DNA of 64,000 nt from Deltaproteobacteria bacterium (lineage in GTDB: Bacteria > Myxococcota_A > UBA796 > SXON01), in assembly GCA_947445035.1 (NCBI GenBank), contig CANFCK010000001.1:300044-364043 (forward strand). Reading direction: 5' to 3'. The stretch's first letter is position 1. The number at the start of each line of letters is the position of its first letter. This document shows positions 1 to 64,000 of the stretch, in pieces. The translations under genes were made by a program, and so were the position numbers. The notes below the pieces were generated by a model that saw nothing but the letters and a program-made list of their open reading frames with translations, did not search any database and was not told the origin of the DNA.

Positions 1-2
1 CC

Positions 3-1106
3 CGTTCGCCGCCTCACCCCGGAAGTGACCCCCACGCGGTCGTCAAGGCCGCTGCGGTCGAGCCGCCCGTGCCCCCGGTCGGTGCGCCGCATCGCCTCGC
101 GGCACTCTGCATGGAGAGCCTCGCGATGGCGCCTGAGGAGCGGCCCGCTTCGGCAGAGGTCTTCCGTCGCAGCGTGCAGAGCTTCCTCGAGGAGCGCGAT
201 GCCGACGCGCTCGCAGAGGCAGGGGGCCAAGCGCTGCTGCACCTCCAACTGGCGTGCGCCGCGCCCGACTCCACCGAGGTTCCGGCGCTGTACGCGACGT
301 GCCGGGTCGCCTTCGAGCAGGCGCTCGCCCGCTCGCCCGGCCACACCGTCGCCGCCGTCGGCCTCCGCACCGCCCAGGACCGCCGAATTCGATGGGAGCT
401 GGCTCGCGGCGACGCCGTGCTCGCGACGGAGCTCCTCGGGGTCATGGCCAACCCTCCGGCGGAGCTCCTCGCCGACGCGCGCCGGGTGGCAGCGGCGGCG
501 GCCACTCGGAATGCAGCAGCCGAGCGACTTCTGGCTGAACACGATCAGCGCGCCGGCCTCCGCACGCGGGCGTTCGTGAGCCTGGTCCTGGGCTCGTACC
601 TGACGCTCATGCCGCTGGTCGTGCACCTCTTCGATCGGGACCCGAGCTGGGAGCACATCGCGATTGGTTTTGTCGTGACCACGGCGCTGATGGCGGCGAT
701 CGGGTTGTGGGCTCGGGACTCGTTGAGCCGCTCCGTCCTGAACCGCGCCCTGATCCGCATCGCCATCGCGACCCCGGTCATGCAGATCCTGATGATCGTC
801 GGGGGCGCGGGCATCGGCCTCGACAGCGTACAACTCGTGGTTTTTTTCCCGCTGGTGTCCGCGGTGATCGCCGCGACCTTCGCAGTCACCCTGGAACCGA
901 TGGTGGGCGTCGCCGCCGGCGGCTACGCGGTCGCCTTCTTGCTCGCGTCGTGGCAGCCGCCGCTCCGGTGGCTGGTGCTCTCAGGCGCCAACTGCCTTTT
1001 GGTCGGGGTGCTGCTGTGGCGTTGGGGCCCGAGTGCGCTTCGAAGCTGGATCCACCTGCGTCGTGAGCAGGGCGGGATGGAATGGCTTTTTGGGGCGGGT
1101 GGCTGA
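3..1106 (+). CDS. C-terminal part of a membrane-anchored Ser/Thr protein kinase (5' truncated by window edge)
   Basis: The reading frame is open from the first complete codon at position 3, so the gene begins outside the window. The first ~60 visible residues match the end of a Hanks-type kinase domain: LCMESLAMAPEERPASAEVF is the usual last helix with its conserved Arg. A ~90-residue helical linker follows, then six hydrophobic segments between roughly residues 190 and 350, ending in a short Arg-rich tail. The catalytic loop and DFG motif are not in view, so activity cannot be judged. Myxobacterial kinases often have this plan of a cytoplasmic kinase fused to a multipass membrane module. The substrate and signal are unknown. 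The gene ends convergently with the next one across a strong hairpin. Confidence 0.75.
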   Translation, partial: RSPPHPGSDPHAVVKAAAVEPPVPPVGAPHRLAALCMESLAMAPEERPASAEVFRRSVQSFLEERDADALAEAGGQALLHLQLACAAPDSTEVPALYATCRVAFEQALARSPGHTVAAVGLRTAQDRRIRWELARGDAVLATELLGVMANPPAELLADARRVAAAAATRNAAAERLLAEHDQRAGLRTRAFVSLVLGSYLTLMPLVVHLFDRDPSWEHIAIGFVVTTALMAAIGLWARDSLSRSVLNRALIRIAIATPVMQILMIVGGAGIGLDSVQLVVFFPLVSAVIAATFAVTLEPMVGVAAGGYAVAFLLASWQPPLRWLVLSGANCLLVGVLLWRWGPSALRSWIHLRREQGGMEWLFGAGG

Positions 1107-1115
1107 CGGCGGCCC

Positions 1116-1140
1116 CGGGCGCAACCGGTGGTTGCGCCCG
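1116..1140. terminator. Probable bidirectional terminator hairpin
   Basis: A perfect 11-bp inverted repeat (CGGGCGCAACC / GGTTGCGCCCG) with a 3-base loop lies between the convergent stops at 1106 and 1157. It lacks a long T tract on either side (only AGCTGTTG follows on the + strand). The position between convergent genes and the stem strength support a terminator or transcript-end stabiliser. Confidence 0.6.
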
Positions 1141-1156
1141 AGCTGTTGAACCCCCG

Positions 1157-2476
1157 TCAGTCGCAGGAGTAGTCGGTGATGGTGAGCTCGTCGATGCGGT
1201 GTTCGTTGGTCTGGCCGCCCGTGCCCGCCGTGAAGCCGACCCACGCCGAAAAGGCGTAGTTTCCCGGGATGTCCTGGTCGATGTACACCGTGCCGTCCAT
1301 CGCCACCGTCACGTGCGGGGCGACGATCGTCACCTCGACGTAGTGCCACCCGCTGTCCTCCATTTCCGGCAGGGTGGCCCAGGCCTGGTAGGCATCGACG
1401 TCGCCATCGAAGGTGAACGCCAGGTGGTCGTCCTCGGTGGGGTCCACACCACCGTTGTAGTAGGTGTCGAGTTCTAACGTCCAACCCGGGAGGGCAGGGC
1501 CGTCGGTGCAGTCGGCCGAGCCCCCGTACCCGATACCGCAGCCGGAGCCGCCCAGGAACGAGGTTGCCCGCGCGGTGTCGAGCGCGGTCAGCGACAGCCC
1601 GTCCGCGCCGGTGCCGCCACCGATGTAGACGTAGAAGGCGATGTCGACGTTGTCGGCGTTTACCGCCGCCGAAGTCTCGAATGCGGAGCCGACCTGTTCA
1701 CTGAGCGCGGGCGTGAGCAGCAGGTTGGCCGCCGACGGGTCCCAGGCCGCGGAACCCTCGTAGTGCCACGCCGAAAGTGAGAGCGCATCGTAACTGTACG
1801 CGCCGTCCTGACACACGCTGAGCGTGCTCTCGGCGGTCTCTCCGCAGCTGTCTTCGACCGTGAGGGTGATCGCCTGGCGCCCCGTGGAACGGCTGGCCGC
1901 GGACCAATCCCAGCTCGTCGAGCCGTCCGGGAGCGGGCTGGTCGTCGTCAGCACGCCATCCACGCTCGCCGACCAGGTGACTTGCAACGACTCCGGCGCA
2001 TCCTCCGCGTCCTGCACCACCCCTGTCAGCACGCTATCCACGCCCTCAGGGAGCACCTCGTCGGCGAGCGGACTCACGATGCCGGCCAAAGGCGGCTGGT
2101 TGGGAATGGCGCTGAGCGGCACCTTCAGCAGCGGGGTCTCGGGGTCGTCTGATTGGATCCAGAGCTGCCCCTCCCCATCCGTGCCCTCGATGCCGACCAG
2201 CGTCGCCTCGCCCTGTTCCAGCGCAACCGGGAGCGAAGGCGCCGAGGTGACCGTCCATCCATCGCCTTGCGCCTCGATCTTCGTCAGGTTGAGCACGCCT
2301 TCGCCAACGTTGCGCACCAGCACGTCCCGCGACGCGGGCTCGCAGAGCCCGGTCACCGTGATCGAGCCAGGATCGGCCTCAATGACCGGATCGTCGACGG
2401 GCACGGGCTTGGACCCGCCGTTCAGACCGTAGTCGGAGCAGCCGAGCAGGCAGACACTGAGCACGATCCGGCGCAT
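1157..2476 (-). CDS. Surface lipoprotein with Ig-like repeats and C-terminal L-type lectin domain
   Basis: The 439-residue product starts with a lipoprotein signal peptide (VLSVCLLGC, lipobox Cys ~13). Residues ~35-110 look like a choice-of-anchor D / HYDIN-type Ig-like domain (LVRNVGEGVLNLT, then an IQSDDPETPLL strand). A second Ig-like domain follows (~115-205). The last ~210 residues read as a bacterial L-type lectin fold: an early FYVYIGGGTGADGLSL strand, then ELDTYYNGG with Asp, Asn and a downstream DHLAFTFDG, the arrangement of metal-binding loops in legume-type lectins. It probably binds glycans at the cell surface. A TAGCGT hexamer sits 6 bases before the ATG, so the mRNA may be leaderless. 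Ligand specificity is unknown. Confidence 0.8.
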   Translation of the reverse strand: MRRIVLSVCLLGCSDYGLNGGSKPVPVDDPVIEADPGSITVTGLCEPASRDVLVRNVGEGVLNLTKIEAQGDGWTVTSAPSLPVALEQGEATLVGIEGTDGEGQLWIQSDDPETPLLKVPLSAIPNQPPLAGIVSPLADEVLPEGVDSVLTGVVQDAEDAPESLQVTWSASVDGVLTTTSPLPDGSTSWDWSAASRSTGRQAITLTVEDSCGETAESTLSVCQDGAYSYDALSLSAWHYEGSAAWDPSAANLLLTPALSEQVGSAFETSAAVNADNVDIAFYVYIGGGTGADGLSLTALDTARATSFLGGSGCGIGYGGSADCTDGPALPGWTLELDTYYNGGVDPTEDDHLAFTFDGDVDAYQAWATLPEMEDSGWHYVEVTIVAPHVTVAMDGTVYIDQDIPGNYAFSAWVGFTAGTGGQTNEHRIDELTITDYSCD

Positions 2477-2537
2477 GGTTCCACGCTACCTCGCCGCGCC
2501 CCTCGTGTCCGGTGGCGCAAGCGCCGATCCAAGGGTC

Positions 2538-2870
2538 ATGCCCAGGATGAAACGCCGCTCGCCCGATCGCGCCGTGAAGTCGCTCCAGAGCCTTCCCGGC
2601 GTCGGAAGCTCGATCGCGGCCAACCTGGCTCGGCTGGGCTACCGCGAGCCCGAGGACCTCGCGGGCGAGAATCCCGAAGCGATGTTCTCGCAACTGCAGC
2701 GCATCACCGGCTCCGCGCAGGATCCGCTGGTGCTCGACGCGTTCCGCTGCGCGGTGCATTCGGCCTCGTCCTTGGAGCACGACCAAGAGCTCATCAAGCC
2801 GTGGGTATGGGCGCGTTTGCGCCGTCAGCCCCCCAGGATTCTCTTCGAGCAACTGGAGAAAGTTGGATAG
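2538..2870 (+). CDS. Cdd1-like (pathogenicity-locus family) helix-hairpin-helix protein
   Basis: A small protein of about 110 residues with a clear helix-hairpin-helix: SLQSLPGVGSSIAANLARLG, followed by the family pattern of a DL..E.PE..F stretch and a FRCAVHSASS segment. This is typical of the Cdd1 / mitomycin-resistance-like family (PF11731), small proteins of unknown role thought to contact DNA. I start it at ATG 2538 (ATG 2547 also possible), because an upstream in-frame start at 2475 would overlap the start of the divergent lipoprotein gene. It ends 7 bases before the convergent stop of the acyltransferase. Confidence 0.7.
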   Translation: MPRMKRRSPDRAVKSLQSLPGVGSSIAANLARLGYREPEDLAGENPEAMFSQLQRITGSAQDPLVLDAFRCAVHSASSLEHDQELIKPWVWARLRRQPPRILFEQLEKVG

Positions 2871-2877
2871 CCGACGC

Positions 2878-3963
2878 TCAACCCCACTTCCTCCAGCGAT
2901 CATCAGGCGCGTAGTCGATGAAAAGCGGGTGGTCGTCCACCGCGGCGCGTTCGCGACAGTGCGCAAGCCACACGCCGTAGTGGGCGGGGTGAGCGCGCAG
3001 CCACGGTTCGACCGCGCCGACAAGGAAGCGCAGACGCAGGTCATCCGGCTCATCACCGAAGATCGGCTCTTCGAACCTACATAGGTTGGGCGCTCCTTCG
3101 GGACACTCGAGGAAGGTAGGGACAATGGCGGCGCCCGTGGCTGCGGCGAGTCGCCAGCCGCCTGCGTTTAGTGTCGCGACCCGATCCAGATAGGGGACGC
3201 GCGACCACTTCTGACCGATGCGGCCATCGAACGCGATACCCACGAGCTCGTTGCGGGCGAGGCAGCGGTAGAGCTCGCGCACCGAGGTGTCCAAGGAGAT
3301 GAACCGGATCGGTAGCCGGTCCTCGTTGGCCTCGCGCGCGGCGCGCACCTCACGCCGCCACCGATTGTTGGCGAAGACGTCGGCGTGCGCGCGCGCAACC
3401 TCGGGCGGTGCCATCCCCCGGGCCGCGTACTGGGTGTACCGGTAGCCGCGCAGCCCCATCACCGCGTGCATCAACATGAAGTTGCCAGCGTGGGGAAACA
3501 GCAGGATGGCGCCCTTCCCGCGGGCGAGGGCGGCTTCCAGGTGCTCGTTCCCCGCGAACTCCAGGTAGGGCTGCCAGTTGTGTGGCGTGAGCTTCCCGAG
3601 CAGCAACTCCTCGAGGTGGCAGCGCCAGCCAATCCGGTAGGCCTCCGCGATGAGGGTGTCATCGGTGTTCCCGAGCCAGCGCCGAAATTCGTCGGCCATC
3701 AACCGGCGCTGCTTCGTCGCGAGCGCATGGTGCGCGCGCCACAGCGGGTAGAGCTGGGCGAGGCGCTGGGGGTGGTCGGGGTCGAGCGCGTCGCGAAGCT
3801 TCACCCAGAAAAGCCACCGGGCCACGTCCTGGGGAGAGCCGCGCAGGTCGCGCCACGGGCCCAGCTCCGGCAGCGATTGGATCGGGGGCGCCACGGTCAG
3901 CGCCCCACTACCGGGCGGGCGCCGCCGGAACTCGGTGGGTGAGCGCTCAGCCCAACGTCGCAA
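2878..3963 (-). CDS. LpxL/HtrB-like lysophospholipid acyltransferase
   Basis: A 361-residue protein of the bacterial lipid A biosynthesis acyltransferase family, which transfers acyl chains to lipid A precursors or other glycolipids at the inner membrane. Family signs are LLFPHAGN near residue 150 (the HxGN block), an IAFDGRIGQKW block near 250, and GAAIVPTFLECPEG near 285. The catalytic dyad of the family is H-x4-D/E; here the acidic position is Met (HAGNFM), so catalysis by the standard mechanism is doubtful. There is no obvious N-terminal transmembrane anchor, which most LpxL proteins have. It does not sit with other lipid A genes. The alternative is a related acyltransferase acting on another lipid. 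Confidence 0.75.
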   Translation of the reverse strand: MRRWAERSPTEFRRRPPGSGALTVAPPIQSLPELGPWRDLRGSPQDVARWLFWVKLRDALDPDHPQRLAQLYPLWRAHHALATKQRRLMADEFRRWLGNTDDTLIAEAYRIGWRCHLEELLLGKLTPHNWQPYLEFAGNEHLEAALARGKGAILLFPHAGNFMLMHAVMGLRGYRYTQYAARGMAPPEVARAHADVFANNRWRREVRAAREANEDRLPIRFISLDTSVRELYRCLARNELVGIAFDGRIGQKWSRVPYLDRVATLNAGGWRLAAATGAAIVPTFLECPEGAPNLCRFEEPIFGDEPDDLRLRFLVGAVEPWLRAHPAHYGVWLAHCRERAAVDDHPLFIDYAPDDRWRKWG

Positions 3964-4054
3964 CTGCCGTCAGAACCCGACGGGTGCAGCGTCAGCCTGT
4001 GCGCTGTATCCGCGCGACCGCTGAACCCAGCGAGCTGCCGGCAACGCGGAACTG

Positions 4055-6010
4055 TCACCCGAAGACCAGGTAGCCCGCGACGAGAAGGACAGTTACGCCG
4101 GCCACAATCCACGGCCACGGAAGCCCCGTGGGCTGCGGCGTCATGTCGAGCCCACGCGACTCCCCGGGCGGAAGCTGGGCGGCGAGCTCTTCGCGCGAGC
4201 GCCCCTGCAAGGTCCACTTTCCGGGCCCCTTCTCATTCATGCGGGACGGATCACCCCGCACCCCTACCGCCCCGTCCCAGCGGGCAATCCCGGCTCCGGG
4301 CGCTTCGTCGGACAGGGCGTCGTCGTCGGTCTCCGCCGCCCGCGCGGCCAGCTCGGCCTCGGCCAGCTCAAGGGCCTCCCGCGCGCGGCGCTCTCGGTCG
4401 GTGAGGCGCGCCGCCGCTTCCGACGCGCTGGCGCGCTGCGTTTCCGCGGCGGCCGCCGCTTCCGCTGCGGCCTGCTCCGCTGCGGCTCTCGCCGCTTCCG
4501 ACGCGCTGGCGCGCTGCGTTTCCGCGGCGGCCGCCGCTTCCGACGCGGCCTGCTCCGCTGCGGCGGCCGCCGCTTGGTACTCGGCTTCGGCCCGCGCCGC
4601 CTCCGCGGCGGCCGCTTCCGCGGCTTCGGCCCGCTCCGCCTCCGCGGCTGCCGCCACCGCACTCTCCGCGGCCTCGGCTCGCGCCAGCTCAGCCCGGTCC
4701 ACCTCGGCCCGCGCGGCCTCGGCCGCCTGCGCCGCCTCGGCCGCCTGCGCCGCCCGCGCCGCCTCCGCATCGGCCGCCCGCGCCAGAGCCGCCGCGCCTT
4801 CCGCCGCCGCAACTGCGGCCTCCCGCGCCTGCAGCCGGCGCGCTTCGACGAGCGCGGCTTCGCGAGCCTGGAGGCGCCGCGCCTCCGCCTCGTGCTGGGC
4901 GCGCGCGTCCTCTTCTGCGTGCTCCTCGGCGCGCGAATCCCCCCCGTCCTGGCCGGTGCTGGCATCGACGACATCGAGGAGCTGGCCGACATCCACGCCA
5001 CCGGCGCTCGCGGCGTCGAGCGTCTCCTCTTCGTCGGCCGGCGAGGCCGGGTCGGGGGCGAGCGTCCTCGGCCGGGCCCGCATCGCATCGCCAAGGTAGA
5101 GCATGGCAGGCACCGGCTGGCGCGTTTGTTGGGCGATGATCGCCGCCTCGCGCTCGGCGACGGCTCGTGCCGCTGCGATGGCGACCTCCGTCATCTGGCG
5201 GAGTTGCTGGGCGAGGCGCGCCGCTTCGTCCTCGATCTTGCCTTCTCGCTCGTAACGAACGGATCGCGCTTCGGTCAGCGACCGTTGGAGCCACTCCCGC
5301 GCGTCTTGGGTGCGGGTGTCGGGCGCAGCGGCCGGAGCAGCAGCGACCGGACGGACGCGGAAGATTCCCGGAGGCGGCGGCAACCTGGCCTTGTGCTGGT
5401 TCAGGAACGCGACGCACGCCTCCTCCACGTGCAGGCCCCGGACCACGACCGCCAAGGCCTGACGGGCAGCGCGAGCGTCGTGGAAGCTGGCCTTGGCCGA
5501 CCCGATACCGAACCCGGCATACAAAAAAGGTGCGCGGACGACGCCCAGTGCGACGACCACCGCGCAGGGTGCGAGCGTGGCGATCACCGCCCCCAACGCC
5601 TGGATGTCACCAAGTTGCGAGTGCTCACCCGGCTGGTGGAATGACGGTCGGATGCCGAAAACCCCGCCCTCGTCGATGCCAAAGCCCTCCAGGGCCAACG
5701 CGCCGTGGGCCCCCCCCGCCCGATGGAGGCCGTCGAGGTCCTCCAGCACGCGCAAGGCCAGGCCCAGCACGACCGGCGGCGGCGGCGCGAGGTCGTAGAG
5801 CCGGGCGCGCATCGGCGGCCCGAGCACCGCGCGGACGCCGACCGTGCGCACCGCCGTAAAAACCCCGCCCTGTGGCAGCGCGGACAGGCGATCTACGGGG
5901 AGCTCCACCGCCTCTTCCAGCACGCCGCCATCGGTGCGACAGAGCATCCGCCGCACGCCCGCGACGGCGGACGGCAGGGACTCGATCACGATCGCGTCGC
6001 CAACAGACAT
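4055..6010 (-). CDS. Probable pseudokinase with Ala-rich coiled coil and C-terminal membrane anchor
   Basis: A 651-residue protein in three parts. Residues 1-~210 resemble a degenerate Hanks kinase fold: EDLDGLHRAGGAHGALALEG sits where the catalytic loop would be, but there is no HRD, no DFG and no convincing VAIK lysine. Residues ~240-580 are an Ala/Glu/Arg-rich predicted coiled coil containing two near-identical 26-residue units. A single hydrophobic segment (IVAGVTVLLVAGYLVFG) at the very end fits a tail anchor. A GATAAT hexamer lies 8 bases before the ATG, pointing to a leaderless start, and it shares the short divergent gap with the ceramidase gene. I infer a scaffold or signalling partner for neighbouring kinases; no enzymatic function is supported. 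Confidence 0.65.
   Translation of the reverse strand: MSVGDAIVIESLPSAVAGVRRMLCRTDGGVLEEAVELPVDRLSALPQGGVFTAVRTVGVRAVLGPPMRARLYDLAPPPPVVLGLALRVLEDLDGLHRAGGAHGALALEGFGIDEGGVFGIRPSFHQPGEHSQLGDIQALGAVIATLAPCAVVVALGVVRAPFLYAGFGIGSAKASFHDARAARQALAVVVRGLHVEEACVAFLNQHKARLPPPPGIFRVRPVAAAPAAAPDTRTQDAREWLQRSLTEARSVRYEREGKIEDEAARLAQQLRQMTEVAIAAARAVAEREAAIIAQQTRQPVPAMLYLGDAMRARPRTLAPDPASPADEEETLDAASAGGVDVGQLLDVVDASTGQDGGDSRAEEHAEEDARAQHEAEARRLQAREAALVEARRLQAREAAVAAAEGAAALARAADAEAARAAQAAEAAQAAEAARAEVDRAELARAEAAESAVAAAAEAERAEAAEAAAAEAARAEAEYQAAAAAAEQAASEAAAAAETQRASASEAARAAAEQAAAEAAAAAETQRASASEAAARLTDRERRAREALELAEAELAARAAETDDDALSDEAPGAGIARWDGAVGVRGDPSRMNEKGPGKWTLQGRSREELAAQLPPGESRGLDMTPQPTGLPWPWIVAGVTVLLVAGYLVFG
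4412..4567 (-). repeat. 78-bp tandem repeat (two copies) inside the coiled-coil gene
   Basis: Two nearly identical 78-bp units, the second beginning 78 bases after the first (CGACGCGCTG at 4421 and again at 4499). They encode two copies of an Ala/Glu-rich unit containing ETQRASASEAA. The period keeps the frame, so copy-number change would lengthen the coil by 26 residues. Confidence 0.85.
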
Positions 6011-6032
6011 CGCTGGGCATTATCATCCCGCG

Positions 6033-8675
6033 ATGCGCCTCACGTCCCGGTCTTCCGTTGCCCTCCCCCTCTGTCTAGGGCTCTTGGCCTGCCCCGAGGA
6101 CCCGCCCCCCGTGGCGTGCGACGAAGAAAAAGAAAACGAAGGACAGCCAGCGATCGTGCCGGGCGCCCCGGTTGCAGGCGTCGCCGAGACCTTCGCCGAT
6201 CTCCCCGTCGGAATACCGCTTTCGGGGTACACCAGTCGCTGTGGCTGCTTCGGGGGCGAGGGCAAGGTCGACAAGCGAGACAGCCAGTATCGAAGTGAGT
6301 TTGCGCCGAGCGCGGGGGTGCAGACCCGCGTCCCGGCGAAGGCATTTTGGATCGGCAACGGCGACCAGGACCTCCTGATCCTCAAGCTCGACGTGATCTA
6401 CAGCTTCGACGGGCTGGTCGAGGCGTTGGAGCGCAGCATCGAGGCCGAGACCGGCCGGCCCATGGATGGGCGTGTCGTGCTCGCCACCAGCCACAGCCAC
6501 GCCAGTTACGGCGACTTCTCCGACCAGGTCACCTACTACCTGGGAAGCGACCGCTTCAACCTCGAGGTCTTCAATCGGCTGGTGGACACCATGACCGAGA
6601 TCGCGGTCGAGGCGCACGACAGCCTGCAGCCGGTGAAGATCGGCATCGGCAGGGCGAAAGATTGGGATGGCGGCCTCGTCTACCACGACCGCCGCGGCGA
6701 CAACGATGACATCACCTTCTTCCCCGACATTCCGGCCGGATCGTACAAGGATCCCTACCTGACGATGATCCGCATCGACACCCTGGCCGACGAGCCGCTC
6801 GGCGTGCTCTTCAACTTCGGCATGCACGGAACGTCCCTGGGTGGCGACAATGCGATGGCCAGCGTCGACGCGCCCGGACACGTGGAGCTGGCGTTCGAGG
6901 AGACGTTCGACACCCCCGTGGTGGTGGCGATGCTGCAGTCCGGCGGCGGCGACGCCTCGCCCGGGGGTAGCGACAGCAACTACGCCAACCTCGAGACGGT
7001 GGGCGAGTACGCTTCTGGGCCGATGGCAGCGCTCTGGCAGGCGATTCCCACGGCGTCAGCGCCCATTCGTTTGGAGACCGCGTCTCGCTCCATCCCCGAG
7101 ACCGGGCAGGACATCCGCGTGACCCGAAACGGCACGGTCGATTGGTATTACCCGACGTATGACGCGGAGTACACGCCGGACGACGTGGTGTACGCAGCCG
7201 ACGGCAGCATCCAGAGCCCGCTGGACGAGTTCAACACTCCCCACGGTTCGGCGTTCTGCGGCGAAAGTCCAGCCTATCTGCCTGGATTCGCGCCGGCGGG
7301 GGTGTTTCCGTATGACCAATGTGTCGACATCACCAAGATGATCGACGTGATTGGCGCGTTCTTCGAGCTCACCGACGAGGAAAAAGCGCTTCCCCTGCCC
7401 GAGTCCACGCGGGCGGCGGTCACCGCTACCCGCTTTGGCCCTGTGCCGATCTTGGACCAGAGCGGCGGCAACACTGAGCCGGTGACGGCCGACTTCTTCA
7501 TCGGATTCTTCCCTGGCGAAACCACCGCGATGTACACCGAGCAGTTCCGGCGGCGGGCCGCGGCCGAGCTTGATCTTCCGTACAGCATGGCCGTTGGCTA
7601 CGCGCAGGATCACGAGGGCTACCTCCTCATTCCCGAAGACTGGCTCCAGGGTGGCTACGAGATTGACATCAACCTTTGGGGGCCGCTGCAGGGTGAGCAC
7701 ATCATGGAGGGGCTTCTGACCATGTCCAAGGAGCGGCTGCTGACCGACGCCGTGGAAAAGCCGGATGCGTGCAACGAGTGGCAGATTCCCGACTACGGGC
7801 CGCAGCCGGAGCTCTCGACCCTCAAGCCCGACACCACGCCCGAGGCGGGTCTGTGGCTCGAGACGGCGCCGGAGTGGGTGTACAGCCCCCTGTATTCGAC
7901 CGACGAGTACTACGACGCGGACCTCGCCGGCGTCTCGTTGGTCGCCTTCGATGTGCCGTCGGTGGTGCCCCGGGTGCACGGTCTGGTCCAGCTTGGCTGG
8001 TCAGGCGGTGACCCGGCGGTGGACTTCCCGCGGGTGACCCTCCAACGCCGAAACGAAGACGGGAGCTACTCGGATGTGCTCACCGCCGCGGGGCGCCCGG
8101 TCACGGCGGGTCCCGACATCCTGGTGACGACAACCCCGGATCCCCTCTACCCGGCCGAGACGCCCCAGACCTACACCTGGTACGCGGCCTGGCAGGCGGT
8201 CGGACACGTGGAGGACCGCACCGGACTCCCGGTGGGCACCTACCGCTTGCACGTCGATGGGAACAGCTTCGTAGACGACGGCGCTTCCACATGGCCGTGG
8301 GCCTCGGAGCCCTACACCGTGGACTCGCCCGAGTTCGAGGTGATTCCCGCGACCATCAGTCTCACGCTGTCGGGGACCGACGTGGCGGCGTGGCTCCAGG
8401 CCCCCGAGCGCGGTTTCCGGCTCATCGGGCTAGACGGCGCGGTCCGCGGCGCGAACCCGCTTGATGGGGACGCGGCGCAGGTCGAGGTGCTGTACACCGA
8501 CGGCAGCGCCACCACCGCTGACATCGGCGGCACCCACGCCGGAGGGATGACGACGCTCGCCGGGGCCCTCGATTCGGCGCTGGTGGTGGTCTCGGTGACC
8601 GTCACCGACGCCTGGGGCAACGTCGGCGTGCTCGAAACCGGGGCGGTCGTCGAGACCGGCGACACCGGCGAGTGA
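6033..8675 (+). CDS. Neutral/alkaline ceramidase-like lipoprotein
   Basis: An 880-residue secreted lipoprotein (LPLCLGLLAC lipobox) of the neutral ceramidase family (PF04734), which cleaves the N-acyl bond of ceramides. Diagnostic blocks are present in order: SGYTSRCGCFG early, ATSHSHASYGD (~153, zinc-ligand His region), NFGMHGTSLGGDN (~263, second zinc His) and SGGGDASPGG (~302), where the Ser corresponds to the nucleophile in GDVSPN of known enzymes. Ig-like strands follow in the C-terminal third, ending in an ETGDTGE tail. I start at ATG 6033, which has TATCAT 6 bases upstream and gives a clean signal peptide; longer in-frame starts overlap the divergent gene. Its stop overlaps the kinase start. 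Myxobacteria make sphingolipids, so a membrane-remodelling or predatory role is plausible. Confidence 0.85.
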   Translation: MRLTSRSSVALPLCLGLLACPEDPPPVACDEEKENEGQPAIVPGAPVAGVAETFADLPVGIPLSGYTSRCGCFGGEGKVDKRDSQYRSEFAPSAGVQTRVPAKAFWIGNGDQDLLILKLDVIYSFDGLVEALERSIEAETGRPMDGRVVLATSHSHASYGDFSDQVTYYLGSDRFNLEVFNRLVDTMTEIAVEAHDSLQPVKIGIGRAKDWDGGLVYHDRRGDNDDITFFPDIPAGSYKDPYLTMIRIDTLADEPLGVLFNFGMHGTSLGGDNAMASVDAPGHVELAFEETFDTPVVVAMLQSGGGDASPGGSDSNYANLETVGEYASGPMAALWQAIPTASAPIRLETASRSIPETGQDIRVTRNGTVDWYYPTYDAEYTPDDVVYAADGSIQSPLDEFNTPHGSAFCGESPAYLPGFAPAGVFPYDQCVDITKMIDVIGAFFELTDEEKALPLPESTRAAVTATRFGPVPILDQSGGNTEPVTADFFIGFFPGETTAMYTEQFRRRAAAELDLPYSMAVGYAQDHEGYLLIPEDWLQGGYEIDINLWGPLQGEHIMEGLLTMSKERLLTDAVEKPDACNEWQIPDYGPQPELSTLKPDTTPEAGLWLETAPEWVYSPLYSTDEYYDADLAGVSLVAFDVPSVVPRVHGLVQLGWSGGDPAVDFPRVTLQRRNEDGSYSDVLTAAGRPVTAGPDILVTTTPDPLYPAETPQTYTWYAAWQAVGHVEDRTGLPVGTYRLHVDGNSFVDDGASTWPWASEPYTVDSPEFEVIPATISLTLSGTDVAAWLQAPERGFRLIGLDGAVRGANPLDGDAAQVEVLYTDGSATTADIGGTHAGGMTTLAGALDSALVVVSVTVTDAWGNVGVLETGAVVETGDTGE

Positions 8676-9280
8676 AGAAGTTCATCGCCGTCGCGGGCAA
8701 CATGGGCGTGGGGAAGACCTCGTTCGTCGAGTTTCTCAGCCAGGAATACGGATTCGAACCGGTGTACGAGCCGTACACCACAAATCCGTGGCTCGACGAC
8801 TTCTACGGCGACATGGGCAAGTGGGCCTACCATAGCCAACTGTGGTTCCTTACGAACAAGTTCAGGTTGCACCTTGATTTGAATCTCAACTCAGGCACCG
8901 TGGTGCAAGACCGGACCATCTACGAAGATGCCGAGATTTTCGCGACGAACCTGTACCGGCAGGGTCAGATGCAGGAGCGCGAGTACCGCACCTACATGGA
9001 CCTGTACGCGGGCATGAAACGTACGCTTCAACCTCCTGATCTGATGATCTACCTGCGGTGTTCGGTCCGCGCGATCCGTCGCCGCATCCAGAAGCGAGGC
9101 CGGCCGAGCGAATTGGCCATCCCCACCCCCTATCTGCAAGGCCTCAACCGGCTCTATGAGGGATGGATGGACAGTTACGACCTGTCGCCAAAGGTGGTGT
9201 GGGACAGCGAACGGGCCGACTACCTCACCCACCTCGTGGATCGCATCGAATTTCGGAAGATGCTCGCCCCGTTTTTGTAG
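8672..9280 (+). CDS. Deoxynucleoside kinase (dGK/dAK-like)
   Basis: A 202-residue deoxynucleoside kinase that phosphorylates salvaged deoxynucleosides at the 5' position using ATP. The P-loop GNMGVGKTS is at residues 9-17; EPYTTNPWLDDFYGD is the Glu-containing substrate segment; DRTIYEDAEIFA carries the DR motif and catalytic region; the Arg-rich LID is RRRIQKRGR near 130. The length is normal for the Bacillus dGK/dAK type. It starts at GTG 8672, overlapping the TGA of the ceramidase gene, so the two are probably co-transcribed. Specificity (dA, dG or broad) cannot be read from sequence alone. Confidence 0.9.
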   Translation: MKKFIAVAGNMGVGKTSFVEFLSQEYGFEPVYEPYTTNPWLDDFYGDMGKWAYHSQLWFLTNKFRLHLDLNLNSGTVVQDRTIYEDAEIFATNLYRQGQMQEREYRTYMDLYAGMKRTLQPPDLMIYLRCSVRAIRRRIQKRGRPSELAIPTPYLQGLNRLYEGWMDSYDLSPKVVWDSERADYLTHLVDRIEFRKMLAPFL

Positions 9281-9374
9281 GGTCGCCTCGGCAGGTAAGG
9301 CCGGCCACTACCGGATCGGCTCCTAGCGGGTGAGAATGGCACGTTGCGAGGTCTCCTTGGCGAATCCCTCAATC

Positions 9375-10745
9375 ATGTCCAAACCCGTAGTCATCGTCGG
9401 CGGCGGCGTTGCGGGGCTGGTGACCGGCCACCTGCTTTCTGAAGCGGGGGTCAAAGTCGTCATCGTCGAGAAGTTCGAGCGCGTGGGTGGCTTGGCCCGC
9501 AGCTACAACTACGATGGGTTCATCTTCGATTGTGGCCCGCATCGTTTCCACACTGAGAACCCCAACATCAAGACCTACCTTGATCGGATTCTTGGCGACG
9601 AGACCACGGCCTTTCCAAGGTTGAGCGAAGTTTTCTTCCAGGGAAGCTACTATCGCTGGCCGCTTCACCCCAAGAATCTGGTGCAGTTGCCCATTCCGCT
9701 GGCGCTGAAGTCCACGATGGACCTCGCTGTCAACGGCATGAAGAAGTATGGGGATTCCAACTTCGAAGATTACGTCTTGAAGCAGTATGGCCCGACGCTG
9801 TACGAAAACTTCTTCAAGGGCTACAGCATCAAATTCCTGGGTATCCACCCCACCCAAACCCATCCCGATTGGGCAAAGGTCGGCATCAACCGGGCGATCA
9901 TCGACGACAAGCTACAGATGCAGAACCTGGTCCAGCTCGCGAAGTCCACCCTGCTCCAGTACAACAAAGCCGAGATCAACTTCATCTATCCCAAAGGCGG
10001 CGGCCTTCAGCGAACGTGGGACATCGTCGCGGAGAAGATCAAGTCGCTTGGTGGTAGGATCCTGACCAACACCCCGGCGCGACTGGCCGGCGGAAATGGG
10101 CATATCGACGCCATCTACGCCGGTAGTGAGCGCATCGAGCCGAGCATGGTGATCTGGACGGCGCCGATCACCTTGGCCTGTGATCAGCTCGGGATCGAGT
10201 GCCCCGACCTGCCGTACCTCTCCACCCTCTTCTACAACGTGATGGTCGAGGAGGAGATGACCCGCAAGTACCAGTGGTGCTACTACGGGGCCGATGACAT
10301 CGTGTTTTCGCGGGTATCGACCCCGAAGTACTTCGCCGACGACACGGTACCGCGTGCGGGTGTGACGGGCCTTTGTGTCGAGGTCACCTGTCGTGAGGGG
10401 GACGATCGTTGGCAGCACGCCGAACGGCTGACCGACTGGGTCATCGACGATCTGATCAAAGTGGGCATGATCTCGTCGCGTCGCAAGGTGCATGACGTTC
10501 GCGTGGAGCGGGTGCCCAACACCTACCCGATCTACCACTCGCGGTATCCGGCCGAATTGGAGAAGGCGCGGAGGGGACTCGGGCAGTACGACAACCTGCA
10601 GCTTGCGGGTCGCACTGGCATGTTCTGGTACAACAACATGGACCACAGCATCGAAAATGCGATGCAGCTGGCGCGGAAACTGTTGCGTGAGGCGGGACGC
10701 AACGAAGTCGATGAGAAGGCCCTCGCAGGGGGTATGGCGGGCTGA
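9375..10745 (+). CDS. FAD-dependent amine-oxidase-family oxidoreductase (UDP-galactopyranose-mutase/protoporphyrinogen-oxidase-like)
   Basis: A 456-residue flavoprotein. The N-terminus is a textbook dinucleotide-binding fold: VVIVGGGVAGLVTGHLLSEA, an acidic residue at EK, then GGLARS. An FDCGPHRFHTENP block and the C-terminal AGRTGMFWYNNMDHSIENAM block, which binds the flavin, are typical of NAD(P)-binding Rossmann-like proteins related to UDP-galactopyranose mutase and phytoene/protoporphyrinogen oxidases. In bacterial glycan clusters such proteins often modify nucleotide sugars. I choose ATG 9375 because it places the GGG motif about 8 residues in, as usual; an upstream ATG at 9330 is possible. 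The substrate is unknown. Confidence 0.8.
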   Translation: MSKPVVIVGGGVAGLVTGHLLSEAGVKVVIVEKFERVGGLARSYNYDGFIFDCGPHRFHTENPNIKTYLDRILGDETTAFPRLSEVFFQGSYYRWPLHPKNLVQLPIPLALKSTMDLAVNGMKKYGDSNFEDYVLKQYGPTLYENFFKGYSIKFLGIHPTQTHPDWAKVGINRAIIDDKLQMQNLVQLAKSTLLQYNKAEINFIYPKGGGLQRTWDIVAEKIKSLGGRILTNTPARLAGGNGHIDAIYAGSERIEPSMVIWTAPITLACDQLGIECPDLPYLSTLFYNVMVEEEMTRKYQWCYYGADDIVFSRVSTPKYFADDTVPRAGVTGLCVEVTCREGDDRWQHAERLTDWVIDDLIKVGMISSRRKVHDVRVERVPNTYPIYHSRYPAELEKARRGLGQYDNLQLAGRTGMFWYNNMDHSIENAMQLARKLLREAGRNEVDEKALAGGMAG

Positions 10746-10854
10746 TTCTCGAGCGCCGACGCGACTTTTTTGAACCGCGACCTATTGTCGCGAGGGCGGG
10801 CGCGGATTCAAGGGGCTGCGGTCGGATCTGGTCGTCCCGCCGCTGAACTCGTCG

Positions 10855-11043
10855 GTGCGCCTCCAGTTTCGGGTGGGGGCCGGGGCGTGGGCGGTGACCG
10901 GACGGGCGGGTCGCGTCAAACCGCTGGTGATCCGGATCGACAGCCAGGTTCAACGCCTCGTCGGGCGGTTGGCGGCACGAGTCCGGCCGCGCGGCCTGGG
11001 ACCCGCGTGGGTCGGTGCCGGAAAGTGGCTGATCGAGGCGTAG
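10855..11043 (+). CDS. Doubtful small ORF in a decayed region
   Basis: The stretch 10746-11100 contains no convincing gene. On the + strand one frame is open from 10774 to the TAG at 11041, with a possible GTG start at 10855 (62 codons, VRLQFRVGAGAWAVTG onward). It has alternating strands and basic residues but no family I recognise, no ribosome binding site, and it lies immediately before the enoyl-CoA hydratase remnant in the same frame. It may be a fragment of a larger dead gene. A T-rich run follows CGACGCGACT just after the oxidoreductase stop, but without a strong stem. I record it to describe the gap rather than as an established gene. Confidence 0.2.
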   Translation: MRLQFRVGAGAWAVTGRAGRVKPLVIRIDSQVQRLVGRLAARVRPRGLGPAWVGAGKWLIEA

Positions 11044-11058
11044 ATCAACGATATTTCC

Positions 11059-11508
11059 TTCGGAGGCCACGGGCTTCGTTTCGAGAGCGAGCCGCCTTTC
11101 GAGGTCGGCTAGGCCGTCGCGGGCGGCCTGGAGCTTGCGATCTGGTGCGACCTCCGTGTCGCCGAAGAAGACCCGGTCTTGGGGGTTTTCTGCCGCCGGT
11201 TCGGCGTCCCGTTCATCGACGGAGGCACCGTGCGCCTGCCGCTTTTGATCGGCCTCGGCCGCGCCATGGACCTGATTCTGACGGGGCGACCCGTCCACGC
11301 CGCGGAGGCGCTGGCCCTGGGCCTGGTCAATCGTGTCGTGCCCGTAGGGCAGGCGCGCGCCGCCGCGGAAAAGCACGCAGCCGAGTTCGCAGCGTTGCCA
11401 CAGGCGGCCATGCTCGCCGACCGCGGCGTCGTGGCGCTGGCGTCCGAGGGTGCGGCTGGTGCGGGACGGTTTGCTCAGGGCGCAGGACGGGGTGGCGCTC
11501 GGGATTAG
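11059..11508 (+). pseudogene. Enoyl-CoA hydratase/isomerase remnant
   Basis: The frame from about 11101 reads as the C-terminal two-thirds of a crotonase: AVAGGLELAIWCDLRVAEED, then GVFCRRFGVPFIDGGTVRLP, LIGLGRAMDLILTGRPV and EALALGLVNRVVP. These are consecutive conserved blocks of enoyl-CoA hydratases. The N-terminal domain is missing, there is no start codon before 11179 in the homologous part, and an in-frame TAG at 11110 stands where the family has a Tyr or His just before AVAGGLELA. The last ~25 residues are low-complexity and also unlike the family. I conclude it is a decayed gene fragment. It ends 4 bases into the stop of the convergent metalloprotease gene. Confidence 0.75.
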
Positions 11509-13043
11509 AACCGCCGACGGGCGACGCTCAGCCCCGCGAGGAGGACCACGCCCGTCGCCATCGCCGAGGACGGGCCGGTGTCGCACCCGCAGCCACCGCT
11601 GATCTCGATGGACCCGCCCCCATCGGTGTCTCCGTCGGCGATGCCGTCGCCATCGGTGTCGCCGGTGCCTGAATCCTGGCCAGTGTCGTCACCGCCGGTG
11701 TCGTCCGGCGTCGCGACCAGCTCGGCGGTCCAGGTGTAGCTGTAGCCGGAGTCCCGGTCGGTGAGGGGGCTCACGACGAGGTAGACATCGGCGTCTCCGG
11801 TCGCGCTCAGGGTCAGCTCAGCGACGCCGTCTACCGACGTCGCCGCCTCTACCCGATCGAGGTCGCCGGACTTGGATTCGACAAGTTGAACGGACCAGTC
11901 CACGCCGTCGTCGCCTTCGAAGCTCACGACCAGATCCCCGTCGCCGAGCCCCTGCTCGAAGAGGATGTAGTTCTGCCCGTAGCCCTCGGGCTCGTCGCTG
12001 CTACTCGACTTCCCGTCCGCCGGGAGCGAGGTGACCGTGTCGTGGATGTCGACCTCGGGGAAGTAGCGCTGCTGCGTGTAGGCCATCGTGGTGTTGCGGA
12101 CGGCGAAGTCCGCGTACAGGGTGGCCCACTCCAAGCCGCGGTCATCCGCCATGTCTTCGGCGGTGCGCGAGTAACTTCCGCGGTCGCGACTCGCGTCCTC
12201 CCACGTGCCCATGACCGTGTCGTGACCGCCTTGGTAGTCATCGAGGTAAAAGGCGAAGATCGCCATGCCGTACATGTGCCAGAAGCCGTTGCCGCTGTCC
12301 GAGTACGTCCCGAGCGCAAGGTGCGGGTTGTCGGAGTAGCCGCTCACGTACCCCGACCAGTAGTTGGCGTTCGGGTAGACGTAGTCCTCGATCCAGGTTG
12401 CCGTGGCCTCCCACCACCAGAACTCGTTGGCGTAGCCGTAGCCGAACTGAATGGCGTGGTTGAACTCGTGGGCCGCCATGGTGGCCCCCCACGTGGGATC
12501 GTCCCAGCTGTCCTTGCCGGTCACGAAGTAGGGGATGTCCTCCCCGTCACACCGCTCGATGGAGGTGTAGGCGCCCCCCGAGCGTTCGTTTTCGATGTAG
12601 GCCAGGATGAGGTAGTCGTCCGAGCCGTTCGGGGCGCGCCAGCCGAGCTCGTCCACCTCGACGCTCCAGCTGTATTCGAGGTCCTCCAGGAAGGTCTCCG
12701 CGTCGTTTCTGTCGACGCCGGTTTCGTACTCGACGACAAAATGGTCGCCGACGATTCGGTTGTCGGACCACGACCAACACGAGTCGGTCGCCGGGGGTGG
12801 CGCCGCCTCCGAGCGCTCGGGCACGGGGGAGAAAAGACCGCCGCCGGGCCTGGTAAGGACGGCGTCGACGCGCGCTCGCTCCGACGCCGTCATGCCGTTC
12901 CAGTGGCCGTGCAGGGCCGCCACCAGCGGGGTCCGGCACGGGAGGTCGCCCGGGTGCTCGGCGAGCTCCAACAGCTCCCGTCTGGCGTCCAAGTCGGTAC
13001 CGTCGAACGGATTGGCGGCGGCGAGCGAAAGCGAGAGGAGCAT
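11505..13043 (-). CDS. MXAN_6640-like secreted metalloprotease with MYXO-CTERM-type tail
   Basis: A 512-residue exported protein (signal MLLSLSLAAANP). A putative zinc metalloprotease core lies in the middle: MAAHEFNHAIQFGYG (HExxH near residue 193) followed by FWWWEATATWIED, where the downstream Glu is a likely third ligand, in the pattern of the MXAN_6640 family. A C-terminal beta-sandwich-like domain and an Asp/Thr/Gly-rich stalk (DDTGGDDTGQDSGTGDTD) precede GGCGCDTG, a hydrophobic helix and a final ARRRF. That Cys-rich/TM/Arg tail matches the MYXO-CTERM sorting signal, so the protein is probably processed and anchored at the surface. I start at ATG 13043; the upstream extension overlaps tmk and lacks coding character. 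The stop overlaps the end of the hydratase remnant. Confidence 0.85.
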   Translation of the reverse strand: MLLSLSLAAANPFDGTDLDARRELLELAEHPGDLPCRTPLVAALHGHWNGMTASERARVDAVLTRPGGGLFSPVPERSEAAPPPATDSCWSWSDNRIVGDHFVVEYETGVDRNDAETFLEDLEYSWSVEVDELGWRAPNGSDDYLILAYIENERSGGAYTSIERCDGEDIPYFVTGKDSWDDPTWGATMAAHEFNHAIQFGYGYANEFWWWEATATWIEDYVYPNANYWSGYVSGYSDNPHLALGTYSDSGNGFWHMYGMAIFAFYLDDYQGGHDTVMGTWEDASRDRGSYSRTAEDMADDRGLEWATLYADFAVRNTTMAYTQQRYFPEVDIHDTVTSLPADGKSSSSDEPEGYGQNYILFEQGLGDGDLVVSFEGDDGVDWSVQLVESKSGDLDRVEAATSVDGVAELTLSATGDADVYLVVSPLTDRDSGYSYTWTAELVATPDDTGGDDTGQDSGTGDTDGDGIADGDTDGGGSIEISGGCGCDTGPSSAMATGVVLLAGLSVARRRF

Positions 13044-13124
13044 CCACAACCCAGCTTCCGCGAGAGTGACATCCGGCCAGCCGCCCGGCAAGTCAAGAAA
13101 GTACCGGCGGATTACAAGGGGAGG

Positions 13125-13715
13125 ATGTTCATCGCATTCGAGGGCCTCGACGGCAGCGGGGGCACCACGCAGATTTCGATGTATGAAGCCGCCCTTGTGG
13201 CCGATGCACGCGCGGTCTGCCGCACCCGGGAGCCGTCGGACGGGCCTGTCGGCCGCCTCATCCGGGCGCAGTTGGCGGGCGGGCTGGTCGGCGACGCCGT
13301 CTTCGGCATGCTTTTCGCGGCGGATAGGCGCGATCACCTTGACCGCATCGTGCTTCCAGCGCTAGCGCGTGGGGAAGTCGTCCTCACCGATCGTTACTTC
13401 CTCAGCTCGCTCGCCTACCAGTCGCTGGCGTTGGGACTTGACCGGGTATGGGCCTATAACGCGGAGTTTCCGGCAGCCGACGTGGTGGTGATGTTGGACC
13501 TGGAACCTCAAGAGTGCCTTCGACGGGTGGAGGCGCGCGGCGGCGTGCGCGACCGTTTCGAGACGCTCGAGCAATTGGAGCGGATTTTCCGCGCCTATGA
13601 GGCGGCGATTTTGCGGTGCGCCGCGCGGGGCGATCGCATCGTCCGCATCGACGCATCAGGCAGCGCAGAAGACGTGCACCGGCGGGTGCGGGGCGCCGTG
13701 TGGCCGTCGTTGTAG
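13125..13715 (+). CDS. tmk: Thymidylate kinase (variant P-loop without the Walker lysine)
   Basis: A 196-residue dTMP kinase that makes dTDP from dTMP and ATP. Family blocks: FEGLDGSGGTTQ (P-loop, residues 5-16), CRTREPSDGPVG (substrate Arg and Glu), FAADRRDHL, LTDRYFLSSLAYQS (DRY/F motif) and VVMLDLEP. The normal P-loop reads GSGKTTQ; here the Lys is Gly at residue 13 (codon GGC). The rest of the protein is intact and full length, so it is not an obvious pseudogene; a neighbouring Arg may take over phosphate binding. An AGGGGAGG purine run directly abuts the ATG. The last codons overlap the lipB start by 16 bases. Confidence 0.85.
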   Translation: MFIAFEGLDGSGGTTQISMYEAALVADARAVCRTREPSDGPVGRLIRAQLAGGLVGDAVFGMLFAADRRDHLDRIVLPALARGEVVLTDRYFLSSLAYQSLALGLDRVWAYNAEFPAADVVVMLDLEPQECLRRVEARGGVRDRFETLEQLERIFRAYEAAILRCAARGDRIVRIDASGSAEDVHRRVRGAVWPSL

Positions 13716-14338
13716 ATCTCGGCCGCCGCCGCTATCGTGAGGTCTGGGAACTTCAGGCACAAACACTGGAAGACCGAATCCACGATCGCGTCGACGATAC
13801 GGTGTTCCTCGTGGAACACGACCCGCCGGTCTACACCCTCGGGCGAAAGGCCGGCGCGCGCCAAAACCTCTTGGACGCTGGTGGCGCCGAGGTGATCGAG
13901 GTGGAGCGCGGTGGGGATGTCACCTGGCACGGACCCGGCCAGCTCGTCGCGTACCCGATCTGCAAGCTGGAGGGAGCGCAACGCGATCTTCACGCCTGGC
14001 TGCGTGCCCTGGAGCAGGTCGCCATCGACACCGTGGGCGCCTTCGGTTTGCGAGGCGAGCGCGACCCGCGCAACACCGGCGTCTGGGCCAACGGCCGCAA
14101 GCTGGCCAGCATCGGCATCGCCTGTCGGCGGTGGGTCACCTGGCATGGCCTCGCGCTCAACGTCCATCCCGACCTCGAGTGGTTCCGGCGGGCGCGGCCC
14201 TGCGGGCTCGATGCGGGCCTGCTCACCAGCATGGCCGCCGAGTTGGGCACGCCGCCGGATGGCACGGCGGTGCGCCGCGCGCTCGCAGAACGGTTGGCCA
14301 CGCTCAACGCCCCACTTGACAACGATCCGCGACCGTGA
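13700..14338 (+). CDS. lipB: Lipoyl(octanoyl) transferase
   Basis: LipB moves octanoyl groups from acyl carrier protein to lipoyl domains, the first step of lipoate assembly in the cytosol. The 212-residue product has all family signatures: RGGDVTWHGPGQLVAYPI, GVWANGRKLASIGI with the catalytic Lys (~138), and CGLDAGLLTSM with the catalytic Cys (~168). I start at GTG 13700, which gives the usual VVDLGR N-terminus and overlaps the end of tmk; longer starts would lie inside tmk. No lipA is visible in this window. Confidence 0.92.
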   Translation: MAVVVDLGRRRYREVWELQAQTLEDRIHDRVDDTVFLVEHDPPVYTLGRKAGARQNLLDAGGAEVIEVERGGDVTWHGPGQLVAYPICKLEGAQRDLHAWLRALEQVAIDTVGAFGLRGERDPRNTGVWANGRKLASIGIACRRWVTWHGLALNVHPDLEWFRRARPCGLDAGLLTSMAAELGTPPDGTAVRRALAERLATLNAPLDNDPRP

Positions 14339-14406
14339 CAAGTTACATGCAGACTCCCGGGAACGGTCATCCGGCCGGGAGCATCGCGGAGAGCCTTTGA
14401 AGACCG

Positions 14407-16083
14407 ATGCACGTCAGGCCTGACAACCCCTTGATCGTTCAGGGGGATGGCAAGGTCCTCTTGGAGACCAAGCACCCGAAGTATGAGGAAGTCCGCGACT
14501 TCCTCAGCCGCTTTGCGGAGCTTGAAACCTCACCAGAGCACCTTCACACCTACCGAATCCACCCATTGACGTTGTGGAACGCCGCGTCCAGCGGGATGAC
14601 TCGCGTCGAGATCGTCGATGGCTTGCGCGCGTGGTCCAAATTCGACGTGCCGCCCGACGTCCTGACCCAGGTTGGGGAGACCATCGAACGGTACGGCCTC
14701 GTCAAGCTGGTGCGCCACCCGGACGACCCGAAGCTACTTCGGTTGGAATTCGCTAGTGCCTACGTGGCGAAGTTGGTTGGCCAGGTCAAGCTGGTGCGTG
14801 ACCTGCTGGTTGAAGACGGCAAGCGCTACCTCGCCATTGGTGGCGGACATCGCGGCATCTTCAAGCAGCGGATGCTCTCGGCCGGTTGGCCGGTCGAAGA
14901 TCTGGCCGGATTCATCGAGGGGGATCCGCTTACGGTGACGTTGCGGTCCACGTTGCGGAGCAACGGCAAACCCTTCGTGATTCGCGATTACCAGAAAACT
15001 TCGACCGATCGTTGGTTCCAAAATGGGCGCGCCGCGGGCGGCAACGGCGTCATCGTCTTGCCCTGCGGTGCCGGCAAGACCATCGTGGCGATCGAGGCGA
15101 TGGGCCGCATCGGCCAGAAGACACTGATCTTGGCCACCAGCGGCGCAGCGGTGAATCAGTGGGTCCGGGAAATCCTGGACAAGACCAACCTCACCGAAGA
15201 CCAGGTCGGCGCCTACACCGGTGACACCAAGAACATCCGCGATGTCACCGTCGCCACCTACCAGATCATGACCTGGCGCGCGTCCAAGGACGTGGCGTTC
15301 GCTCACCTGCATCTGTTCAAGGACCAGAACTGGGGGCTCATCGTCTACGATGAAGTTCACCTGTTGCCGGCACCCGTTTTTGGCGCCACGGCCGAGCTTC
15401 AGGGCCGACGCCGACTGGGTCTCACGGCCACGCTGGTGCGCGAGGACGGTCGTGAAGGGGACGTGTTCTCGCTGGTCGGCCCCAAGCGCTTCGACATGGC
15501 CTGGCAGTCGTTGGAAGAGCAGGGCTTCATCGCCGAAGCCAAGTGCTACGAAGTGCGGGTCGGGTGGCAAAACGGCGGTGCCCTGACCTACGAAAAGGCC
15601 CGCGAGGGCGAGAAGTTCCGGCTGGCCGCCGTAAACCCGGCCAAGTTGGCGGTCGTGGACGGGCTGGTGGCTCGCCACAAGAACGACAACGTCCTGGTCA
15701 TCGGCACGTACCTGGACCAGCTCCACGAAATCGCCAAGCGGTACAAGGCACCGCTCATCACCGGTGAAACGCCGGGCCCGATGCGCGACATCCTCTTTGG
15801 GAAATTTCGCACCGGCGAGATCAAGCTGTTGATCGTCAGCAAAGTCGCCAACTTTTCGATCGATCTACCAGATGCAAACGTTGCAATTCAGGTATCAGGG
15901 TCCTTTGGTTCTCGCCAGGAAGAGGCCCAGCGCCTCGGCCGCGTGCTACGACCCAAGGCCGATGGGGCACACTTCTACAGCGTTGTCACGCGTGAGAGCA
16001 AGGAGCAGGAGTTCGCGATGAAGCGCCAGCTTTTTCTCACCGAACAGGGCTACCGGTACTACATCCAGGAGGGCTCCACCTAG
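14407..16083 (+). CDS. Bacterial XPB-type DNA helicase (SF2)
   Basis: A 558-residue superfamily 2 helicase of the XPB/Ssl2 class, a 3'-5' DNA translocase related to the TFIIH subunit. In order: N-terminal XPB damage-recognition-like domain (residues ~1-190), motif I LPCGAGKT (~218), motif II DEVH (~313), motif III GLTATLVREDGRE containing the XPB-specific RED triad (~344), and motif VI QRLGRVLRPK (~515). Length is normal for bacterial XPB (~550). The start ATG 14407 follows a 5' region that contains a TTGACA hexamer at 14316, inside the end of lipB, but no clear -10 at normal distance; a CTCCCGG/CCGGGAG stem-loop precedes the start. The next gene, 21 bases downstream, encodes its usual companion. 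Confidence 0.9.
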   Translation: MHVRPDNPLIVQGDGKVLLETKHPKYEEVRDFLSRFAELETSPEHLHTYRIHPLTLWNAASSGMTRVEIVDGLRAWSKFDVPPDVLTQVGETIERYGLVKLVRHPDDPKLLRLEFASAYVAKLVGQVKLVRDLLVEDGKRYLAIGGGHRGIFKQRMLSAGWPVEDLAGFIEGDPLTVTLRSTLRSNGKPFVIRDYQKTSTDRWFQNGRAAGGNGVIVLPCGAGKTIVAIEAMGRIGQKTLILATSGAAVNQWVREILDKTNLTEDQVGAYTGDTKNIRDVTVATYQIMTWRASKDVAFAHLHLFKDQNWGLIVYDEVHLLPAPVFGATAELQGRRRLGLTATLVREDGREGDVFSLVGPKRFDMAWQSLEEQGFIAEAKCYEVRVGWQNGGALTYEKAREGEKFRLAAVNPAKLAVVDGLVARHKNDNVLVIGTYLDQLHEIAKRYKAPLITGETPGPMRDILFGKFRTGEIKLLIVSKVANFSIDLPDANVAIQVSGSFGSRQEEAQRLGRVLRPKADGAHFYSVVTRESKEQEFAMKRQLFLTEQGYRYYIQEGST

Positions 16084-16104
16084 GAGCCGGGGCAGGACGC
16101 CGCG

Positions 16105-18387
16105 ATGAGCATAGAGAATCAAGACATGCCGGTGGACGGGGACGGTCGGCGTCGGCGTAGGCGTCGTCGTCGGCGTGGCGGTGGCGGCGACGGCCCCGCG
16201 GAAAGCGGCGCGTCGGTCGAGGTCGAGGTGCAGAGCACCGAGGGGGAGCCGGCCTCGCGGGGGCGGCGCCAACGCCGTGTCTATCGCGATGATTTCGAGG
16301 CCACGGGCGCGTCGTTGCCCGCGTCCGGAAAGATGGTCGTCAAGCCCCGGACGCATCGTACGCGCTCCAAGCCAAGCGCCGGCATGGCGCGTCGCCGCCG
16401 GTTCAGCCGCGGGGAATTGGACGACCTCGCAGCCTACTTCGGAAAGATGCCCGAGCCGTTGGTCATGGCACTGTACCGCTCGCTGGGTGGGCAGCCCATT
16501 CGCGGGGCGGGCGACCCCGACCGCGTGGTGCAGCTGACGGTCCGAGCGCTGGCACAGGGGAACCGCCTCAGCGGCCTCTTGTTCCAGATGCAGCCTCGCG
16601 ACCGACAAGCGTTGGCCGTGCTCATTCAGTGCGGTGGGCTGGCCCCTGCGGACGAGTTTCATCGCGAGCTGGTGCTGATGCTCGGCGGTCGCGAGGGGGA
16701 CTGGGCCCGTACCATGCAGGTCCTCGGCGACCGCGGGATTGTCGCCGCCAGCGCCCCGGTGGAGGATGGCTTCTACTACCTCGTGCCCGAGCCGCTCATC
16801 GACCCGCTGCTCGAACACCTGGGCGAAGAGCTTGCGCTCCCGACCTTCGAACACGACGACATCCGCGTCGTCGATCAGCGGCCGTTCTGTCCGCCCCTTG
16901 ACTTCTCGCTCGCGACGCTGGCCACGTGGATGGACCAGCACCCGCCGAAGCTGACGCAGCGGCAGGAAGTCTTCAAGGCGCAGAAGGAGGACCTCGACAA
17001 GTTCTTCGCCCAGCTCTGGGCGGCCGAATCCGAGGTCTTTCAGCTTCACTATGACTTCTTGATGATGCACGGTATGATCGAGCTCCGCGGCGATCGGGTT
17101 TCGGTCAACCGCGACGTGGTCGAAGAATGGCTGTCTCTAGAGCCAGACGACCAGCGCGATCTGATGTTCCGCGCGCTGGAAAAGCGGATGAGCATGGCGG
17201 AATGGGTGCTCTGGGCCGTGCATTCGGCCAAAGGGCAGTGGGTTCCCGAAGCCCCGCTCATGGCGATCTACCGCCGGTGGCGTCGCGGCGAAGATTGGCG
17301 GGAGCGCCTCCACAAAGGGCTCCTCAACTCGACGCGCGGGAACGAACGCGAAGGCTACTCGTTCTCGGCGCTGGTCAACTGCGGCTTGCTTGAGCTCGGG
17401 GTCTGGGGCCAACAAAAGGTCTACCGCCTTTCGCCGCGGGGCACCGCGCTCCTGGACCCCCCGGAAGACGAAGGGTTCTCGAAGTTCTACCTCACCCCGA
17501 ACTACGAGATCATCGCGCCGGCGGGGCTGGCGCCCGTGCTGCTTTTCCGCCTCGGTGAACTGGCCGAGCTGATGGGCTGCGACCGCGCCAACACCTACAA
17601 GATCACCGAAATCAGCATCGAACAGGCGCTGAAGAAGGGGTGGCGGCGCGAAGAGCTGCTGGAGTTCCTCCGCGAGTACAGCCAGATCGGGCTGCCGCAG
17701 AACGTCGAAAGCACCATTCGTGCATGGATGGGTGGCGATGGAGATGTCGAGTTCCACGAGATCACCGCCCTGACGGTGCATCGTGCCCACGTGCGCCGCT
17801 TCGAGTCCATGCGCGCCATGCGCTCCTACGTGCTGCACCGCTTCGCACCCGGCCTCTACGCGGTCGACCGCAAGCGCCTTCCAGAGATCACCATCGCCCT
17901 GATCGAAGCGGGGTTCAACCCTGGCAAGGACATCCGGAAATACCCGGGTGACGAAGAAGGCGCCCAGAGTCGTGAGCGGCTGCACCACCAGCTGGCCGAA
18001 GCGCGCGAGCTGCGCGAAGACCCCGTCTCGCGGGCACAACGCGCGGACACCGTACCCGAAGACCTCAACCCGGTGCCGGGATCCAGCATCGCCCACCAGA
18101 GCAAACGACGCCAGGAACCGCGGGGTCCCGCGCGAGCCAGCGTTCAGGAAGTGCGGGCGATCCTCGAAAAGGCGCTCAAGGGAGGCCTCGGTGTCGAGAT
18201 GACCTACCACTCGATCAAGGACGACACCCGAAAGCACCACCTCGTCGTGCCCGAGCGGATCGCGCTCAATCGTGAGGGGGCGTCGGTGCTGGTGGCGCTC
18301 GATGTGGAATCGGGAAATCGTCTCAGCTACGCGTTGGTGCAGATCGAACGCGCCCGCACCACCGACAAGAAGGCGGGCGAATCGTGA
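16105..18387 (+). CDS. Helicase_C_3 (XPB/Ssl2-like) domain protein with WYL-like C-terminus, XPB companion
   Basis: A 760-residue protein. A run of ten Arg at residues 15-24 and further basic tracts to ~95 suggest nucleic acid binding. The middle (~90-450) is helical with winged-helix character. Residues ~461-555 (FYLTPNYEIIAPAGLAPVLL, then RANTYKITEISIEQALKKGW and LPQNVESTIRAWM) match the Helicase_C_3 domain (PF13625), which is non-motor despite its name. The end (~683-755, VEMTYHSIKDDTRKHHLVVP) resembles a WYL ligand-binding fold. In actinobacteria a similar protein is encoded next to XPB, so a complex with the upstream helicase in DNA repair or transcription-coupled processing is plausible. 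Its TGA overlaps the xseB start. Confidence 0.75.
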   Translation: MSIENQDMPVDGDGRRRRRRRRRRGGGGDGPAESGASVEVEVQSTEGEPASRGRRQRRVYRDDFEATGASLPASGKMVVKPRTHRTRSKPSAGMARRRRFSRGELDDLAAYFGKMPEPLVMALYRSLGGQPIRGAGDPDRVVQLTVRALAQGNRLSGLLFQMQPRDRQALAVLIQCGGLAPADEFHRELVLMLGGREGDWARTMQVLGDRGIVAASAPVEDGFYYLVPEPLIDPLLEHLGEELALPTFEHDDIRVVDQRPFCPPLDFSLATLATWMDQHPPKLTQRQEVFKAQKEDLDKFFAQLWAAESEVFQLHYDFLMMHGMIELRGDRVSVNRDVVEEWLSLEPDDQRDLMFRALEKRMSMAEWVLWAVHSAKGQWVPEAPLMAIYRRWRRGEDWRERLHKGLLNSTRGNEREGYSFSALVNCGLLELGVWGQQKVYRLSPRGTALLDPPEDEGFSKFYLTPNYEIIAPAGLAPVLLFRLGELAELMGCDRANTYKITEISIEQALKKGWRREELLEFLREYSQIGLPQNVESTIRAWMGGDGDVEFHEITALTVHRAHVRRFESMRAMRSYVLHRFAPGLYAVDRKRLPEITIALIEAGFNPGKDIRKYPGDEEGAQSRERLHHQLAEARELREDPVSRAQRADTVPEDLNPVPGSSIAHQSKRRQEPRGPARASVQEVRAILEKALKGGLGVEMTYHSIKDDTRKHHLVVPERIALNREGASVLVALDVESGNRLSYALVQIERARTTDKKAGES

Positions 18388-18608
18388 GCACCGAGGGCCT
18401 CGCCGAGCCTCTCAGCTTCGAGCAAGCCTTGCGCCAGCTTGAAGAACGGGTGCAGAAGCTCGAGTCGGGCGATCTGCCGTTGGACGACGCCTTGCGCCTC
18501 TTTGAGGACGGTGTCGCCTTGGTCCGGCAGTGTCACGAACGTTTGGACGCAGCCGATGCCCGGGTCATCGTGCTATCGGCGCCGTTGCCGGATCGAAACG
18601 TTGAATGA
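18384..18608 (+). CDS. xseB: Exodeoxyribonuclease VII small subunit
   Basis: A 74-residue XseB, the small subunit that coats the XseA catalytic subunit of the ssDNA exonuclease ExoVII. LSFEQALRQLEERVQKLESG, then LPLDDALRLFEDGVALVRQC is the full family signature. The start is GTG 18384, overlapping the previous stop, so it is translated with the XPB companion. No xseA lies in this window, so the large subunit must be elsewhere. The link to XPB supports a DNA-processing theme for this operon. Confidence 0.92.
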   Translation: MSTEGLAEPLSFEQALRQLEERVQKLESGDLPLDDALRLFEDGVALVRQCHERLDAADARVIVLSAPLPDRNVE

Positions 18609-18678
18609 ACACCGCGTTGACAATCGCAGCGCAAGTAGCGGGTAGGCTCCGCCGCTTCAGGGAACGAGGACTCCGCCG

Positions 18679-19383
18679 ATGTTCGACAACGTAGGCCGTA
18701 GCCGCAAACAGAGCGCCGGGCGCACCGCTGGGTCGGTGCTGCTCTCGCTGTTGTTCAATGCCTCGCTGCTGGGGCTGATGGTTATCGTCTCGATAAAAGC
18801 ACCGGAAATCGTTGCCGAGGTCCAGGACAAGTTGGTCGCGGTCGACCTGTTGCCTCCTCCTCCTCCCCCCCCGCCTCCTCCCGCTGGCGGTGGAAAAAAG
18901 AAGGAGAAGAAAGAGGAGAAGATTGAGGAAGAGGTGATGGTGGACGTGCCGGTGCTCCTCGAAGAGGCGCCGCCCCCGGTAGAGGACGAACCCGAGGGCG
19001 AAGGCGTCAAGGACGGCGTCGTGGACGGGGTCAAGGACGGCGTGGTGGACGGCGTCAAGGACGGGGTGCTGGGCGGCCAGCTTGGCGGCACTGGCATCAA
19101 GACCGTGCACTACAGCGAAGTTCAGGTGAAGGTCCGGCCGCCGAAGCCGAGTTTTCCTGAAGCTGCGCAGCGGCTCGGCCTGAAGAGCGAAAAGTGCATC
19201 GTCCACGTGGTGGTGGGCACCAACGGTCGGGCCGAGACCATCACCTTCAAAGCCTGCCCCGAGCTGTTCAAGGCTGGCTCTCGCGAGGCCACCGAGAAGT
19301 ACGAGTGGTACCCGCTCCTCGACGGCGGGGTGCCCGTTCGCGCGCAGTTCGACCTGAACTTCATTTACAAACTCACGGACTAG
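18679..19383 (+). CDS. tonB: TonB-like energy transducer
   Basis: A 234-residue TonB: short cytoplasmic N-terminus, one transmembrane helix (~17-38), a ten-Pro run (59-68), a Lys/Glu-rich charged stretch, a tandem VKDGVVDG spacer and a C-terminal TonB fold (VRPPKPSFPEAAQRLGLKSE, then CIVHVVVGTNGRAE). It would carry proton-motive energy from ExbB-ExbD across the periplasm to outer-membrane receptors; no receptor gene is nearby. Upstream there is a TAGGCT hexamer (18643) and a TTGACA (18617), though the 20-base spacing is long. AACGAGGA just before the ATG is a plausible ribosome site. It heads a seven-gene run. Confidence 0.88.
   Translation: MFDNVGRSRKQSAGRTAGSVLLSLLFNASLLGLMVIVSIKAPEIVAEVQDKLVAVDLLPPPPPPPPPPAGGGKKKEKKEEKIEEEVMVDVPVLLEEAPPPVEDEPEGEGVKDGVVDGVKDGVVDGVKDGVLGGQLGGTGIKTVHYSEVQVKVRPPKPSFPEAAQRLGLKSEKCIVHVVVGTNGRAETITFKACPELFKAGSREATEKYEWYPLLDGGVPVRAQFDLNFIYKLTD
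19003..19071 (+). repeat. 24-bp tandem repeat in tonB
   Basis: Three in-frame 24-bp units beginning at 19003, 19027 and 19051 (consensus GGCGTCAAGGACGGCGT plus GGTGGAC) encode VKDGVVDG repeated in the periplasmic spacer of TonB. The units differ at few third positions, so the array is recent or kept homogeneous. Confidence 0.85.
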
Positions 19384-19391
19384 GATTCGCC

Positions 19392-20135
19392 ATGCTGCTC
19401 GCTCTCACCGTCTCCGCCATGGCCGCCGACACTGCGCACGCCGCAGGTGGACTGGACCTCTCCCCCGGTGCCGTCTGGGCCGCGATGGGTATCCCCGCGC
19501 GCATCGTGCTCGTCACGATGATCCTGATGCTCTTCGCCTGCGTGTACGTCGCGTCGGAGCGCATCCTGTACTTCATGGCTGCACGTGGGCAGTCCCGCGC
19601 CCTCGCAGGTGCCATCGGCGCCCCGCTGAAGAACAACGATCTTGCCGGTGCCATCAAGCTGGCAGCGGGGGAACAGTTCAAAAAGTCCTACCTCGCGGTG
19701 ATCCTCTCCGCGGCGCTCAAGGAGTACTCGGCCCGCAGCGACAAGCACGGCATCGCCGCCGCCGACCGCGCGCTGGAGACGGTGACGCTGGAAGAAGGCT
19801 CGGCGCTGCGCAAGGGCATGAACGTCCTCGCCACCACCGGCTCCACCGCCCCGTTCGTCGGGCTGGTCGGCACCATCTTCGGCATCATCAACGCCTTCGG
19901 CAAGATGAAGACCGAGGGCGGGGCCGACATCGCCTCGTTGTCGGGTTCCATCGGTGAAGCGCTGGTCTCCACCGCGGTGGGCATCGCCGTCGCGACCATC
20001 GCCATCTGGTTCTACAACTACTTCAACGCAGTGATCGACGACATCCTCAAGGATGTCTCCGTCGCGACCCACGAATTGCGCGACTTCTTCGAGAAGGACA
20101 CGCTCCGCCGGTCGGAAGACACGGCCGCCAAGTAA
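19392..20135 (+). CDS. exbB: MotA/TolQ/ExbB proton channel protein
   Basis: A 247-residue ExbB-type inner-membrane protein that forms the proton channel with ExbD to energise TonB. The N-terminus is signal-like (MLLALTVSAMAADTAHAAGG), the first transmembrane helix spans ~38-60, and the conserved TolQ/ExbB core has LATTGSTAPFVGLVGTIFGI then an ALVSTAVGIAVATIAIWFYN helix. It starts 9 bases after tonB. The ATG at 19392 gives a proper N-terminus; a longer reading would overlap tonB. Confidence 0.9.
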   Translation: MLLALTVSAMAADTAHAAGGLDLSPGAVWAAMGIPARIVLVTMILMLFACVYVASERILYFMAARGQSRALAGAIGAPLKNNDLAGAIKLAAGEQFKKSYLAVILSAALKEYSARSDKHGIAAADRALETVTLEEGSALRKGMNVLATTGSTAPFVGLVGTIFGIINAFGKMKTEGGADIASLSGSIGEALVSTAVGIAVATIAIWFYNYFNAVIDDILKDVSVATHELRDFFEKDTLRRSEDTAAK

Positions 20136-20159
20136 GAAAGGACAAGGAGGAACCACGGT

Positions 20160-20597
20160 ATGGGCGCGAAGGTAGGTGCAAAGAAGGGCGGCGCGATGGC
20201 GGACATCAATGTCACGCCGCTGGTCGACGTCGTGCTGGTGCTCCTCATCATCTTCATGGTGATCACGCCGATGCTCAGCTCGGGCGTGGACGTGGCGCTG
20301 CCCCCCGCCCAGACCGCTGAATCGGAGAAAGACATGGGGACCAACCTGGTCATCGGCGTCAAGGGCGACGGCTCGGTCTTCGTGGACAAGAAGGCGGTGG
20401 TCATCGACAACCTTATTGAGGAGATCGCCGCGCAGCGGGAAGGCGATGACGGCAGGGCGCGGCCCCTCGTTGTCAAGGGCGACCGAAACGCCAGCTACCG
20501 GCAGGTCCGGGCGGTCATCGACGAGATCCACGAAAATGTCCCGTTCACCGACACCATGCTCCTCGCCACCGACAAGCCCCCCGAAGGGGTGAACTGA
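20160..20597 (+). CDS. exbD: ExbD/TolR biopolymer transport protein (first copy)
   Basis: A 145-residue ExbD: short N-terminus, MADINVTPLVDVVLVLLIIF with the conserved Asp in the transmembrane helix (proton-relay residue), then a periplasmic domain. An AAGGACAAGGAGG ribosome site lies a few bases upstream. Its stop overlaps the start of a second exbD by one base, so the complex probably contains two different ExbD subunits. Confidence 0.9.
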   Translation: MGAKVGAKKGGAMADINVTPLVDVVLVLLIIFMVITPMLSSGVDVALPPAQTAESEKDMGTNLVIGVKGDGSVFVDKKAVVIDNLIEEIAAQREGDDGRARPLVVKGDRNASYRQVRAVIDEIHENVPFTDTMLLATDKPPEGVN

Positions 20598-21094
20598 TGG
20601 GGGCCAAGGTCGGAGGCAGCAGCGGCGGCTCGATGGACGAGATCAACGTCACGCCGCTCATCGACGTGGTGCTGGTGCTGTTGATCATCTTCATGATCAT
20701 CACCCCGATGACCGTGCAGAAGTTGCCGGCGGAGCTGCCGCCGATTGAAGATACGCCCCCACCGCCGCCCGATCCGAACAAGAAACAGTTGATGATCTCG
20801 GTTTTTGCCGACAACTCCTACGCGCTGAACCTGGTCCCCAAGGACGAGCCGACCCTCCGGGCCGACCTCAAGGCGCAGCTCAAGGGTCGGGTCATCGACG
20901 AACGCAATGTCTTCGTGGATGCCAACGGCGAGGCCCGGTACGAAACGGTGGTGCACGTCATCGACGTCGCGCGCGAAATGGGCGCCAAGCGCGTCGGCTT
21001 CGCCGAACTGAAAGAAACCGGGCCCGAGAAGCTGACGGCCGACGAATTGATCAGGTTGGCCGCGCCGCCAGCCCCTGTGGCGCCGATTCCGTGA
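20597..21094 (+). CDS. exbD: ExbD/TolR biopolymer transport protein (second copy)
   Basis: A 165-residue paralogue of the preceding ExbD. MDEINVTPLIDVVLVLLIIF again carries the membrane Asp. It differs by a Pro-rich segment after the helix (PPIEDTPPPPPDPNKK) and a longer tail. Two ExbD genes after one ExbB occur in other Proteobacteria and Bacteroidota. Its ATG overlaps the previous TGA, and its own TGA overlaps the start of the globin gene. Confidence 0.9.
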   Translation: MGAKVGGSSGGSMDEINVTPLIDVVLVLLIIFMIITPMTVQKLPAELPPIEDTPPPPPDPNKKQLMISVFADNSYALNLVPKDEPTLRADLKAQLKGRVIDERNVFVDANGEARYETVVHVIDVAREMGAKRVGFAELKETGPEKLTADELIRLAAPPAPVAPIP

Positions 21095-21453
21095 CCCTTC
21101 TGGCGCGCGCCGGCGGCGAGTCCGCGGTGCGGGCAGCGGTGGACCGTTTCGTGGACCGGATGGCCGCCGACTTCGTGATCGGGTTCTTCTTCGAGGGCAA
21201 GGACCTTGAGAGGATCAAACTCCACGAATTCCAACATGCGGTGCGGACGCTCGGCGGCGATGTCGCCTACACCGGGCGCCCGATTGTGCCTCTGCATCGT
21301 CCGCTGCGCATCAATGGCGGCCAGTTCCGTCGGCGCCTGGCCATTTTGAGGGCCGAACTGGCGGGTTTTTCGGAGGAGGTCAGGGACACCTGGGTCAACG
21401 AGCAGCTGAGCCTGCAAGCGCAGATGACCGACGGCACGGATTGCACCCCGTGA
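21091..21453 (+). CDS. Truncated (group I-like) globin
   Basis: A 120-residue truncated haemoglobin. The family pattern is visible: GGESAVRAAVDRFVDRM, VIGFFFEGKDLERIK, the LGGDVAYTGR block, and PLHRPLRINGGQFRRRL, in which the His is the likely proximal haem ligand. The helix-B position that is Tyr in many TrHb1 proteins is not Tyr here. It would bind haem and handle O2, NO or peroxide in the cytoplasm. The GTG start at 21091 overlaps the ExbD stop, so it is translationally tied to the TonB system, an unusual place for a globin. Confidence 0.75.
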   Translation: MTLLARAGGESAVRAAVDRFVDRMAADFVIGFFFEGKDLERIKLHEFQHAVRTLGGDVAYTGRPIVPLHRPLRINGGQFRRRLAILRAELAGFSEEVRDTWVNEQLSLQAQMTDGTDCTP

Positions 21454-21989
21454 TCACCGTTGGCACGGCGGCCCCCGCTTTGGCGGGACAGCCGGTTTTC
21501 GGCCTGCCGTTCGAGCTGAGCAGACTACAGCGCCGTGGGCCGGTGGTCGTTGCCTTCCTGGGCGGGCTTTCGGGGGCCGCCGCGTTGGAAAACGTCCAGC
21601 GCCTCACGACGATTTGGCCACGGGTGGACGCCAAGGCCGGGGGGATGGTGGGGATCACCCGATCACCGTTGGAAGCCGCGCGCGACTTCGTGCCGCGGCA
21701 CCACGTTCTGTTTCCGGTGCTCTGCGACGAGGCCGGCCAGCACACCGCGGCGTGGGGTGTCGGGAGGGCCACCGGGCTGGCGGCCTTGTTGCTGCGAGCG
21801 AGGCCGGACCTGCTTCGGAGGGCCGTCAGCGTCGTGCGCACGGGCCAGCCGATGCCGGAGGCGCACCCGGATCAGCTACCGGCGGCCTTTGTCGTGGGGT
21901 CGGACGGGCGGGTGCGCTACGGCTGGTACGGCACGGGTCCTTCCGCCCTGCTCGACGGCGAGGCGCTTTGGGCGGCAGCCGAGCCATGA
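21450..21989 (+). CDS. Peroxiredoxin (AhpC/TSA)-like protein without the peroxidatic cysteine
   Basis: A 179-residue protein of thioredoxin/peroxiredoxin fold: ITVGTAAPALAGQPVFGLPF at the start, a VVVAFLGGLSG strand-turn, GITRSPLEAARDFVPRHHVL with FPVLCDEAGQHTAAWGV, and AAFVVGSDGRVRYGWYG, all consecutive landmarks of AhpC/TSA proteins. In active enzymes the turn after the second strand has a TPVCT- or T..C-type motif; here it is GGLSGAAALEN, without Cys. The only Cys is in the LCDEAG segment. It is therefore unlikely to be a classical peroxidase. GTG 21450 overlaps the globin stop. Confidence 0.65.
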   Translation: MITVGTAAPALAGQPVFGLPFELSRLQRRGPVVVAFLGGLSGAAALENVQRLTTIWPRVDAKAGGMVGITRSPLEAARDFVPRHHVLFPVLCDEAGQHTAAWGVGRATGLAALLLRARPDLLRRAVSVVRTGQPMPEAHPDQLPAAFVVGSDGRVRYGWYGTGPSALLDGEALWAAAEP

Positions 21990-23095
21990 GCCTGTTGGCG
22001 CTTTTGACCGCGTGCTCCACCCACTTAGAGCAGGCCGACCCCGACCGGCTGCCGCGTGCGGTTGCGGTTGCGATGATCCTCGCCGAGCACCAGCGCGTCA
22101 CGGCCTACTTCTCCGTGGAGCCCAACCCCAGGGGCCACATCGACGTACGCATCGCGAATGGCTTGGAGTTCCCTGGGTCAGAAGCCGTGTTTGCGGTGGA
22201 GCCCGACGGCGATGACCGCTACAGTTGGCACATCACGGAGCGCCTGGGGGGCGCTCAGATGCCCTTCCTGACCCCGGGGACCGAGCAGGTTCGCGTCACG
22301 CGGCTCGACGATCGGGACGTCTGGCTTTTTCCGCGTGGTGGCACCGCGGGTTGGGCCTGTGCGCTCTTGACCGGCCGCTGCCGGGAGGTGACCGAGCCGT
22401 TCCCGGAGCTTCCGATGACGCGCACCGGGCCCGGGTCCGGCTTTCGCCTCGCACTCGAGGAAAAGACCCTGCGATTCCGGCAGCCGCACCAGACCGACGA
22501 CGCGCGTGCGGATGTCGTGGCGACGCGGGTCGGCGCGGTCGTCGGTGTTCGCTGGTACCTCAAAGCGCCTTCGGCCCGCGTTGCCGAGTACATCGACCGG
22601 ACCTTCCGTGGCCGGGGGACCCTGCGGGCCAAGTTTCGGGAGGTCGTCGTCGATGGCCGCCTCGACGAGTGGGCGGCCGCCGAGCCGGAAGTCGTCGATG
22701 CGCCTTGGCAGGCGGACGTCCGCCGGCACTGGACTGGCCGCGATGACGCCAGCTTCAGCGTGGCGGCGTTGTGGTCGGAGGACAGTCTGTGCCTGGCCGG
22801 ACGCCTCCGCGACGACGTCCGCACCGCTAAGGACAAGCTGACCCTGGTCATCCGCAAGGAACGGCGAGACGTGCCGCTTCTGAATCCACCCGACAACGCG
22901 GTCCTGGCCCACGAGGACTTCGGGTGGCACTACGAGGTCTGCTGGCCGCGCCCGTGGTTCGCGACAGCCGGCGCCAGCGTTCCCATCGCCGTCCAACTGC
23001 ACGACGAGGACGGGACGGGCGATGTCGATGTGCTGGCGACCGCTCCCATCTTCGGCACCATCCCGGTGGGCGCGCTCGACCTGCTGTCGGAGTAG
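21986..23095 (+). CDS. Lipoprotein with C-terminal CBM9/DOMON-like domain
   Basis: A 369-residue lipoprotein (MSLLALLTACSTH; Cys ~10). The first ~210 residues have no family I recognise. Residues ~215-340 look like a CBM9-like beta-sandwich: VVVDGRLDEWAAAEP, then FSVAALWSEDSLCLAGRLRDD and VQLHDEDGTGD. Such domains bind sugars, or haem in DOMON relatives. It is the last gene of the TonB operon and its ATG overlaps the redoxin stop. The N-terminal half may be the functional part; no enzymatic motif is seen. Confidence 0.6.
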   Translation: MSLLALLTACSTHLEQADPDRLPRAVAVAMILAEHQRVTAYFSVEPNPRGHIDVRIANGLEFPGSEAVFAVEPDGDDRYSWHITERLGGAQMPFLTPGTEQVRVTRLDDRDVWLFPRGGTAGWACALLTGRCREVTEPFPELPMTRTGPGSGFRLALEEKTLRFRQPHQTDDARADVVATRVGAVVGVRWYLKAPSARVAEYIDRTFRGRGTLRAKFREVVVDGRLDEWAAAEPEVVDAPWQADVRRHWTGRDDASFSVAALWSEDSLCLAGRLRDDVRTAKDKLTLVIRKERRDVPLLNPPDNAVLAHEDFGWHYEVCWPRPWFATAGASVPIAVQLHDEDGTGDVDVLATAPIFGTIPVGALDLLSE

Positions 23096-23098
23096 GCC

Positions 23099-23998
23099 TC
23101 AGCGGGGCGGCGGTACGCCCGCTGGCACGAGAAGCAGCACCGCGGCCGCAGTCGCGACAAACAAGATCGCCGTGACCTGGATCGGCCGATCTCGCAAAAG
23201 GGTCTCGTCGGGGGCCGCACCCTCGCCTTTTTGATCGATAAGGTAGATGTACCGGAATACCGCGTACAGGACGTACGGAAGGGTGAGTCCGAGCCAGGGA
23301 TTCGGCGATTGCACCGTGTACAACGCATAGCTGATGATGGTGCCGCCAGTGGTGATGGCCTGGAACTCCTGGAGCATCGCCGGGCTGTAGTGGGCCAGGG
23401 CCTTCCGGGTGCCGGCCACCTTCCCCTCCAAGAGCAGTATCTCTCCACGGCGCTTGTTGAAGCCCAGAAAGAGCGCGCCGAAGGCCGTGCATACCAGTAA
23501 CCACGGGCTGATTCGCACATCGATGGCCACCGCACCGGCGACCGCACGCCAGATGTAGCAGGAAGCGAGCACCATCACGTCGAGGATGACAAAGTTCTTG
23601 AAGTAGAGCGAATACGACAGCGTCGTCGCGAAATAAGCAAGTGCAACCATGACAAACGTCACGCCAAGCAGGGATGCCAGCCAGAGCGCCGTTGCGGTCG
23701 CGACCGCCATGATCGCCCACGCCGCGCGCGCGCCGAGGTGGCCTGCTGCCAGGGGCCGATGGAGCTTCTTCGGGTGCTTTCGGTCCGACTCGACGTCCCC
23801 GAGGTCGTTGTAGATGTACCCCGTGCTGCTCAGGAGGCAGAACACCAAAAAGGCGAGGCCCGCTTTGGCCAGGCTGTCCACCTGGGTGAAGTGAGCGGAG
23901 AAGATGAGCGCCGCGAACAACAGGGCGTTCTTGGTCCACTGCTTGGGACGCAAGGCGACGAGCGCGGCGAGGGCGAAGGGGCGGTGAGGGACGGACAC
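23099..23998 (-). CDS. UbiA-family prenyltransferase (decaprenyl-phosphate phosphoribosyltransferase-like)
   Basis: A 299-residue integral membrane protein with about eight transmembrane helices. LRPKQWTKNALLFAALIFS at the N-terminus, YIYNDLGDVESDRKHPKK (the first Asp-rich NDxxDxxxD site) and the second conserved loop near YSLYFKN and IDVRISPW place it near decaprenyl-phosphate 5-phosphoribose synthases of the Rv3806c type. It would transfer a phosphoribosyl or prenyl group on the inner membrane for glycan synthesis. The GTG start at 23998 (VSVPHRPF) puts the conserved LRPKQW block at the usual place. It starts 3 bases after the kinase stop. Confidence 0.8.
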   Translation of the reverse strand: MSVPHRPFALAALVALRPKQWTKNALLFAALIFSAHFTQVDSLAKAGLAFLVFCLLSSTGYIYNDLGDVESDRKHPKKLHRPLAAGHLGARAAWAIMAVATATALWLASLLGVTFVMVALAYFATTLSYSLYFKNFVILDVMVLASCYIWRAVAGAVAIDVRISPWLLVCTAFGALFLGFNKRRGEILLLEGKVAGTRKALAHYSPAMLQEFQAITTGGTIISYALYTVQSPNPWLGLTLPYVLYAVFRYIYLIDQKGEGAAPDETLLRDRPIQVTAILFVATAAAVLLLVPAGVPPPR

Positions 23999-24000
23999 AG

Positions 24001-25503
24001 CTATAACTCCGGGTGCAAGCGGCTTCCGATGAGGAGGCCCAGGACGAAGGCGGCGACGCCACAGGCGAAGCACACCAGCGCCCAAGCACCGTGTACCTGC
24101 ATCGACAGGCGGTTGTCGTGGGGACGGTGCGTGAGGTTGGGGTCGTTGGCGACGCGCCTCGTCGGCGCGACGTCCGGGCGACGCGCGGGCTCGGCCCGCT
24201 TCCCGACCGCGGGAAGCCGGAGCGTATCCGCAGGGTCGCCCTGGCCGCCGGGTCGCCCAGCATCGGGGCGAATCACGGTATTGGCCTCCCCAAACGGGTT
24301 GGGATCCTCTTCCCGGCCCGGTCGAATCACCGTGGACTCGTCCCCGCCATCGACCAGCGGTGGCGGCGGCGCGGCCCGGAGCATGGACAGCGCCGTGTTG
24401 GACGCACTCTGGCCCGTGCGCGGGCCCGGGTCCGCACGCGCCTGTGGATTGCGCGTGGAGCGCTCTTCATCCTCCGGGGCGTCGCTCGGCTCTAAAAGGC
24501 GCGTGGGCGCATCGCCCTCGTTGCGCCGATCGGCCGGAGCGGCTTCGGGAAACAGCCCGCGGAGGAAAGCCGCGAGCGTCGAGGCGGAGAAGATGAATCC
24601 GGAGTCGTGGCAGAACCGGTCGAGCGCTTCGCGGAAGGCCGTGGCGCTCTGAAGGCGCTCATCCGGGCGGGCGCGCAGGGCCGACTCGACCAGCACGTCG
24701 AGGGCGTAGGGAACGTCGGGATTGACCTCGCTCGGGGGCAGAAACGAGGCGCGGCGGAGCGAATCCAGCGTGGCGACTTCACCTGGCTGACGAAACGGGT
24801 GCTTCCCGGTCAGCACCTCGTAGAAGAGCACGCCCGCCGAAAACAGGTCCGAGCGCTGGTCGACGAGCTGACCCGCGGCCTGCTCCGGGCTCATGTAGTC
24901 GAACCGCCCCTTCACCACGCCCGACATCGTCTCCAGCGCGTTGACGGAGGCCTTGGCGATGCCGAAGTCGGTCAACTTCACTTCCCCCTGAAAGCTCAGG
25001 AGCACGTTCCCCGGTGAGATGTCGCGATGCACGATGTTGAGCGGGACGGGCTGCCCCCCGCGCATGACCTGGCGGTTGTGCGCGTACTCCAACGCCTTGA
25101 GCATTTCCGTCAGTACGTAGACGGCGTGGGGGACCGGAAGCGTGATCCCCTTCGCCGCGCAGCGCCCGAGCGCCTGGCCGAGGTCGCGACCGTTGACGAA
25201 TTCCATCGCGATGTAGAACTGGGAATCGACGCTGCCCAGATCGAGGATCTGAACGATGTTGGCGTGTGAAAGCAGGCCGGCGATCTTCGCCTCGTCCACC
25301 AACATGTCGACGAAGTCGCGGTTGTTGCTGAGGTGGGCCGCAATGCGCTTGATCGCAAAAGTGCGCTGAAAACCCCCGATTCCATCCAAACGCGCCCGGT
25401 AGATCTCCGCCATGCCGCCCACGGCAACACGCTCGAGAATCTGGTACTTGCCGAACCGCCGGGGCTCGGGCGTGACGGCGGCGCCCATGCGTGGCCCGTC
25501 CAT
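24001..25503 (-). CDS. Membrane-anchored Ser/Thr protein kinase
   Basis: A 500-residue Hanks-type kinase. YQILERVAVGGMAEIYRA is the Gly loop, FAIKRI holds the ATP Lys, IVHRDISPGNVLLS the catalytic loop, KLTDFGIAK the metal site, and YMSPEQAAGQ the activation-segment end (SPE for APE). HRDISP is common in myxobacterial kinases. After the kinase domain (~285) comes a Pro/Arg/Asp-rich linker with several TVIRP-type Thr sites that may be autophosphorylated FHA-binding motifs, then a single transmembrane helix near the C-terminus. All catalytic residues are present. I start at ATG 25503 (ATG 25488 also possible). It shares its divergent promoter region with the Ig-like lipoprotein gene. Confidence 0.88.
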   Translation of the reverse strand: MDGPRMGAAVTPEPRRFGKYQILERVAVGGMAEIYRARLDGIGGFQRTFAIKRIAAHLSNNRDFVDMLVDEAKIAGLLSHANIVQILDLGSVDSQFYIAMEFVNGRDLGQALGRCAAKGITLPVPHAVYVLTEMLKALEYAHNRQVMRGGQPVPLNIVHRDISPGNVLLSFQGEVKLTDFGIAKASVNALETMSGVVKGRFDYMSPEQAAGQLVDQRSDLFSAGVLFYEVLTGKHPFRQPGEVATLDSLRRASFLPPSEVNPDVPYALDVLVESALRARPDERLQSATAFREALDRFCHDSGFIFSASTLAAFLRGLFPEAAPADRRNEGDAPTRLLEPSDAPEDEERSTRNPQARADPGPRTGQSASNTALSMLRAAPPPPLVDGGDESTVIRPGREEDPNPFGEANTVIRPDAGRPGGQGDPADTLRLPAVGKRAEPARRPDVAPTRRVANDPNLTHRPHDNRLSMQVHGAWALVCFACGVAAFVLGLLIGSRLHPEL

Positions 25504-25552
25504 AGCCCATCCCGCATGTCGCGGTGGGCGCGTAAAAAGATCACACGCCGGG

Positions 25553-25580
25553 TTGCAAAAAGTTTCACATCGAGTAGATG
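25553..25580 (+). promoter_or_regulatory. Candidate promoter for the Ig-like lipoprotein gene
   Basis: TTGCAA (25553-25558) and TAGATG (25575-25580) are separated by 16 bases in an A-rich patch that stands out against the GC-rich background. Transcription would begin near 25588 and yield a ~100-base leader. Confidence 0.45.
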
Positions 25581-25587
25581 GCCGGCG

Positions 25588-25689
25588 CCCTCGGGGAAGG
25601 CTCCGCCTCCCGCGTCCACCCGAGCAAGCCAGGACCCGGCCTTCGCCCGGTCCAACAGGGGTGCGAATCCCCAAACGGAATCGGATCAA
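25588..25689 (+). ncRNA. Structured 5' leader RNA with three consecutive stem-loops
   Basis: Between the candidate promoter and the ATG at 25690, three stems can be drawn in a row: GGGAAGGC with GCCTCCC (one bulged A), GGACCCGGC with GCCCGGTCC (one C-C mismatch), and GGGG/CCCC closed by the loop TGCGAAT. An alternative pairing joins CTCGGG (from 25590) with CCCGAG (25619). Short strings such as GGGAAGGC and AAGCCAGGA resemble the 3' half of cobalamin riboswitches, but the diagnostic P3-P5 core is absent, so I do not assign a class. The structure argues for post-transcriptional control of the downstream lipoprotein. Confidence 0.4.
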
Positions 25690-26262
25690 ATGGTCGCTCT
25701 TCTCGCTTTCCTTGCCTGCAGCCCCGTACCCGCCTCGATCAAGTTCGATGGCGAGGCCACCACCACCGTCCACAACATGGACGTCGTCGCGGTGAACAAA
25801 GCCACCGTCATGGACAAAGATGGCAAGGCCATCGACCCCCAGCCGGCCCTTTCGTGGGCCGTCACCCCCGCCACCGTCGCCACGCTCGCCGGCGCCAAGG
25901 TCACCCCCGTGGCCAACGGCGAAGCCTCGGTCGAAGCCAAGGTCGGCGAGATCAAGGCCTCCTACAAGTTCGTCGTTGCCCTCCCGGACAAGGTCGAGAT
26001 CGCCGGCTACGACGCCGCGGCCGCCTGGCCCGTCGGTAGCGCCATGCAGCTCACCGCCGCCGTCAAGGCTGGCGAGGCCGCCGTTGAAGGTCAGGTCGTG
26101 ACCTGGTCCAGCTCCGACGCCAACATCGCCGAAGTCGACGCCAATGGCAACACCACCGGCAAGGCCGAGGGCAAGGCCACCGTGACCGCGACCTCCGGCG
26201 CGCTCACCGCCACGGTCGAGGTCACCATCGGTGGCGCGGCCGTCGCCGTCGTCGCTCCGTAG
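25690..26262 (+). CDS. Small Ig-like (BIG2-type) lipoprotein
   Basis: A 190-residue lipoprotein (MVALLAFLACSPV; lipobox Cys at 10). Two Ig-like units follow: residues ~15-95 (VVAVNKATVMDKDGKAIDP and onward) and ~100-185, where VVTWSSSDANIAEVDANGNT and GKATVTATSG are the hallmark of bacterial Ig-like domain 2. The codon use is strikingly uniform (GCC, AAG, GTC), as in highly expressed genes, and it has its own promoter, structured leader and intrinsic terminator. An abundant envelope lipoprotein is the simplest reading; the ligand is unknown. Confidence 0.75.
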   Translation: MVALLAFLACSPVPASIKFDGEATTTVHNMDVVAVNKATVMDKDGKAIDPQPALSWAVTPATVATLAGAKVTPVANGEASVEAKVGEIKASYKFVVALPDKVEIAGYDAAAAWPVGSAMQLTAAVKAGEAAVEGQVVTWSSSDANIAEVDANGNTTGKAEGKATVTATSGALTATVEVTIGGAAVAVVAP

Positions 26263-26287
26263 TCACCCGGCTTCGGCCACCACCAGG

Positions 26288-26323
26288 GCCCGGCAGCTTC
26301 CGCTGTCGGGCTCTGTTGTTTTT
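26288..26323 (+). terminator. Rho-independent terminator
   Basis: GCCCGGCAGC and GCTGTCGGGC form a 10-bp stem (one G-U pair) with a TTCC tetraloop, followed by TCTGTTGTTTTT. It lies 26 bases after the Ig-like lipoprotein stop and in front of a convergent gene. Confidence 0.85.
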
Positions 26324-26334
26324 GCCAGGATGGC

Positions 26335-28017
26335 TCAGCGGGGCAGCTGTACTCCGACACGTACCAACCCCTTGCCCATCCGGGGGAAGAGCGGCAGCTT
26401 CTGCAGCTCGGCTTCCACACACAGCCGTGTCGGTTCGTGGGGGTAGTTCAAAAGGGCCGCGGACTGGACCGCCCCGGCCTCGTCGACGACGACCTCCAGC
26501 GCCAGGTAGGGCGCGCTCTTGCACACTCGTTCGGCGTCCACCCCGCGCTCGCCCAGGGTGTAGGCGATGCCTTGCCAGTCCGCGTGCGCCGCGGGATCGG
26601 CCTCCTCGCCGGTGAGCACCCGCGGCACCTCGCGCAGCGTCCACCACGCGCCGGCGACCATGGCCAGCGCGCCGAAGCCCAGCGCGGTCACCGCCAGACA
26701 GCCCAACGACGTGGTCGTCGCCTTGTCCTTGCTCATGCGCTCGAGCGTCGAGGTTGGCCGCAAGTCGAGCTGCGAGCCGGTGGGCGAGGTGCGAGCCGCG
26801 ACCGCGGGCGGACGCGTGGGGCCCGTCTGGGCAGGGGCTGGCAAGAGCGCCGGCGTGGGAGCGGCCGCGGGAGCCCTTGCGACGGGACTTGGAAGCGCGT
26901 CCTGGCTGAGCTCGCCGGCCAGTGGCCTCGCCGCCGAGCCGCCCGTCCGTTCGGAGCTGGGTGAGCTGCGGGGCGTCGGGCGCGGTGCTTCGCCCGACTC
27001 GGAGAGCGCGATGCGGCCGGGGTCCTTGCCCAGGGCGATGGTGTGGAGGCGTTCCGCAAGCAGGTCGATCGGGCAACGGTCGCCGGGGTCGGGCGTCATC
27101 GCCGCAGCGAGGGTGTCGTTGAGCCAGGTCGGCTCGGAGCCCTTGCCGACGGTCAGCCGCGGCGGCAGGTGGCGCAGCAGGTGCTCCCGCTGCTCGTCCG
27201 GGTCCAACTCGGCCATGAACTCGGCCACGGGCGCGGCGGTCAGGCAGAAGTAGAGGAGCGCGCCGACGGCGTACACGTCCGTCGCCGGCTGGGGCGCCAC
27301 CCCCTCGAACTGCTCTGGGGCGGCGTACTGGGGGGTGCCGATGAACGCGCCAACCCGGGTGAGCCGGTCGCCCACGCCACCGAAAACTTTGGCGATCCCG
27401 AAGTCGGCGACGCGGATCCGCGGCACTTCGTCCCGGGGCACCACCGCCTCCAGGAGCACGTTCTCAGGCTTCAGATCGCGATGGATGACCCCTTGCTGAT
27501 GCGCGACCGCCAGGGCGTCACACACCTGCATCGCGACCGCCGCGGCCACCCGCGGCGACAACAGGCCCACCCGTCGGAGATGGTCCAAAAGGGACCCCCC
27601 CGCTTCAAAGCGCGTGACGAGGTACGGCGAATGGCCCGAGCGGTGCACAAACCCGCGGCACTCCACGATCTGGGGGTGGTTGAGCCCCTGGAGAATCTGC
27701 GCCTCGGTCGCGAGACGCCTGAGGTACGGCCCCTGGTCCCGCTGCTGATAGAGGACCTTGACCGCCAGCAGCGGGCCGAACTCTTGGCTGTCGGCCGCGA
27801 CCTCCCGCGCCAGGTAGGTGACCCCCGCGCCGCCAATCGCGAGGCGCCGGTGTATGCGGTAGGTGCGATCGATGAGCTCGCCCCCTTCCATCAGCTCGCC
27901 CCAGCCGACCGCGGGTCGCGCCGACCGGCAGCCGAGATTGGAGCAGCGCTCGCCATCTTCCACGAAGGTCGTGAGGCAGCGGCTGCAGTAGCGGGTGCGG
28001 GGCGCCGCCAAAGACAT
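26335..28017 (-). CDS. Ser/Thr kinase with N-terminal zinc ribbon and periplasmic TonB-C/AgmX-like domain
   Basis: A ~560-residue kinase. A four-Cys zinc ribbon (YCSRC and CSNLGC) comes first, then a full kinase domain: GGAGVTYLAR loop, LAVKVL lysine, VIHRDLKPENVLL, VADFGIAK, YAAPEQF. After a Pro/Ala-rich linker there is one transmembrane helix, then ~100 residues outside the membrane with ALEVVVDEAGAV and an RLCVEAELQKLPLFP segment. That outer part resembles the C-terminal fold of TonB or the AgmX/PglI family, so it may sense an envelope state. All catalytic residues are present. I start at ATG 28017; ATG 28053 is in frame but would overlap the divergent ald start. Confidence 0.85.
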   Translation of the reverse strand: MSLAAPRTRYCSRCLTTFVEDGERCSNLGCRSARPAVGWGELMEGGELIDRTYRIHRRLAIGGAGVTYLAREVAADSQEFGPLLAVKVLYQQRDQGPYLRRLATEAQILQGLNHPQIVECRGFVHRSGHSPYLVTRFEAGGSLLDHLRRVGLLSPRVAAAVAMQVCDALAVAHQQGVIHRDLKPENVLLEAVVPRDEVPRIRVADFGIAKVFGGVGDRLTRVGAFIGTPQYAAPEQFEGVAPQPATDVYAVGALLYFCLTAAPVAEFMAELDPDEQREHLLRHLPPRLTVGKGSEPTWLNDTLAAAMTPDPGDRCPIDLLAERLHTIALGKDPGRIALSESGEAPRPTPRSSPSSERTGGSAARPLAGELSQDALPSPVARAPAAAPTPALLPAPAQTGPTRPPAVAARTSPTGSQLDLRPTSTLERMSKDKATTTSLGCLAVTALGFGALAMVAGAWWTLREVPRVLTGEEADPAAHADWQGIAYTLGERGVDAERVCKSAPYLALEVVVDEAGAVQSAALLNYPHEPTRLCVEAELQKLPLFPRMGKGLVRVGVQLPR

Positions 28018-28051
28018 CGGGAGGGAACTATCTCTGATAGGCTTCCGCGCC

Positions 28052-29176
28052 ATGCGTATCGGTGTGCTGCGTGAGACCCTCCCCGGCGAGCGCCGCGTGC
28101 CCTTGACTCCGGAGGGGGCTCGGCTGTTGGCCGCCCGAAATCACGTGGTGTTTGTCGAGGCCGGTTTGGGCCGCGGCGCCGGCTTCTCCGACACCGAGTA
28201 CCTCGCCGCTGGGGCGCAAATCGCCTTCAGCTCACGCGAGATCGCAGCCCAGGCCGAGGTGTTGGTCAAGGTCCATCCGCCTCGGGTGGAGGAGATCGAG
28301 CTTCTTCGGCCGGGAACGACACTTCTCGCGTTCTTGCACCTCGCCGGGCAGCCGGCGGCACTACACCAGGCCCTGGTCGGCGCGCGCGCATCGACGCTGT
28401 CGCTGGAGCTGGTGCAAGAAGGCGACGAGTTCCCGATTCTAGAGCCGCTCTCCGCCATCGGTGGGCGCGTGGCGGTCACACTCGCAGCATGGCACCTCAC
28501 GATTCCAGGCGGTGGTCCTGGTGTTCTCCTGGGTGGTTCGCCGGGGGTCCCGCCAGCGATGGTCCTTGTCATCGGGGGCGGGACCGCGGGTCGGGCGGCA
28601 GCGGCCGAAGCAGCGGCGCTCGGCGCGCAGGTGGTGGTGCTGGATCGTGATCCCCGGCAGCTGCAACGAGTCGGGCACGAAGTGGGCCGCAGCATCGTCA
28701 CGGGCATCGCAAGTGAATACCACCTCGTCCGCTATCTGGAGCAGGCCGACGTGGTGATCGGCGCCGTGGCCGTTCGCGGCGAGCCGGCGCCGAAGGTGCT
28801 CCGCCGGTCCCACGTGCGCGCCATGAAGGAGGCCGCGCTTTTCATCGACATGTCGATCGACGAGGGCGGCTGCGCGGAGACCAGCCACCCGACGACGACC
28901 GACGCCCCGGTCTACGAGGCGGAGGGGGTGCGCCACATTTGCATCCCCAACTTGCCGAGTGAGGTGGCGCGCACCGCGTCATGGGTGCTCAGCTCCAGCC
29001 TCTTGCCCTATCTCGACGCGCTGGGGTCCGGGCTGCCCCACGCGCTGGCGAGGAGTCCGGCCCTGCGCCACGCCGTCGGATTCTTGGACGGCCGTCTGGT
29101 GAACCGGACGTTGCGGCGCTTCATCGATGTTCCCTACGTGCCACTGGACGAGATCATGCCGGTGGCGGAGGGCTAG
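28052..29176 (+). CDS. ald: Alanine dehydrogenase
   Basis: A 374-residue NAD-dependent L-alanine dehydrogenase (alanine to pyruvate and ammonia), normal family length. MRIGVLRETLPGERRVPLTP is the typical N-terminus. The substrate-binding Lys is in VLVKVHPP and the catalytic His in LAFLHLAGQ; MVLVIGGGTAGRAAAAEA is the NAD fold; the C-terminal block has HICIPNLPSEVARTAS. The nicotinamide-loop region is intact. TAGGCT 8 bases before the ATG suggests a leaderless transcript. It is divergent from the zinc-ribbon kinase. Pyridine nucleotide transhydrogenase alpha is a relative, but length and motifs favour Ald. Confidence 0.88.
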   Translation: MRIGVLRETLPGERRVPLTPEGARLLAARNHVVFVEAGLGRGAGFSDTEYLAAGAQIAFSSREIAAQAEVLVKVHPPRVEEIELLRPGTTLLAFLHLAGQPAALHQALVGARASTLSLELVQEGDEFPILEPLSAIGGRVAVTLAAWHLTIPGGGPGVLLGGSPGVPPAMVLVIGGGTAGRAAAAEAAALGAQVVVLDRDPRQLQRVGHEVGRSIVTGIASEYHLVRYLEQADVVIGAVAVRGEPAPKVLRRSHVRAMKEAALFIDMSIDEGGCAETSHPTTTDAPVYEAEGVRHICIPNLPSEVARTASWVLSSSLLPYLDALGSGLPHALARSPALRHAVGFLDGRLVNRTLRRFIDVPYVPLDEIMPVAEG

Positions 29177-29227
29177 CCGCGCGGGCGCGCCGGGTTGCCA
29201 GGGGTGGTCGTGGTACGCTCGCGTCGC

Positions 29228-29932
29228 GTGGCTCTTCCTCAGACCCTCCTCTGGACCCTCGGCGGCCTCGGTGCAGCCGCTGGCGCGCTTTCGGGTTGGC
29301 TCGCCACCCGCGCGTGGCGAACCGCGCGGCTGATTTCGTCGACACCGCCCACTGCGGTGAGCGGGCTGACGCCTGGTCTGCACGAGGTCCGGGGGGCCAT
29401 TCGTGGCGAGGGGAGCCTTGTGTCGCCCATGTCGGCCCAGCCGTGCGTGTACTGGCGCCTGCTCATCGAACAGCGCCGCCAGAACCGTTGGGAATCGGTC
29501 CTCGACCGAAAAGACTGCGTCTCAGCAGCGCTCGACGACGGGGGTGGGCGGGTCGGACTCGAGCCGATGGAGGCCGACGTGATCTTGTCTCGTCCGGAGC
29601 ACGCCACGGGGGGCATCCTGGGCGTGCCGAGCGCCGAGCTGACGCGGGTGCTGGCCACCTTCTCCGAATCGGCGCCGAATCTCCAGGGTCCGTACGTTCG
29701 GTATCGTGAGGAACTTCTGGTCGACGGCTCCCGGGTCCACGTCATCGGCACCGTGGTCGAGGAGGGCCAAGGGTGGCGCATCGGCGCGCAGGGGGACGTC
29801 CACGTGCTCAGCGACCGTGACGAGTCCGATATTGTACGCCACGAGGAGCGGAATGCCCTCCGCTGGGTGGGAGGGACCGTGGTCGGCGCGGGGCTTCTGG
29901 TGTGGAGCGTGCTGCAGATCTTCGGACTGTAG
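29228..29932 (+). CDS. GIDE-domain (MULAN-like) membrane protein
   Basis: A 234-residue protein with an N-terminal transmembrane helix (LLWTLGGLGAAAGALSGWLA), a central domain and a C-terminal helix (VVGAGLLVWSVLQIFG). The centre, from GLHEVRGAIRGEGSLVSPMS to PCVYWRLLIEQRR, matches the GIDE domain of the mitochondrial E3 ligase MULAN and its prokaryotic relatives. The RING finger of the eukaryotic protein is absent. The function of bacterial members is not established. TACGCT lies 8 bases before the GTG start at 29228. Confidence 0.65.
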   Translation: MALPQTLLWTLGGLGAAAGALSGWLATRAWRTARLISSTPPTAVSGLTPGLHEVRGAIRGEGSLVSPMSAQPCVYWRLLIEQRRQNRWESVLDRKDCVSAALDDGGGRVGLEPMEADVILSRPEHATGGILGVPSAELTRVLATFSESAPNLQGPYVRYREELLVDGSRVHVIGTVVEEGQGWRIGAQGDVHVLSDRDESDIVRHEERNALRWVGGTVVGAGLLVWSVLQIFGL

Positions 29933-29938
29933 GCGCCT

Positions 29939-31519
29939 TCACCCCCGCAAGCTCGCCACCTGCCGAGCAAGCTCCCCCACCGTCGCGACCGGACGCGCGC
30001 ACGCACTCCCAGAACAGGCCAACGCCTTGCCCGCAGGGACGCCGTCCACGACTCGGCGCACGAGCATGTCGGGGTCGGGGAGCGTCCACGCGCCGCACAG
30101 GAGCGCCTCGTTGCCTGCGACCTTGACCACGACCGCGCGCCGTCCCAGTCGCTCGGCCAGGGCTGCGGCGGGCGCCGCCATGAAGCCGTAGCGGTCGGCC
30201 TCGACACTCGCACCCCGCGACGCGGCGTCGGCCAGGTCCCGCCAGCGCGGCGTGTCCGTCAGGTTGAAGACACGCCACGCGGCCTCGCCCAGCGCAGCGT
30301 TCCCAGGAAGCAGCCGGCGCGCGTAGACCAGTCGCCCCACGCCGCCGCCCGGCGCATCACGGAAGCCGCCCTCGGGAAGCGCGAGGCCCTCGGCGAAGCT
30401 CAGAACGCGCTCGGCCGCGTCCAGCCAGGCGTCGTCGCCAGTGTACTGCGCCAGTTGGGCGAGGGCGTCGGCCACAGCGGCCTGGTCCTCCAGAAGGCCG
30501 ACGGCTTCCCCCTCCAGCGTGCGTCGCACCGCCCCGTCGGCCCGCACCAGCTTCTCTAGAACCAGCGTCATCGCCGCCCGCGCCATCTCCGCCAGCCCGG
30601 GCCGGTCCAGCGCGCACGCGGCCCGCAGGAGCGTGACCGCGATCTGGGCGTTCCAGCCGGCGACGACGGTAGCGTCCACGGGCGGCGGCTCCCCGCGCGG
30701 CAGGTGGGCGTAATGCGCCTCGTCGGCGTCCATCGACCCCGCGAAGGCGTGCACGTCGTCGCGCCACAGGCGCCGAATCAGCCACTGCAGCGACCGTTCG
30801 ACGGCCGCGCGATGCCGGCCCGTGCGCAGGTAGACGCGCAAAAGTCGCGCCTGGTCCTCACCGAGCTTTTCGTAGTGGACCTGAGCCCAGTCGTCCTGGG
30901 TCGCGTAGCGGAAGAACCCGCCCTCGTGCGCATCGTAGAGGCCCTTGTCCACCATCGCGTCGAGGGTCTTGCCGAGCATCCCACCGTCGTCGCCCCCGCG
31001 CTCGACCCGGTCGGCCAGCCAATCCAGCACCCCAGGGTGAGGAAACTTTTCGAGCTCGCCAAAGCCGCCGTGCCACGGGTCGTAGGCCTTCTTCACCGCG
31101 GCCCAGACTTGCTCGACGTCGGCGGGCGCATCGACGAGCACCTCGGCATCAGGCTTCCCGAGGGCCCACCGCTGGCCGGGCCGGGAGCAGCTGTCCAGGA
31201 GCGGAAGCAACTCGTGCGGTGGCATGTACAGCCGCCCCACCAGCACCTCGCCATCGGCGTCCAGGATCGCGCACGTCGGCCACCCGCCCTGGTTGTAGCG
31301 ATCGTTGATGTCGGGGCGATGGTCGGTGTCGACCCGGATCGCCACGAACCGCTCACGAAGGATGCTGACGACACGGGGGTCGGGGTAGGTCCCCTGGTCC
31401 ATGACGTGGCACCAGTGGCACCAGGTGGCGCCGATGTGCAGGAGCACGGGCCGCCCCAACTCCCGCGCCCGCGCAAACGCGTCCTCGCCCCAGGGCATCC
31501 ACTCGATTTCGGTATTCAA
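29939..31519 (-). CDS. Thioredoxin-fold DUF255 protein (YyaL/SSP411-like)
   Basis: A 526-residue protein with an N-terminal thioredoxin domain: PVLLHIGATWCHWCHVMD gives the CHWC motif at 34-37, and GGWPTCAILD the cis-Pro region. The rest is an (alpha/alpha)-barrel-like helical region as in N-acylglucosamine epimerases, with a DEAHYAHL segment. Family members (YyaL, human SPATA20) are usually 650-700 residues, so this one is on the short side. The role is unknown; the active-site Cys pair suggests redox chemistry. Its ATG overlaps the upstream stop (ATGA), making an operon with the GGCT-like gene and the unknown protein before it. Confidence 0.85.
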   Translation of the reverse strand: MNTEIEWMPWGEDAFARARELGRPVLLHIGATWCHWCHVMDQGTYPDPRVVSILRERFVAIRVDTDHRPDINDRYNQGGWPTCAILDADGEVLVGRLYMPPHELLPLLDSCSRPGQRWALGKPDAEVLVDAPADVEQVWAAVKKAYDPWHGGFGELEKFPHPGVLDWLADRVERGGDDGGMLGKTLDAMVDKGLYDAHEGGFFRYATQDDWAQVHYEKLGEDQARLLRVYLRTGRHRAAVERSLQWLIRRLWRDDVHAFAGSMDADEAHYAHLPRGEPPPVDATVVAGWNAQIAVTLLRAACALDRPGLAEMARAAMTLVLEKLVRADGAVRRTLEGEAVGLLEDQAAVADALAQLAQYTGDDAWLDAAERVLSFAEGLALPEGGFRDAPGGGVGRLVYARRLLPGNAALGEAAWRVFNLTDTPRWRDLADAASRGASVEADRYGFMAAPAAALAERLGRRAVVVKVAGNEALLCGAWTLPDPDMLVRRVVDGVPAGKALACSGSACARPVATVGELARQVASLRG

Positions 31520-31887
31520 ACAGGGCTCCGTCGGACCGCGCGCCAGCCGGTCAGGTCACTCAATACCCAGCTGGTGGCGCGGCCGATGCGCAAATTGACG
31601 ATCACCTCGACCGTCTGTGGGACCAGTTGGCTGCCGGTGCCAGAAAAGAGGAAGTTGAGGACCGGCATCTGCGGGGGGGTCAGCTCCACCAGTCGGCCGC
31701 GGACGGGCGGCGCACTGGGGTCTGGTACCAGGCCCAACCGACCTCGACGACTTCGGTACAGGCGGCCTCGCACTGACGCCAACACGCCGGGGTCCTCACC
31801 CAACCAGCCCGAAGCGCCGCCCATCAACGCCTCCTGGTCGTAGACGAAGACCGCGCCCTTCGGCGTCGGGGAGGAGCTGCGGCTCAC
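31516..31887 (-). CDS. Gamma-glutamylcyclotransferase-like protein
   Basis: A 123-residue protein. GAVFVYDQEALMGG resembles the FVYGTLxxG phosphate/substrate loop of the GGCT/AIG2 fold, followed by VRGRLYRSRRGRLGLVPDPS and VRGRLVELTPPQ, the two usual beta blocks. In the canonical loop YGTL(R/K) binds the substrate; here it is YDQEAL, and the central catalytic Glu region is hard to place, so activity is uncertain. GTG 31887 overlaps the upstream stop, and its stop overlaps the DUF255 start. Confidence 0.5.
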   Translation of the reverse strand: MSRSSSPTPKGAVFVYDQEALMGGASGWLGEDPGVLASVRGRLYRSRRGRLGLVPDPSAPPVRGRLVELTPPQMPVLNFLFSGTGSQLVPQTVEVIVNLRIGRATSWVLSDLTGWRAVRRSPV

Positions 31888-33434
31888 GGCGCACACGCGG
31901 CTTCGAGCACGTCGCACAGGGGCAGGAGCCGGTCGTGCAGCTCGTGATGCTCCGCGTCGTGATCCAGGCGCCAAGCCAAGGTCTCGTCGATGGTCCAGGC
32001 GTCGCCGGGGAGCCGAACCATGAGCCCAAGGTCGGCGGCCGTGTGCAGGAGTTCACGCCACCGCGGCGGCGCGAGGGTGGGGCACAACGTCCAACCTCGA
32101 GCGCGCGCGACCCGCGCAAGAACAAGCCCCCACGGACACTCACGCCGCTCTGGTGCCTCGATGATCACGGTGTTCCCGCGCATACGAATGCGAATCACCT
32201 TGCGACGGTGCAACATCCCCGCCGCCACCAGGAGCGCAAAGGCTGGGACCGCGCGCATCGCCCGAAGGCGCAGGCTCAGGGCGTCGGGGATGTTGCGCGG
32301 CGGCGTTTCGCCCGGCGAAAGGAGGCCCGCATGCACGCCGGTCCGGACGTCGAGCGGGCTGGGCGGCCGCACGCCCGCAGGGTTCTGCACCACCGAACGC
32401 CACTGTTTGTGCACCCAGGTGATGCCACCCGAGAGTTGGGCGAGGGTTTCCGGGAAGGCGAGGACGAGGCCCGGCTCGCCGAGGACATCGAGGAACGCCC
32501 CGCGCGTTGCCGGCAAGCTGCCGCCTCCTTCGCCCGCCGCTGGGACCGTTTCGAGCGCGCGACCGAACAACAGGCGCGGCAACGCGGTCGCGGCCGGCTC
32601 GGCGCCAAAGAGCCGTCGGGCCCACCGGGCACAGCGCCGGGCCTCAGACGCCGCGACCGGCGCCTGGGCCAACCACGCGCGAAAGTCAGGATCGGACAGG
32701 GCGATGGAGACGACACTTTCCGCCAGATCGGCGCGCGCGACCGCGCCGGGCGTCACGACAAGGTGGTCCCCTCGACGCTCGGCGTCGGCCCGCCGGACGG
32801 CCAAGGCGACGTAGCTGCCGAGGCCTGCGTTCTGTGCGCCCGCGCTGTCCATCAGCCCACGGAGCGTGTTCAGGCGCAGCTCGCCGTTCTCCATAAGCCC
32901 ACGAAGCACGATCGCGTACACGTCCAGGCTGTCGTCCCCCGGCTCCGGATCGTAGAGCAGCGGGCGCGACTCGATGGCGCCGGCAAAGCCCAGGGTCATC
33001 TGCTCGGCGGGGGGGACGCGAGGCTTCATCTTTCGGGCGGGCTCCGCAAGCCGCAGCATCGCGCGGGCATCCCGTCTGGCCGTGGGTTCCGAGGTGGACA
33101 CGCCCGCATCCAGGAGTGCCGCTGCGACCGTATCCACCGTGGGTAGCGGGCTTTGACCCAAGAGCGGGTGCGCGCTCAGCGCTGCGGCCAGCGCGCCGAG
33201 GCGGCGGGGGCCGGCGTACACCAGGGCGAGGCCGGCCTGGGTGAGCTGCGGTTCGAGGGGGTCGCGCAAGAGCCCGAGCCACGCGGCGTGGGACAGGTAG
33301 GTCCGCACGAGCCGCACTTCGAGGTCCAGAACCCGCGCGATCGAGGCCGGCCTCCGCACGCCGGCGCCGACGCTGTCGAGTATCCGGGCAAGCCGGCGCG
33401 GGTTTCCGAAGGCGGGCGGCGCGCGGGTCGGCAT
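31884..33434 (-). CDS. Unknown helical protein with N-terminal winged-helix-like region
   Basis: I do not recognise the family. The product is ~516 residues from ATG 33434 (ATG 33497 is in frame but overlaps the divergent promoter). Residues ~10-75 (RRLARILDSVGAG, ASIARVLDLEVRLVRTYLSHAA, WLGLLRD) read like a winged helix in which a recognition helix precedes a wing. The remainder is Leu/Ala-rich with a second wHTH-like part (LFGRALETVPAAGEGGG region) and a C-terminal stretch RKVIRIRMRGNTVIIEAP. There are no Walker, nuclease or metal motifs. Its divergent partner at 33527 and the operon downstream (GGCT-like, DUF255) are the only context. A DNA-binding regulator or partner subunit of the ATPase-like protein is one possibility. 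Confidence 0.55.
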   Translation of the reverse strand: MPTRAPPAFGNPRRLARILDSVGAGVRRPASIARVLDLEVRLVRTYLSHAAWLGLLRDPLEPQLTQAGLALVYAGPRRLGALAAALSAHPLLGQSPLPTVDTVAAALLDAGVSTSEPTARRDARAMLRLAEPARKMKPRVPPAEQMTLGFAGAIESRPLLYDPEPGDDSLDVYAIVLRGLMENGELRLNTLRGLMDSAGAQNAGLGSYVALAVRRADAERRGDHLVVTPGAVARADLAESVVSIALSDPDFRAWLAQAPVAASEARRCARWARRLFGAEPAATALPRLLFGRALETVPAAGEGGGSLPATRGAFLDVLGEPGLVLAFPETLAQLSGGITWVHKQWRSVVQNPAGVRPPSPLDVRTGVHAGLLSPGETPPRNIPDALSLRLRAMRAVPAFALLVAAGMLHRRKVIRIRMRGNTVIIEAPERRECPWGLVLARVARARGWTLCPTLAPPRWRELLHTAADLGLMVRLPGDAWTIDETLAWRLDHDAEHHELHDRLLPLCDVLEAACAP

Positions 33435-33490
33435 CCGGCCCGGACGTAGCCCGCCCGCCTTATCGGTGTGGGACAATCCTCCGTTGGCTA

Positions 33491-33519
33491 TTGACATGCC
33501 AAGAGTGGTCCGGTAGCCT
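33491..33519 (+). promoter_or_regulatory. Promoter with perfect -35 and 17-bp spacing, leaderless start
   Basis: TTGACA at 33491-33496 and TAGCCT at 33514-33519 are 17 bases apart. The GTG start at 33527 is 7 bases after the -10, where transcription would begin, so the mRNA should have no 5' leader. This is the best example of a pattern repeated across the window. Confidence 0.75.
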
Positions 33520-33526
33520 CGCCCTC

Positions 33527-34528
33527 GTGAACCGTACCGCCCGTCGCCTCGATGTCTGGCGCGCCCGTCAGGGCACCACCTTCGATCCCGAAACCGCGCA
33601 CGCCGAGTCCGCGATCCGCGCGCGCACGGCGCGTCGGGTCCGTGCCAACCTGCGCCGGTTGGATCCGGTTGCGATGCTTACACCTCGTTGGACGGCGCCC
33701 CAGGCCTTCCTCGAAGACATCGCCCTGGATCTCGCCGTCGGCGAACCCGCCGTTGGCTGTCGCACCGTGTCGTTCCGACCGCTCCTGGGCCGTGCCCCCG
33801 CCGAAGCGTGGAACTTCATCCTACGCGTGCTCTCCGACCTCGGCGGCACCGGCTGGCAGCAGCGTCCGCTGCCGATGGTCGTCGATCGGCGGGGTTTCTA
33901 CTGCGCGTCAGAACAGCTCCTCGACGAAGCGCACGAAGATTCGCCCTACCCCGTGGCGCTGCTCGGGCACTCCTGCGAGCACCTGCCTGTCGAGGTCCTG
34001 GAGGATCTCGCGCTCGTCTGGGCCCGGTATGCCGAACGCGCCCAGGGCGAACGGCGCTGCACCGTGCTCCTTGCGGGCTCGGTGGACACCCCGGCGCTCG
34101 ACGTCGGCGGTGCGGTCCGCGTGGACCTGTGCGACCTCGGTGAGGGCGAGGCGGCGGCGGCCCTGGTAATGCAGGTCGGCGCGATCCCGCCGCGGCTTTT
34201 GCAACGGGCTGCGCAGTTCTCGGGTGGGGTGCCGGCGATGGTCAGCGCGCTCGGACAGGGCGTCGCCCAAGGCGCGTTCCCCTCGCTTCCCGAAGACATG
34301 CTCCGTGCGATGGGCCCGGTCGCCGAAGACCTGCGCGCCGCCGTTCAGAGCGTGATGACCTCGCCAGAAGCGGCCGAGCGCCTCTACCAGCTGCTCCCCG
34401 GCGAGCCTTTGGTGGAGGAGCCCTCGGTCGATCGCGGGCTGATGATGGCGGGCCTGTTGCGACGCGCGCGCACCCTGGGTGAGCCGAAGGTCGAGCTGCG
34501 TACGCCGGCGGTTTTGGCGACGTTCTGA
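33527..34528 (+). CDS. AAA-like ATPase-fold protein lacking an obvious Walker A
   Basis: A 333-residue protein. After an Arg-rich N-terminus, FLEDIALDLAVGEP, TVSFRPLLGRAPAEAWNFIL, YPVALLGHSCEHLPVEVLED, CTVLLAGSVDTPA and FSGGVPAMVSALGQ follow in the order of strands and helices of an Orc1/STAND-type AAA ATPase: an upstream nucleotide region, a Walker-B-like ALLGH strand, a sensor strand LLAGS, and the lid GG-P. No G-x4-GK-S/T loop is present. It may be a non-hydrolysing relative. It is transcribed from a strong leaderless promoter, divergent to the unknown helical protein; the two may act together. Confidence 0.5.
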   Translation: MNRTARRLDVWRARQGTTFDPETAHAESAIRARTARRVRANLRRLDPVAMLTPRWTAPQAFLEDIALDLAVGEPAVGCRTVSFRPLLGRAPAEAWNFILRVLSDLGGTGWQQRPLPMVVDRRGFYCASEQLLDEAHEDSPYPVALLGHSCEHLPVEVLEDLALVWARYAERAQGERRCTVLLAGSVDTPALDVGGAVRVDLCDLGEGEAAAALVMQVGAIPPRLLQRAAQFSGGVPAMVSALGQGVAQGAFPSLPEDMLRAMGPVAEDLRAAVQSVMTSPEAAERLYQLLPGEPLVEEPSVDRGLMMAGLLRRARTLGEPKVELRTPAVLATF

Positions 34529-34589
34529 TATGAGTTGGGCTAGTCGGCGAACGGGGCGACCCATTCCCTGCCCACGTGGCGCCCGGGAC

Positions 34590-35081
34590 TCATCCTCCGG
34601 TTCGGTCGAGCCACAACGAGTCCCCCCGCCGAACCACCGGGAATGTCCGAAGCCCCGCGGTGGCCGGACCAACCAAAACAGCCCCGTCCTCCGCAAAGAC
34701 TGACCCGTGGCAGGGGCAGATGGCCGTGTCCGTCGCCGCATCCCAGTCAGTCTCACAGGCGCCGTGGCTGCAGATGCGCCACACGGCGACGTAGCAGTCC
34801 TCGGCGATCATCGCGATGACGACGTTGAGCAGATGCTCGGGCAGCACGACGTAGACGTACCCACCGACGGTGCGAAGCGCGGTGTAGTCGGCGAGGGCGA
34901 GCTCGACCCAGCCCGAGGTCGCCGCGCCGGTGTCAACGCAAGCCGACCCCTCCGTGTCGGTAGCGGTGTCGCGTTCTTGCGCCTCCGTCGCCGCCGCCCG
35001 CTCGAACGCCCCTCGCCGATCGCAGCCAGCGACCGCTGCGCACGCACCCGCGCAGGTGAGAAGCGCCCGCCGGGAGATCAC
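34590..35081 (-). CDS. Rieske [2Fe-2S] lipoprotein
   Basis: A 163-residue exported protein. The start VISRRALLTCAGACAAVAGC combines a twin-Arg pair with a lipobox. The Rieske cluster motifs are ICSHGAC (Cys, His) and CPCHGSVF (Cys, His), with the family Pro after the second box in GLRTFPVV. Two further Cys (CSHGAC and CPCH) can form the stabilising disulfide. It is shorter than bc1 Rieske subunits and lacks a neighbouring cytochrome b, so it is more likely a stand-alone electron carrier. GTG 35081 overlaps the upstream stop; it is the third gene of the operon behind the riboswitch-like leader. Confidence 0.85.
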   Translation of the reverse strand: MISRRALLTCAGACAAVAGCDRRGAFERAAATEAQERDTATDTEGSACVDTGAATSGWVELALADYTALRTVGGYVYVVLPEHLLNVVIAMIAEDCYVAVWRICSHGACETDWDAATDTAICPCHGSVFAEDGAVLVGPATAGLRTFPVVRRGDSLWLDRTGG

Positions 35082-35806
35082 CAAGCTTCGCCGTTGAGCA
35101 CCGCCATCGCATCCAGATCGAACCCTCCGCTGACCCCGTCGTAGCTGTTCGCACCGCTGTCGCGGACGCGGACAAAACGCGCCCGACTCACGCCGATGTC
35201 GGCAAGATCGAAGCGGTCGCCGCCAGCGACCTCGGGCTCGGTGGCGTCCACCCCGTTGGTCGAGTTCGCGTACACCAGGGCCACGCCGGCGCACCCGGGG
35301 TAGCCGCCCTCGGCGTCTTCGGCAGCGCAAGGCCACTCGGTCCACATGACGCCATCGTCGCTGACCGCGACCACGCCGGTCTCCGCCCATCCCGTGAAGG
35401 GATTCTCGAAGACCAGCAGGTCGGGACCAGCGCCATCGACGATGTCGAGGGCCCGGAAGCTCACGACGATGCTGCCGGCGTCGCCGAACGACAGGACATC
35501 GAGAGCGCCGCCGCCGTTGCCCGGGGCCTCGGGCGCCCCAAAGACCACGTCCGGGAACTTGTCCTGGCCGTAGCCGGCCCCCACCCCCGGCACATAGCTG
35601 ACCACGGCTTCCACGAAGGGCCACGGGTCGTAGCTGACCACGGGGACACCGGTGTCGGCGCTGTCGCCCGTGTCGGCGCTGTCGCCGGTTTCCCCGCTGT
35701 CCGCCGTGTCGGCGGCGTCTGCCGGCCCGGTGTCACCCAAGTCCGCGGGCGCCTTGGTGCCGGCCTCGTCAGCCGTGCAGCCGAAGAGGACGACCAGCGT
35801 GATCAC
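35078..35806 (-). CDS. Surface lipoprotein with Asp/Thr stalk and cell-surface beta domain
   Basis: A 242-residue lipoprotein (VITLVVLFGCTAD; Cys ~10). Residues ~20-55 form a DTADSGETGDSADTGDS stalk that would lift the domain off the membrane. The remaining ~185 residues are one beta-rich domain: GAGYGQDKFPDVVFG, LSFGDAGSIVVSF, IVDGAGPDLLVFENPF, GVVAVSDDGVMWTEW and a final FDLDAMAV. This set recurs in proteins named cell surface protein in marine and deltaproteobacterial genomes, whose ligand is not established. GTG 35806 overlaps the stop of the preceding repeat lipoprotein. Riboswitch-like control of this operon makes a cofactor-binding role worth testing. Confidence 0.75.
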   Translation of the reverse strand: MITLVVLFGCTADEAGTKAPADLGDTGPADAADTADSGETGDSADTGDSADTGVPVVSYDPWPFVEAVVSYVPGVGAGYGQDKFPDVVFGAPEAPGNGGGALDVLSFGDAGSIVVSFRALDIVDGAGPDLLVFENPFTGWAETGVVAVSDDGVMWTEWPCAAEDAEGGYPGCAGVALVYANSTNGVDATEPEVAGGDRFDLADIGVSRARFVRVRDSGANSYDGVSGGFDLDAMAVLNGEAW

Positions 35807-37002
35807 GGCGCTGCCATCGAGGTCCAGGAGAAGCCGCCGCATCCGGAGGTGGCGGGGTCGGTCGCATCGGCCGCCGGCGTCGCGAGGGCGTCGGCTTCGG
35901 TGACCGCGGCGTAGGCGGTCTGGCAGTACCAGAGGGTGCCGCCCGAGTCCCACGTCCAGTCGAAGCGGCTCCACAGGCTGGGAGACCACGCGTTGGTTTC
36001 GGCGTTCTGCGCGATCAACCACCCGTCGACGTCAGTCGCCTGGCTGATGTCGTAGCGCGAGGTCCCGTTGGTCCAGGCGAAGGCGTTGATGCTGTGCGTG
36101 CCACCCGAGTTGTCCGCCCACTCCCCGTTGATCGAGAGCATCGAGCGCAGCTCCGTCCAGGAGAATCCACCGCAGCCGCCGGCAAGATCGCCATCGTCAG
36201 CACGGGGCGTGGCCAGCGCGTCGGCTTCGCTGGCGGCGGCGTAGGCGGTCTGGCAGTAGTAGATCGAACCCGCGTCGCCCACGGTCCAGTCGAACCGGCT
36301 CCACAGGTCGGGATTATAGCTGTTGTCAGCCCCATTCTGCGCGATGAGTCGGTACTGGGAAGGCTCGTTGTCGGTGATCGCGAAGCGGTCGCCCCACGAC
36401 TGCCAGGTGAATGCGTCGATCCAGTGGGTGCCGCCCCAGGAGTCGTCCCAGCCGTCGGTGAGCACGAACGGGGCGCGCAGCACGGACCACGAGAAGCCCC
36501 CGCATCCCGTGGACGGTGACGAGAGGTCGGCCGCGGGCGTCGCGAGGGCAGCAGCCTCCGTGGCGGCGTCGTACGCAGTCTGGCAGTAGAGCAGCTCGCC
36601 GCCGGCCCAGCCCCAGTCAAAGCGGCTCCACAGGCCGGGGTTCCAATCGTTGTCGGCGCCGTTCTCGGCGATGGCGTGGCCGAGCGCGTTGTCGTACTGC
36701 GTGATCTCGTAGCTGGAGCCCATCGAGAGCCAAGCCTCGTTGCTGACCGCGTGGGCGCTGCCCCAGTTGTCCACCCAGTCGCCCAAGACGGCGATGTCGG
36801 CTTGGGTTCCGGTGTCTTCACCGGTGTCGGTGTCTTCACCGGTGTCGGTGTCTTCACCGGTGTCGGTGTCCTCACCGGTGTCGGTGTCCTCGCCGGTGTC
36901 GGTGTCCTCGCCGGTGTCGGCGGTGTCGGCGGTGTCGGTCCCGCACGCGGCGAGGAACGCAAGCAGAATGCTGGTCGAAGAGACAGGGAAAAGGCGGATC
37001 AT
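35803..37002 (-). CDS. Lipoprotein with Asp/Thr stalk and three tandem ~110-residue repeats
   Basis: A 399-residue lipoprotein (SILLAFLAACGTD; Cys 20). Residues 21-67 are a pure EDTDTG stalk. Three related domains follow (~70-180, 181-290, 291-399). Each begins with a W-D.S/W-G..H strand, contains NPGLWSRFDW or its variants NPDLWSRFDW and SPSLWSRFDW, a YCQTAYAA segment and a CGGFSW end. The two Cys per repeat probably form a disulfide, and the many Trp suggest an aromatic binding face. I know no family for it. It is the first gene after the riboswitch-like leader (leader 3' end ~90 bases upstream), so it is a candidate surface binder for the ligand sensed there. Confidence 0.7.
   Translation of the reverse strand: MIRLFPVSSTSILLAFLAACGTDTADTADTGEDTDTGEDTDTGEDTDTGEDTDTGEDTDTGEDTGTQADIAVLGDWVDNWGSAHAVSNEAWLSMGSSYEITQYDNALGHAIAENGADNDWNPGLWSRFDWGWAGGELLYCQTAYDAATEAAALATPAADLSSPSTGCGGFSWSVLRAPFVLTDGWDDSWGGTHWIDAFTWQSWGDRFAITDNEPSQYRLIAQNGADNSYNPDLWSRFDWTVGDAGSIYYCQTAYAAASEADALATPRADDGDLAGGCGGFSWTELRSMLSINGEWADNSGGTHSINAFAWTNGTSRYDISQATDVDGWLIAQNAETNAWSPSLWSRFDWTWDSGGTLWYCQTAYAAVTEADALATPAADATDPATSGCGGFSWTSMAAP
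36817..36918 (-). repeat. 18-bp tandem array coding the EDTDTG stalk
   Basis: About six copies of an 18-bp unit (GGTGTCGGTGTC[TC]TC[AG]CC on the + strand) with only TC/CC and AG third-position changes. The array encodes an acidic EDTDTG spacer. The unit is a multiple of three, so length changes would not break the frame. Confidence 0.85.
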
Positions 37003-37059
37003 CAGAAACTCCACCCCGCATTCTGTTGACGGGGGGAGAGCCGAGACCACCTCGTATCT

Positions 37060-37090
37060 CCACCCATCCCTGGACCGGGGATGTGGGTGG
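37060..37090 (-). promoter_or_regulatory. Expression-platform hairpin between leader aptamer and start codon
   Basis: On the - strand CCACCCACATCCC pairs with GGGATGGGTGG around a 7-base loop (about 11 bp with a small bulge). It lies between the aptamer-like region and the ATG at 37002 and is not followed by a T tract, so it is more likely a translational or alternative-pairing switch than an intrinsic terminator. Confidence 0.5.
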
Positions 37091-37094
37091 TGAA

Positions 37095-37210
37095 ACGTCG
37101 TGTGAGCTGGCCCGACTCGCTGAATTCCTTGAGAGAACGCAGCTTACGGTGGCGGCACCGTGCCGGAATTTCACCGGCTTCCACTCTCAGGCCCGAGCGG
37201 GCCTGCACGT
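37095..37210 (-). ncRNA. Cobalamin-riboswitch-like leader RNA
   Basis: Read on the - strand the leader contains a 7-bp hairpin (CAGGCCC/GGGCCTG, 37188-37205), then GTGGAAGCCGGTGAAATTCC, whose GCCGG/CCGGC stem (37162-37178) has the conserved GGTGAAA..CC form of cobalamin-riboswitch P4. Next is ACGGTG-CCGC-CACCGT (37146-37161), equal to P5 with its CCGCCACxGT loop, then AAGCTG..CAGC (37119-37143) as a P6-like arm, and GAGTCGGGCC, where the class has AGTC/AGCC.GGA..CC. The P7-P9 arms with GGGAAGGC are missing, so it would be a compact variant. The remaining part of the 37003-37321 gap holds another 8-bp GAGA-tetraloop hairpin (37214-37233) and no gene. I am fairly confident it is a structured riboswitch-type element, less so of the ligand. 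Confidence 0.6.
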
Positions 37211-37321
37211 CGCGCCCGGTCTCCCGAGCGCCAGTTGCGTACCACGCCGACCATGGCTGTGCCAGCGGTCCGCGCGCCGTTCGGTGGCGTGACGTACGGA
37301 CCCGAAGCGGCGGGCCGTCCC

Positions 37322-39646
37322 CTACCGCCCTACGATCTCCACCCCGCCCACCGCCAACCACCCTGCGCCCCCGGTTCGCGGCGCATCGCGACCGCCCAAG
37401 TGCTTCCAGTCCAGGGAGACGCTGGCCGGACCGAGCGGGAAGTCGGGTGGCACCTTGATCCGCACCGAGTCGGGGATCCCCTTTCCCGGCTCCCAGCGCC
37501 AGGTCGGGAGTTGGCCGTCGACCGGAAACCAGACGTCCTCCACGACGCCTGCGCTCCCACCGGCCGCGCTCCGCAGTTGGGTGCGCACCTCCCACCCCTC
37601 GCGAATGGCCACATCCGCGCGCCACGTACACCGCAACCACCCCGACGCGCCTTGGGTGATCGTGCTTGCCTCCATCGCGCAGTCCAACATCGACACCTGG
37701 TCTTCCCAGGTCGCGACAGGCGCTCGCGAATCCGGTTGCGGTAGCGCGGTCAGCCAGCGTTCCCGCAGCGCTGCGAAGCGCCCCTGGACGCGGCTGCGCC
37801 AATCTCGGGCGTCCGTGCGCCACGCATCGAGCTTGACCGGGTCCGTCGCCGCCACGAGGTTCTGCCGCTCCTCCGGGTCCGCGGCCAGGTCGAAGAGCTG
37901 CCCGCCACGCTCGCGGTAGTGATCGATGTACTTGGTGGTTCCCTCCCGGCGGGCGAGACACCGGTGGGAGCGCCAGCACGAGTGGTACAACACGCGGTCC
38001 ACCGGCGGTCCCAGCGCATTCTGACCGTCGAGGTGGCCACCGGCGATGTCGATGCCGGCGATGTCCAGAAGCGTCGGCATCAGGTCGATCTGTTGCCAGT
38101 TTCCCTCGATCCACCCTTTCCGGTCGCCAAGTGGCTTGCCCCAGAGCACCCCGGGAATGTGCATTCCTTCTTCCCAGATGAGCAGGTCGTGCTGGTAGCG
38201 ACCGTGCTCGCCGAAGCCTTCGCCATGGTCGCCGAGAATGAGGAAAACCGTGTTGTCGAGCAGTCCGCGCTTGCGGTAGCCCTCGACCAGCTGGCCCAGG
38301 AAGGCGTCGACATAGCCGACGGCGTTGAGGTGCTTGGTCTTGCGCGGCGGGGTGTCGCCGAAGTCGCGCGTGTTCCAATGGGTCGGGGTACCGTAGCCAT
38401 GATGGGAGGTGAGCGTCAGATAGACCGCTAGAAAGGGACTCTCCGAGGGCTTGGCCGACCAGTCCAGGCCCGGGGGCAACATCGCGAGGTCCTCGAGACC
38501 GAAATAGTTGATGGCCTGGAAGCCGTCAGGCAATGCGTCGCGACCCAGCAGTGTTTCAAAGCGCAGGTTGTGGATGAGCCGGTACCGATCTTCGAAGTCC
38601 TCCTGGGCGGACTGGAAGAACGCGGTGCGCCACCCATGGGCCCGGAGAAGTTCGGGAAGGCAACGCCCCGGCAGCCCGCCAGGCTGGGCCTCGGTGACCG
38701 CCGTCCCCAGTCGGGGCCACGTCCCGCAGAGCGACGCGACCAGCGCCTTGGAGGTGTGGGGAACAACCGCGAAAAGCGAACGAAACGCCAGCCCCTCGGT
38801 CGCGAGCCGTGCGAGGTTTGGCGTTGTCGGGAGTGTGGGGTCGTGGACCGTGGTCCGAGCCGCCCCGATCGACTCCAGGAACACGATGACCACGTTGGGG
38901 CGGGTGCTGTCGGCACGAACAGTGGTGACGACCGGATCGAGTTCCCCTGGCGCGGGCGGAATCTCCCGATCGCCCCGGCGTTCGATCGCGTCCAGGTACA
39001 GGTGCTCGAACAAGGAGTTCTGAAGCGACCGCACCTCGGCGATGGCCTTGGGCCGCCGATTGATCTGCTCGTGCCACAGGTAGGGCGCCAGAAGCAGAAA
39101 CCCAGCGAGGCGTGTCATCTTGACCTGCGACGGTGGATTCCAGAAAAGCGGAAGGCCGCCGAGCACCGCGGCGCACGCGATCACCGCGGCGTGTCCGGCG
39201 TGGAACTCAGACGAGAGCACCGGCCAGAACATCGCGAAGTCGCGCCAGATCACCTCCAAAGCGTCCCAGTCCACCCGGGAGCCGGAGATGGAAAAGTAGA
39301 GGAGGTCGATCGACGAAAACACGAAGTACGTCGCCACGAAGGCGTGCAACAGGCAGCGTAGGCCCCTGGCCACGGATGAGCGCCAACCCTCGCCCCGGGG
39401 GTCCAACCACGAGAGTCCCAGCACGCATGCAAAGGTGAAGAGCCCCCACGCCTCGGCGTCCCCGATGTTGACCTCGTACAGGTCCTCGAAGCGCGGCTCC
39501 GGGAGCTCGACCCAGGTGACGTACGTCCGTTGCGCGGCCAACAACGCCCAAGGAACAAGGTTTCCCCACAGAACCGGCCGAAAGTGCCGCCCGGGGAAGG
39601 TCAGTAGCTGAAGGAAGAAGCGTCGTAAGCGGGCCACGGCTATCAT
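37322..39646 (-). CDS. LtaS-like sulfatase-fold membrane phosphotransferase
   Basis: A 774-residue protein: about five transmembrane helices in the first ~210 residues, then an extracytoplasmic alkaline-phosphatase/sulfatase domain. PNVVIVFLESIGA is the first metal site; AVVPHTSKALVASLCG carries Thr (~302) at the nucleophile position, as in lipoteichoic-acid synthases and phosphoethanolamine transferases rather than the Cys/Ser of true sulfatases; ILGDHGEGFGEHG is the second metal site. The C-terminal ~130 residues form an extra beta domain. It probably transfers a phosphoglycerol or phosphoethanolamine group onto an envelope glycan. GTG a few codons into the gene is an alternative start. Confidence 0.8.
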   Translation of the reverse strand: MIAVARLRRFFLQLLTFPGRHFRPVLWGNLVPWALLAAQRTYVTWVELPEPRFEDLYEVNIGDAEAWGLFTFACVLGLSWLDPRGEGWRSSVARGLRCLLHAFVATYFVFSSIDLLYFSISGSRVDWDALEVIWRDFAMFWPVLSSEFHAGHAAVIACAAVLGGLPLFWNPPSQVKMTRLAGFLLLAPYLWHEQINRRPKAIAEVRSLQNSLFEHLYLDAIERRGDREIPPAPGELDPVVTTVRADSTRPNVVIVFLESIGAARTTVHDPTLPTTPNLARLATEGLAFRSLFAVVPHTSKALVASLCGTWPRLGTAVTEAQPGGLPGRCLPELLRAHGWRTAFFQSAQEDFEDRYRLIHNLRFETLLGRDALPDGFQAINYFGLEDLAMLPPGLDWSAKPSESPFLAVYLTLTSHHGYGTPTHWNTRDFGDTPPRKTKHLNAVGYVDAFLGQLVEGYRKRGLLDNTVFLILGDHGEGFGEHGRYQHDLLIWEEGMHIPGVLWGKPLGDRKGWIEGNWQQIDLMPTLLDIAGIDIAGGHLDGQNALGPPVDRVLYHSCWRSHRCLARREGTTKYIDHYRERGGQLFDLAADPEERQNLVAATDPVKLDAWRTDARDWRSRVQGRFAALRERWLTALPQPDSRAPVATWEDQVSMLDCAMEASTITQGASGWLRCTWRADVAIREGWEVRTQLRSAAGGSAGVVEDVWFPVDGQLPTWRWEPGKGIPDSVRIKVPPDFPLGPASVSLDWKHLGGRDAPRTGGAGWLAVGGVEIVGR

Positions 39647-39658
39647 CTATCGGGGCAA

Positions 39659-40078
39659 CTACCGGCTCGTCAGGCCCGACACCAGCCGTCCGAGGTCTTT
39701 TCGCGTGAGCGTGAACGGCACCTGCTCCCGCCCCGCCGGCGCTACCCGCCACCGCCGCAGCTCGGCCTCGTCGCCCCCCGTGCGCACCTCGTAGAACTCG
39801 CGGTCGGACGCGTCGACGGGGCTGCGCAAGACCGCCCCCCCGAGGGTCGGCGCGTGCTCGGAAACGGCGAAGGGGAGTCCGAGGCACCGCCCCACCGCCT
39901 CCGGAAGTGCAGCAACCGCCTCGTCCAAGGACCGTCCGGCCACCGTCACCCGAAGGCTCCGCAAGGACACGCCAAGGCGATCGGCATCGACCACACTCGC
40001 GGCGACCTGGCCATCCGGATGCGCGACCGCCAACGTACCCGGTCGCAGCTTCTGGTCCAGTTCCTCGGCGAGGTTCAT
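39659..40078 (-). CDS. Unknown 139-residue protein coupled to spoVR
   Basis: I know no family for it. MNLAEELDQKLRPGTLAVAH begins the product; the sequence alternates strands and helices, contains two short Cys-poor motifs (GRCLGLPFAVSE and DREFYEVRTGGDEAELRRW), and has no signal peptide or membrane segment. ATG 40078 overlaps the SpoVR stop (ATGA), so it is the fourth gene of the PrkA-YeaH-SpoVR operon and is most likely translated with it. Such tight coupling suggests a functional partner. Confidence 0.6.
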   Translation of the reverse strand: MNLAEELDQKLRPGTLAVAHPDGQVAASVVDADRLGVSLRSLRVTVAGRSLDEAVAALPEAVGRCLGLPFAVSEHAPTLGGAVLRSPVDASDREFYEVRTGGDEAELRRWRVAPAGREQVPFTLTRKDLGRLVSGLTSR

Positions 40079-41595
40079 CCGCCGCCCTGCTTCCCGACCT
40101 TCGGTCCGTCGTAGAGGAACTTGTCCCCGTCGTGCGACATTCTCGCGTTCTTGTCGTCCACGCGGGTACACAGGTGCACCGGACGCCCCCACAGACGGGC
40201 CAGGTTGCCGAGCACGGTTTCTGCCCACTGCACCTGGACGTCCACGCCTTCGTGGTCGTGGGTCAGCTCCAGCTCCCCGCGATTGTCGTGATTGCCGTCG
40301 GTCACGCTGACCCGGGGCGTGCCGTGCGTGGCGAGGGAAAAAAGCATCTTTTTCTTGATGTCGTCGAAGTCGCGGCTCTCCAACACAAAGTCCCCGGAAT
40401 GTTTGTCGTATTCGTAGGTGAACAGGCCGATACGGCGACAGAGCTCCGGAGTGAGGAACTCGTCGATGAAGGTGACGTCGTTGTGGGTCTTGCGCACCTC
40501 GAAGATCTTCTGCTTGCCGAGGCCGGCCTTGGTGTCCCAGTCCCGCCGGGTGCCCTCGTCCTCGCAGTCCATCCAGGACTTGCCGAACTGGCCGCGGTCC
40601 CAGCGCCGCTCAATGTCCCGCCACACCTCAAGGCCCACCTTGTAGGGGTTGAGTTGGCCGGGCCGCATCGCGGTGGTGCCGCTGTGGTGGTCGCAGTAGT
40701 CGATCACTTCGGCGTCCGTGAGAAGTTGCCCGGTCATCAGCCGCGTGTGCCAGAAACTCGCCCAGCCTTCGTTCATGACCTTAGTCTGCATCTGGGGAAC
40801 GAAGTAGTAGGCTTCGTTCCTAATGATGTCGAGGACGTCGCGTTGCCACCTCTGCATGCGACCGTGCTCCAACACAAAACCCAGGACGTCACGGACGGGA
40901 CTCTCGGGGAAACGTCTCGCGCGGGCCTCCAGGGCCACTCGTTTGGCTTCCTGCTGGGCCAGGTATTCAGGAGGGTTGATGTAGGAGTCCATGTACCGAC
41001 TGGCGGGCAGGCGGCCGCTGTCCGTCGGCGGATCGACATCGTCTTCTCGACGAGTGCGCACGATGTGTCCGAGGTGCGGGTCGACGAGATTGTCACACGA
41101 CAAGCAGATGTCCAGCCAGGCCTCGACCTCGGACTCGCCAACCCGGTCGATGATGCGCCGGATACGCACCGCGTGATCGGCCATGCTGTCGAGCATCTTC
41201 CGGTTGGTCTTGGCAAACCAAAGATTGTTCTTGAAGAAATCGACATGCCCGAAGACGTGAGCCATGACCAGCTTCTGATCGACGTGATAGTTGTTGTCCA
41301 ATAGATAGGCGTACGCCGGGTTGGTGTTGATCACCATCTCGTAGATTTTCTGCAGTCCGTATTCGTACCCTTTCTGCATCTGCAGGTATTCCATGCCCCA
41401 CCGCCAATGTGGGTACCGGGTGGGGAAGCCGCCATAGGCCGCGAGCATGTTGATTTCGTCGTAGTCGCACATCTCGAACACCGTATCGAAGATGTCGAGA
41501 CCAGCCGCTTTGGCGACCGCTTCGATGCGTCTCCGCTCCGCTTCGAGTTCGGGCGGCAGGGAGCGCGGCGGACGTTTGAAAAAGGCTTCCACCAT
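40075..41595 (-). CDS. SpoVR-family protein
   Basis: A 506-residue SpoVR/YcgB-type cytosolic protein. Strong family landmarks: MCDYDEINMLAAYGGFPTRY, YGLQKIYEMVINTNPAYAYL, KLVMAHVFGHVDFFKNN, LDICLSCDNLVDPH, NEGWASFWHTRLM and LNPYKVGLEVWRDIE. The biochemical function is unsettled; SpoVR is needed for spore cortex in Bacillus and forms a stress module with PrkA and YeaH in many bacteria. ATG 41595 lies one base after the YeaH stop; the extension upstream overlaps that gene. Confidence 0.9.
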   Translation of the reverse strand: MVEAFFKRPPRSLPPELEAERRRIEAVAKAAGLDIFDTVFEMCDYDEINMLAAYGGFPTRYPHWRWGMEYLQMQKGYEYGLQKIYEMVINTNPAYAYLLDNNYHVDQKLVMAHVFGHVDFFKNNLWFAKTNRKMLDSMADHAVRIRRIIDRVGESEVEAWLDICLSCDNLVDPHLGHIVRTRREDDVDPPTDSGRLPASRYMDSYINPPEYLAQQEAKRVALEARARRFPESPVRDVLGFVLEHGRMQRWQRDVLDIIRNEAYYFVPQMQTKVMNEGWASFWHTRLMTGQLLTDAEVIDYCDHHSGTTAMRPGQLNPYKVGLEVWRDIERRWDRGQFGKSWMDCEDEGTRRDWDTKAGLGKQKIFEVRKTHNDVTFIDEFLTPELCRRIGLFTYEYDKHSGDFVLESRDFDDIKKKMLFSLATHGTPRVSVTDGNHDNRGELELTHDHEGVDVQVQWAETVLGNLARLWGRPVHLCTRVDDKNARMSHDGDKFLYDGPKVGKQGGG

Positions 41596-41596
41596 G

Positions 41597-42688
41597 TCAG
41601 CGCCCCTTCCCGAGGAATTCCTTGATCGACTGCATGATGTCACTCCGCTCGGCGATCTTCGAGAGCACCACCCGCTCGTCGCTGCCGACGTGCTCACGTA
41701 GGTCATTGATGAACTGGCCGGAGCCGTACTCTGATTCCACCTGGCCGTAGCAGAACAGGTTCAGCTTGGGCAACAACTGACCCTGCAAGATCTCCATACA
41801 CAGTTTGGTGTCCGAGGCCGACCAGTTGTCCCCGTCGGAAAACTGGAAGACATAAAGGTTCCACTCCTCCACCGGGTAGTCGGCCGACACGATCGCCTCG
41901 ACCGTATTGTAGGCGGTAGAAATCAGGGTGCCGCCGCTTTCACGGGTGCGGAAGAAGGTGTCACGGTCCACCTCGCGGGCAGCGGCGTCGTGAATGACGA
42001 ATCGGGTTTCGAGGTGCTTGTATTGGGCGCGCAGCCAGGTGTCGATCCAGAACGCTTCGAGCCGGACGATCTCCTTCTGTTCTTTTCCCATCGAGCCCGA
42101 CACGTCCATCACATAGATGATGGCCGCGGCAGACTGAGGCTCGGTTTTGCTGTTCCAGCTCCGAAAGCGGAAATCGTCCTTCTGCGGTACCAGTACTGGG
42201 TTGGCGGCGTCATAGGTGCCCGTCGACATCTGGCGGCGCAACGTTTCGCGCCAGGTTCGGCGCATGTGGCGGAGGGCGCGTGGGCCAACGCGGGTGATCC
42301 CCGTGTATCGGTCGCGCACGCTCGACAGGTGCTTGGCGCCCTTGGGTTCGATTCGTGGGAGCGCCAGCTCTTCGCCGAGGATCTCGGCGAGCTCGTCGAT
42401 GGTCAACTCGGCGTCGAGCTCGTGCTCCCCGGTCTGGTCACCCGCTTCCTGTCCGCTGCCGGGGACCTTCTCGCCTTCGGTTCCTTCGCCCTGCCCTACC
42501 CCTCCGACTTCGTTCTTGCCATAGCGCAGCCGCGGGATGTTGATCTGTGGGAGCGGGATGCGGACGAACTTGTCACCCTGCTTGCCGACCATCTCAGTGC
42601 TGGCCATGTACTTCTTCAGGTCCCTACGCACCTTGCCGCGCACGATGTTGCGGAAACGGTTGAGGTCAGACTCGATGTTCAGGATCAA
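41597..42688 (-). CDS. YeaH/DUF444 von Willebrand factor A-domain protein
   Basis: A 363-residue DUF444 protein. The N-terminal region is typical (ESDLNRFRNIVRGKVRRDLK, then IPLPQINIPRLRYG). The central vWA domain has IIYVMDVSGSMG (MIDAS DxSxS, ~193) and a downstream Thr (SGGTLISTA) and Asp (FSDGDNWS), the other metal ligands. YeaH acts with PrkA (YeaG) in stationary-phase and nitrogen stress in enterics; the molecular role is unknown. It sits 9 bases after the prkA stop. Confidence 0.9.
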   Translation of the reverse strand: MILNIESDLNRFRNIVRGKVRRDLKKYMASTEMVGKQGDKFVRIPLPQINIPRLRYGKNEVGGVGQGEGTEGEKVPGSGQEAGDQTGEHELDAELTIDELAEILGEELALPRIEPKGAKHLSSVRDRYTGITRVGPRALRHMRRTWRETLRRQMSTGTYDAANPVLVPQKDDFRFRSWNSKTEPQSAAAIIYVMDVSGSMGKEQKEIVRLEAFWIDTWLRAQYKHLETRFVIHDAAAREVDRDTFFRTRESGGTLISTAYNTVEAIVSADYPVEEWNLYVFQFSDGDNWSASDTKLCMEILQGQLLPKLNLFCYGQVESEYGSGQFINDLREHVGSDERVVLSKIAERSDIMQSIKEFLGKGR

Positions 42689-42697
42689 CGCGGGCTC

Positions 42698-44746
<2,049 letters not shown>

Positions 44747-44909
44747 GCGTTTCCTCCGTTGGACCGAGGCGTATGCCGGGATGGCGCCGCCTCGTTGCAC
44801 CTGACGTCTGCGAGGCAAAGAGCGGCTGTACTCAGTGTGCCGGAATCACGGTCCGGGTCAAGCACATTCTTTGGACACGCTGACGCCTGTCGTTGTTCCG
44901 CGGGTCAGC

Positions 44910-46538
<1,629 letters not shown>

Positions 46539-46563
46539 GGGTTCAATCTAATAGGCCGGAGGG

Positions 46564-47226
46564 ATGCTGTTGCCGCTGTGGGCCGCCGCGTTCGCGTGCG
46601 AGCCGTCGCTGATGTCGCGATTCGCCTCGCCGGCTGCGCCCCCCGCGGAGCTGACCGTACAGTCGGCGACCGCAAAATACGCGGGAAACACCTACGTCGG
46701 TGCCCAGGTGACGATGGCCAGCCGCTCGGCGCCCGCTGCGTGGACCCGGGTGCTGGAACACCCGGAACTGCAGGACGACTGGCATCCAATGGAGCTCGGC
46801 ACAGAGCGGGTGGAGCGCATCGAAGGCACCGACTTCTACCATCGCACCGGCATCTCCGTGCTCGGCTTCACCATCCGACGGCAGGTCATCGCCCGCGTCC
46901 ACTGGATCACGACGACTTCCGAACGGATGCAGAGCTGTTGGTCTGCCGGGGAGCCGGCCGCGTTCGCCGCCCGCGTCGCCGCGTGGGAGCAGGGCTCGAC
47001 CTGGCAGGAGCACGGCTACGGCGGTTGGATCATCACCGCAGAACCCGGCGGCGGCTCGTTGGTAGACTACCAGGTCTGGGTCGAGTCTCGGGGCATCCCC
47101 ACGCCGCTGATTTCCTGGGGGATCAACCGGACGCTGCCGACGTTGCTCGGCGCGTTTGAGGTGCACGTGGCGGAGTTGCAGGCCGGCGCGGTGGTCAGCC
47201 CGGCGGGGGCTCCACGACCTCGATGA
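46564..47226 (+). CDS. Secreted SRPBCC/START-like protein
   Basis: A 220-residue protein with a signal-like N-terminus (MLLPLWAAAFACEPS; a Cys at 12 could be a lipobox). The rest looks like a START/SRPBCC helix-grip fold: ASRSAPAAWTRVLEHPELQD is the usual first helix after a strand, followed by alternating strands (IRRQVIARVHWITTTSE) and a long C-terminal helix. These domains bind hydrophobic ligands. It is divergent from pruA with a 25-base gap. No catalytic motif is seen. Confidence 0.55.
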   Translation: MLLPLWAAAFACEPSLMSRFASPAAPPAELTVQSATAKYAGNTYVGAQVTMASRSAPAAWTRVLEHPELQDDWHPMELGTERVERIEGTDFYHRTGISVLGFTIRRQVIARVHWITTTSERMQSCWSAGEPAAFAARVAAWEQGSTWQEHGYGGWIITAEPGGGSLVDYQVWVESRGIPTPLISWGINRTLPTLLGAFEVHVAELQAGAVVSPAGAPRPR

Positions 47227-47292
47227 ACGGGAAGCAACGGAAGTCAACACCATTGAGGGTCGCCAGGCGCCGCACGCCCGCTCGCTCCAGCG

Positions 47293-48267
47293 CTACCCGC
47301 CGCCGTACAGCTCCTTCTGCACCCGATCGAGATCGAGGCGGGCGTCTCGGGCAATCGCCGCGATCACCGGGTCGTCCGGGACCGCGGCGTCGAGGTCGAC
47401 ATGACGATCAACCCCGCCGAGCACGCGCCCGCCGTCCAACCGCAACCGCAGCTCGCCGGCACGCACCATCTGGTACTCGCTGAAGGCCCACGCCGCCCCG
47501 AGCTGGAAGACCGGCGGCAGCGCGTCCGCGTACAACCCCGAGTCCAGGATCACGTCGATGCCGGGCACCGCCTTCTGCAAAAAGCGCAGCGCCTCGTTGG
47601 CCTGCCACCCCATCAGCACCACCACGTCCACGCGGCTGACCAGCTCTGCGAGCACGGCAGTAGCGCTCTCTGCGGGGGCGATCGGGTAGGCGGAGGTGTC
47701 GGCCATGGTCGCGCCAGGCCCGGTGATTCCGGTGATGCCGATGGTCCGGCCGCGGCGCTCCACGATGACATAGCGAGCGATCCCAGGCCCCGACACGTTG
47801 GCGCTGACCAAGGGTAGCGAGGGATCGGGCGGCACCCGTACGAGCCCGGCGACGTCGTGGGCGGTCACGTTCATGGCGTCAAAGCCGGCGGCCGCCATCC
47901 CCCGCATCGCCCAGATGTCCATCACCTCGGCGTCGCGCCGCGGCACCCCGGCGTAGTCCACCGCGTCGGTGAGCCAATAGCCGGTGTTGACGCGGAGGCT
48001 CGGAGCGGGAGCGGAGCGGGCGGCGGCGGTGGCGTACCCCACGAAGCGGGCGAGCGAACCGCGGGGGCGGTGAGGGCAGCCGCAGGTCTCCAAGGAGCCG
48101 TGGTTTTCGCCGCCGTAGACGATCACCAGGTCGGCGGTGGTGCGGGGGAGGCGCTGGGGGAAGGGCTCGGTGGTGCGAACCTCGTAGGCCAGGGCGGGCT
48201 CGTTCGCCGGCGGTGCCAGGGCTGCGCGGGGCGCGCAGCCGGAGAGGGTGAGGGTCAGCACGAGCAT
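47293..48267 (-). CDS. UshA/5'-nucleotidase-like metallophosphatase lipoprotein
   Basis: A 324-residue lipoprotein (LVLTLTLSGCAPR). DLVIVYGGENHGSLETCGCP and RGSLARFVGYA recall the CGC-type calcineurin-like phosphatases (L..ND..G.LEPCGC..GGLARR), and the LRVNTGYWLTDA, DAMNVTAHD and VVVLMGWQAN blocks follow the family order (the middle block replaces the usual GNHE). Several metal-binding positions differ from UshA: the first block lacks the D-x-H of LHTNDxHG, and the last lacks the usual H. It may be degenerate. ATG 48267 is preceded by TACCTT with 7 bases between, the leaderless pattern, and gives the signal peptide. Confidence 0.6.
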   Translation of the reverse strand: MLVLTLTLSGCAPRAALAPPANEPALAYEVRTTEPFPQRLPRTTADLVIVYGGENHGSLETCGCPHRPRGSLARFVGYATAAARSAPAPSLRVNTGYWLTDAVDYAGVPRRDAEVMDIWAMRGMAAAGFDAMNVTAHDVAGLVRVPPDPSLPLVSANVSGPGIARYVIVERRGRTIGITGITGPGATMADTSAYPIAPAESATAVLAELVSRVDVVVLMGWQANEALRFLQKAVPGIDVILDSGLYADALPPVFQLGAAWAFSEYQMVRAGELRLRLDGGRVLGGVDRHVDLDAAVPDDPVIAAIARDARLDLDRVQKELYGGG

Positions 48268-48382
48268 CGCTGCGAAGGTAGCGCGGCGCGCCCCGCGATT
48301 GGGGGTCGAGTGGGGGTATCGACCCGCCCGGCTCGCGGTAGACCCACCCTGCCGTTGAAGCGGCTCAACCCCGGATGCCCCC

Positions 48383-49303
48383 ATGCTCACGATGATCCTC
48401 GCCCTCGCCGCCTGCCCCGCCGACACCGCGGACACCGCCACCACCGATACGAATGCCGATGCCGACACGGACACGGACACGGACACCGACACTGGCGACT
48501 GCATCGCCTCCACCGAGACCTGCAACGGCGCCGACGACGACTGCGACGGCGAGGTGGACGAAGCGGGCTCCACCGCCGAAAACAACTACTACGCGGACGC
48601 CGACCACGACGGCTACGGCGACACCGCTGACTCGGTGGCCGCCTGCGCGGCTCCCGGCGGCTACGTGGCCGACCACACGGACTGCGACGATGCCCAGGGC
48701 GAGGTTCACCCCGGTCAGTCTGAGGTCGCCAACGATGGCCACGACAACGACTGTGACCCATTGACCGTGGCCGGCGTGAATGTCTACGACGCCTTCTCGC
48801 CGACCGCCAACCCGTTCGGCGACTGGAGCCTGGGCTACTCAACAGGCGCGGACGGCGCCGGGTTCACCGCCTTTTCGGGGTACGCCGAGTTCGATGCGAG
48901 CGTGGACTTCTGGGCAGTCGGAGGATCCGGGGAGCCTCGGGTGTACCGAAACCACACCGCGGTGGATTGGACCTACGCCTCGGTCACCTTCGCTGCCTCC
49001 TCCATCATCCTTCATCCGGGCCCGGCGGGCGAGTACGCGGTCCTTCGGTGGACCGCGCCCGCTTCCACAAGGTGCGAGGTCGACGTGAGCTTCGACGGAC
49101 GCGACTCGACATCTACGGCGGTGGCGGCCTATGTCGCGGGAGCGCTCTTGACCGCCGGCGACGTGTCGGGATTCGGGTCTACCCTGCCGGTTCGAGGCTC
49201 CTTCAGCGTGGACGCCGGGGACACGGTGGACTTCACCGTGGGCCCGAATGGGAACTACAACTTCGACTCCACGGGCCTCGAAGGAACGCTGGCCTGTCTG
49301 TGA
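48383..49303 (+). CDS. MopE-type putative metal-binding lipoprotein
   Basis: A 306-residue lipoprotein (MLTMILALAACPAD). An Asp/Thr stalk (residues ~13-40) precedes MopE-type motifs: ETCNGADDDCDGEVDEA, YYADADHDGYGD, and TDCDDAQGEVHPG with a DGHDNDCD end. In MopE and related myxobacterial proteins these Cys/Asp loops bind Ca or Cu. The C-terminal ~170 residues form a beta domain (LTVAGVNVYDAF onward) of unknown type. The stalk is coded by a GACACG hexanucleotide run at about 48460-48497. Confidence 0.75.
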   Translation: MLTMILALAACPADTADTATTDTNADADTDTDTDTDTGDCIASTETCNGADDDCDGEVDEAGSTAENNYYADADHDGYGDTADSVAACAAPGGYVADHTDCDDAQGEVHPGQSEVANDGHDNDCDPLTVAGVNVYDAFSPTANPFGDWSLGYSTGADGAGFTAFSGYAEFDASVDFWAVGGSGEPRVYRNHTAVDWTYASVTFAASSIILHPGPAGEYAVLRWTAPASTRCEVDVSFDGRDSTSTAVAAYVAGALLTAGDVSGFGSTLPVRGSFSVDAGDTVDFTVGPNGNYNFDSTGLEGTLACL

Positions 49304-49352
49304 GCTGACGGGCGAGCGCACCGGGCTGTCATCGCCGAAACCCTCCTCCCGG

Positions 49353-50600
49353 GTGACATTGCCCGCGGTGCGCCACCTCCTCCCGATCGTGCTCGTGATC
49401 TTTGGCCTCGTCGGCCACGTGATGGTGCAGGCGGCACCGGCCTGGAAGAAGGTGCACACCTCTACCGGCGGTCGCGACTTCGCCAGCTACTACTACGCTG
49501 CGGAAGTCGCGATCGACGGGGGTGACCCCTACGACACCGGCCGCATGGCGGTGCTGGCCAAGAAGGAGGGTTTTCGTAAATCCGTCCATCCCTTCTTCTA
49601 CCCGCCGCCCTTTCTGCTCACGGTCGCCTGGGTCGGTCCGGTTTCGTTGCAGACCGCCTATGAGCTGTGGTTCTTCCTCAACGAAGGCCTGCTCTTTCTG
49701 TGTCTTGGCCTCGGCGTCCGCGCGTTCGGCGTGCCAATCTGGGCGGCGGCGCTGCTGCTCTGGACCTGGTCGCCGATTCCGGATAACGCCTGGATGGGGC
49801 AGGCGAATCTCCTGGCGTTGGCTCCGGCGCTGGCGGGGCTCGCGATCGCGCCGAAGCGGCCGCTCTTGGGGGGAGCGCTGGTGGGCGTCGCGGCGATGCT
49901 CAAGATGTCGCCGGCGCTTTTCTTGGGGTGGTGGCTGCTCCAGCAGAATTGGCGGGCGGTGGGCGCCGCGGTCGTCACCTCGGTCGGCACCTCGCTTCTG
50001 GCCCTGCCGTTGGTCGGCTTCGAAGCGCAGAAGCGCTTCTACGTGGATATCCTCCCCGGCTTCTCCAAGGGGGACTACCACGGCCTGACGGTCCCGATCT
50101 CGTTGGAGGCCAACCACTCGGTCGGCGACCTCGCGGACCGATTCTTCCCCGGACCGGGACAACTGCTCTCGGACGGGGCGCAGCGCATGATGTCAGCGGT
50201 GCTCCTCGCCCTGTTGATCCTCGTGGCGTGGCGGGCGCGCACCGCGAAGAACCCGGCGGCCATCCTGGGCGCGCTCACCGTGCTCATGGTGGTCACGCCG
50301 GTCTATACCTACGAGCACCACCTGGTCTTTCTCGTCGTCGCGATGGGGACGGCCGCCGGTGGCGCATCGCAAGAGATGCGGACGCTTGCCGCCGCCGGAA
50401 GGTGGGCGCCAGCGTGTTTGTGGGGACTCGCCCTGGCGCTGACGTGGTTCTTCCTCGCGTGGCCGCTGCCGTGGCTCCGGGAGGTCCAGGCGGCCCTTCC
50501 CTCCTCAGTTCAGTGGATGACGCGTGAGAGCAAGACCATGGCAGAGGCAGGGCTCTTCGTCCTGTGCCTGGTCCTTGCCGGAAGACGGGTGCGAGGGTGA
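49353..50600 (+). CDS. GT87-like (DUF2029) membrane glycosyltransferase
   Basis: A ~415-residue multipass membrane protein with about ten helices. The N-terminal exoplasmic loop has GGRDFASYYYAAEVAIDGG, then DPYDTGRM; the DF..YY and D-PY acidic positions are the marks of polyprenyl-phosphate mannosyltransferases of the GT-C/GT87 family. It would add a sugar to envelope glycans outside the membrane. I start at GTG 49353, just before the hydrophobic HLLPIVLVIF segment. Its stop overlaps the next gene. Confidence 0.7.
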   Translation: MTLPAVRHLLPIVLVIFGLVGHVMVQAAPAWKKVHTSTGGRDFASYYYAAEVAIDGGDPYDTGRMAVLAKKEGFRKSVHPFFYPPPFLLTVAWVGPVSLQTAYELWFFLNEGLLFLCLGLGVRAFGVPIWAAALLLWTWSPIPDNAWMGQANLLALAPALAGLAIAPKRPLLGGALVGVAAMLKMSPALFLGWWLLQQNWRAVGAAVVTSVGTSLLALPLVGFEAQKRFYVDILPGFSKGDYHGLTVPISLEANHSVGDLADRFFPGPGQLLSDGAQRMMSAVLLALLILVAWRARTAKNPAAILGALTVLMVVTPVYTYEHHLVFLVVAMGTAAGGASQEMRTLAAAGRWAPACLWGLALALTWFFLAWPLPWLREVQAALPSSVQWMTRESKTMAEAGLFVLCLVLAGRRVRG

Positions 50601-51976
50601 CTGATCGCCCAGACGCGCGCCCGATCTCGGGCCAGGCCGCGGACACCGCGTGGGTGGTATTCGCCTGGTCCTGGGCGCTGTCGGTGGAGCTGGGCATGGT
50701 CAGCCGCGCCATGGCCACGACCCCGATGCGAATGGTGGTGACCCTTTGCGCGCTGCTAGTCCTGCTTTTCCCGAAAAGGCCGGCGCTGCTCTTCGTCTTG
50801 TCGGCGGCGTGGTGCGTGCACATCACGGTCGACTCCTACAACCACGTGTTTGTGCATCATTGGCTGGTCACGCTCGGTTCGTGGGTGATCCTCCTCGCGG
50901 TCGGTGTCGGGTTCCGACGGGACCCCGCAGCTTGGCGCGAGCGGGCGCTGCGTGGCTTGCGCGTGGCGGCGCCGGCGGTCGCGACAATCGGCCTATTCGC
51001 AGCGGGCTTCTCCAAGCTGAACACCGGCTTTCTGGACCCTGCGACCAGCTGCGCCGGCACGTTGTACCAGTGGCAGCGGGAGTATTTTCCGTGGGCCCTG
51101 CTGCCGAGCGGTTCGTGGACGGTCGTGGCGGCCATCGGATTCACGCTCACATCCGAGTTGTTGGGACCCGTCCTGGTGTGGACGCCGCGGACCCGCCGAC
51201 TGGGCATGATGCTCATGATGGGGTTCTTCCTGGCGATCGGGACCAACGCCCAAGCTCGGCTGTACGAGTTCTCGGGCCCGTTCATCGCGCTCTTCAGTCC
51301 GCTCTTGGATTGGGGACCGCTGGTCGCGCGGCTGGATTCCGTGAGGGCGCGCCTGCCGCGTTGGGCGCCGGCCGCGGGGATCTTGCTGATCGTGGGGCTG
51401 GCCGTGGCGGGAGATGCCCCCGGAACGATGCGCGACATCAAGATGGTCGGGGCCCGCGTCGTCTATGTGGCGGCAGTGGCCGCGGTGGTGGCGGCGGTGC
51501 TTTGGGGGAAGGAGTTCCCCCGCCTGCCGCGTGCGCCGCAGTGGGCGTGGTTGGTGCCGCTCATCGGCCTTGCCCATGAATCCCTGGCCTACGTTGGGCT
51601 GCGGACACATCGCAACTTCGCGATGGCCGCCAACTTCATGGTCAACACCGAGATCAGCGACCACGTCATCGTGCGGAGGGTGCCCGATCTCGGCATCAAT
51701 CGGCTCGCGGTTCTCGACCGGTCCTCGGATGAGGAGCTGAATCGCCGGGGACGCGGCGGGCTGCCGATGTGGGTGCTCGCCGACGAGATCGCGCGCCACC
51801 CCAAGTTGACGGTCACGTACACCTACGAAGGCGTCGAGACCGTAGTGACAGAGGACACCGACCACAAGCAGTACACCCGTAGCGCCATCGCGGAGCACCT
51901 GGTTTTCATGGTGCAATCACTTGGCCCGCGACCGCCGGGGTGCGGGCATACGGCGCCTTCGGCGAGGGGGAGGTGA
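50597..51976 (+). CDS. HTTM-like multipass membrane protein
   Basis: A 459-residue protein with roughly nine hydrophobic segments. The central run (DSYNHVFVHHWLVTLGSWVI and the following FSKLNTGFLDPATSC) recalls the HTTM domain found in vitamin K-dependent gamma-carboxylase relatives, which has His-rich intramembrane positions. The C-terminal ~120 residues are soluble and carry a VIVRRVPDLGINRLAVLD segment. Function is unknown. GTG 50597 overlaps the GT87 stop; the next gene begins 216 bases later, a gap with no clear feature except GCGGAGG near its end. Confidence 0.55.
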   Translation: MTDRPDARPISGQAADTAWVVFAWSWALSVELGMVSRAMATTPMRMVVTLCALLVLLFPKRPALLFVLSAAWCVHITVDSYNHVFVHHWLVTLGSWVILLAVGVGFRRDPAAWRERALRGLRVAAPAVATIGLFAAGFSKLNTGFLDPATSCAGTLYQWQREYFPWALLPSGSWTVVAAIGFTLTSELLGPVLVWTPRTRRLGMMLMMGFFLAIGTNAQARLYEFSGPFIALFSPLLDWGPLVARLDSVRARLPRWAPAAGILLIVGLAVAGDAPGTMRDIKMVGARVVYVAAVAAVVAAVLWGKEFPRLPRAPQWAWLVPLIGLAHESLAYVGLRTHRNFAMAANFMVNTEISDHVIVRRVPDLGINRLAVLDRSSDEELNRRGRGGLPMWVLADEIARHPKLTVTYTYEGVETVVTEDTDHKQYTRSAIAEHLVFMVQSLGPRPPGCGHTAPSARGR

Positions 51977-52192
51977 TCGGCCCGCTCGGCATCGATACCG
52001 TCGAGGACGCCCGAGGCGGACCAACTGACCAGCCCCCGGCCGTCGACCCATTGGTGGCGTGGGTGAGGTCGCGCACCCCATCCACGACCTCGCCGTTGGA
52101 CTCCGGCCCCAAGCTACCAGATATCGGCCGCGCCCACGTCGCCCTTCGGTCAGCCCGGAGCGTTTCCTGATAGTCCCGCCCCCGCGGAGGCG

Positions 52193-53710
52193 TTGTTGGC
52201 GATCTCGAAAGCGGTCTCGGAGACCCTGAAGATTTACCTCGCCCTCGGCGGCGGCGGCCTCGCGTTGGCGTGGCGGTTCATCCCGGCGCCGTGGGCGCGT
52301 CGGATCCTCGCGGCCCTCGTGCTCGTCGCCAGCGTCGGCTACATCCGCGCCAGCACTCACACGCTCACGACGCGGCTCGACAGTTATGACGTCATTCACT
52401 ACTACCTCAACGCAAAGTACTTCTCCGAGCTTGGATATTATGATCTTTACCCTGCAGTTCTGACCGCCGACGCCGAGGCCGGTCCGCGGTGGAGCCCCGG
52501 ACCGCAGTACATGGCATCGGGCGACGAAGGGGACCACATGGCCCCCATCGGCGAGGCGTACCAGCGCGGGAAGGCGGTCAAGGCGAAGTTCAGCGCCCAG
52601 CGCTGGACGGAGTTCAGCCACGACTTCCTGGTGATCCGGGACTGGAAAAAGGGGATTGACGCCGACCTTTGGCGACAGATGGTGCAGGATCACGGGTACA
52701 ATGGGACCCCCGCGTGGACCTTACAGGCGACACCTTTTGTAAACCTGGTTCCTGTCGAGTTTTTGAAAGTGCTCGCCTACCTGGACGTGGCGCTTTTGGC
52801 GGCGGCACTCGGGGCGGTCATCTGGGCCTACGACCTTGATGCGGCGCTGTTCGTGGCGCTTTTCTTGTTCACCACCTACTCGACCCGGTGGCCGATCATC
52901 GGCACCGCGCTTTTCCGCTACGACTACGTCTCCGCCATGATCATCGCGATGTGTTGCCTGAAGCGGGGCCGACACTTCGCCGCGGGGCTTTTCGGCGGGT
53001 GGGCGGGCGCGCTGAGGCTATTTCCGGCGGCGTGGATGTTCGGTCCAGGGTTCAAGGGGCTCTTCGGCTTGACCCGACGCGAGCTGTCTCGGCCGCTCCT
53101 GCGCCTTGCTGGCGGCTTTTTTCTCGCCGCAGCGCTCCTTCAAGGCGGCAGCGCGCTGCTGCTGGGAACCGAAGCGCTGGCCACTCACAGTCGCGACATC
53201 AAACAACACACCTCGGCGGAGGAGCTTTCTTCTCGGCGGGCCGGGCTCGCGCTTGCGCTCCCCTTCCGCGGCGACCTGGAGCCCAAGAACATTTCCCGGC
53301 GCATCAAACAGGACGTCGAGGATCAGAGGCGGCTCCGCCTCGCCATCGGCGGCGCGTTCCTGTTGCTGTTGGCCTGGGGCCTCCGGCGAAGCGACGACGA
53401 CGAAGCCTACGCCTTCGGCTTCGCGCCGTTCTTCGTACTCGCGACCGCCAGCTACTACTACTACGTGACGCGGGCGACGCTCATCCTCGCCCACGCCGCG
53501 CGTCGCGACTCCTGGCGGCACGCCACCGGGCTCGCCATGCTCTTCGCGATTGACGCCTTTTCCAACTGGACTGAGGTGAATCGACCGGGGCACCGCGTGT
53601 ACCTGATCGGGTGGCTCGGCTGGATGCTGGTGGTCTACCTGCTGGTGATGACGGCCTGGCTCTTGTGGGAGGGCCGGCGCCGACAACCGGACACGATTAC
53701 GATCCCCTGA
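52193..53710 (+). CDS. GT-C type membrane glycosyltransferase-like protein
   Basis: A 505-residue protein with about ten transmembrane helices. After the first helix, RLDSYDVIHYYLNAKYFSEL and GYYDLYPAVLTADAEAG form the exoplasmic Asp-rich loop expected of GT-C enzymes. Later helices include VALFLFTTYSTRW. It is related in plan to the GT87-like protein, but the N-terminal loop is much longer. TTG 52193 or TTG 52196 follows a GCGGAGG site; the second gives better spacing. Its TGA overlaps the ATG of the ATPase gene by one base. Confidence 0.6.
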   Translation: MLAISKAVSETLKIYLALGGGGLALAWRFIPAPWARRILAALVLVASVGYIRASTHTLTTRLDSYDVIHYYLNAKYFSELGYYDLYPAVLTADAEAGPRWSPGPQYMASGDEGDHMAPIGEAYQRGKAVKAKFSAQRWTEFSHDFLVIRDWKKGIDADLWRQMVQDHGYNGTPAWTLQATPFVNLVPVEFLKVLAYLDVALLAAALGAVIWAYDLDAALFVALFLFTTYSTRWPIIGTALFRYDYVSAMIIAMCCLKRGRHFAAGLFGGWAGALRLFPAAWMFGPGFKGLFGLTRRELSRPLLRLAGGFFLAAALLQGGSALLLGTEALATHSRDIKQHTSAEELSSRRAGLALALPFRGDLEPKNISRRIKQDVEDQRRLRLAIGGAFLLLLAWGLRRSDDDEAYAFGFAPFFVLATASYYYYVTRATLILAHAARRDSWRHATGLAMLFAIDAFSNWTEVNRPGHRVYLIGWLGWMLVVYLLVMTAWLLWEGRRRQPDTITIP

Positions 53711-55524
53711 TGGCGGCCCCGACGCTCGCGCAGCTCCTGGACATGTTGGTCGAGGCGCGTTTGTTGCACGCGGGGCAACGTCAGGACGTGCTCAACCGCG
53801 GTCGCGATCAGGCTCGCCATCTGCTCTTGGACCGGCGGGCGGAACTGCGCCGGATGTTGGGCCGCCAACGCGTCAGCTACTCGGTCAGCGACATGGAGCT
53901 CATCGCGTCGTTCCGTTTTCGACGCGTCGACGCGACTGAGCTGGTCTTGGACGAAGAGACCATCACCGAAGCCGTGGCCAAGCACCTGGGCTTCGCGTTC
54001 ATGCGCCTCGATCCGCTCAAGCTCGACTATCGGTTGGTGGTCGAGGCCTTCGGCGGCCCGTTCGCCGAGAAGAACCTGGTCATCGCCGTAGAAAGCAAGC
54101 CGACGATGATGACGGTGGCGGTCACCGAGCCGTGGAACACCGCCCTTTTGCAGCAGCTCGCCGAGTTCAAGAAGGTGCCCATCCGTCCGGTAATGGCGCC
54201 CAAGTCCGAAGTATTGCGGGTCATCACCGAGTTCCATGGGTTCCGGCGCTCGATGCGGGCGGCCGAGGCCGAACTCAGCAGCACGCTCCCGGATATTGCC
54301 AATCTCGAAGCCCTGTATCGGGTGGCCGGCGCCGGCGATCTCGAGGCGAACGACCAGCCCGTGGTGCAGGCGGTCTGGTACCTGCTCAACTACGCCGTCG
54401 ATCAGCGCGCCAGTGACATCCACATCGAACCCAAACGTGAGGACGCGCTGGTGCGCATGCGCATCGACGGCATCCTCCACACCGTCCATCGGATGCCGCG
54501 CACCGTGCATCCAGCCGTGGTCTCGCGGGTCAAACTACTTGCCAGGCTCGACATCGCAGAGAAGCGTCGCCCACAGGACGGGCGCTTCAAGACGGAAATC
54601 GGTCGCGACGAGATTGAGCTACGGGTGAGCACCATTCCGACCGCGTTCGGCGAAAAGGTCGTGGTGCGCGTCTTCGATCCCAGCGTGCTCAAACAGTCCC
54701 TGCCCGACCTTGGTTTTTTCCCGCGCGAGCTTGCCCTGTACGAGTCGATGATTCGCCAGGCCAACGGAATGGTGCTCCTGACTGGGCCCACCGGCAGCGG
54801 CAAGACCACGACGTTGTACTCGACGATGCACCACCTGGCCTCGCCGAGACTGAACATCTGCACCTTGGAAGACCCGATCGAGATGGTACACGAGGCCTTC
54901 AACCAGATGGCCGTGCAGCCCAAGATCGGATTTACGTTCGGCACCGCGCTGAAAAACATCCTGCGCCAAGACCCCGACGTCATCATGGTCGGTGAGATCC
55001 GAGACTCGGACACCGCCGAAAACGCGGTCCAGGCCGCACTGACGGGGCATCTGGTGCTCAGCACGGTCCACACCAACGACGCCGCCAGCGCGGTCGGTCG
55101 CCTGCTGGACCTCGACGTCTACCCCTTCCTCATCGCCGGCGTTTTGACCGGCATCGTCGCGCAGCGCCTCGTGCGCAAGGTGTGCGTGCACTGCGCCGCC
55201 GAAGAGGTGCTGACCAACGAACAGATCGACGCTCTCCGCATCCGCGGCGTCGAAGGTCGGCAGCTCAAGGTCAAGCGCGGCAAGGGCTGCATCAAGTGTC
55301 GAGGCACCGGGTACCGCGGCCGCACCGGAATCTTCGAGGTCCTCCCCGTCACCCCGCGCATCCGCAGCCTCATCCAGGCCAAGGCGCCGGCCCAGGAGAT
55401 CAAGCGCGAGGCCCTCAACGACGGCATGTTGACCCTGCGCGAGTACGCGATCAAGAAGATGGCGCGAGGCGAGACCACATTCGAGGAGATCGTGGCGGTG
55501 ACTGAGGAGCATGCGTTGTATTAG
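53710..55524 (+). CDS. GspE/PilB-type secretion or pilus assembly ATPase
   Basis: A 604-residue hexameric ATPase that drives type II secretion or type IV pilus extension. Residues ~1-150 are the GspE N-terminal domain, ~190-300 the N2 domain (YAVDQRASDIHIEPKRED is its signature). The Walker A loop GPTGSGKTTT is at ~358; the Asp box CTLEDPIE and Walker B-like DPDVIMVGEIRDSDTA follow, and the His box is TGHLVLSTVHTNDAAS. A C4 zinc motif (CVHC ~491, CIKC ~526) is typical. It follows two glycosyltransferase-like genes and starts inside the previous stop; no other pilus genes are in this window. Confidence 0.9.
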   Translation: MAAPTLAQLLDMLVEARLLHAGQRQDVLNRGRDQARHLLLDRRAELRRMLGRQRVSYSVSDMELIASFRFRRVDATELVLDEETITEAVAKHLGFAFMRLDPLKLDYRLVVEAFGGPFAEKNLVIAVESKPTMMTVAVTEPWNTALLQQLAEFKKVPIRPVMAPKSEVLRVITEFHGFRRSMRAAEAELSSTLPDIANLEALYRVAGAGDLEANDQPVVQAVWYLLNYAVDQRASDIHIEPKREDALVRMRIDGILHTVHRMPRTVHPAVVSRVKLLARLDIAEKRRPQDGRFKTEIGRDEIELRVSTIPTAFGEKVVVRVFDPSVLKQSLPDLGFFPRELALYESMIRQANGMVLLTGPTGSGKTTTLYSTMHHLASPRLNICTLEDPIEMVHEAFNQMAVQPKIGFTFGTALKNILRQDPDVIMVGEIRDSDTAENAVQAALTGHLVLSTVHTNDAASAVGRLLDLDVYPFLIAGVLTGIVAQRLVRKVCVHCAAEEVLTNEQIDALRIRGVEGRQLKVKRGKGCIKCRGTGYRGRTGIFEVLPVTPRIRSLIQAKAPAQEIKREALNDGMLTLREYAIKKMARGETTFEEIVAVTEEHALY

Positions 55525-55562
55525 CGCTCCCTCGCCTTCCGGCGGCTATAGTCATCCTCCCG

Positions 55563-56450
55563 ATGCTTCTGGTGCTCTCCCTCCTCGACGCGTGCACCTC
55601 GACCGTCGATGACGACCCCGTCGTGGCCGATGGCGCGGCGACCGCACCGCGGCACCCGGCCGCGGTCTGGACGGCCGACGAAGCGGCGACGGCGATGAAA
55701 GAGGCGGTGCGCTTCGGCATGCCCAACAGCTCAACGTTGGTGGCGACGTTTCGCGACATGCTCTCTCACGGCTCGGACGCGTGCCCGGGGCCCGGCTGGC
55801 AGCAGGGCGGGCTGAGCTACTTCCCGGTTGACGGGTGCACATCGGACGACGGGTACTGGTACCAAGGCGTGGGCGGAACCACGATCACTTGGCTGGACGA
55901 GGACCAGGACGGTCGCTTCGACAGCTTCCTTGAGGGCATGAAGACCGATGGCACGATGCGGACTCCTGCCGGGACTTTGTTCACCTTCGGCGGTGCGGTC
56001 AACTTCGAATACGCCGGCACGCCCGAAGGCGGCGGAACGTACGAGGCCGAGTTTCTAGGCACCTACAAGTACGAGGACGCCGACGACTTGTGGCTTGCGT
56101 CGGGGACCAGCACGGGCATGTACCTCGACGGGACACTGTCGCCGACGGCGCCCCCCACGCTGGTGGCGGAGGGTGGATTCACGGTGGATGGCGTGTCGGT
56201 CTCGGCCCAGGAGTTCACGATCGGGGGCGCCTGTGGCGAGAAGCCGTCGGGCATGTTCGGCGTGCGCGACGACCAGGGCTACTGGTACGATCTCACCTAC
56301 GACGAAGGCACGTGCGACGGGTGTGGCACCGTCCGCTTCGACGACGGCCGCGAGGAGCTCGGGCAGGCCTGCGCCGACGTGAGCCCTGCTTTCTTGCTGG
56401 GCTTGGACCAGATTCGGGTCGACATGGCCGACGCCCTGGGGGCTCAGTGA
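55563..56450 (+). CDS. Lipoprotein of unknown function heading a four-gene operon
   Basis: A 295-residue lipoprotein (MLLVLSLLDACTST; Cys 11). The fold appears to be beta-rich with many Gly/Asp turns (GTTITWLDEDQDGRFDSFLE resembles an EF-hand-like or calcium-turn loop). There are eight or so Cys in the mature part (CPGPGW, GCTSDD, GGACGEK, GTCDGCGTV), hinting at disulfides or metal binding. I know no family. A TATAGT element lies 10 bases before the ATG. Its stop overlaps the next gene, which encodes a CxxCH protein, so it probably works with that exported redox system. Confidence 0.6.
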   Translation: MLLVLSLLDACTSTVDDDPVVADGAATAPRHPAAVWTADEAATAMKEAVRFGMPNSSTLVATFRDMLSHGSDACPGPGWQQGGLSYFPVDGCTSDDGYWYQGVGGTTITWLDEDQDGRFDSFLEGMKTDGTMRTPAGTLFTFGGAVNFEYAGTPEGGGTYEAEFLGTYKYEDADDLWLASGTSTGMYLDGTLSPTAPPTLVAEGGFTVDGVSVSAQEFTIGGACGEKPSGMFGVRDDQGYWYDLTYDEGTCDGCGTVRFDDGREELGQACADVSPAFLLGLDQIRVDMADALGAQ

Positions 56451-58057
56451 CCGCGCTTTTCGTCTTCGCGCTCGTCAGCTGTGAGACAGCGGTGGACGAC
56501 ACTCCGGCCGCAGCCGAACCGGTTGAGTTGGTGCCGCTCGACGCTCCCCGACTGTTACGTCGGATTTCGCTCGATCTGCGGGGTACCCTCCCCCCGACCC
56601 AAGAACTGGACCGCGTAGAGGCCGACCCCACCCAGGTTCCGGTATTGGCCTCCACCTATCTGGCGGATCCGAATTTCGAAGACCGCCTGGTCTCACTTTT
56701 GGCCGAGCGTTGGCACACCGTGATGGACACCTACGAGGTGAATTTCGCCGATTACCGGCTGAGCCCGGAGTTCGCCGATGGGTTTGCGCACGCCGTTGGC
56801 GAGGAGCCGCTGCGCATCATCGCCCACGTCGTGGCCAACGACCTGCCTTACGCCGAGATCGTCACCGCCGACTACACCATGGCAAACCACATCCTCGGCT
56901 CGGTCTGGCCGTTGGAGCGCGCCTCCGAAGACCTGGGCTGGACCCAGGCCTGGTACACCGACCGCCGACCCGCCGCGGGCGTGCTGGCGACCAACGGCTT
57001 CTATTGGCGGTATGTCACCAACGTGTCCAACAAGAGCCGGGGACGCGTCGCCGCGATCTCCCGCCTGCTGCTCTGTACCGACATGCTGGGCCGCCCGGTG
57101 AATTTCGAACGCAGTCAGAGCCTCGACCCCGAGGAGGCGATCCGCACCGAGCCAGGGTGTGTCACCTGTCACGCGACGGTCGACCCCATGGCGGCCAGCA
57201 TGTTCGGGTTCTGGTGGACGATCCAATACAACCCCTACGAAATGCAGACGTACCACGCCGAACGCGAGCGTCTCGGTCCCGAGTTGCTTCTGACCCCGCC
57301 GGCCTACTATGGCACCCCGATGGCGGGGCTGGTCGATCTCGGTTGGTACCTCTCCGAAGATCCGCGGTTCAACCGGTGTGCGGCGGAAAGTTACGCGGAA
57401 CAGCTCTGGCGCCGCCCCTCCGACATCACCGACTACGAGACGATCGAGACCCTCCGGGCCGACTTCGAGGCGCAGGGCACCCACCCGCAAGCGATGATCC
57501 TCGATGTGTTGGCGACGCCGCAGTATGCCGCCGGGGGCTTCACAGCCGAGGCGAGCGACGACGCCCGCCAGCGCGAAGTGGTGGAACGGTTGTTGTCACC
57601 AAACCAACAGCGGCTACTCTTCGAAGAGTTGGCCGGCCTTGAGTTCACCCAGTTCGATTTCGTTGGCTTGGAAAACGACGCCGTGGGCTACCGGGTATTG
57701 GCCGGCGGGGTGGACGGGTACAGCGTCACCAGCCCGCAGGCCACGCCAGGCCTCACCTGGGCACTGGTCAACAAACGAATCGCCCAGGCGTCCGCCCAAC
57801 TCATCGTCGAACGTGACCTTTCGTTTGAGGGGGGGGCCATTCTCTCGGTGCCGGCCGGCGCGCGGCCGGGCGAGGCGGCGTTCGACGATCAGTTGGCGGC
57901 GCTGCACTGGCGTTTCTTCGCGATTCGCGCTGACGATGTCTGGGTGGCAGAGCTGGGGGCGCTGTGGACCAGCGTCGACGCAATCGAAGGGACGACCGCA
58001 GCCTGGGAGGCAGTTTTGGAAGCGTGTTTCCGCGACCCCCTCTTCGTGGCCTACTGA
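56447..58057 (+). CDS. PSCyt-type (DUF1549/DUF1592-like) lipoprotein with a CxxCH site
   Basis: A 536-residue lipoprotein (LFVFALVSCET). LLRRISLDLRGTLPPTQELD and DRLVSLLAERW are typical of the DUF1549/PSCyt proteins common in planctomycetes and myxobacteria. GCVTCHATVDPMAASMFGF is the haem-binding CxxCH followed by the DP motif of DUF1588/1592 proteins. The usual second half (DUF1553) is replaced by a domain I cannot name. Such proteins pair with DUF1501 exported enzymes, which follow here. GTG 56447 overlaps the upstream stop. The substrate is not known for any member. Confidence 0.75.
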   Translation: MTALFVFALVSCETAVDDTPAAAEPVELVPLDAPRLLRRISLDLRGTLPPTQELDRVEADPTQVPVLASTYLADPNFEDRLVSLLAERWHTVMDTYEVNFADYRLSPEFADGFAHAVGEEPLRIIAHVVANDLPYAEIVTADYTMANHILGSVWPLERASEDLGWTQAWYTDRRPAAGVLATNGFYWRYVTNVSNKSRGRVAAISRLLLCTDMLGRPVNFERSQSLDPEEAIRTEPGCVTCHATVDPMAASMFGFWWTIQYNPYEMQTYHAERERLGPELLLTPPAYYGTPMAGLVDLGWYLSEDPRFNRCAAESYAEQLWRRPSDITDYETIETLRADFEAQGTHPQAMILDVLATPQYAAGGFTAEASDDARQREVVERLLSPNQQRLLFEELAGLEFTQFDFVGLENDAVGYRVLAGGVDGYSVTSPQATPGLTWALVNKRIAQASAQLIVERDLSFEGGAILSVPAGARPGEAAFDDQLAALHWRFFAIRADDVWVAELGALWTSVDAIEGTTAAWEAVLEACFRDPLFVAY

Positions 58058-59313
58058 TGCGCGGTCTCAGCCGTCGGGGGGTGCTGGGGCTGGGCGCCGC
58101 CGGGCTCGGCGCCGCAGGGTTGATGCTGCCTCGTTTCGGCTTCGCAGACCCCGTGGTGGGCAACAAGCGGCGCTTCTTGTTCATCCACTGTTCCGGTGGG
58201 TGGGACACAACCTACTGTTTTCAACCCAACTTCGCGTCCAGCATCGTCGACATGGAGGCCGACTCCACCGCGGCCGAGGTCGGCGGCATCCGCTTTGTCG
58301 ACAACGCCGCACGGCCTCACGTTCGAAGCTTCTTCGAAACGTACGCCCCCCGTACGTGTGTCATCAACGGGATCGAGGTCCGCAGCATCACCCACGAACG
58401 GTGCCGCCGCATCATGATGACCGGCCTCGCCGAAGGGCAGACCGACGACTGGGGGGCCATCCTCGCCGGCAACGCAGTGGACCGGCAGTTGTTGCCCTAC
58501 TTCGTGCTCAGCGGAACGGCCTTCTCCGCGAAATACTCCAGTCGCATCGTCCGCGTGGGCGCGGCCGGACAACTCTCGAACCTCGCCACCGGCAATGCCC
58601 TTCGGCGCACCGATCACGTATTTGCCATCCCTTCGGACGATCGCGATCTCCTGGTGGATGCGTACGTGCGCAGCCGGATGGGCGCAGCCGCCCCCAAGAG
58701 CGCCATCGCCACGGCGGCGGCCGGAGCGCTCGACGACGTCCAGGGGCTCAAGGCCTACCTCGATCGGCTCGACATCGGAACCTACAGCCAGGGTTGCTAT
58801 ACGCTCGACAGTCACATCTCGACGGTGTGGGACGTGTTTGAGCTCGGCCTCGCACGGACCGCCCTCATTGAGTACCGCGGGTGGTGCGCCGAGGGCTGGG
58901 ACACCCACTCCAGCAACGAGCGGCAGGGCCTTCATTTCGACGAACTGTTCGAGTTCCTCGCCCTGGGCATCGCCGATCTCGACTCGCGCCAAGCGGCCGC
59001 CGGTGGCGCGCTCGCCGACGAGACCGTGATTGTGGTCTTCTCCGAGATGGGCCGCACACCCCAGCTCAACGGGGGCAGCGGCCGGGACCACTGGACCTTT
59101 ACCAGCGCGATGGTATTCGGCCCGGGCGTCCAGGGCGGGCAGGTGGTCGGCGGGTTCGATGACAGCGGCTACGGCTCGGCGGTTGACTTCGCGACCGGCG
59201 AAGTCCTCCCCGAAGGAACGGGTGTGTCTGCCGCCAACTTCGGGGCCACCCTCTTGGCGCTCGGCGACGTCGATCCTGGCGAGACCGCGCCGCTGACCGC
59301 GGTGTTGGCTTGA
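58057..59313 (+). CDS. Tat-exported DUF1501 protein
   Basis: A 418-residue DUF1501 protein. The N-terminus is a Tat signal: LSRRGVLGLGAAGLGAAGLM. The mature part has FLFIHCSGGWDTT, an EGWDTHSSNER block and IVVFSEMGRTPQLNGGSGRDHW, all signatures of the family, which is related to the alkaline-phosphatase/sulfatase fold. Its reaction is unestablished; pairing with DUF1549/1592 cytochrome-like proteins is very frequent. ATG 58057 overlaps the upstream stop by one base. Confidence 0.9.
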   Translation: MRGLSRRGVLGLGAAGLGAAGLMLPRFGFADPVVGNKRRFLFIHCSGGWDTTYCFQPNFASSIVDMEADSTAAEVGGIRFVDNAARPHVRSFFETYAPRTCVINGIEVRSITHERCRRIMMTGLAEGQTDDWGAILAGNAVDRQLLPYFVLSGTAFSAKYSSRIVRVGAAGQLSNLATGNALRRTDHVFAIPSDDRDLLVDAYVRSRMGAAAPKSAIATAAAGALDDVQGLKAYLDRLDIGTYSQGCYTLDSHISTVWDVFELGLARTALIEYRGWCAEGWDTHSSNERQGLHFDELFEFLALGIADLDSRQAAAGGALADETVIVVFSEMGRTPQLNGGSGRDHWTFTSAMVFGPGVQGGQVVGGFDDSGYGSAVDFATGEVLPEGTGVSAANFGATLLALGDVDPGETAPLTAVLA

Positions 59314-59648
59314 TTCTCGTCGGCCTTTTAGCGGCCTGTGTCACCGACGGAGAGGACACCGCCGAAGCGTGGTGCGCCGACCAGCCCGAGGTCACGTGGG
59401 ACTCCTTCAGCCACGGGTTCATGCTCGACTACTGTACGTCGTGCCACTCGGTCAACAATACGAGCAGCCGCTATGGCGCGCCGGAGGGTGTCAACTTCGA
59501 CGCGGAGTCCGATGTGGCGGACCAGGCGGATCGGGTGTGGACCCGGGTGGTGGCGGACGAGGACATGCCCGCGGCCGGAGGCGTGTACCCGGACGACCTG
59601 TACCTGCTCGACATCTACTTGACCTGCACGCTGGATCGCACGCCCTGA
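59310..59648 (+). CDS. Small c-type cytochrome lipoprotein
   Basis: A 112-residue lipoprotein (MILVGLLAACVTD). FMLDYCTSCHSVNN is a CxxCH haem attachment site; a Met (EDMPAAG) ~55 residues later is a possible sixth ligand, which fits a class I cytochrome c. It is the last gene of the operon (TTG 59310 overlaps the DUF1501 stop) and probably carries electrons for the exported proteins upstream. Its last 34 bases overlap the convergent gene. Confidence 0.75.
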   Translation: MILVGLLAACVTDGEDTAEAWCADQPEVTWDSFSHGFMLDYCTSCHSVNNTSSRYGAPEGVNFDAESDVADQADRVWTRVVADEDMPAAGGVYPDDLYLLDIYLTCTLDRTP

Positions 59649-60007
59649 GCGGCGACGTCGCAGGTGCGGGCGGCCACGTCGCAACGGACCACGAGGTCCT
59701 TCCGATCGGCCACCACCAGCGCGCCCGCGGGTGAGGTGTAGAACTGTCCATCGGTGAACTCCACCCGGAACGCGTAGCTTCCCCGCGCCATCCACCCCGC
59801 CGGCATCACATTCTGCCCGATCAGCACGCCAAGCGTACCCGGCCCTTCCAACGACACCTTGGAGCCGGGCGGGTAAAGCGCCTGATCCATCTGGTCTACC
59901 ACCGTTCGGTCGTCGGTCAGCGCCTGGATACCCCCGACCACCAAGACCACCACGATCGCGACGGCGGCCACGAACCAGACGGGGATGGTCTTCGAGGCGC
60001 TGAGCAT
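59615..60007 (-). CDS. Small membrane-anchored protein of unknown function
   Basis: A 130-residue protein with an N-terminal transmembrane helix (VWFVAAVAIVVVLVVGGIQA) and a ~95-residue extracytoplasmic domain with an alternating strand pattern (KVSLEGPGTLGVLIGQNV, YAFRVEFTDGQFYTS, ALVVADRKDLVVRCD) and two Cys near the end that could pair. I know no family. Its 3' end overlaps the small cytochrome gene by 34 bases in antisense, so both stops lie in the other gene. Confidence 0.55.
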   Translation of the reverse strand: MLSASKTIPVWFVAAVAIVVVLVVGGIQALTDDRTVVDQMDQALYPPGSKVSLEGPGTLGVLIGQNVMPAGWMARGSYAFRVEFTDGQFYTSPAGALVVADRKDLVVRCDVAARTCDVAAQGVRSSVQVK

Positions 60008-60039
60008 CTTTCCGAGCCCTAACCGGCTACCCTCACCTG

Positions 60040-60762
60040 GTGGGAAACGAGCTCCTCTTCCGGCTTCGCGAGGCCGCCCCCTGGTCTTGGCCGGCACCAT
60101 GTCCGGGGCCGAGCACCCTCGCGCACCTTGTCGGGTGGCCGGCCGCGCGCGCGGACGAGCTGGCCGTTCGCTACGACCTCGGTCCGCTGCTCGCCCACAC
60201 CGGTCCCATCGAACGCGACGAGAGCCTGTACACGCTCGATCTGCTCGATCGCTTTGCGGAAGCGGGGACGAAAGGCCGGGGGCTGGACGTCGGCAGCAAG
60301 TACGGCGGCTACCTGCCCGGACTTGCGACGCATTCGGCCGGCGGCTGGGACTGCATCGAACGGGATGCCCATCGCCGCTACCTCGATGGCACCACGCGTA
60401 GAGCGGTGGGCGAGGCGATCGCGGCGCGATTCGCGGGGTGTCGCTTTATCGCGGGTGACGTACGCGAGTTGGAGGGCCGCTACCGCCGGATCACCTGGTT
60501 TCTGCCCTTCGTCGTCGAGGTGCCGCACCTCGCGTGGGGGCTGCCAAGAAGCCTGTTCGACCCCGTCGCAACGTTGGCGGCCGTCTGGAGCCTGCTGGAA
60601 CCCGGCGGCGAGCTGCTCGTCCTGAACCAGGGCGAAGCGGAGCGTGATGTTCAAGGTGAACTGTTCGCGGGGGCCGGAATCCGGGCGGAGTCCCTCGGCG
60701 CCATCGAGAGTGTGTTGTCGCCCTACCGCAAGTCCCGCTTCGGGTGGCGCGCGCGGCGTTAA
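60040..60762 (+). CDS. SAM-dependent methyltransferase-like protein
   Basis: A 240-residue class I methyltransferase candidate. GRGLDVGSKYGGYLPGLATH is motif I (GxGxG variant GSKYGG), CIERDAHRRY gives an acidic residue at the end of strand 2, and LLEPGGELLVLNQGE is the strand 5 block. The start GTG 60040 has TACCCT 6 bases upstream, the leaderless pattern. Substrate is unknown. The following OB-fold lipoprotein starts 10 bases after its stop. Confidence 0.65.
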   Translation: MGNELLFRLREAAPWSWPAPCPGPSTLAHLVGWPAARADELAVRYDLGPLLAHTGPIERDESLYTLDLLDRFAEAGTKGRGLDVGSKYGGYLPGLATHSAGGWDCIERDAHRRYLDGTTRRAVGEAIAARFAGCRFIAGDVRELEGRYRRITWFLPFVVEVPHLAWGLPRSLFDPVATLAAVWSLLEPGGELLVLNQGEAERDVQGELFAGAGIRAESLGAIESVLSPYRKSRFGWRARR

Positions 60763-60772
60763 CTGGGCGCCC

Positions 60773-62188
60773 ATGCTCCTCGCCCTGATTCTGGCCTGTT
60801 CGACCCCTGACGCTCCCGCCCCTCCGCCGGCCCCCGTGGCGACGGAGCCCACCGCGGACGGTGGCTTCGCCAACGTCGGTCCCGCCCGGGTGGTGGAGGC
60901 GGTGCATGGCGACGGGCGCAGCTACCTGCACATCGAGGAGGCTGGCTACGACTTCTGGGTGTCGGTGCCGAAGTTGGAGGTCAAGGCCGAGGATCGGGTG
61001 CTCCTGGGGCGCGGGCCACTCCAGGCGACCCTGACCAGCGCCGAGCTTGGCCGCGAGTTTCGGCCCATCACCGTCATCGAAGCGGTGAGGGTGGCCGCGC
61101 CGGACGAGGGGGCCGGTGCTCTGGCGCCGCTGCCGGGCGGGGTCTCCATCGCCGACGTGTACGCCCGGAAGGCCGAGCTTGCCGGGAAGACGGTCAAGGT
61201 GCGGGGTCGGGTGGTCAAGGCCAACAAAGCCATCTTCGGAAAGAACTGGTACCACCTGCGCGATGGCACGGGCGTCGAGGAGACCAACGACCTCGTGGTC
61301 ACCGGCCTCGCCGACGCTGAGGTGGGCGATACCGTCGTCGCGCAGGCGCCGCTGGTGCTGGATCGCGACCTTGGTTTCGGGTACTTCTTCTCGGTGATCC
61401 TGGAGGATGCCGAGATCACCGCAGACGGGGCCTCCGCGCCTCCCCCAGCGGACCACGCGCCGGTCCCGCCCCCGCCTCCGGCAGAACCGCCGCCGTCGGG
61501 CGCGACGGCTCCTGGGGAGGCGCCGGCAGCCGCGCCGGCAGCCGCGCCCACCGCCGCCCCCGCCGTCGTCGCTCCGTTGGCGGGCCCGGCCGAGTCCACG
61601 CTTCCCAAGGCCCCCAGCCGCAACTTCCTCGGGGTGGACATCGGCACCACGAGCGCCCCCGCCCTCGACGCGTGGCTGGCGGAGAAGAAGCTGATCTGCA
61701 AGACGGACCCTGCGTCGCGACGTGCGACGGTGCGTACGCAGTGTGAGAAGGACATTCCCGTCGGTCTCCTGGAGGGACGGACGGTGTCCGGGAAGGTGAC
61801 CCAGCTGCTTTTCTCGCGCGGGGACGATGGCCCAATCCACTACGCGGCGACGTCGCGTCGGTACTCTCTGCCGAACGACGCCGTCCTCGACTTCGAGAGC
61901 ACGATGACCACGTTGTCCACGCTCTTCGGCGCTCCGGCCCGCGTGAAACCTGTCGACGCCACCAAGCTGGACGGCAAGGTCGTGCGCTTCTCCGCGGACT
62001 GGACCTTTGCCGATCTCGAGTTGAGTCTGTCACTTTTCCGCGCGGGCACGGCCTATTGGTCGGTGAATGAGAGCTGGGCGGTTCCTGGTGTAGAAGCCGG
62101 GATGAAGGCCCGTCCCGGCAGCCGTGGCCACGGCGAGGTCGAATCGCGACCCGAGGGATGGAACCCGCACGTTGTCACCGCGCCTTGA
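60773..62188 (+). CDS. Lipoprotein with two OB-fold domains and a C-terminal domain
   Basis: A 471-residue lipoprotein (MLLALILACST). Two OB-like barrels follow: residues ~35-115 (RVVEAVHGDGRSYLHIEEAG, FWVSVPKLEVKAEDRVLLGR) and ~125-215 (GKTVKVRGRVVKANKAIFGK, NWYHLRDGTG, LVVTGLADAEVGDTVVAQAP), a plan known from DNA-binding and small envelope OB proteins. A Pro/Ala spacer (about 230-285) separates a third domain with two Cys (ICKTDPASRR, RTQCEKD), probably linked. It may bind ligands at the envelope. The gene ends inside the promoter of the globin lipoprotein. Confidence 0.65.
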   Translation: MLLALILACSTPDAPAPPPAPVATEPTADGGFANVGPARVVEAVHGDGRSYLHIEEAGYDFWVSVPKLEVKAEDRVLLGRGPLQATLTSAELGREFRPITVIEAVRVAAPDEGAGALAPLPGGVSIADVYARKAELAGKTVKVRGRVVKANKAIFGKNWYHLRDGTGVEETNDLVVTGLADAEVGDTVVAQAPLVLDRDLGFGYFFSVILEDAEITADGASAPPPADHAPVPPPPPAEPPPSGATAPGEAPAAAPAAAPTAAPAVVAPLAGPAESTLPKAPSRNFLGVDIGTTSAPALDAWLAEKKLICKTDPASRRATVRTQCEKDIPVGLLEGRTVSGKVTQLLFSRGDDGPIHYAATSRRYSLPNDAVLDFESTMTTLSTLFGAPARVKPVDATKLDGKVVRFSADWTFADLELSLSLFRAGTAYWSVNESWAVPGVEAGMKARPGSRGHGEVESRPEGWNPHVVTAP

Positions 62189-62212
62189 CACAGCGCCGAC
62201 AAAAGGTAAATA
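62185..62212 (+). promoter_or_regulatory. Promoter of the tandem-globin lipoprotein gene
   Basis: TTGACA (62185-62190) and TAAATA (62207-62212), 16 bases apart, in an A/T-rich patch (AAAAGGTAAATATT) that is striking in this genome. The -35 overlaps the upstream stop codon. Expected start near 62220, leaving a ~57-base leader. Confidence 0.6.
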
Positions 62213-62276
62213 TTCGCCGACGGTACTGATCCGCGAACCCACGCGGCCCGTGCCGACTCACCTACCAGGAAACCGC

Positions 62277-63197
62277 ATGTCACGCTTTGCCTTCGCAGCC
62301 CTCCTCCCGCTCGCCCTTCTCGCGTGCGACACCGCCAAGGACACCGCGGACACCGCGGCGGACACCGGGGACTCCGGCATGGACAGCGATTCCGGCATGG
62401 ACAGCGACGACACCGGTGACACCGACACCGGTGAGGCCACGCTGTACGAGAGCATCGGCGGGGAAGCCGCGGTGCACGCGGTGGTGCAGGAGTTCCTGAA
62501 GCAGGTCAGCTCCGACATCCGCATCAACTGGTTCTTCGCCAACACGGACCTGCCCAAGCTCGAGGGGAATCTCGAAGATCAGATCTGTGAGGCCACCGGC
62601 GGCCCCTGCACCTACACCGGCGGGCAGATGGCGCTCGTCCATCAGGGCATGGCCATCACCGACGCCCAGTTCACCGCCCTGGTCGAGGACCTGCTCAAGG
62701 CCCTTGATGTCCTCGGCGTGCCCTATGCCCTGGACGGTACCGCGACCATCGATCCGCTCCTGTTCGCGCTCGTCGGCATGCAGGCCGATATCGTCACCGA
62801 TCCCGCGGGCGACACCGTCTACTTCAACCAGCTCGGCGGCCACGCTGCGGTCGAGGCGGTCGTCGACGGGATGATCGGCTACATCGCGGCGGATGTCCGG
62901 ATCAACAGCTTCTTCGCGGAGACCGACATCCCGGTCCTGCGGGGAAACCTTGTCGACCAGGTGTGCGCGGCGACGGGCGGGTACTGCCTCTACAAGGGCC
63001 GGACGATGCTCGAGACGCACGCCGGGATGTGCATCACCGACGCCCACTTCGACGCCCTGGTCGAGGACCTGTTCATGTCCCTGGATGACCTTTCCGTCAC
63101 CCACAGCGAAACGCTGGACGGCAGCGGCGCCGCCGACAACCTGATCCTGGCCCTCGCCGGAATGCGCGGCGACATCGTCGAGAACTGCGCGATCTAG
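62277..63197 (+). CDS. Lipoprotein with two tandem truncated-globin domains
   Basis: A 306-residue lipoprotein (LLPLALLACDTAKD). An Asp/Thr/Ser stalk (~20-54) is followed by two group I truncated-globin domains: residues ~56-165 (LYESIGGEAAVHAVVQEF, WFFANTDLPKLEGN, GGPCTYTGG, VHQGMAIT with the probable proximal His ~121) and ~180-300 (FNQLGGHAAVEAVVDGM, SFFAETDIPVLRGN, GGYCLYKGR, THAGMCITDAHFDALVEDL, His ~247). Each has the family's GG, FF, YxGR/G and H..M.I landmarks, but the helix-B Tyr is Leu or Gly-like, and a Cys in each domain sits in the CD/E region, possibly forming a pair. A secreted, surface-anchored globin is very unusual; it may bind haem or a gas. Confidence 0.85.
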   Translation: MSRFAFAALLPLALLACDTAKDTADTAADTGDSGMDSDSGMDSDDTGDTDTGEATLYESIGGEAAVHAVVQEFLKQVSSDIRINWFFANTDLPKLEGNLEDQICEATGGPCTYTGGQMALVHQGMAITDAQFTALVEDLLKALDVLGVPYALDGTATIDPLLFALVGMQADIVTDPAGDTVYFNQLGGHAAVEAVVDGMIGYIAADVRINSFFAETDIPVLRGNLVDQVCAATGGYCLYKGRTMLETHAGMCITDAHFDALVEDLFMSLDDLSVTHSETLDGSGAADNLILALAGMRGDIVENCAI

Positions 63198-63200
63198 CGA

Positions 63201-64000
63201 TCAGCGCAGGCTTTCGTGGCCTGACAGCAGCGGCGTCACCCGGTCCCGCAAGGACTCCGGGAGGCGCCGTTTCAGCGTCTGGGTCACCTGTTCGGGGCTG
63301 TAGCGGGCGCTGAAGTGGGTCAGCAGGATGTGCTCACTCTGCAGCAGGTCGGCGCGCTGAATCAGCTCGTCCAGGTGGACATGACCGCTACCGCGCGCCT
63401 TTTCGACCGGGACGCGGTCGTCGAGGAAGGTGCACTCCATCACCAAGAGCCGCGCCGTTCGCACCAGCTCTTCCCGCTCGATCACCTCCGGCAGGGTGTC
63501 GCCGGTGAACGCGATCTCCACGCGCTCGACGGTCTCGGTGACGACCTCGCCCGAGAGTCGTTTCGCGCGCACCTCCGCCTCCGAAAGGCCGATGAGCGCT
63601 GGGAGAAGGTGGGTGTACCGGCGGCAGAGCGCGTACCCCTGACAGGCGACGCGGTGGGGGCTGCGGAACGGGCGGGCGATCCAGCCGCCCCCCAGCTCCA
63701 AAACGTCACCCGGCCCGCAGGGGATCAGGGTCGCGGGCAGGTCAGACTTGTCGAGGCGCCGCCAGACCTCAAGCAGGGCCTCGAGGTCGGCGGCGTTTTC
63801 GTTCGGCACGTACCAGATGGGCTTCGCGGCTTTGATGAGGTCGCGGGTGGCCGCGTGGTAGGCGATGCCGCCCGCGTGATCCATGTGCGTATGGGTCAGG
63901 AGGATGCGCTTGCGCTTGACCGCGGAGTGCGGGCACCGACCGATGTCGAAGGCGAGGTCCAGCTCTGGAAACTGGATGCAGGTCTCGATACCGCCCACGC
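63201..64000 (-). CDS. RNase Z-like metallo-beta-lactamase protein (5' end beyond window)
   Basis: The visible ~265 residues match an RNase Z (tRNase Z)-type metallo-beta-lactamase hydrolase: GGIETCIQFPELDLAFDIGR, LLTHTHMDHAGGIAYHAATR (HxHxDH metal site), AFTGDT (Asp ligand), LLVMECTFLDD and a final HILLTHFSARYSP His. tRNase Z removes the 3' trailer of tRNA precursors. The reading frame continues to the window edge without an initiator in a typical place (only a GTG at 63998), so the start lies outside. Nothing separates its stop (63201) from the globin lipoprotein stop (63197). Confidence 0.85.
   Translation of the reverse strand, partial: VGGIETCIQFPELDLAFDIGRCPHSAVKRKRILLTHTHMDHAGGIAYHAATRDLIKAAKPIWYVPNENAADLEALLEVWRRLDKSDLPATLIPCGPGDVLELGGGWIARPFRSPHRVACQGYALCRRYTHLLPALIGLSEAEVRAKRLSGEVVTETVERVEIAFTGDTLPEVIEREELVRTARLLVMECTFLDDRVPVEKARGSGHVHLDELIQRADLLQSEHILLTHFSARYSPEQVTQTLKRRLPESLRDRVTPLLSGHESLR

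Follow-up and report, generated by a model that had tools for sequence, protein, structure and literature searches.

What three exported lipoproteins do for a bacterium when their genes stand behind a leader that looks like a cobalamin riboswitch is the question raised by this locus, which lies in a 64-kb stretch of DNA (the window). The initial annotation had described a minus-strand leader with P4-like (GCCGG/CCGGC) and P5-like (ACGGTG/CACCGT) pairs and, downstream of it, three genes in GTGA overlaps, one of them for a Trp-rich three-repeat lipoprotein. These claims are borne out: a covariance search places the leader above the gathering threshold of the RF00174 family, the genes for lipo1, lipo2 and a Rieske protein are confirmed on the minus strand, and the three repeats of lipo1 are recovered as HMM domains. 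The three exported, lipid-anchored proteins most likely form a group of B12-scavenging surface proteins not described before, because a B12-type riboswitch precedes the genes, the arrangement recurs in relatives and it is sometimes found next to a B12-type receptor. We consider it probable that this is a cobalamin-riboswitch operon for corrinoid scavenging at the outer surface; the surface location, the binding of corrinoid, the translational off-switching and the role of the Rieske protein are inferred.

Table 1 Features of the leader and the three-gene operon (positions within the window)
Feature	Position	Strand	Basis or remark
Cobalamin riboswitch aptamer (RF00174), compact form	37088..37228	-	32.8 bits, gathering 31.5
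P4: GCCGG 37178-37174 / CCGGC 37166-37162	37162..37178	-	Sequence, RF00174 alignment; invariant in 7 leaders
P5 and loop L5: 37161-37156 / 37151-37146; CCGCC 37155-37151	37146..37161	-	Sequence, RF00174 and leader alignments
31-nt hairpin, aptamer-to-start interval	37060..37090	-	Kept in 6 relatives (L035-L040)
Shine-Dalgarno-like GGGGTGGAG	37009..37017	-	Sequence, leader alignment
lipo1: lipoprotein, Asp/Thr-rich stalk, three ~104-aa Trp-rich repeats	35803..37002	-	Distant relative of the LIC13354 family
lipo1 repeat 1	36475..36783	-	HMM domain
lipo1 repeat 2 (the one modelled)	36145..36456	-	HMM domain; model pLDDT 95
lipo1 repeat 3	35812..36126	-	HMM domain
lipo2: stalked lipoprotein, predicted fold nearest BtuH2	35078..35806	-	Distant relative of the LIC_13355 family
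Rieske [2Fe-2S] Tat-type lipoprotein (by eye)	34590..35081	-	PF00355; SRR...VAGC; CSHGAC...CPCHGS

The start of lipo1 is most likely the ATG at 37002. The GTG at 37050 given in the list of open reading frames was dropped because its frame is not kept in the aligned leader of one relative (L036, compared by eye) and because translation from the ATG gives an ordinary lipoprotein signal. For lipo2 the start remains ambiguous between the GTG at 35806, which would leave a very short signal peptide, and an ATG at 35842 in the same frame, from which the protein would begin MRRLLLDLDGSAVITLVVLFGC. The third product matches the Rieske family PF00355 (E 2.5e-8, 34.2 bits against a cut-off of 20.3) with its CxH/CxxH ligands in place, and its Tat-type lipoprotein signal was inferred by eye.

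The aptamer is the single RF00174 match at gathering in the window (E 1.4e-4 for the window, 2.7e-6 for the genome). It is a weak, compact match, only 1.3 bits over the threshold; in the family alignment P1 contains mismatches and J6/3 is shortened, and in the fold predicted from the aligned leaders the 5' strand of P1 favours a local hairpin. P4 and P5 are kept in all 7 orthologous leaders; since there is hardly any variation in them, they give no covariation support, and compensatory changes are found instead in P2-like and P6-like stems. Of the 74 pairs predicted for the leader, 10 show compensatory change. The initial annotation would have been refuted by the lack of a significant covariance score together with a lack of P4/P5 conservation in orthologous loci, and neither was encountered. 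The Shine-Dalgarno-like GGGGTGGAG is complementary to L5 (with one G-U pair), as well as to a run of C further upstream and to lipo1 codons 3-5; as regards a possible L5-L13 kissing interaction, across the 7 leaders the CCGCC of L5 remains complementary to a GGYGG Shine-Dalgarno, with variation on one side only. A consensus scan of 34300-37420 found neither an intrinsic terminator nor a sigma-70-like promoter, and transcription attenuation is therefore not favoured.

Looking for the same leader beside homologues in related genomes had been proposed as a check. In the genome itself and 92 relatives, counting same-strand RF00174 matches that lie upstream by no more than 3 kb, a riboswitch precedes lipo2 at 36 of 50 places and lipo1 at 44 of 58, while places chosen as controls for being mainly stalk gave 0/24 and 0/46, and about 0.0004 would be expected per random place. 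Seen from the other side, these 93 genomes hold 142 riboswitches, and for 50 of them a lipo1 or lipo2 gene lies downstream at no more than 3 kb. A direct scan of all 50 further loci again returned RF00174 at gathering in 36; outside this count stand two matches below gathering (L078, 31.4 bits; L152, 26.9 bits) and one chance coincidence of coordinates (L089). At homologous loci the matches reach 130 bits (G064). No riboswitch was found within 3 kb at 14 of the 50 lipo2 and 14 of the 58 lipo1 places, some of which lie at contig edges and all of which were subject to strict filters, and none at gathering in 14 of the 50 further loci, including all four from Polyangium (L104, L107, L110 and L113).

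The operon had also been described as lacking any receptor or transporter. No receptor is indeed encoded in the operon itself. Behind the other RF00174 match of the genome, however, lie the gene for a TonB receptor, then a propeller-like one and, at a greater distance, one for an ABC/CbiQ transporter; the top PDB sequence matches of this receptor are BtuB chains (E 8.8e-18). In relatives, riboswitch loci that hold lipo2 together with a BtuB-like receptor do occur. The lipo2 gene is clustered on the same strand with a BtuB-like TonB gene in nine loci (L072, L074, L093, L096, L097, L098, L109, L114 and L140), in four of which (L096, L097, L098 and L109) it is the first recognised gene after the riboswitch, ahead of receptor and propeller, and a propeller-like gene recurs in lipo1/lipo2 loci. 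The genome encodes a B12-dependent methionine synthase (MetH activation domain, E 1.2e-38), and a search of it gave no match for CbiC and none over the cut-off for CbiT. Judged by its gene content, the bacterium is a B12 user that is probably unable to make the vitamin; the missing CbiC is no proof of auxotrophy, because the genome is 92% complete.

Neither Pfam nor PDB sequence searches usefully annotated lipo1 or lipo2; for lipo1 the same is true of PHROGs, and a plasmid tblastn with one lipo2 homologue found no match. The AlphaFold2 model of lipo2 (pLDDT 94) has as its top PDB match BtuH2 (7biz; E 1.2e-3, probability 1.00, TM 0.55), which just misses an E of 0.001, and discoidin and CBM32 domains rank close behind. 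On the strength of this model lipo2 looks BtuH-like, and corrinoid binding is inferred; a PDB search with a profile of 63 lipo2 domains, run to E 10, recovered no chain of BtuH. The GFGQ and FENPF motifs of lipo2 appear to agree with B12 contacts of BtuH2 (Gln333, Asn399 and Phe401, as given in the part of the BtuH paper accessible to us); no BtuH sequence was compared, and we attach no weight to this. Membership of lipo2 in DUF4465, the family of BtuJ, was considered and is unsupported: 63 lipo2 members gave no match to the Pfam model at E up to 0.01, and the BtuJ entries 9FCT and 9I2L are missing among the 50 PDB matches listed for the lipo2 model. Repeat 2 of lipo1, although confidently modelled, has no good structural match in the PDB.

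Profile comparisons indicate that the two families are distant relatives of a Leptospira pair, the exoprotein LIC13354 and the lipoprotein LIC_13355. Significant profile matches to the LIC13354 family (NF047669) were obtained for 18 of 22 lipo1 domains (best 4.1e-10), and to the LIC_13355 family (NF033170) for 9 of the 10 lipo2 homologues tested (best 3.5e-12). The family cut-offs are missed, with 27.4 bits against 130 for the window's lipo1, and 18.3 bits for its lipo2 and 46.1 for the best of the 10 homologues against 120.

Could the operon have nothing to do with B12, the RF00174 match being a chance hit or a relic? The narrow margin of the score would allow it, but the far stronger matches at homologous loci, the absence of RF00174 from all 70 control places and the compensatory changes in the leader make this hardly credible. 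A more serious objection is that the lipoproteins might be regulated by B12 without binding corrinoids, serving as a receptor scaffold, as an aid to vesicle release or in cell adhesion when B12 is scarce. Two published findings speak for it: BtuL and BtuK2, whose genes belong to operons for B12 uptake in B. theta, showed no binding of cobalamin (PMC12751083), and LIC_13355 is reported to bind laminin and plasminogen (PMC11891782). The unmatched fold of lipo1 is compatible with this as well. We nevertheless regard it as unlikely, though by no means negligible, given that a B12-binding lipoprotein is the top PDB match of lipo2 and that lipo2 directly heads the recognised genes behind the riboswitch in the four loci named above.

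The Rieske protein invites another explanation, in which it would be the working part of a system that processes corrinoid or cobalt by redox chemistry, and lipo1 and lipo2 its docking proteins. Its closest relatives are nearly specific to lipo1/lipo2 operons: of its top 10 matches other than itself across the 93 genomes, eight lie by lipo2, one by lipo1 alone and one (G047:C43) by neither, and the next 11 include none by either gene. Of 41 loci, the window included, 9 have a Rieske gene after lipo2 or lipo1, and of the 50 further loci 7 do, named Myxococcaceae among them. On the other hand, none was found in the remaining 32 of the 41, several of them cut by contig edges, which makes a central role of the Rieske protein in the system unlikely; nor was one found beside lipo2 in the four closest relatives (L035-L038; one cut at the contig edge), and the window operon has no gene for a redox partner. 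We judge this explanation improbable. No Rieske component of B12 uptake was found in the literature searched, and we know of no B12 uptake system with extracytoplasmic redox conversion of corrinoids before or during hand-over to BtuB.

We return to corrinoid scavenging and propose how it might take place. Scarcity of corrinoid would leave the Shine-Dalgarno accessible, and all three lipoproteins would be made, whereas in the corrinoid-bound aptamer L5 and the platform hairpins would occlude it. lipo2 may capture corrinoid via its BtuH-like domain, with lipo1 and its repeated aromatic-rich domains as a second protein that captures the corrinoid or hands it over. The cargo would then reach the BtuB-like receptor, whose gene stands elsewhere in the genome behind the other cobalamin riboswitch. 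As an accessory of this system, the Rieske protein would probably be in electron exchange with the captured corrinoid or with a partner; a dedicated role, converting captured forms such as aquo- or cyano-cobalamin ahead of their transfer to BtuB or in the course of it, is possible but doubtful. The initial suggestion of a new type of surface corrinoid-binding protein fits lipo1 and the Rieske protein best, because lipo2 looks BtuH-like. That lipo1 is a corrinoid-binding surface repeat of new fold, the Rieske protein an extracytoplasmic corrinoid redox protein and the Leptospira pair, through its homology to lipo1 and lipo2, likewise scavengers is possible but doubtful.

If true, this would carry the B12 lipoprotein systems under riboswitch control, known from gut Bacteroides, over to myxobacterial relatives, and add to them lipo1 and lipo2, which lack a convincing Pfam family, and a Rieske component. 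It would also offer a second, testable reading for LIC_13355, published as a presumed adhesion lipoprotein. The Leptospira genes carry consecutive locus numbers, just as lipo1 and lipo2 are adjacent; unlike our B12 reading of lipo2, LIC_13355 has been studied as a host-binding protein, and neither of the two cobalamin riboswitches named for L. interrogans, in what could be consulted of that source, is at LIC13354/13355 (PMC3953431). As regards the leader, the closest known aptamer type is, we assume, that of the Class II-type cobalamin riboswitches with an RBS-docking L13 (env8). The window leader shares with Class II-type riboswitches a compact aptamer and a Shine-Dalgarno complementary to L5, and differs in that a further conserved hairpin of 31 nt separates the aptamer from the Shine-Dalgarno. 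In Bacteroides, several B12-binding lipoproteins (BtuG, BtuJ and BtuK) are encoded in riboswitch-regulated uptake operons, as far as the source could be consulted (PMC12751083); propeller-like genes recur in the loci described here, whereas lipo1 resembles no PDB fold convincingly. BtuH2 of Bacteroides thetaiotaomicron (BT_1956), the top structural match for the model of lipo2, is likewise a lipoprotein, and its gene belongs to riboswitch-bearing loci for cobamide transport; the CBM32 of AlyQ, named in the BtuH paper as a modest match, also appears in the match list of lipo2, and where BtuH2 carries PKD domains, lipo2 has an acidic stalk instead.

Linkage of cobalamin riboswitches to the two lipoprotein genes, one encoding three Trp-rich repeats (lipo1) and the other a stalked lipoprotein (lipo2), is our main result. 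Searches for both genes and for the riboswitch family RF00174 covered one set of 93 genomes, that of the window (G000) included, with strict filters in the RF00174 scan. Of 50 lipo2 places, 36 had a same-strand riboswitch no more than 3 kb upstream, as did 44 of 58 lipo1 places, against an expectation of ~0.0004 at a random place and none at control places matching only or mainly via the acidic stalk (0/24 and 0/46); the places without RF00174 include contig edges (G030:C63, G031:C376, G035:C407, G038:C112, G050:C116 and G067:C143). A lipo2 profile scan of named genomes kept 78 loci, whose titles include Myxococcales, Polyangiaceae and Deltaproteobacteria MAGs, named Corallococcus, Polyangium, Pyxidicoccus, Myxococcus, Hyalangium, Citreicoccus and Lujinxingia, and one Candidatus Hydrogenedens. 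When 50 of these were scanned directly, 36 had a gathering-level RF00174 match in the 3 kb upstream of lipo2; the same leader is thus found beside homologues in relatives, which is what the initial annotation had proposed to look for. Among the other 14, L140 has its riboswitch ~3.7 kb upstream, separated from lipo2 by a receptor gene, and the matches at L078 and L152 stay under the gathering score. The four Polyangium loci (L104, L107, L110 and L113) gave no RF00174 at gathering near lipo2, which suggests that this lineage has lost the linkage or has it in a different form.

The order of the genes connects the lipoproteins with B12 uptake. Taking as BtuB-like TonB-dependent receptor and as propeller the members of families built from L067 sequences, we find the order riboswitch, lipo1 repeats, lipo2, receptor, propeller at L074 and L114; riboswitch, lipo2, receptor, propeller at L096, L097, L098 and L109; riboswitch, propeller, lipo2, receptor at L093; and riboswitch, propeller, lipo2 at L094, L095, L103, L105 and L111. 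L067 itself has two facing, convergent riboswitch units, with receptor and propeller in one and lipo1 and lipo2 in the other. The propeller label is only inferred, because the family has no Pfam match and only weak WD40 matches in the PDB. In Corallococcus and a relative (L102, L108, L112 and L128), two lipo2 genes stand in tandem units, each preceded by a riboswitch of its own; at L102 the riboswitch and lipo2 are separated by a further large lipoprotein that Pfam does not match.

RF00174 matches G000 itself (5.27 Mb, 92% complete) twice. The match outside the operon (contig C19, locus L003) is followed by a TonB-dependent receptor, a propeller-like gene that Pfam does not match, and other genes as far as an ABC/CbiQ gene. 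In PDB sequence searches the receptor is best matched by chains named BtuB (E 8.8e-18). The activation domain of B12-dependent methionine synthase is present, CbiC had no match in this 92% complete genome and CbiT had only matches weaker than the cut-off; this looks like an organism that uses B12 and imports it. Directly upstream of both riboswitches, on the same strand, is a sulfatase-like gene.

Features of the operon and of the second riboswitch locus of G000 (window positions unless L003 is given)
Feature	Position	Strand	Remark
lipo1	35803-37002	(-)	behind RF00174 aptamer
lipo2	35078-35806	(-)	behind lipo1
Rieske gene	34590-35081	(-)	behind lipo2
RF00174 aptamer	37228-37088	(-)	
31-nt hairpin	37060-37090	(-)	between aptamer and start
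Open frame downstream of Rieske	33491-34528		convergent
Sulfatase-like gene	37322-39646	(-)	PF00884
Sulfatase-like gene	L003 14358-15866	(-)	sequence only
Other cobalamin riboswitch	L003 14164-14298	(-)	

The leader had initially been called riboswitch-like on account of P4-like and P5-like pairs. An Rfam scan of the whole window (4227 families) yields RF00174 as the single match at gathering (32.8 bits versus 31.5, E 1.4e-4), and both pairs, P4 GCCGG/CCGGC and P5 ACGGUG/CACCGU, are recognisable in its alignment at the positions first proposed, together with a short P6 extension, several P1 mismatches and a shortened J6/3 beside the B12 box. J6/3 is shortened or variable across the clade (window and L035-L040), a change that could alter the corrinoid selectivity of these aptamers. 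Conservation of P4 and P5 also holds in these seven leaders, P4 being invariant and P5 differing on one side of one pair. Compensatory change was seen in 10 of 74 predicted pairs: four in a 5' hairpin predicted to compete with the RF00174 P1 strand, two each in a P2-like and a P6-like stem, and two further downstream. The 31-nt hairpin (stem-bulge-stem) is identical in all seven except at one C/T position. Its flanks vary and its 3' arm resembles a Shine-Dalgarno sequence; as an exact pattern it occurred nowhere else in the loci searched.

In cobalamin riboswitches the ribosome-binding site can sit in L13. Here the Shine-Dalgarno GGGGYGGAG is complementary to L5 (CCGCC), to an upstream C-run and to codons 3-5, and no terminator-like site was found. 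An L5-L13 kissing loop is given as the sensing link in the available part of PMC9600662. We infer translational repression, in which corrinoid binding to the leader would prevent translation.

The three genes described behind the leader are confirmed, GTGA overlaps joining lipo1 to lipo2 and lipo2 to the gene for a [2Fe-2S] Rieske lipoprotein, of Tat type as judged by eye. Since the next gene-like open frame is convergent, the Rieske gene appears to be the last of the operon. The lipo2 signal peptide may start within codons of the conserved lipo1 C terminus, at ATG 35842 (-), in an out-of-frame overlap (35806-35842); several relatives have no equivalent ATG and very short lipo2 signals.

A Rieske gene follows lipo2 or lipo1 at 9 of 41 loci, the window counted, and at 7 of 50 further loci (L099, L102, L108, L112, L115, L126 and L137). 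Of the ten best non-self matches of the window Rieske domain (87-142 bits), eight neighbour lipo2, another neighbours lipo1 alone, and the one at G047:C43 neighbours neither gene; none of the next eleven is beside either. This distribution marks a Rieske lineage of its own, yet an optional component of the operon; in the four nearest relatives (L035-L038) no Rieske gene was found next to lipo2, one of these loci being cut at a contig edge. The L115 record carries the name Comamonas sp. KCTC 72670, which looks wrong for a 9 Mb genome with a Myxococcaceae-like lipo2-Rieske arrangement.

The modelled lipo2 domain (190 residues; AlphaFold2, pLDDT 94) has 29 invariant columns in 63 sequences, including two cysteines, FEN and FDLD. 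Its first match among 350,542 PDB chains is 7biz (BtuH2; E 1.2e-3, probability 1.00, TM 0.55), whose title names a B12-binding lipoprotein of Bacteroides thetaiotaomicron; discoidin and CBM32 domains come next, and AlyQ CBM32 is among the matches. The BtuH paper, in its accessible part, likewise names AlyQ, calling the B12 domain only modestly similar to known structures (PMC8941943). For the lipo1 repeat (pLDDT 95) even the best PDB match is poor (E 1.0), so it may be an undescribed fold. Corrinoid binding, surface exposure, a B12 response and a Rieske reaction are all inference.

Below curated cut-offs, lipo1 domains match the LIC13354 exoprotein family (18/22, best 4.1e-10) and lipo2 homologues the LIC_13355 lipoprotein family (9 of 10 tested, best 3.5e-12). 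These locus numbers are consecutive, and the pairing of the two lipoproteins thus seems conserved into Leptospira. LIC_13355 is described as laminin- and plasminogen-binding in the portion of PMC11891782 available. The available text of PMC3953431 reports that host-adapted (DMC) cells have LIC13354 upregulated 3.77-fold and LIC13355 3.72-fold; the two cobalamin riboswitches named there are at neither gene.

Literature searches on cobalamin riboswitches with myxobacterial lipoproteins or with Rieske proteins, on B12-binding lipoproteins with Corallococcus, and on deltaproteobacterial btuB regulons, returned nothing on such an operon by title or start of abstract. Although the Bacteroides BtuH2 fold is closest to the lipo2 model, no sequence match to BtuH was found, and lipo2 is therefore not shown to be a member of that family; by Pfam it is also outside DUF4465, whose B12-binding members in Bacteroides often have their genes close to those of TonB-dependent barrels (PMC13398666, as far as available). 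The leader belongs to RF00174. Searches of lipo1 against the available libraries matched none of the B12 families described there. For Bacteroides, ten cobalamin-binding proteins in four operons are described, with three of these operons predicted to be riboswitch-regulated, in the accessible part of PMC12751083. By analogy, the present operon may work like these B12 lipoprotein loci.
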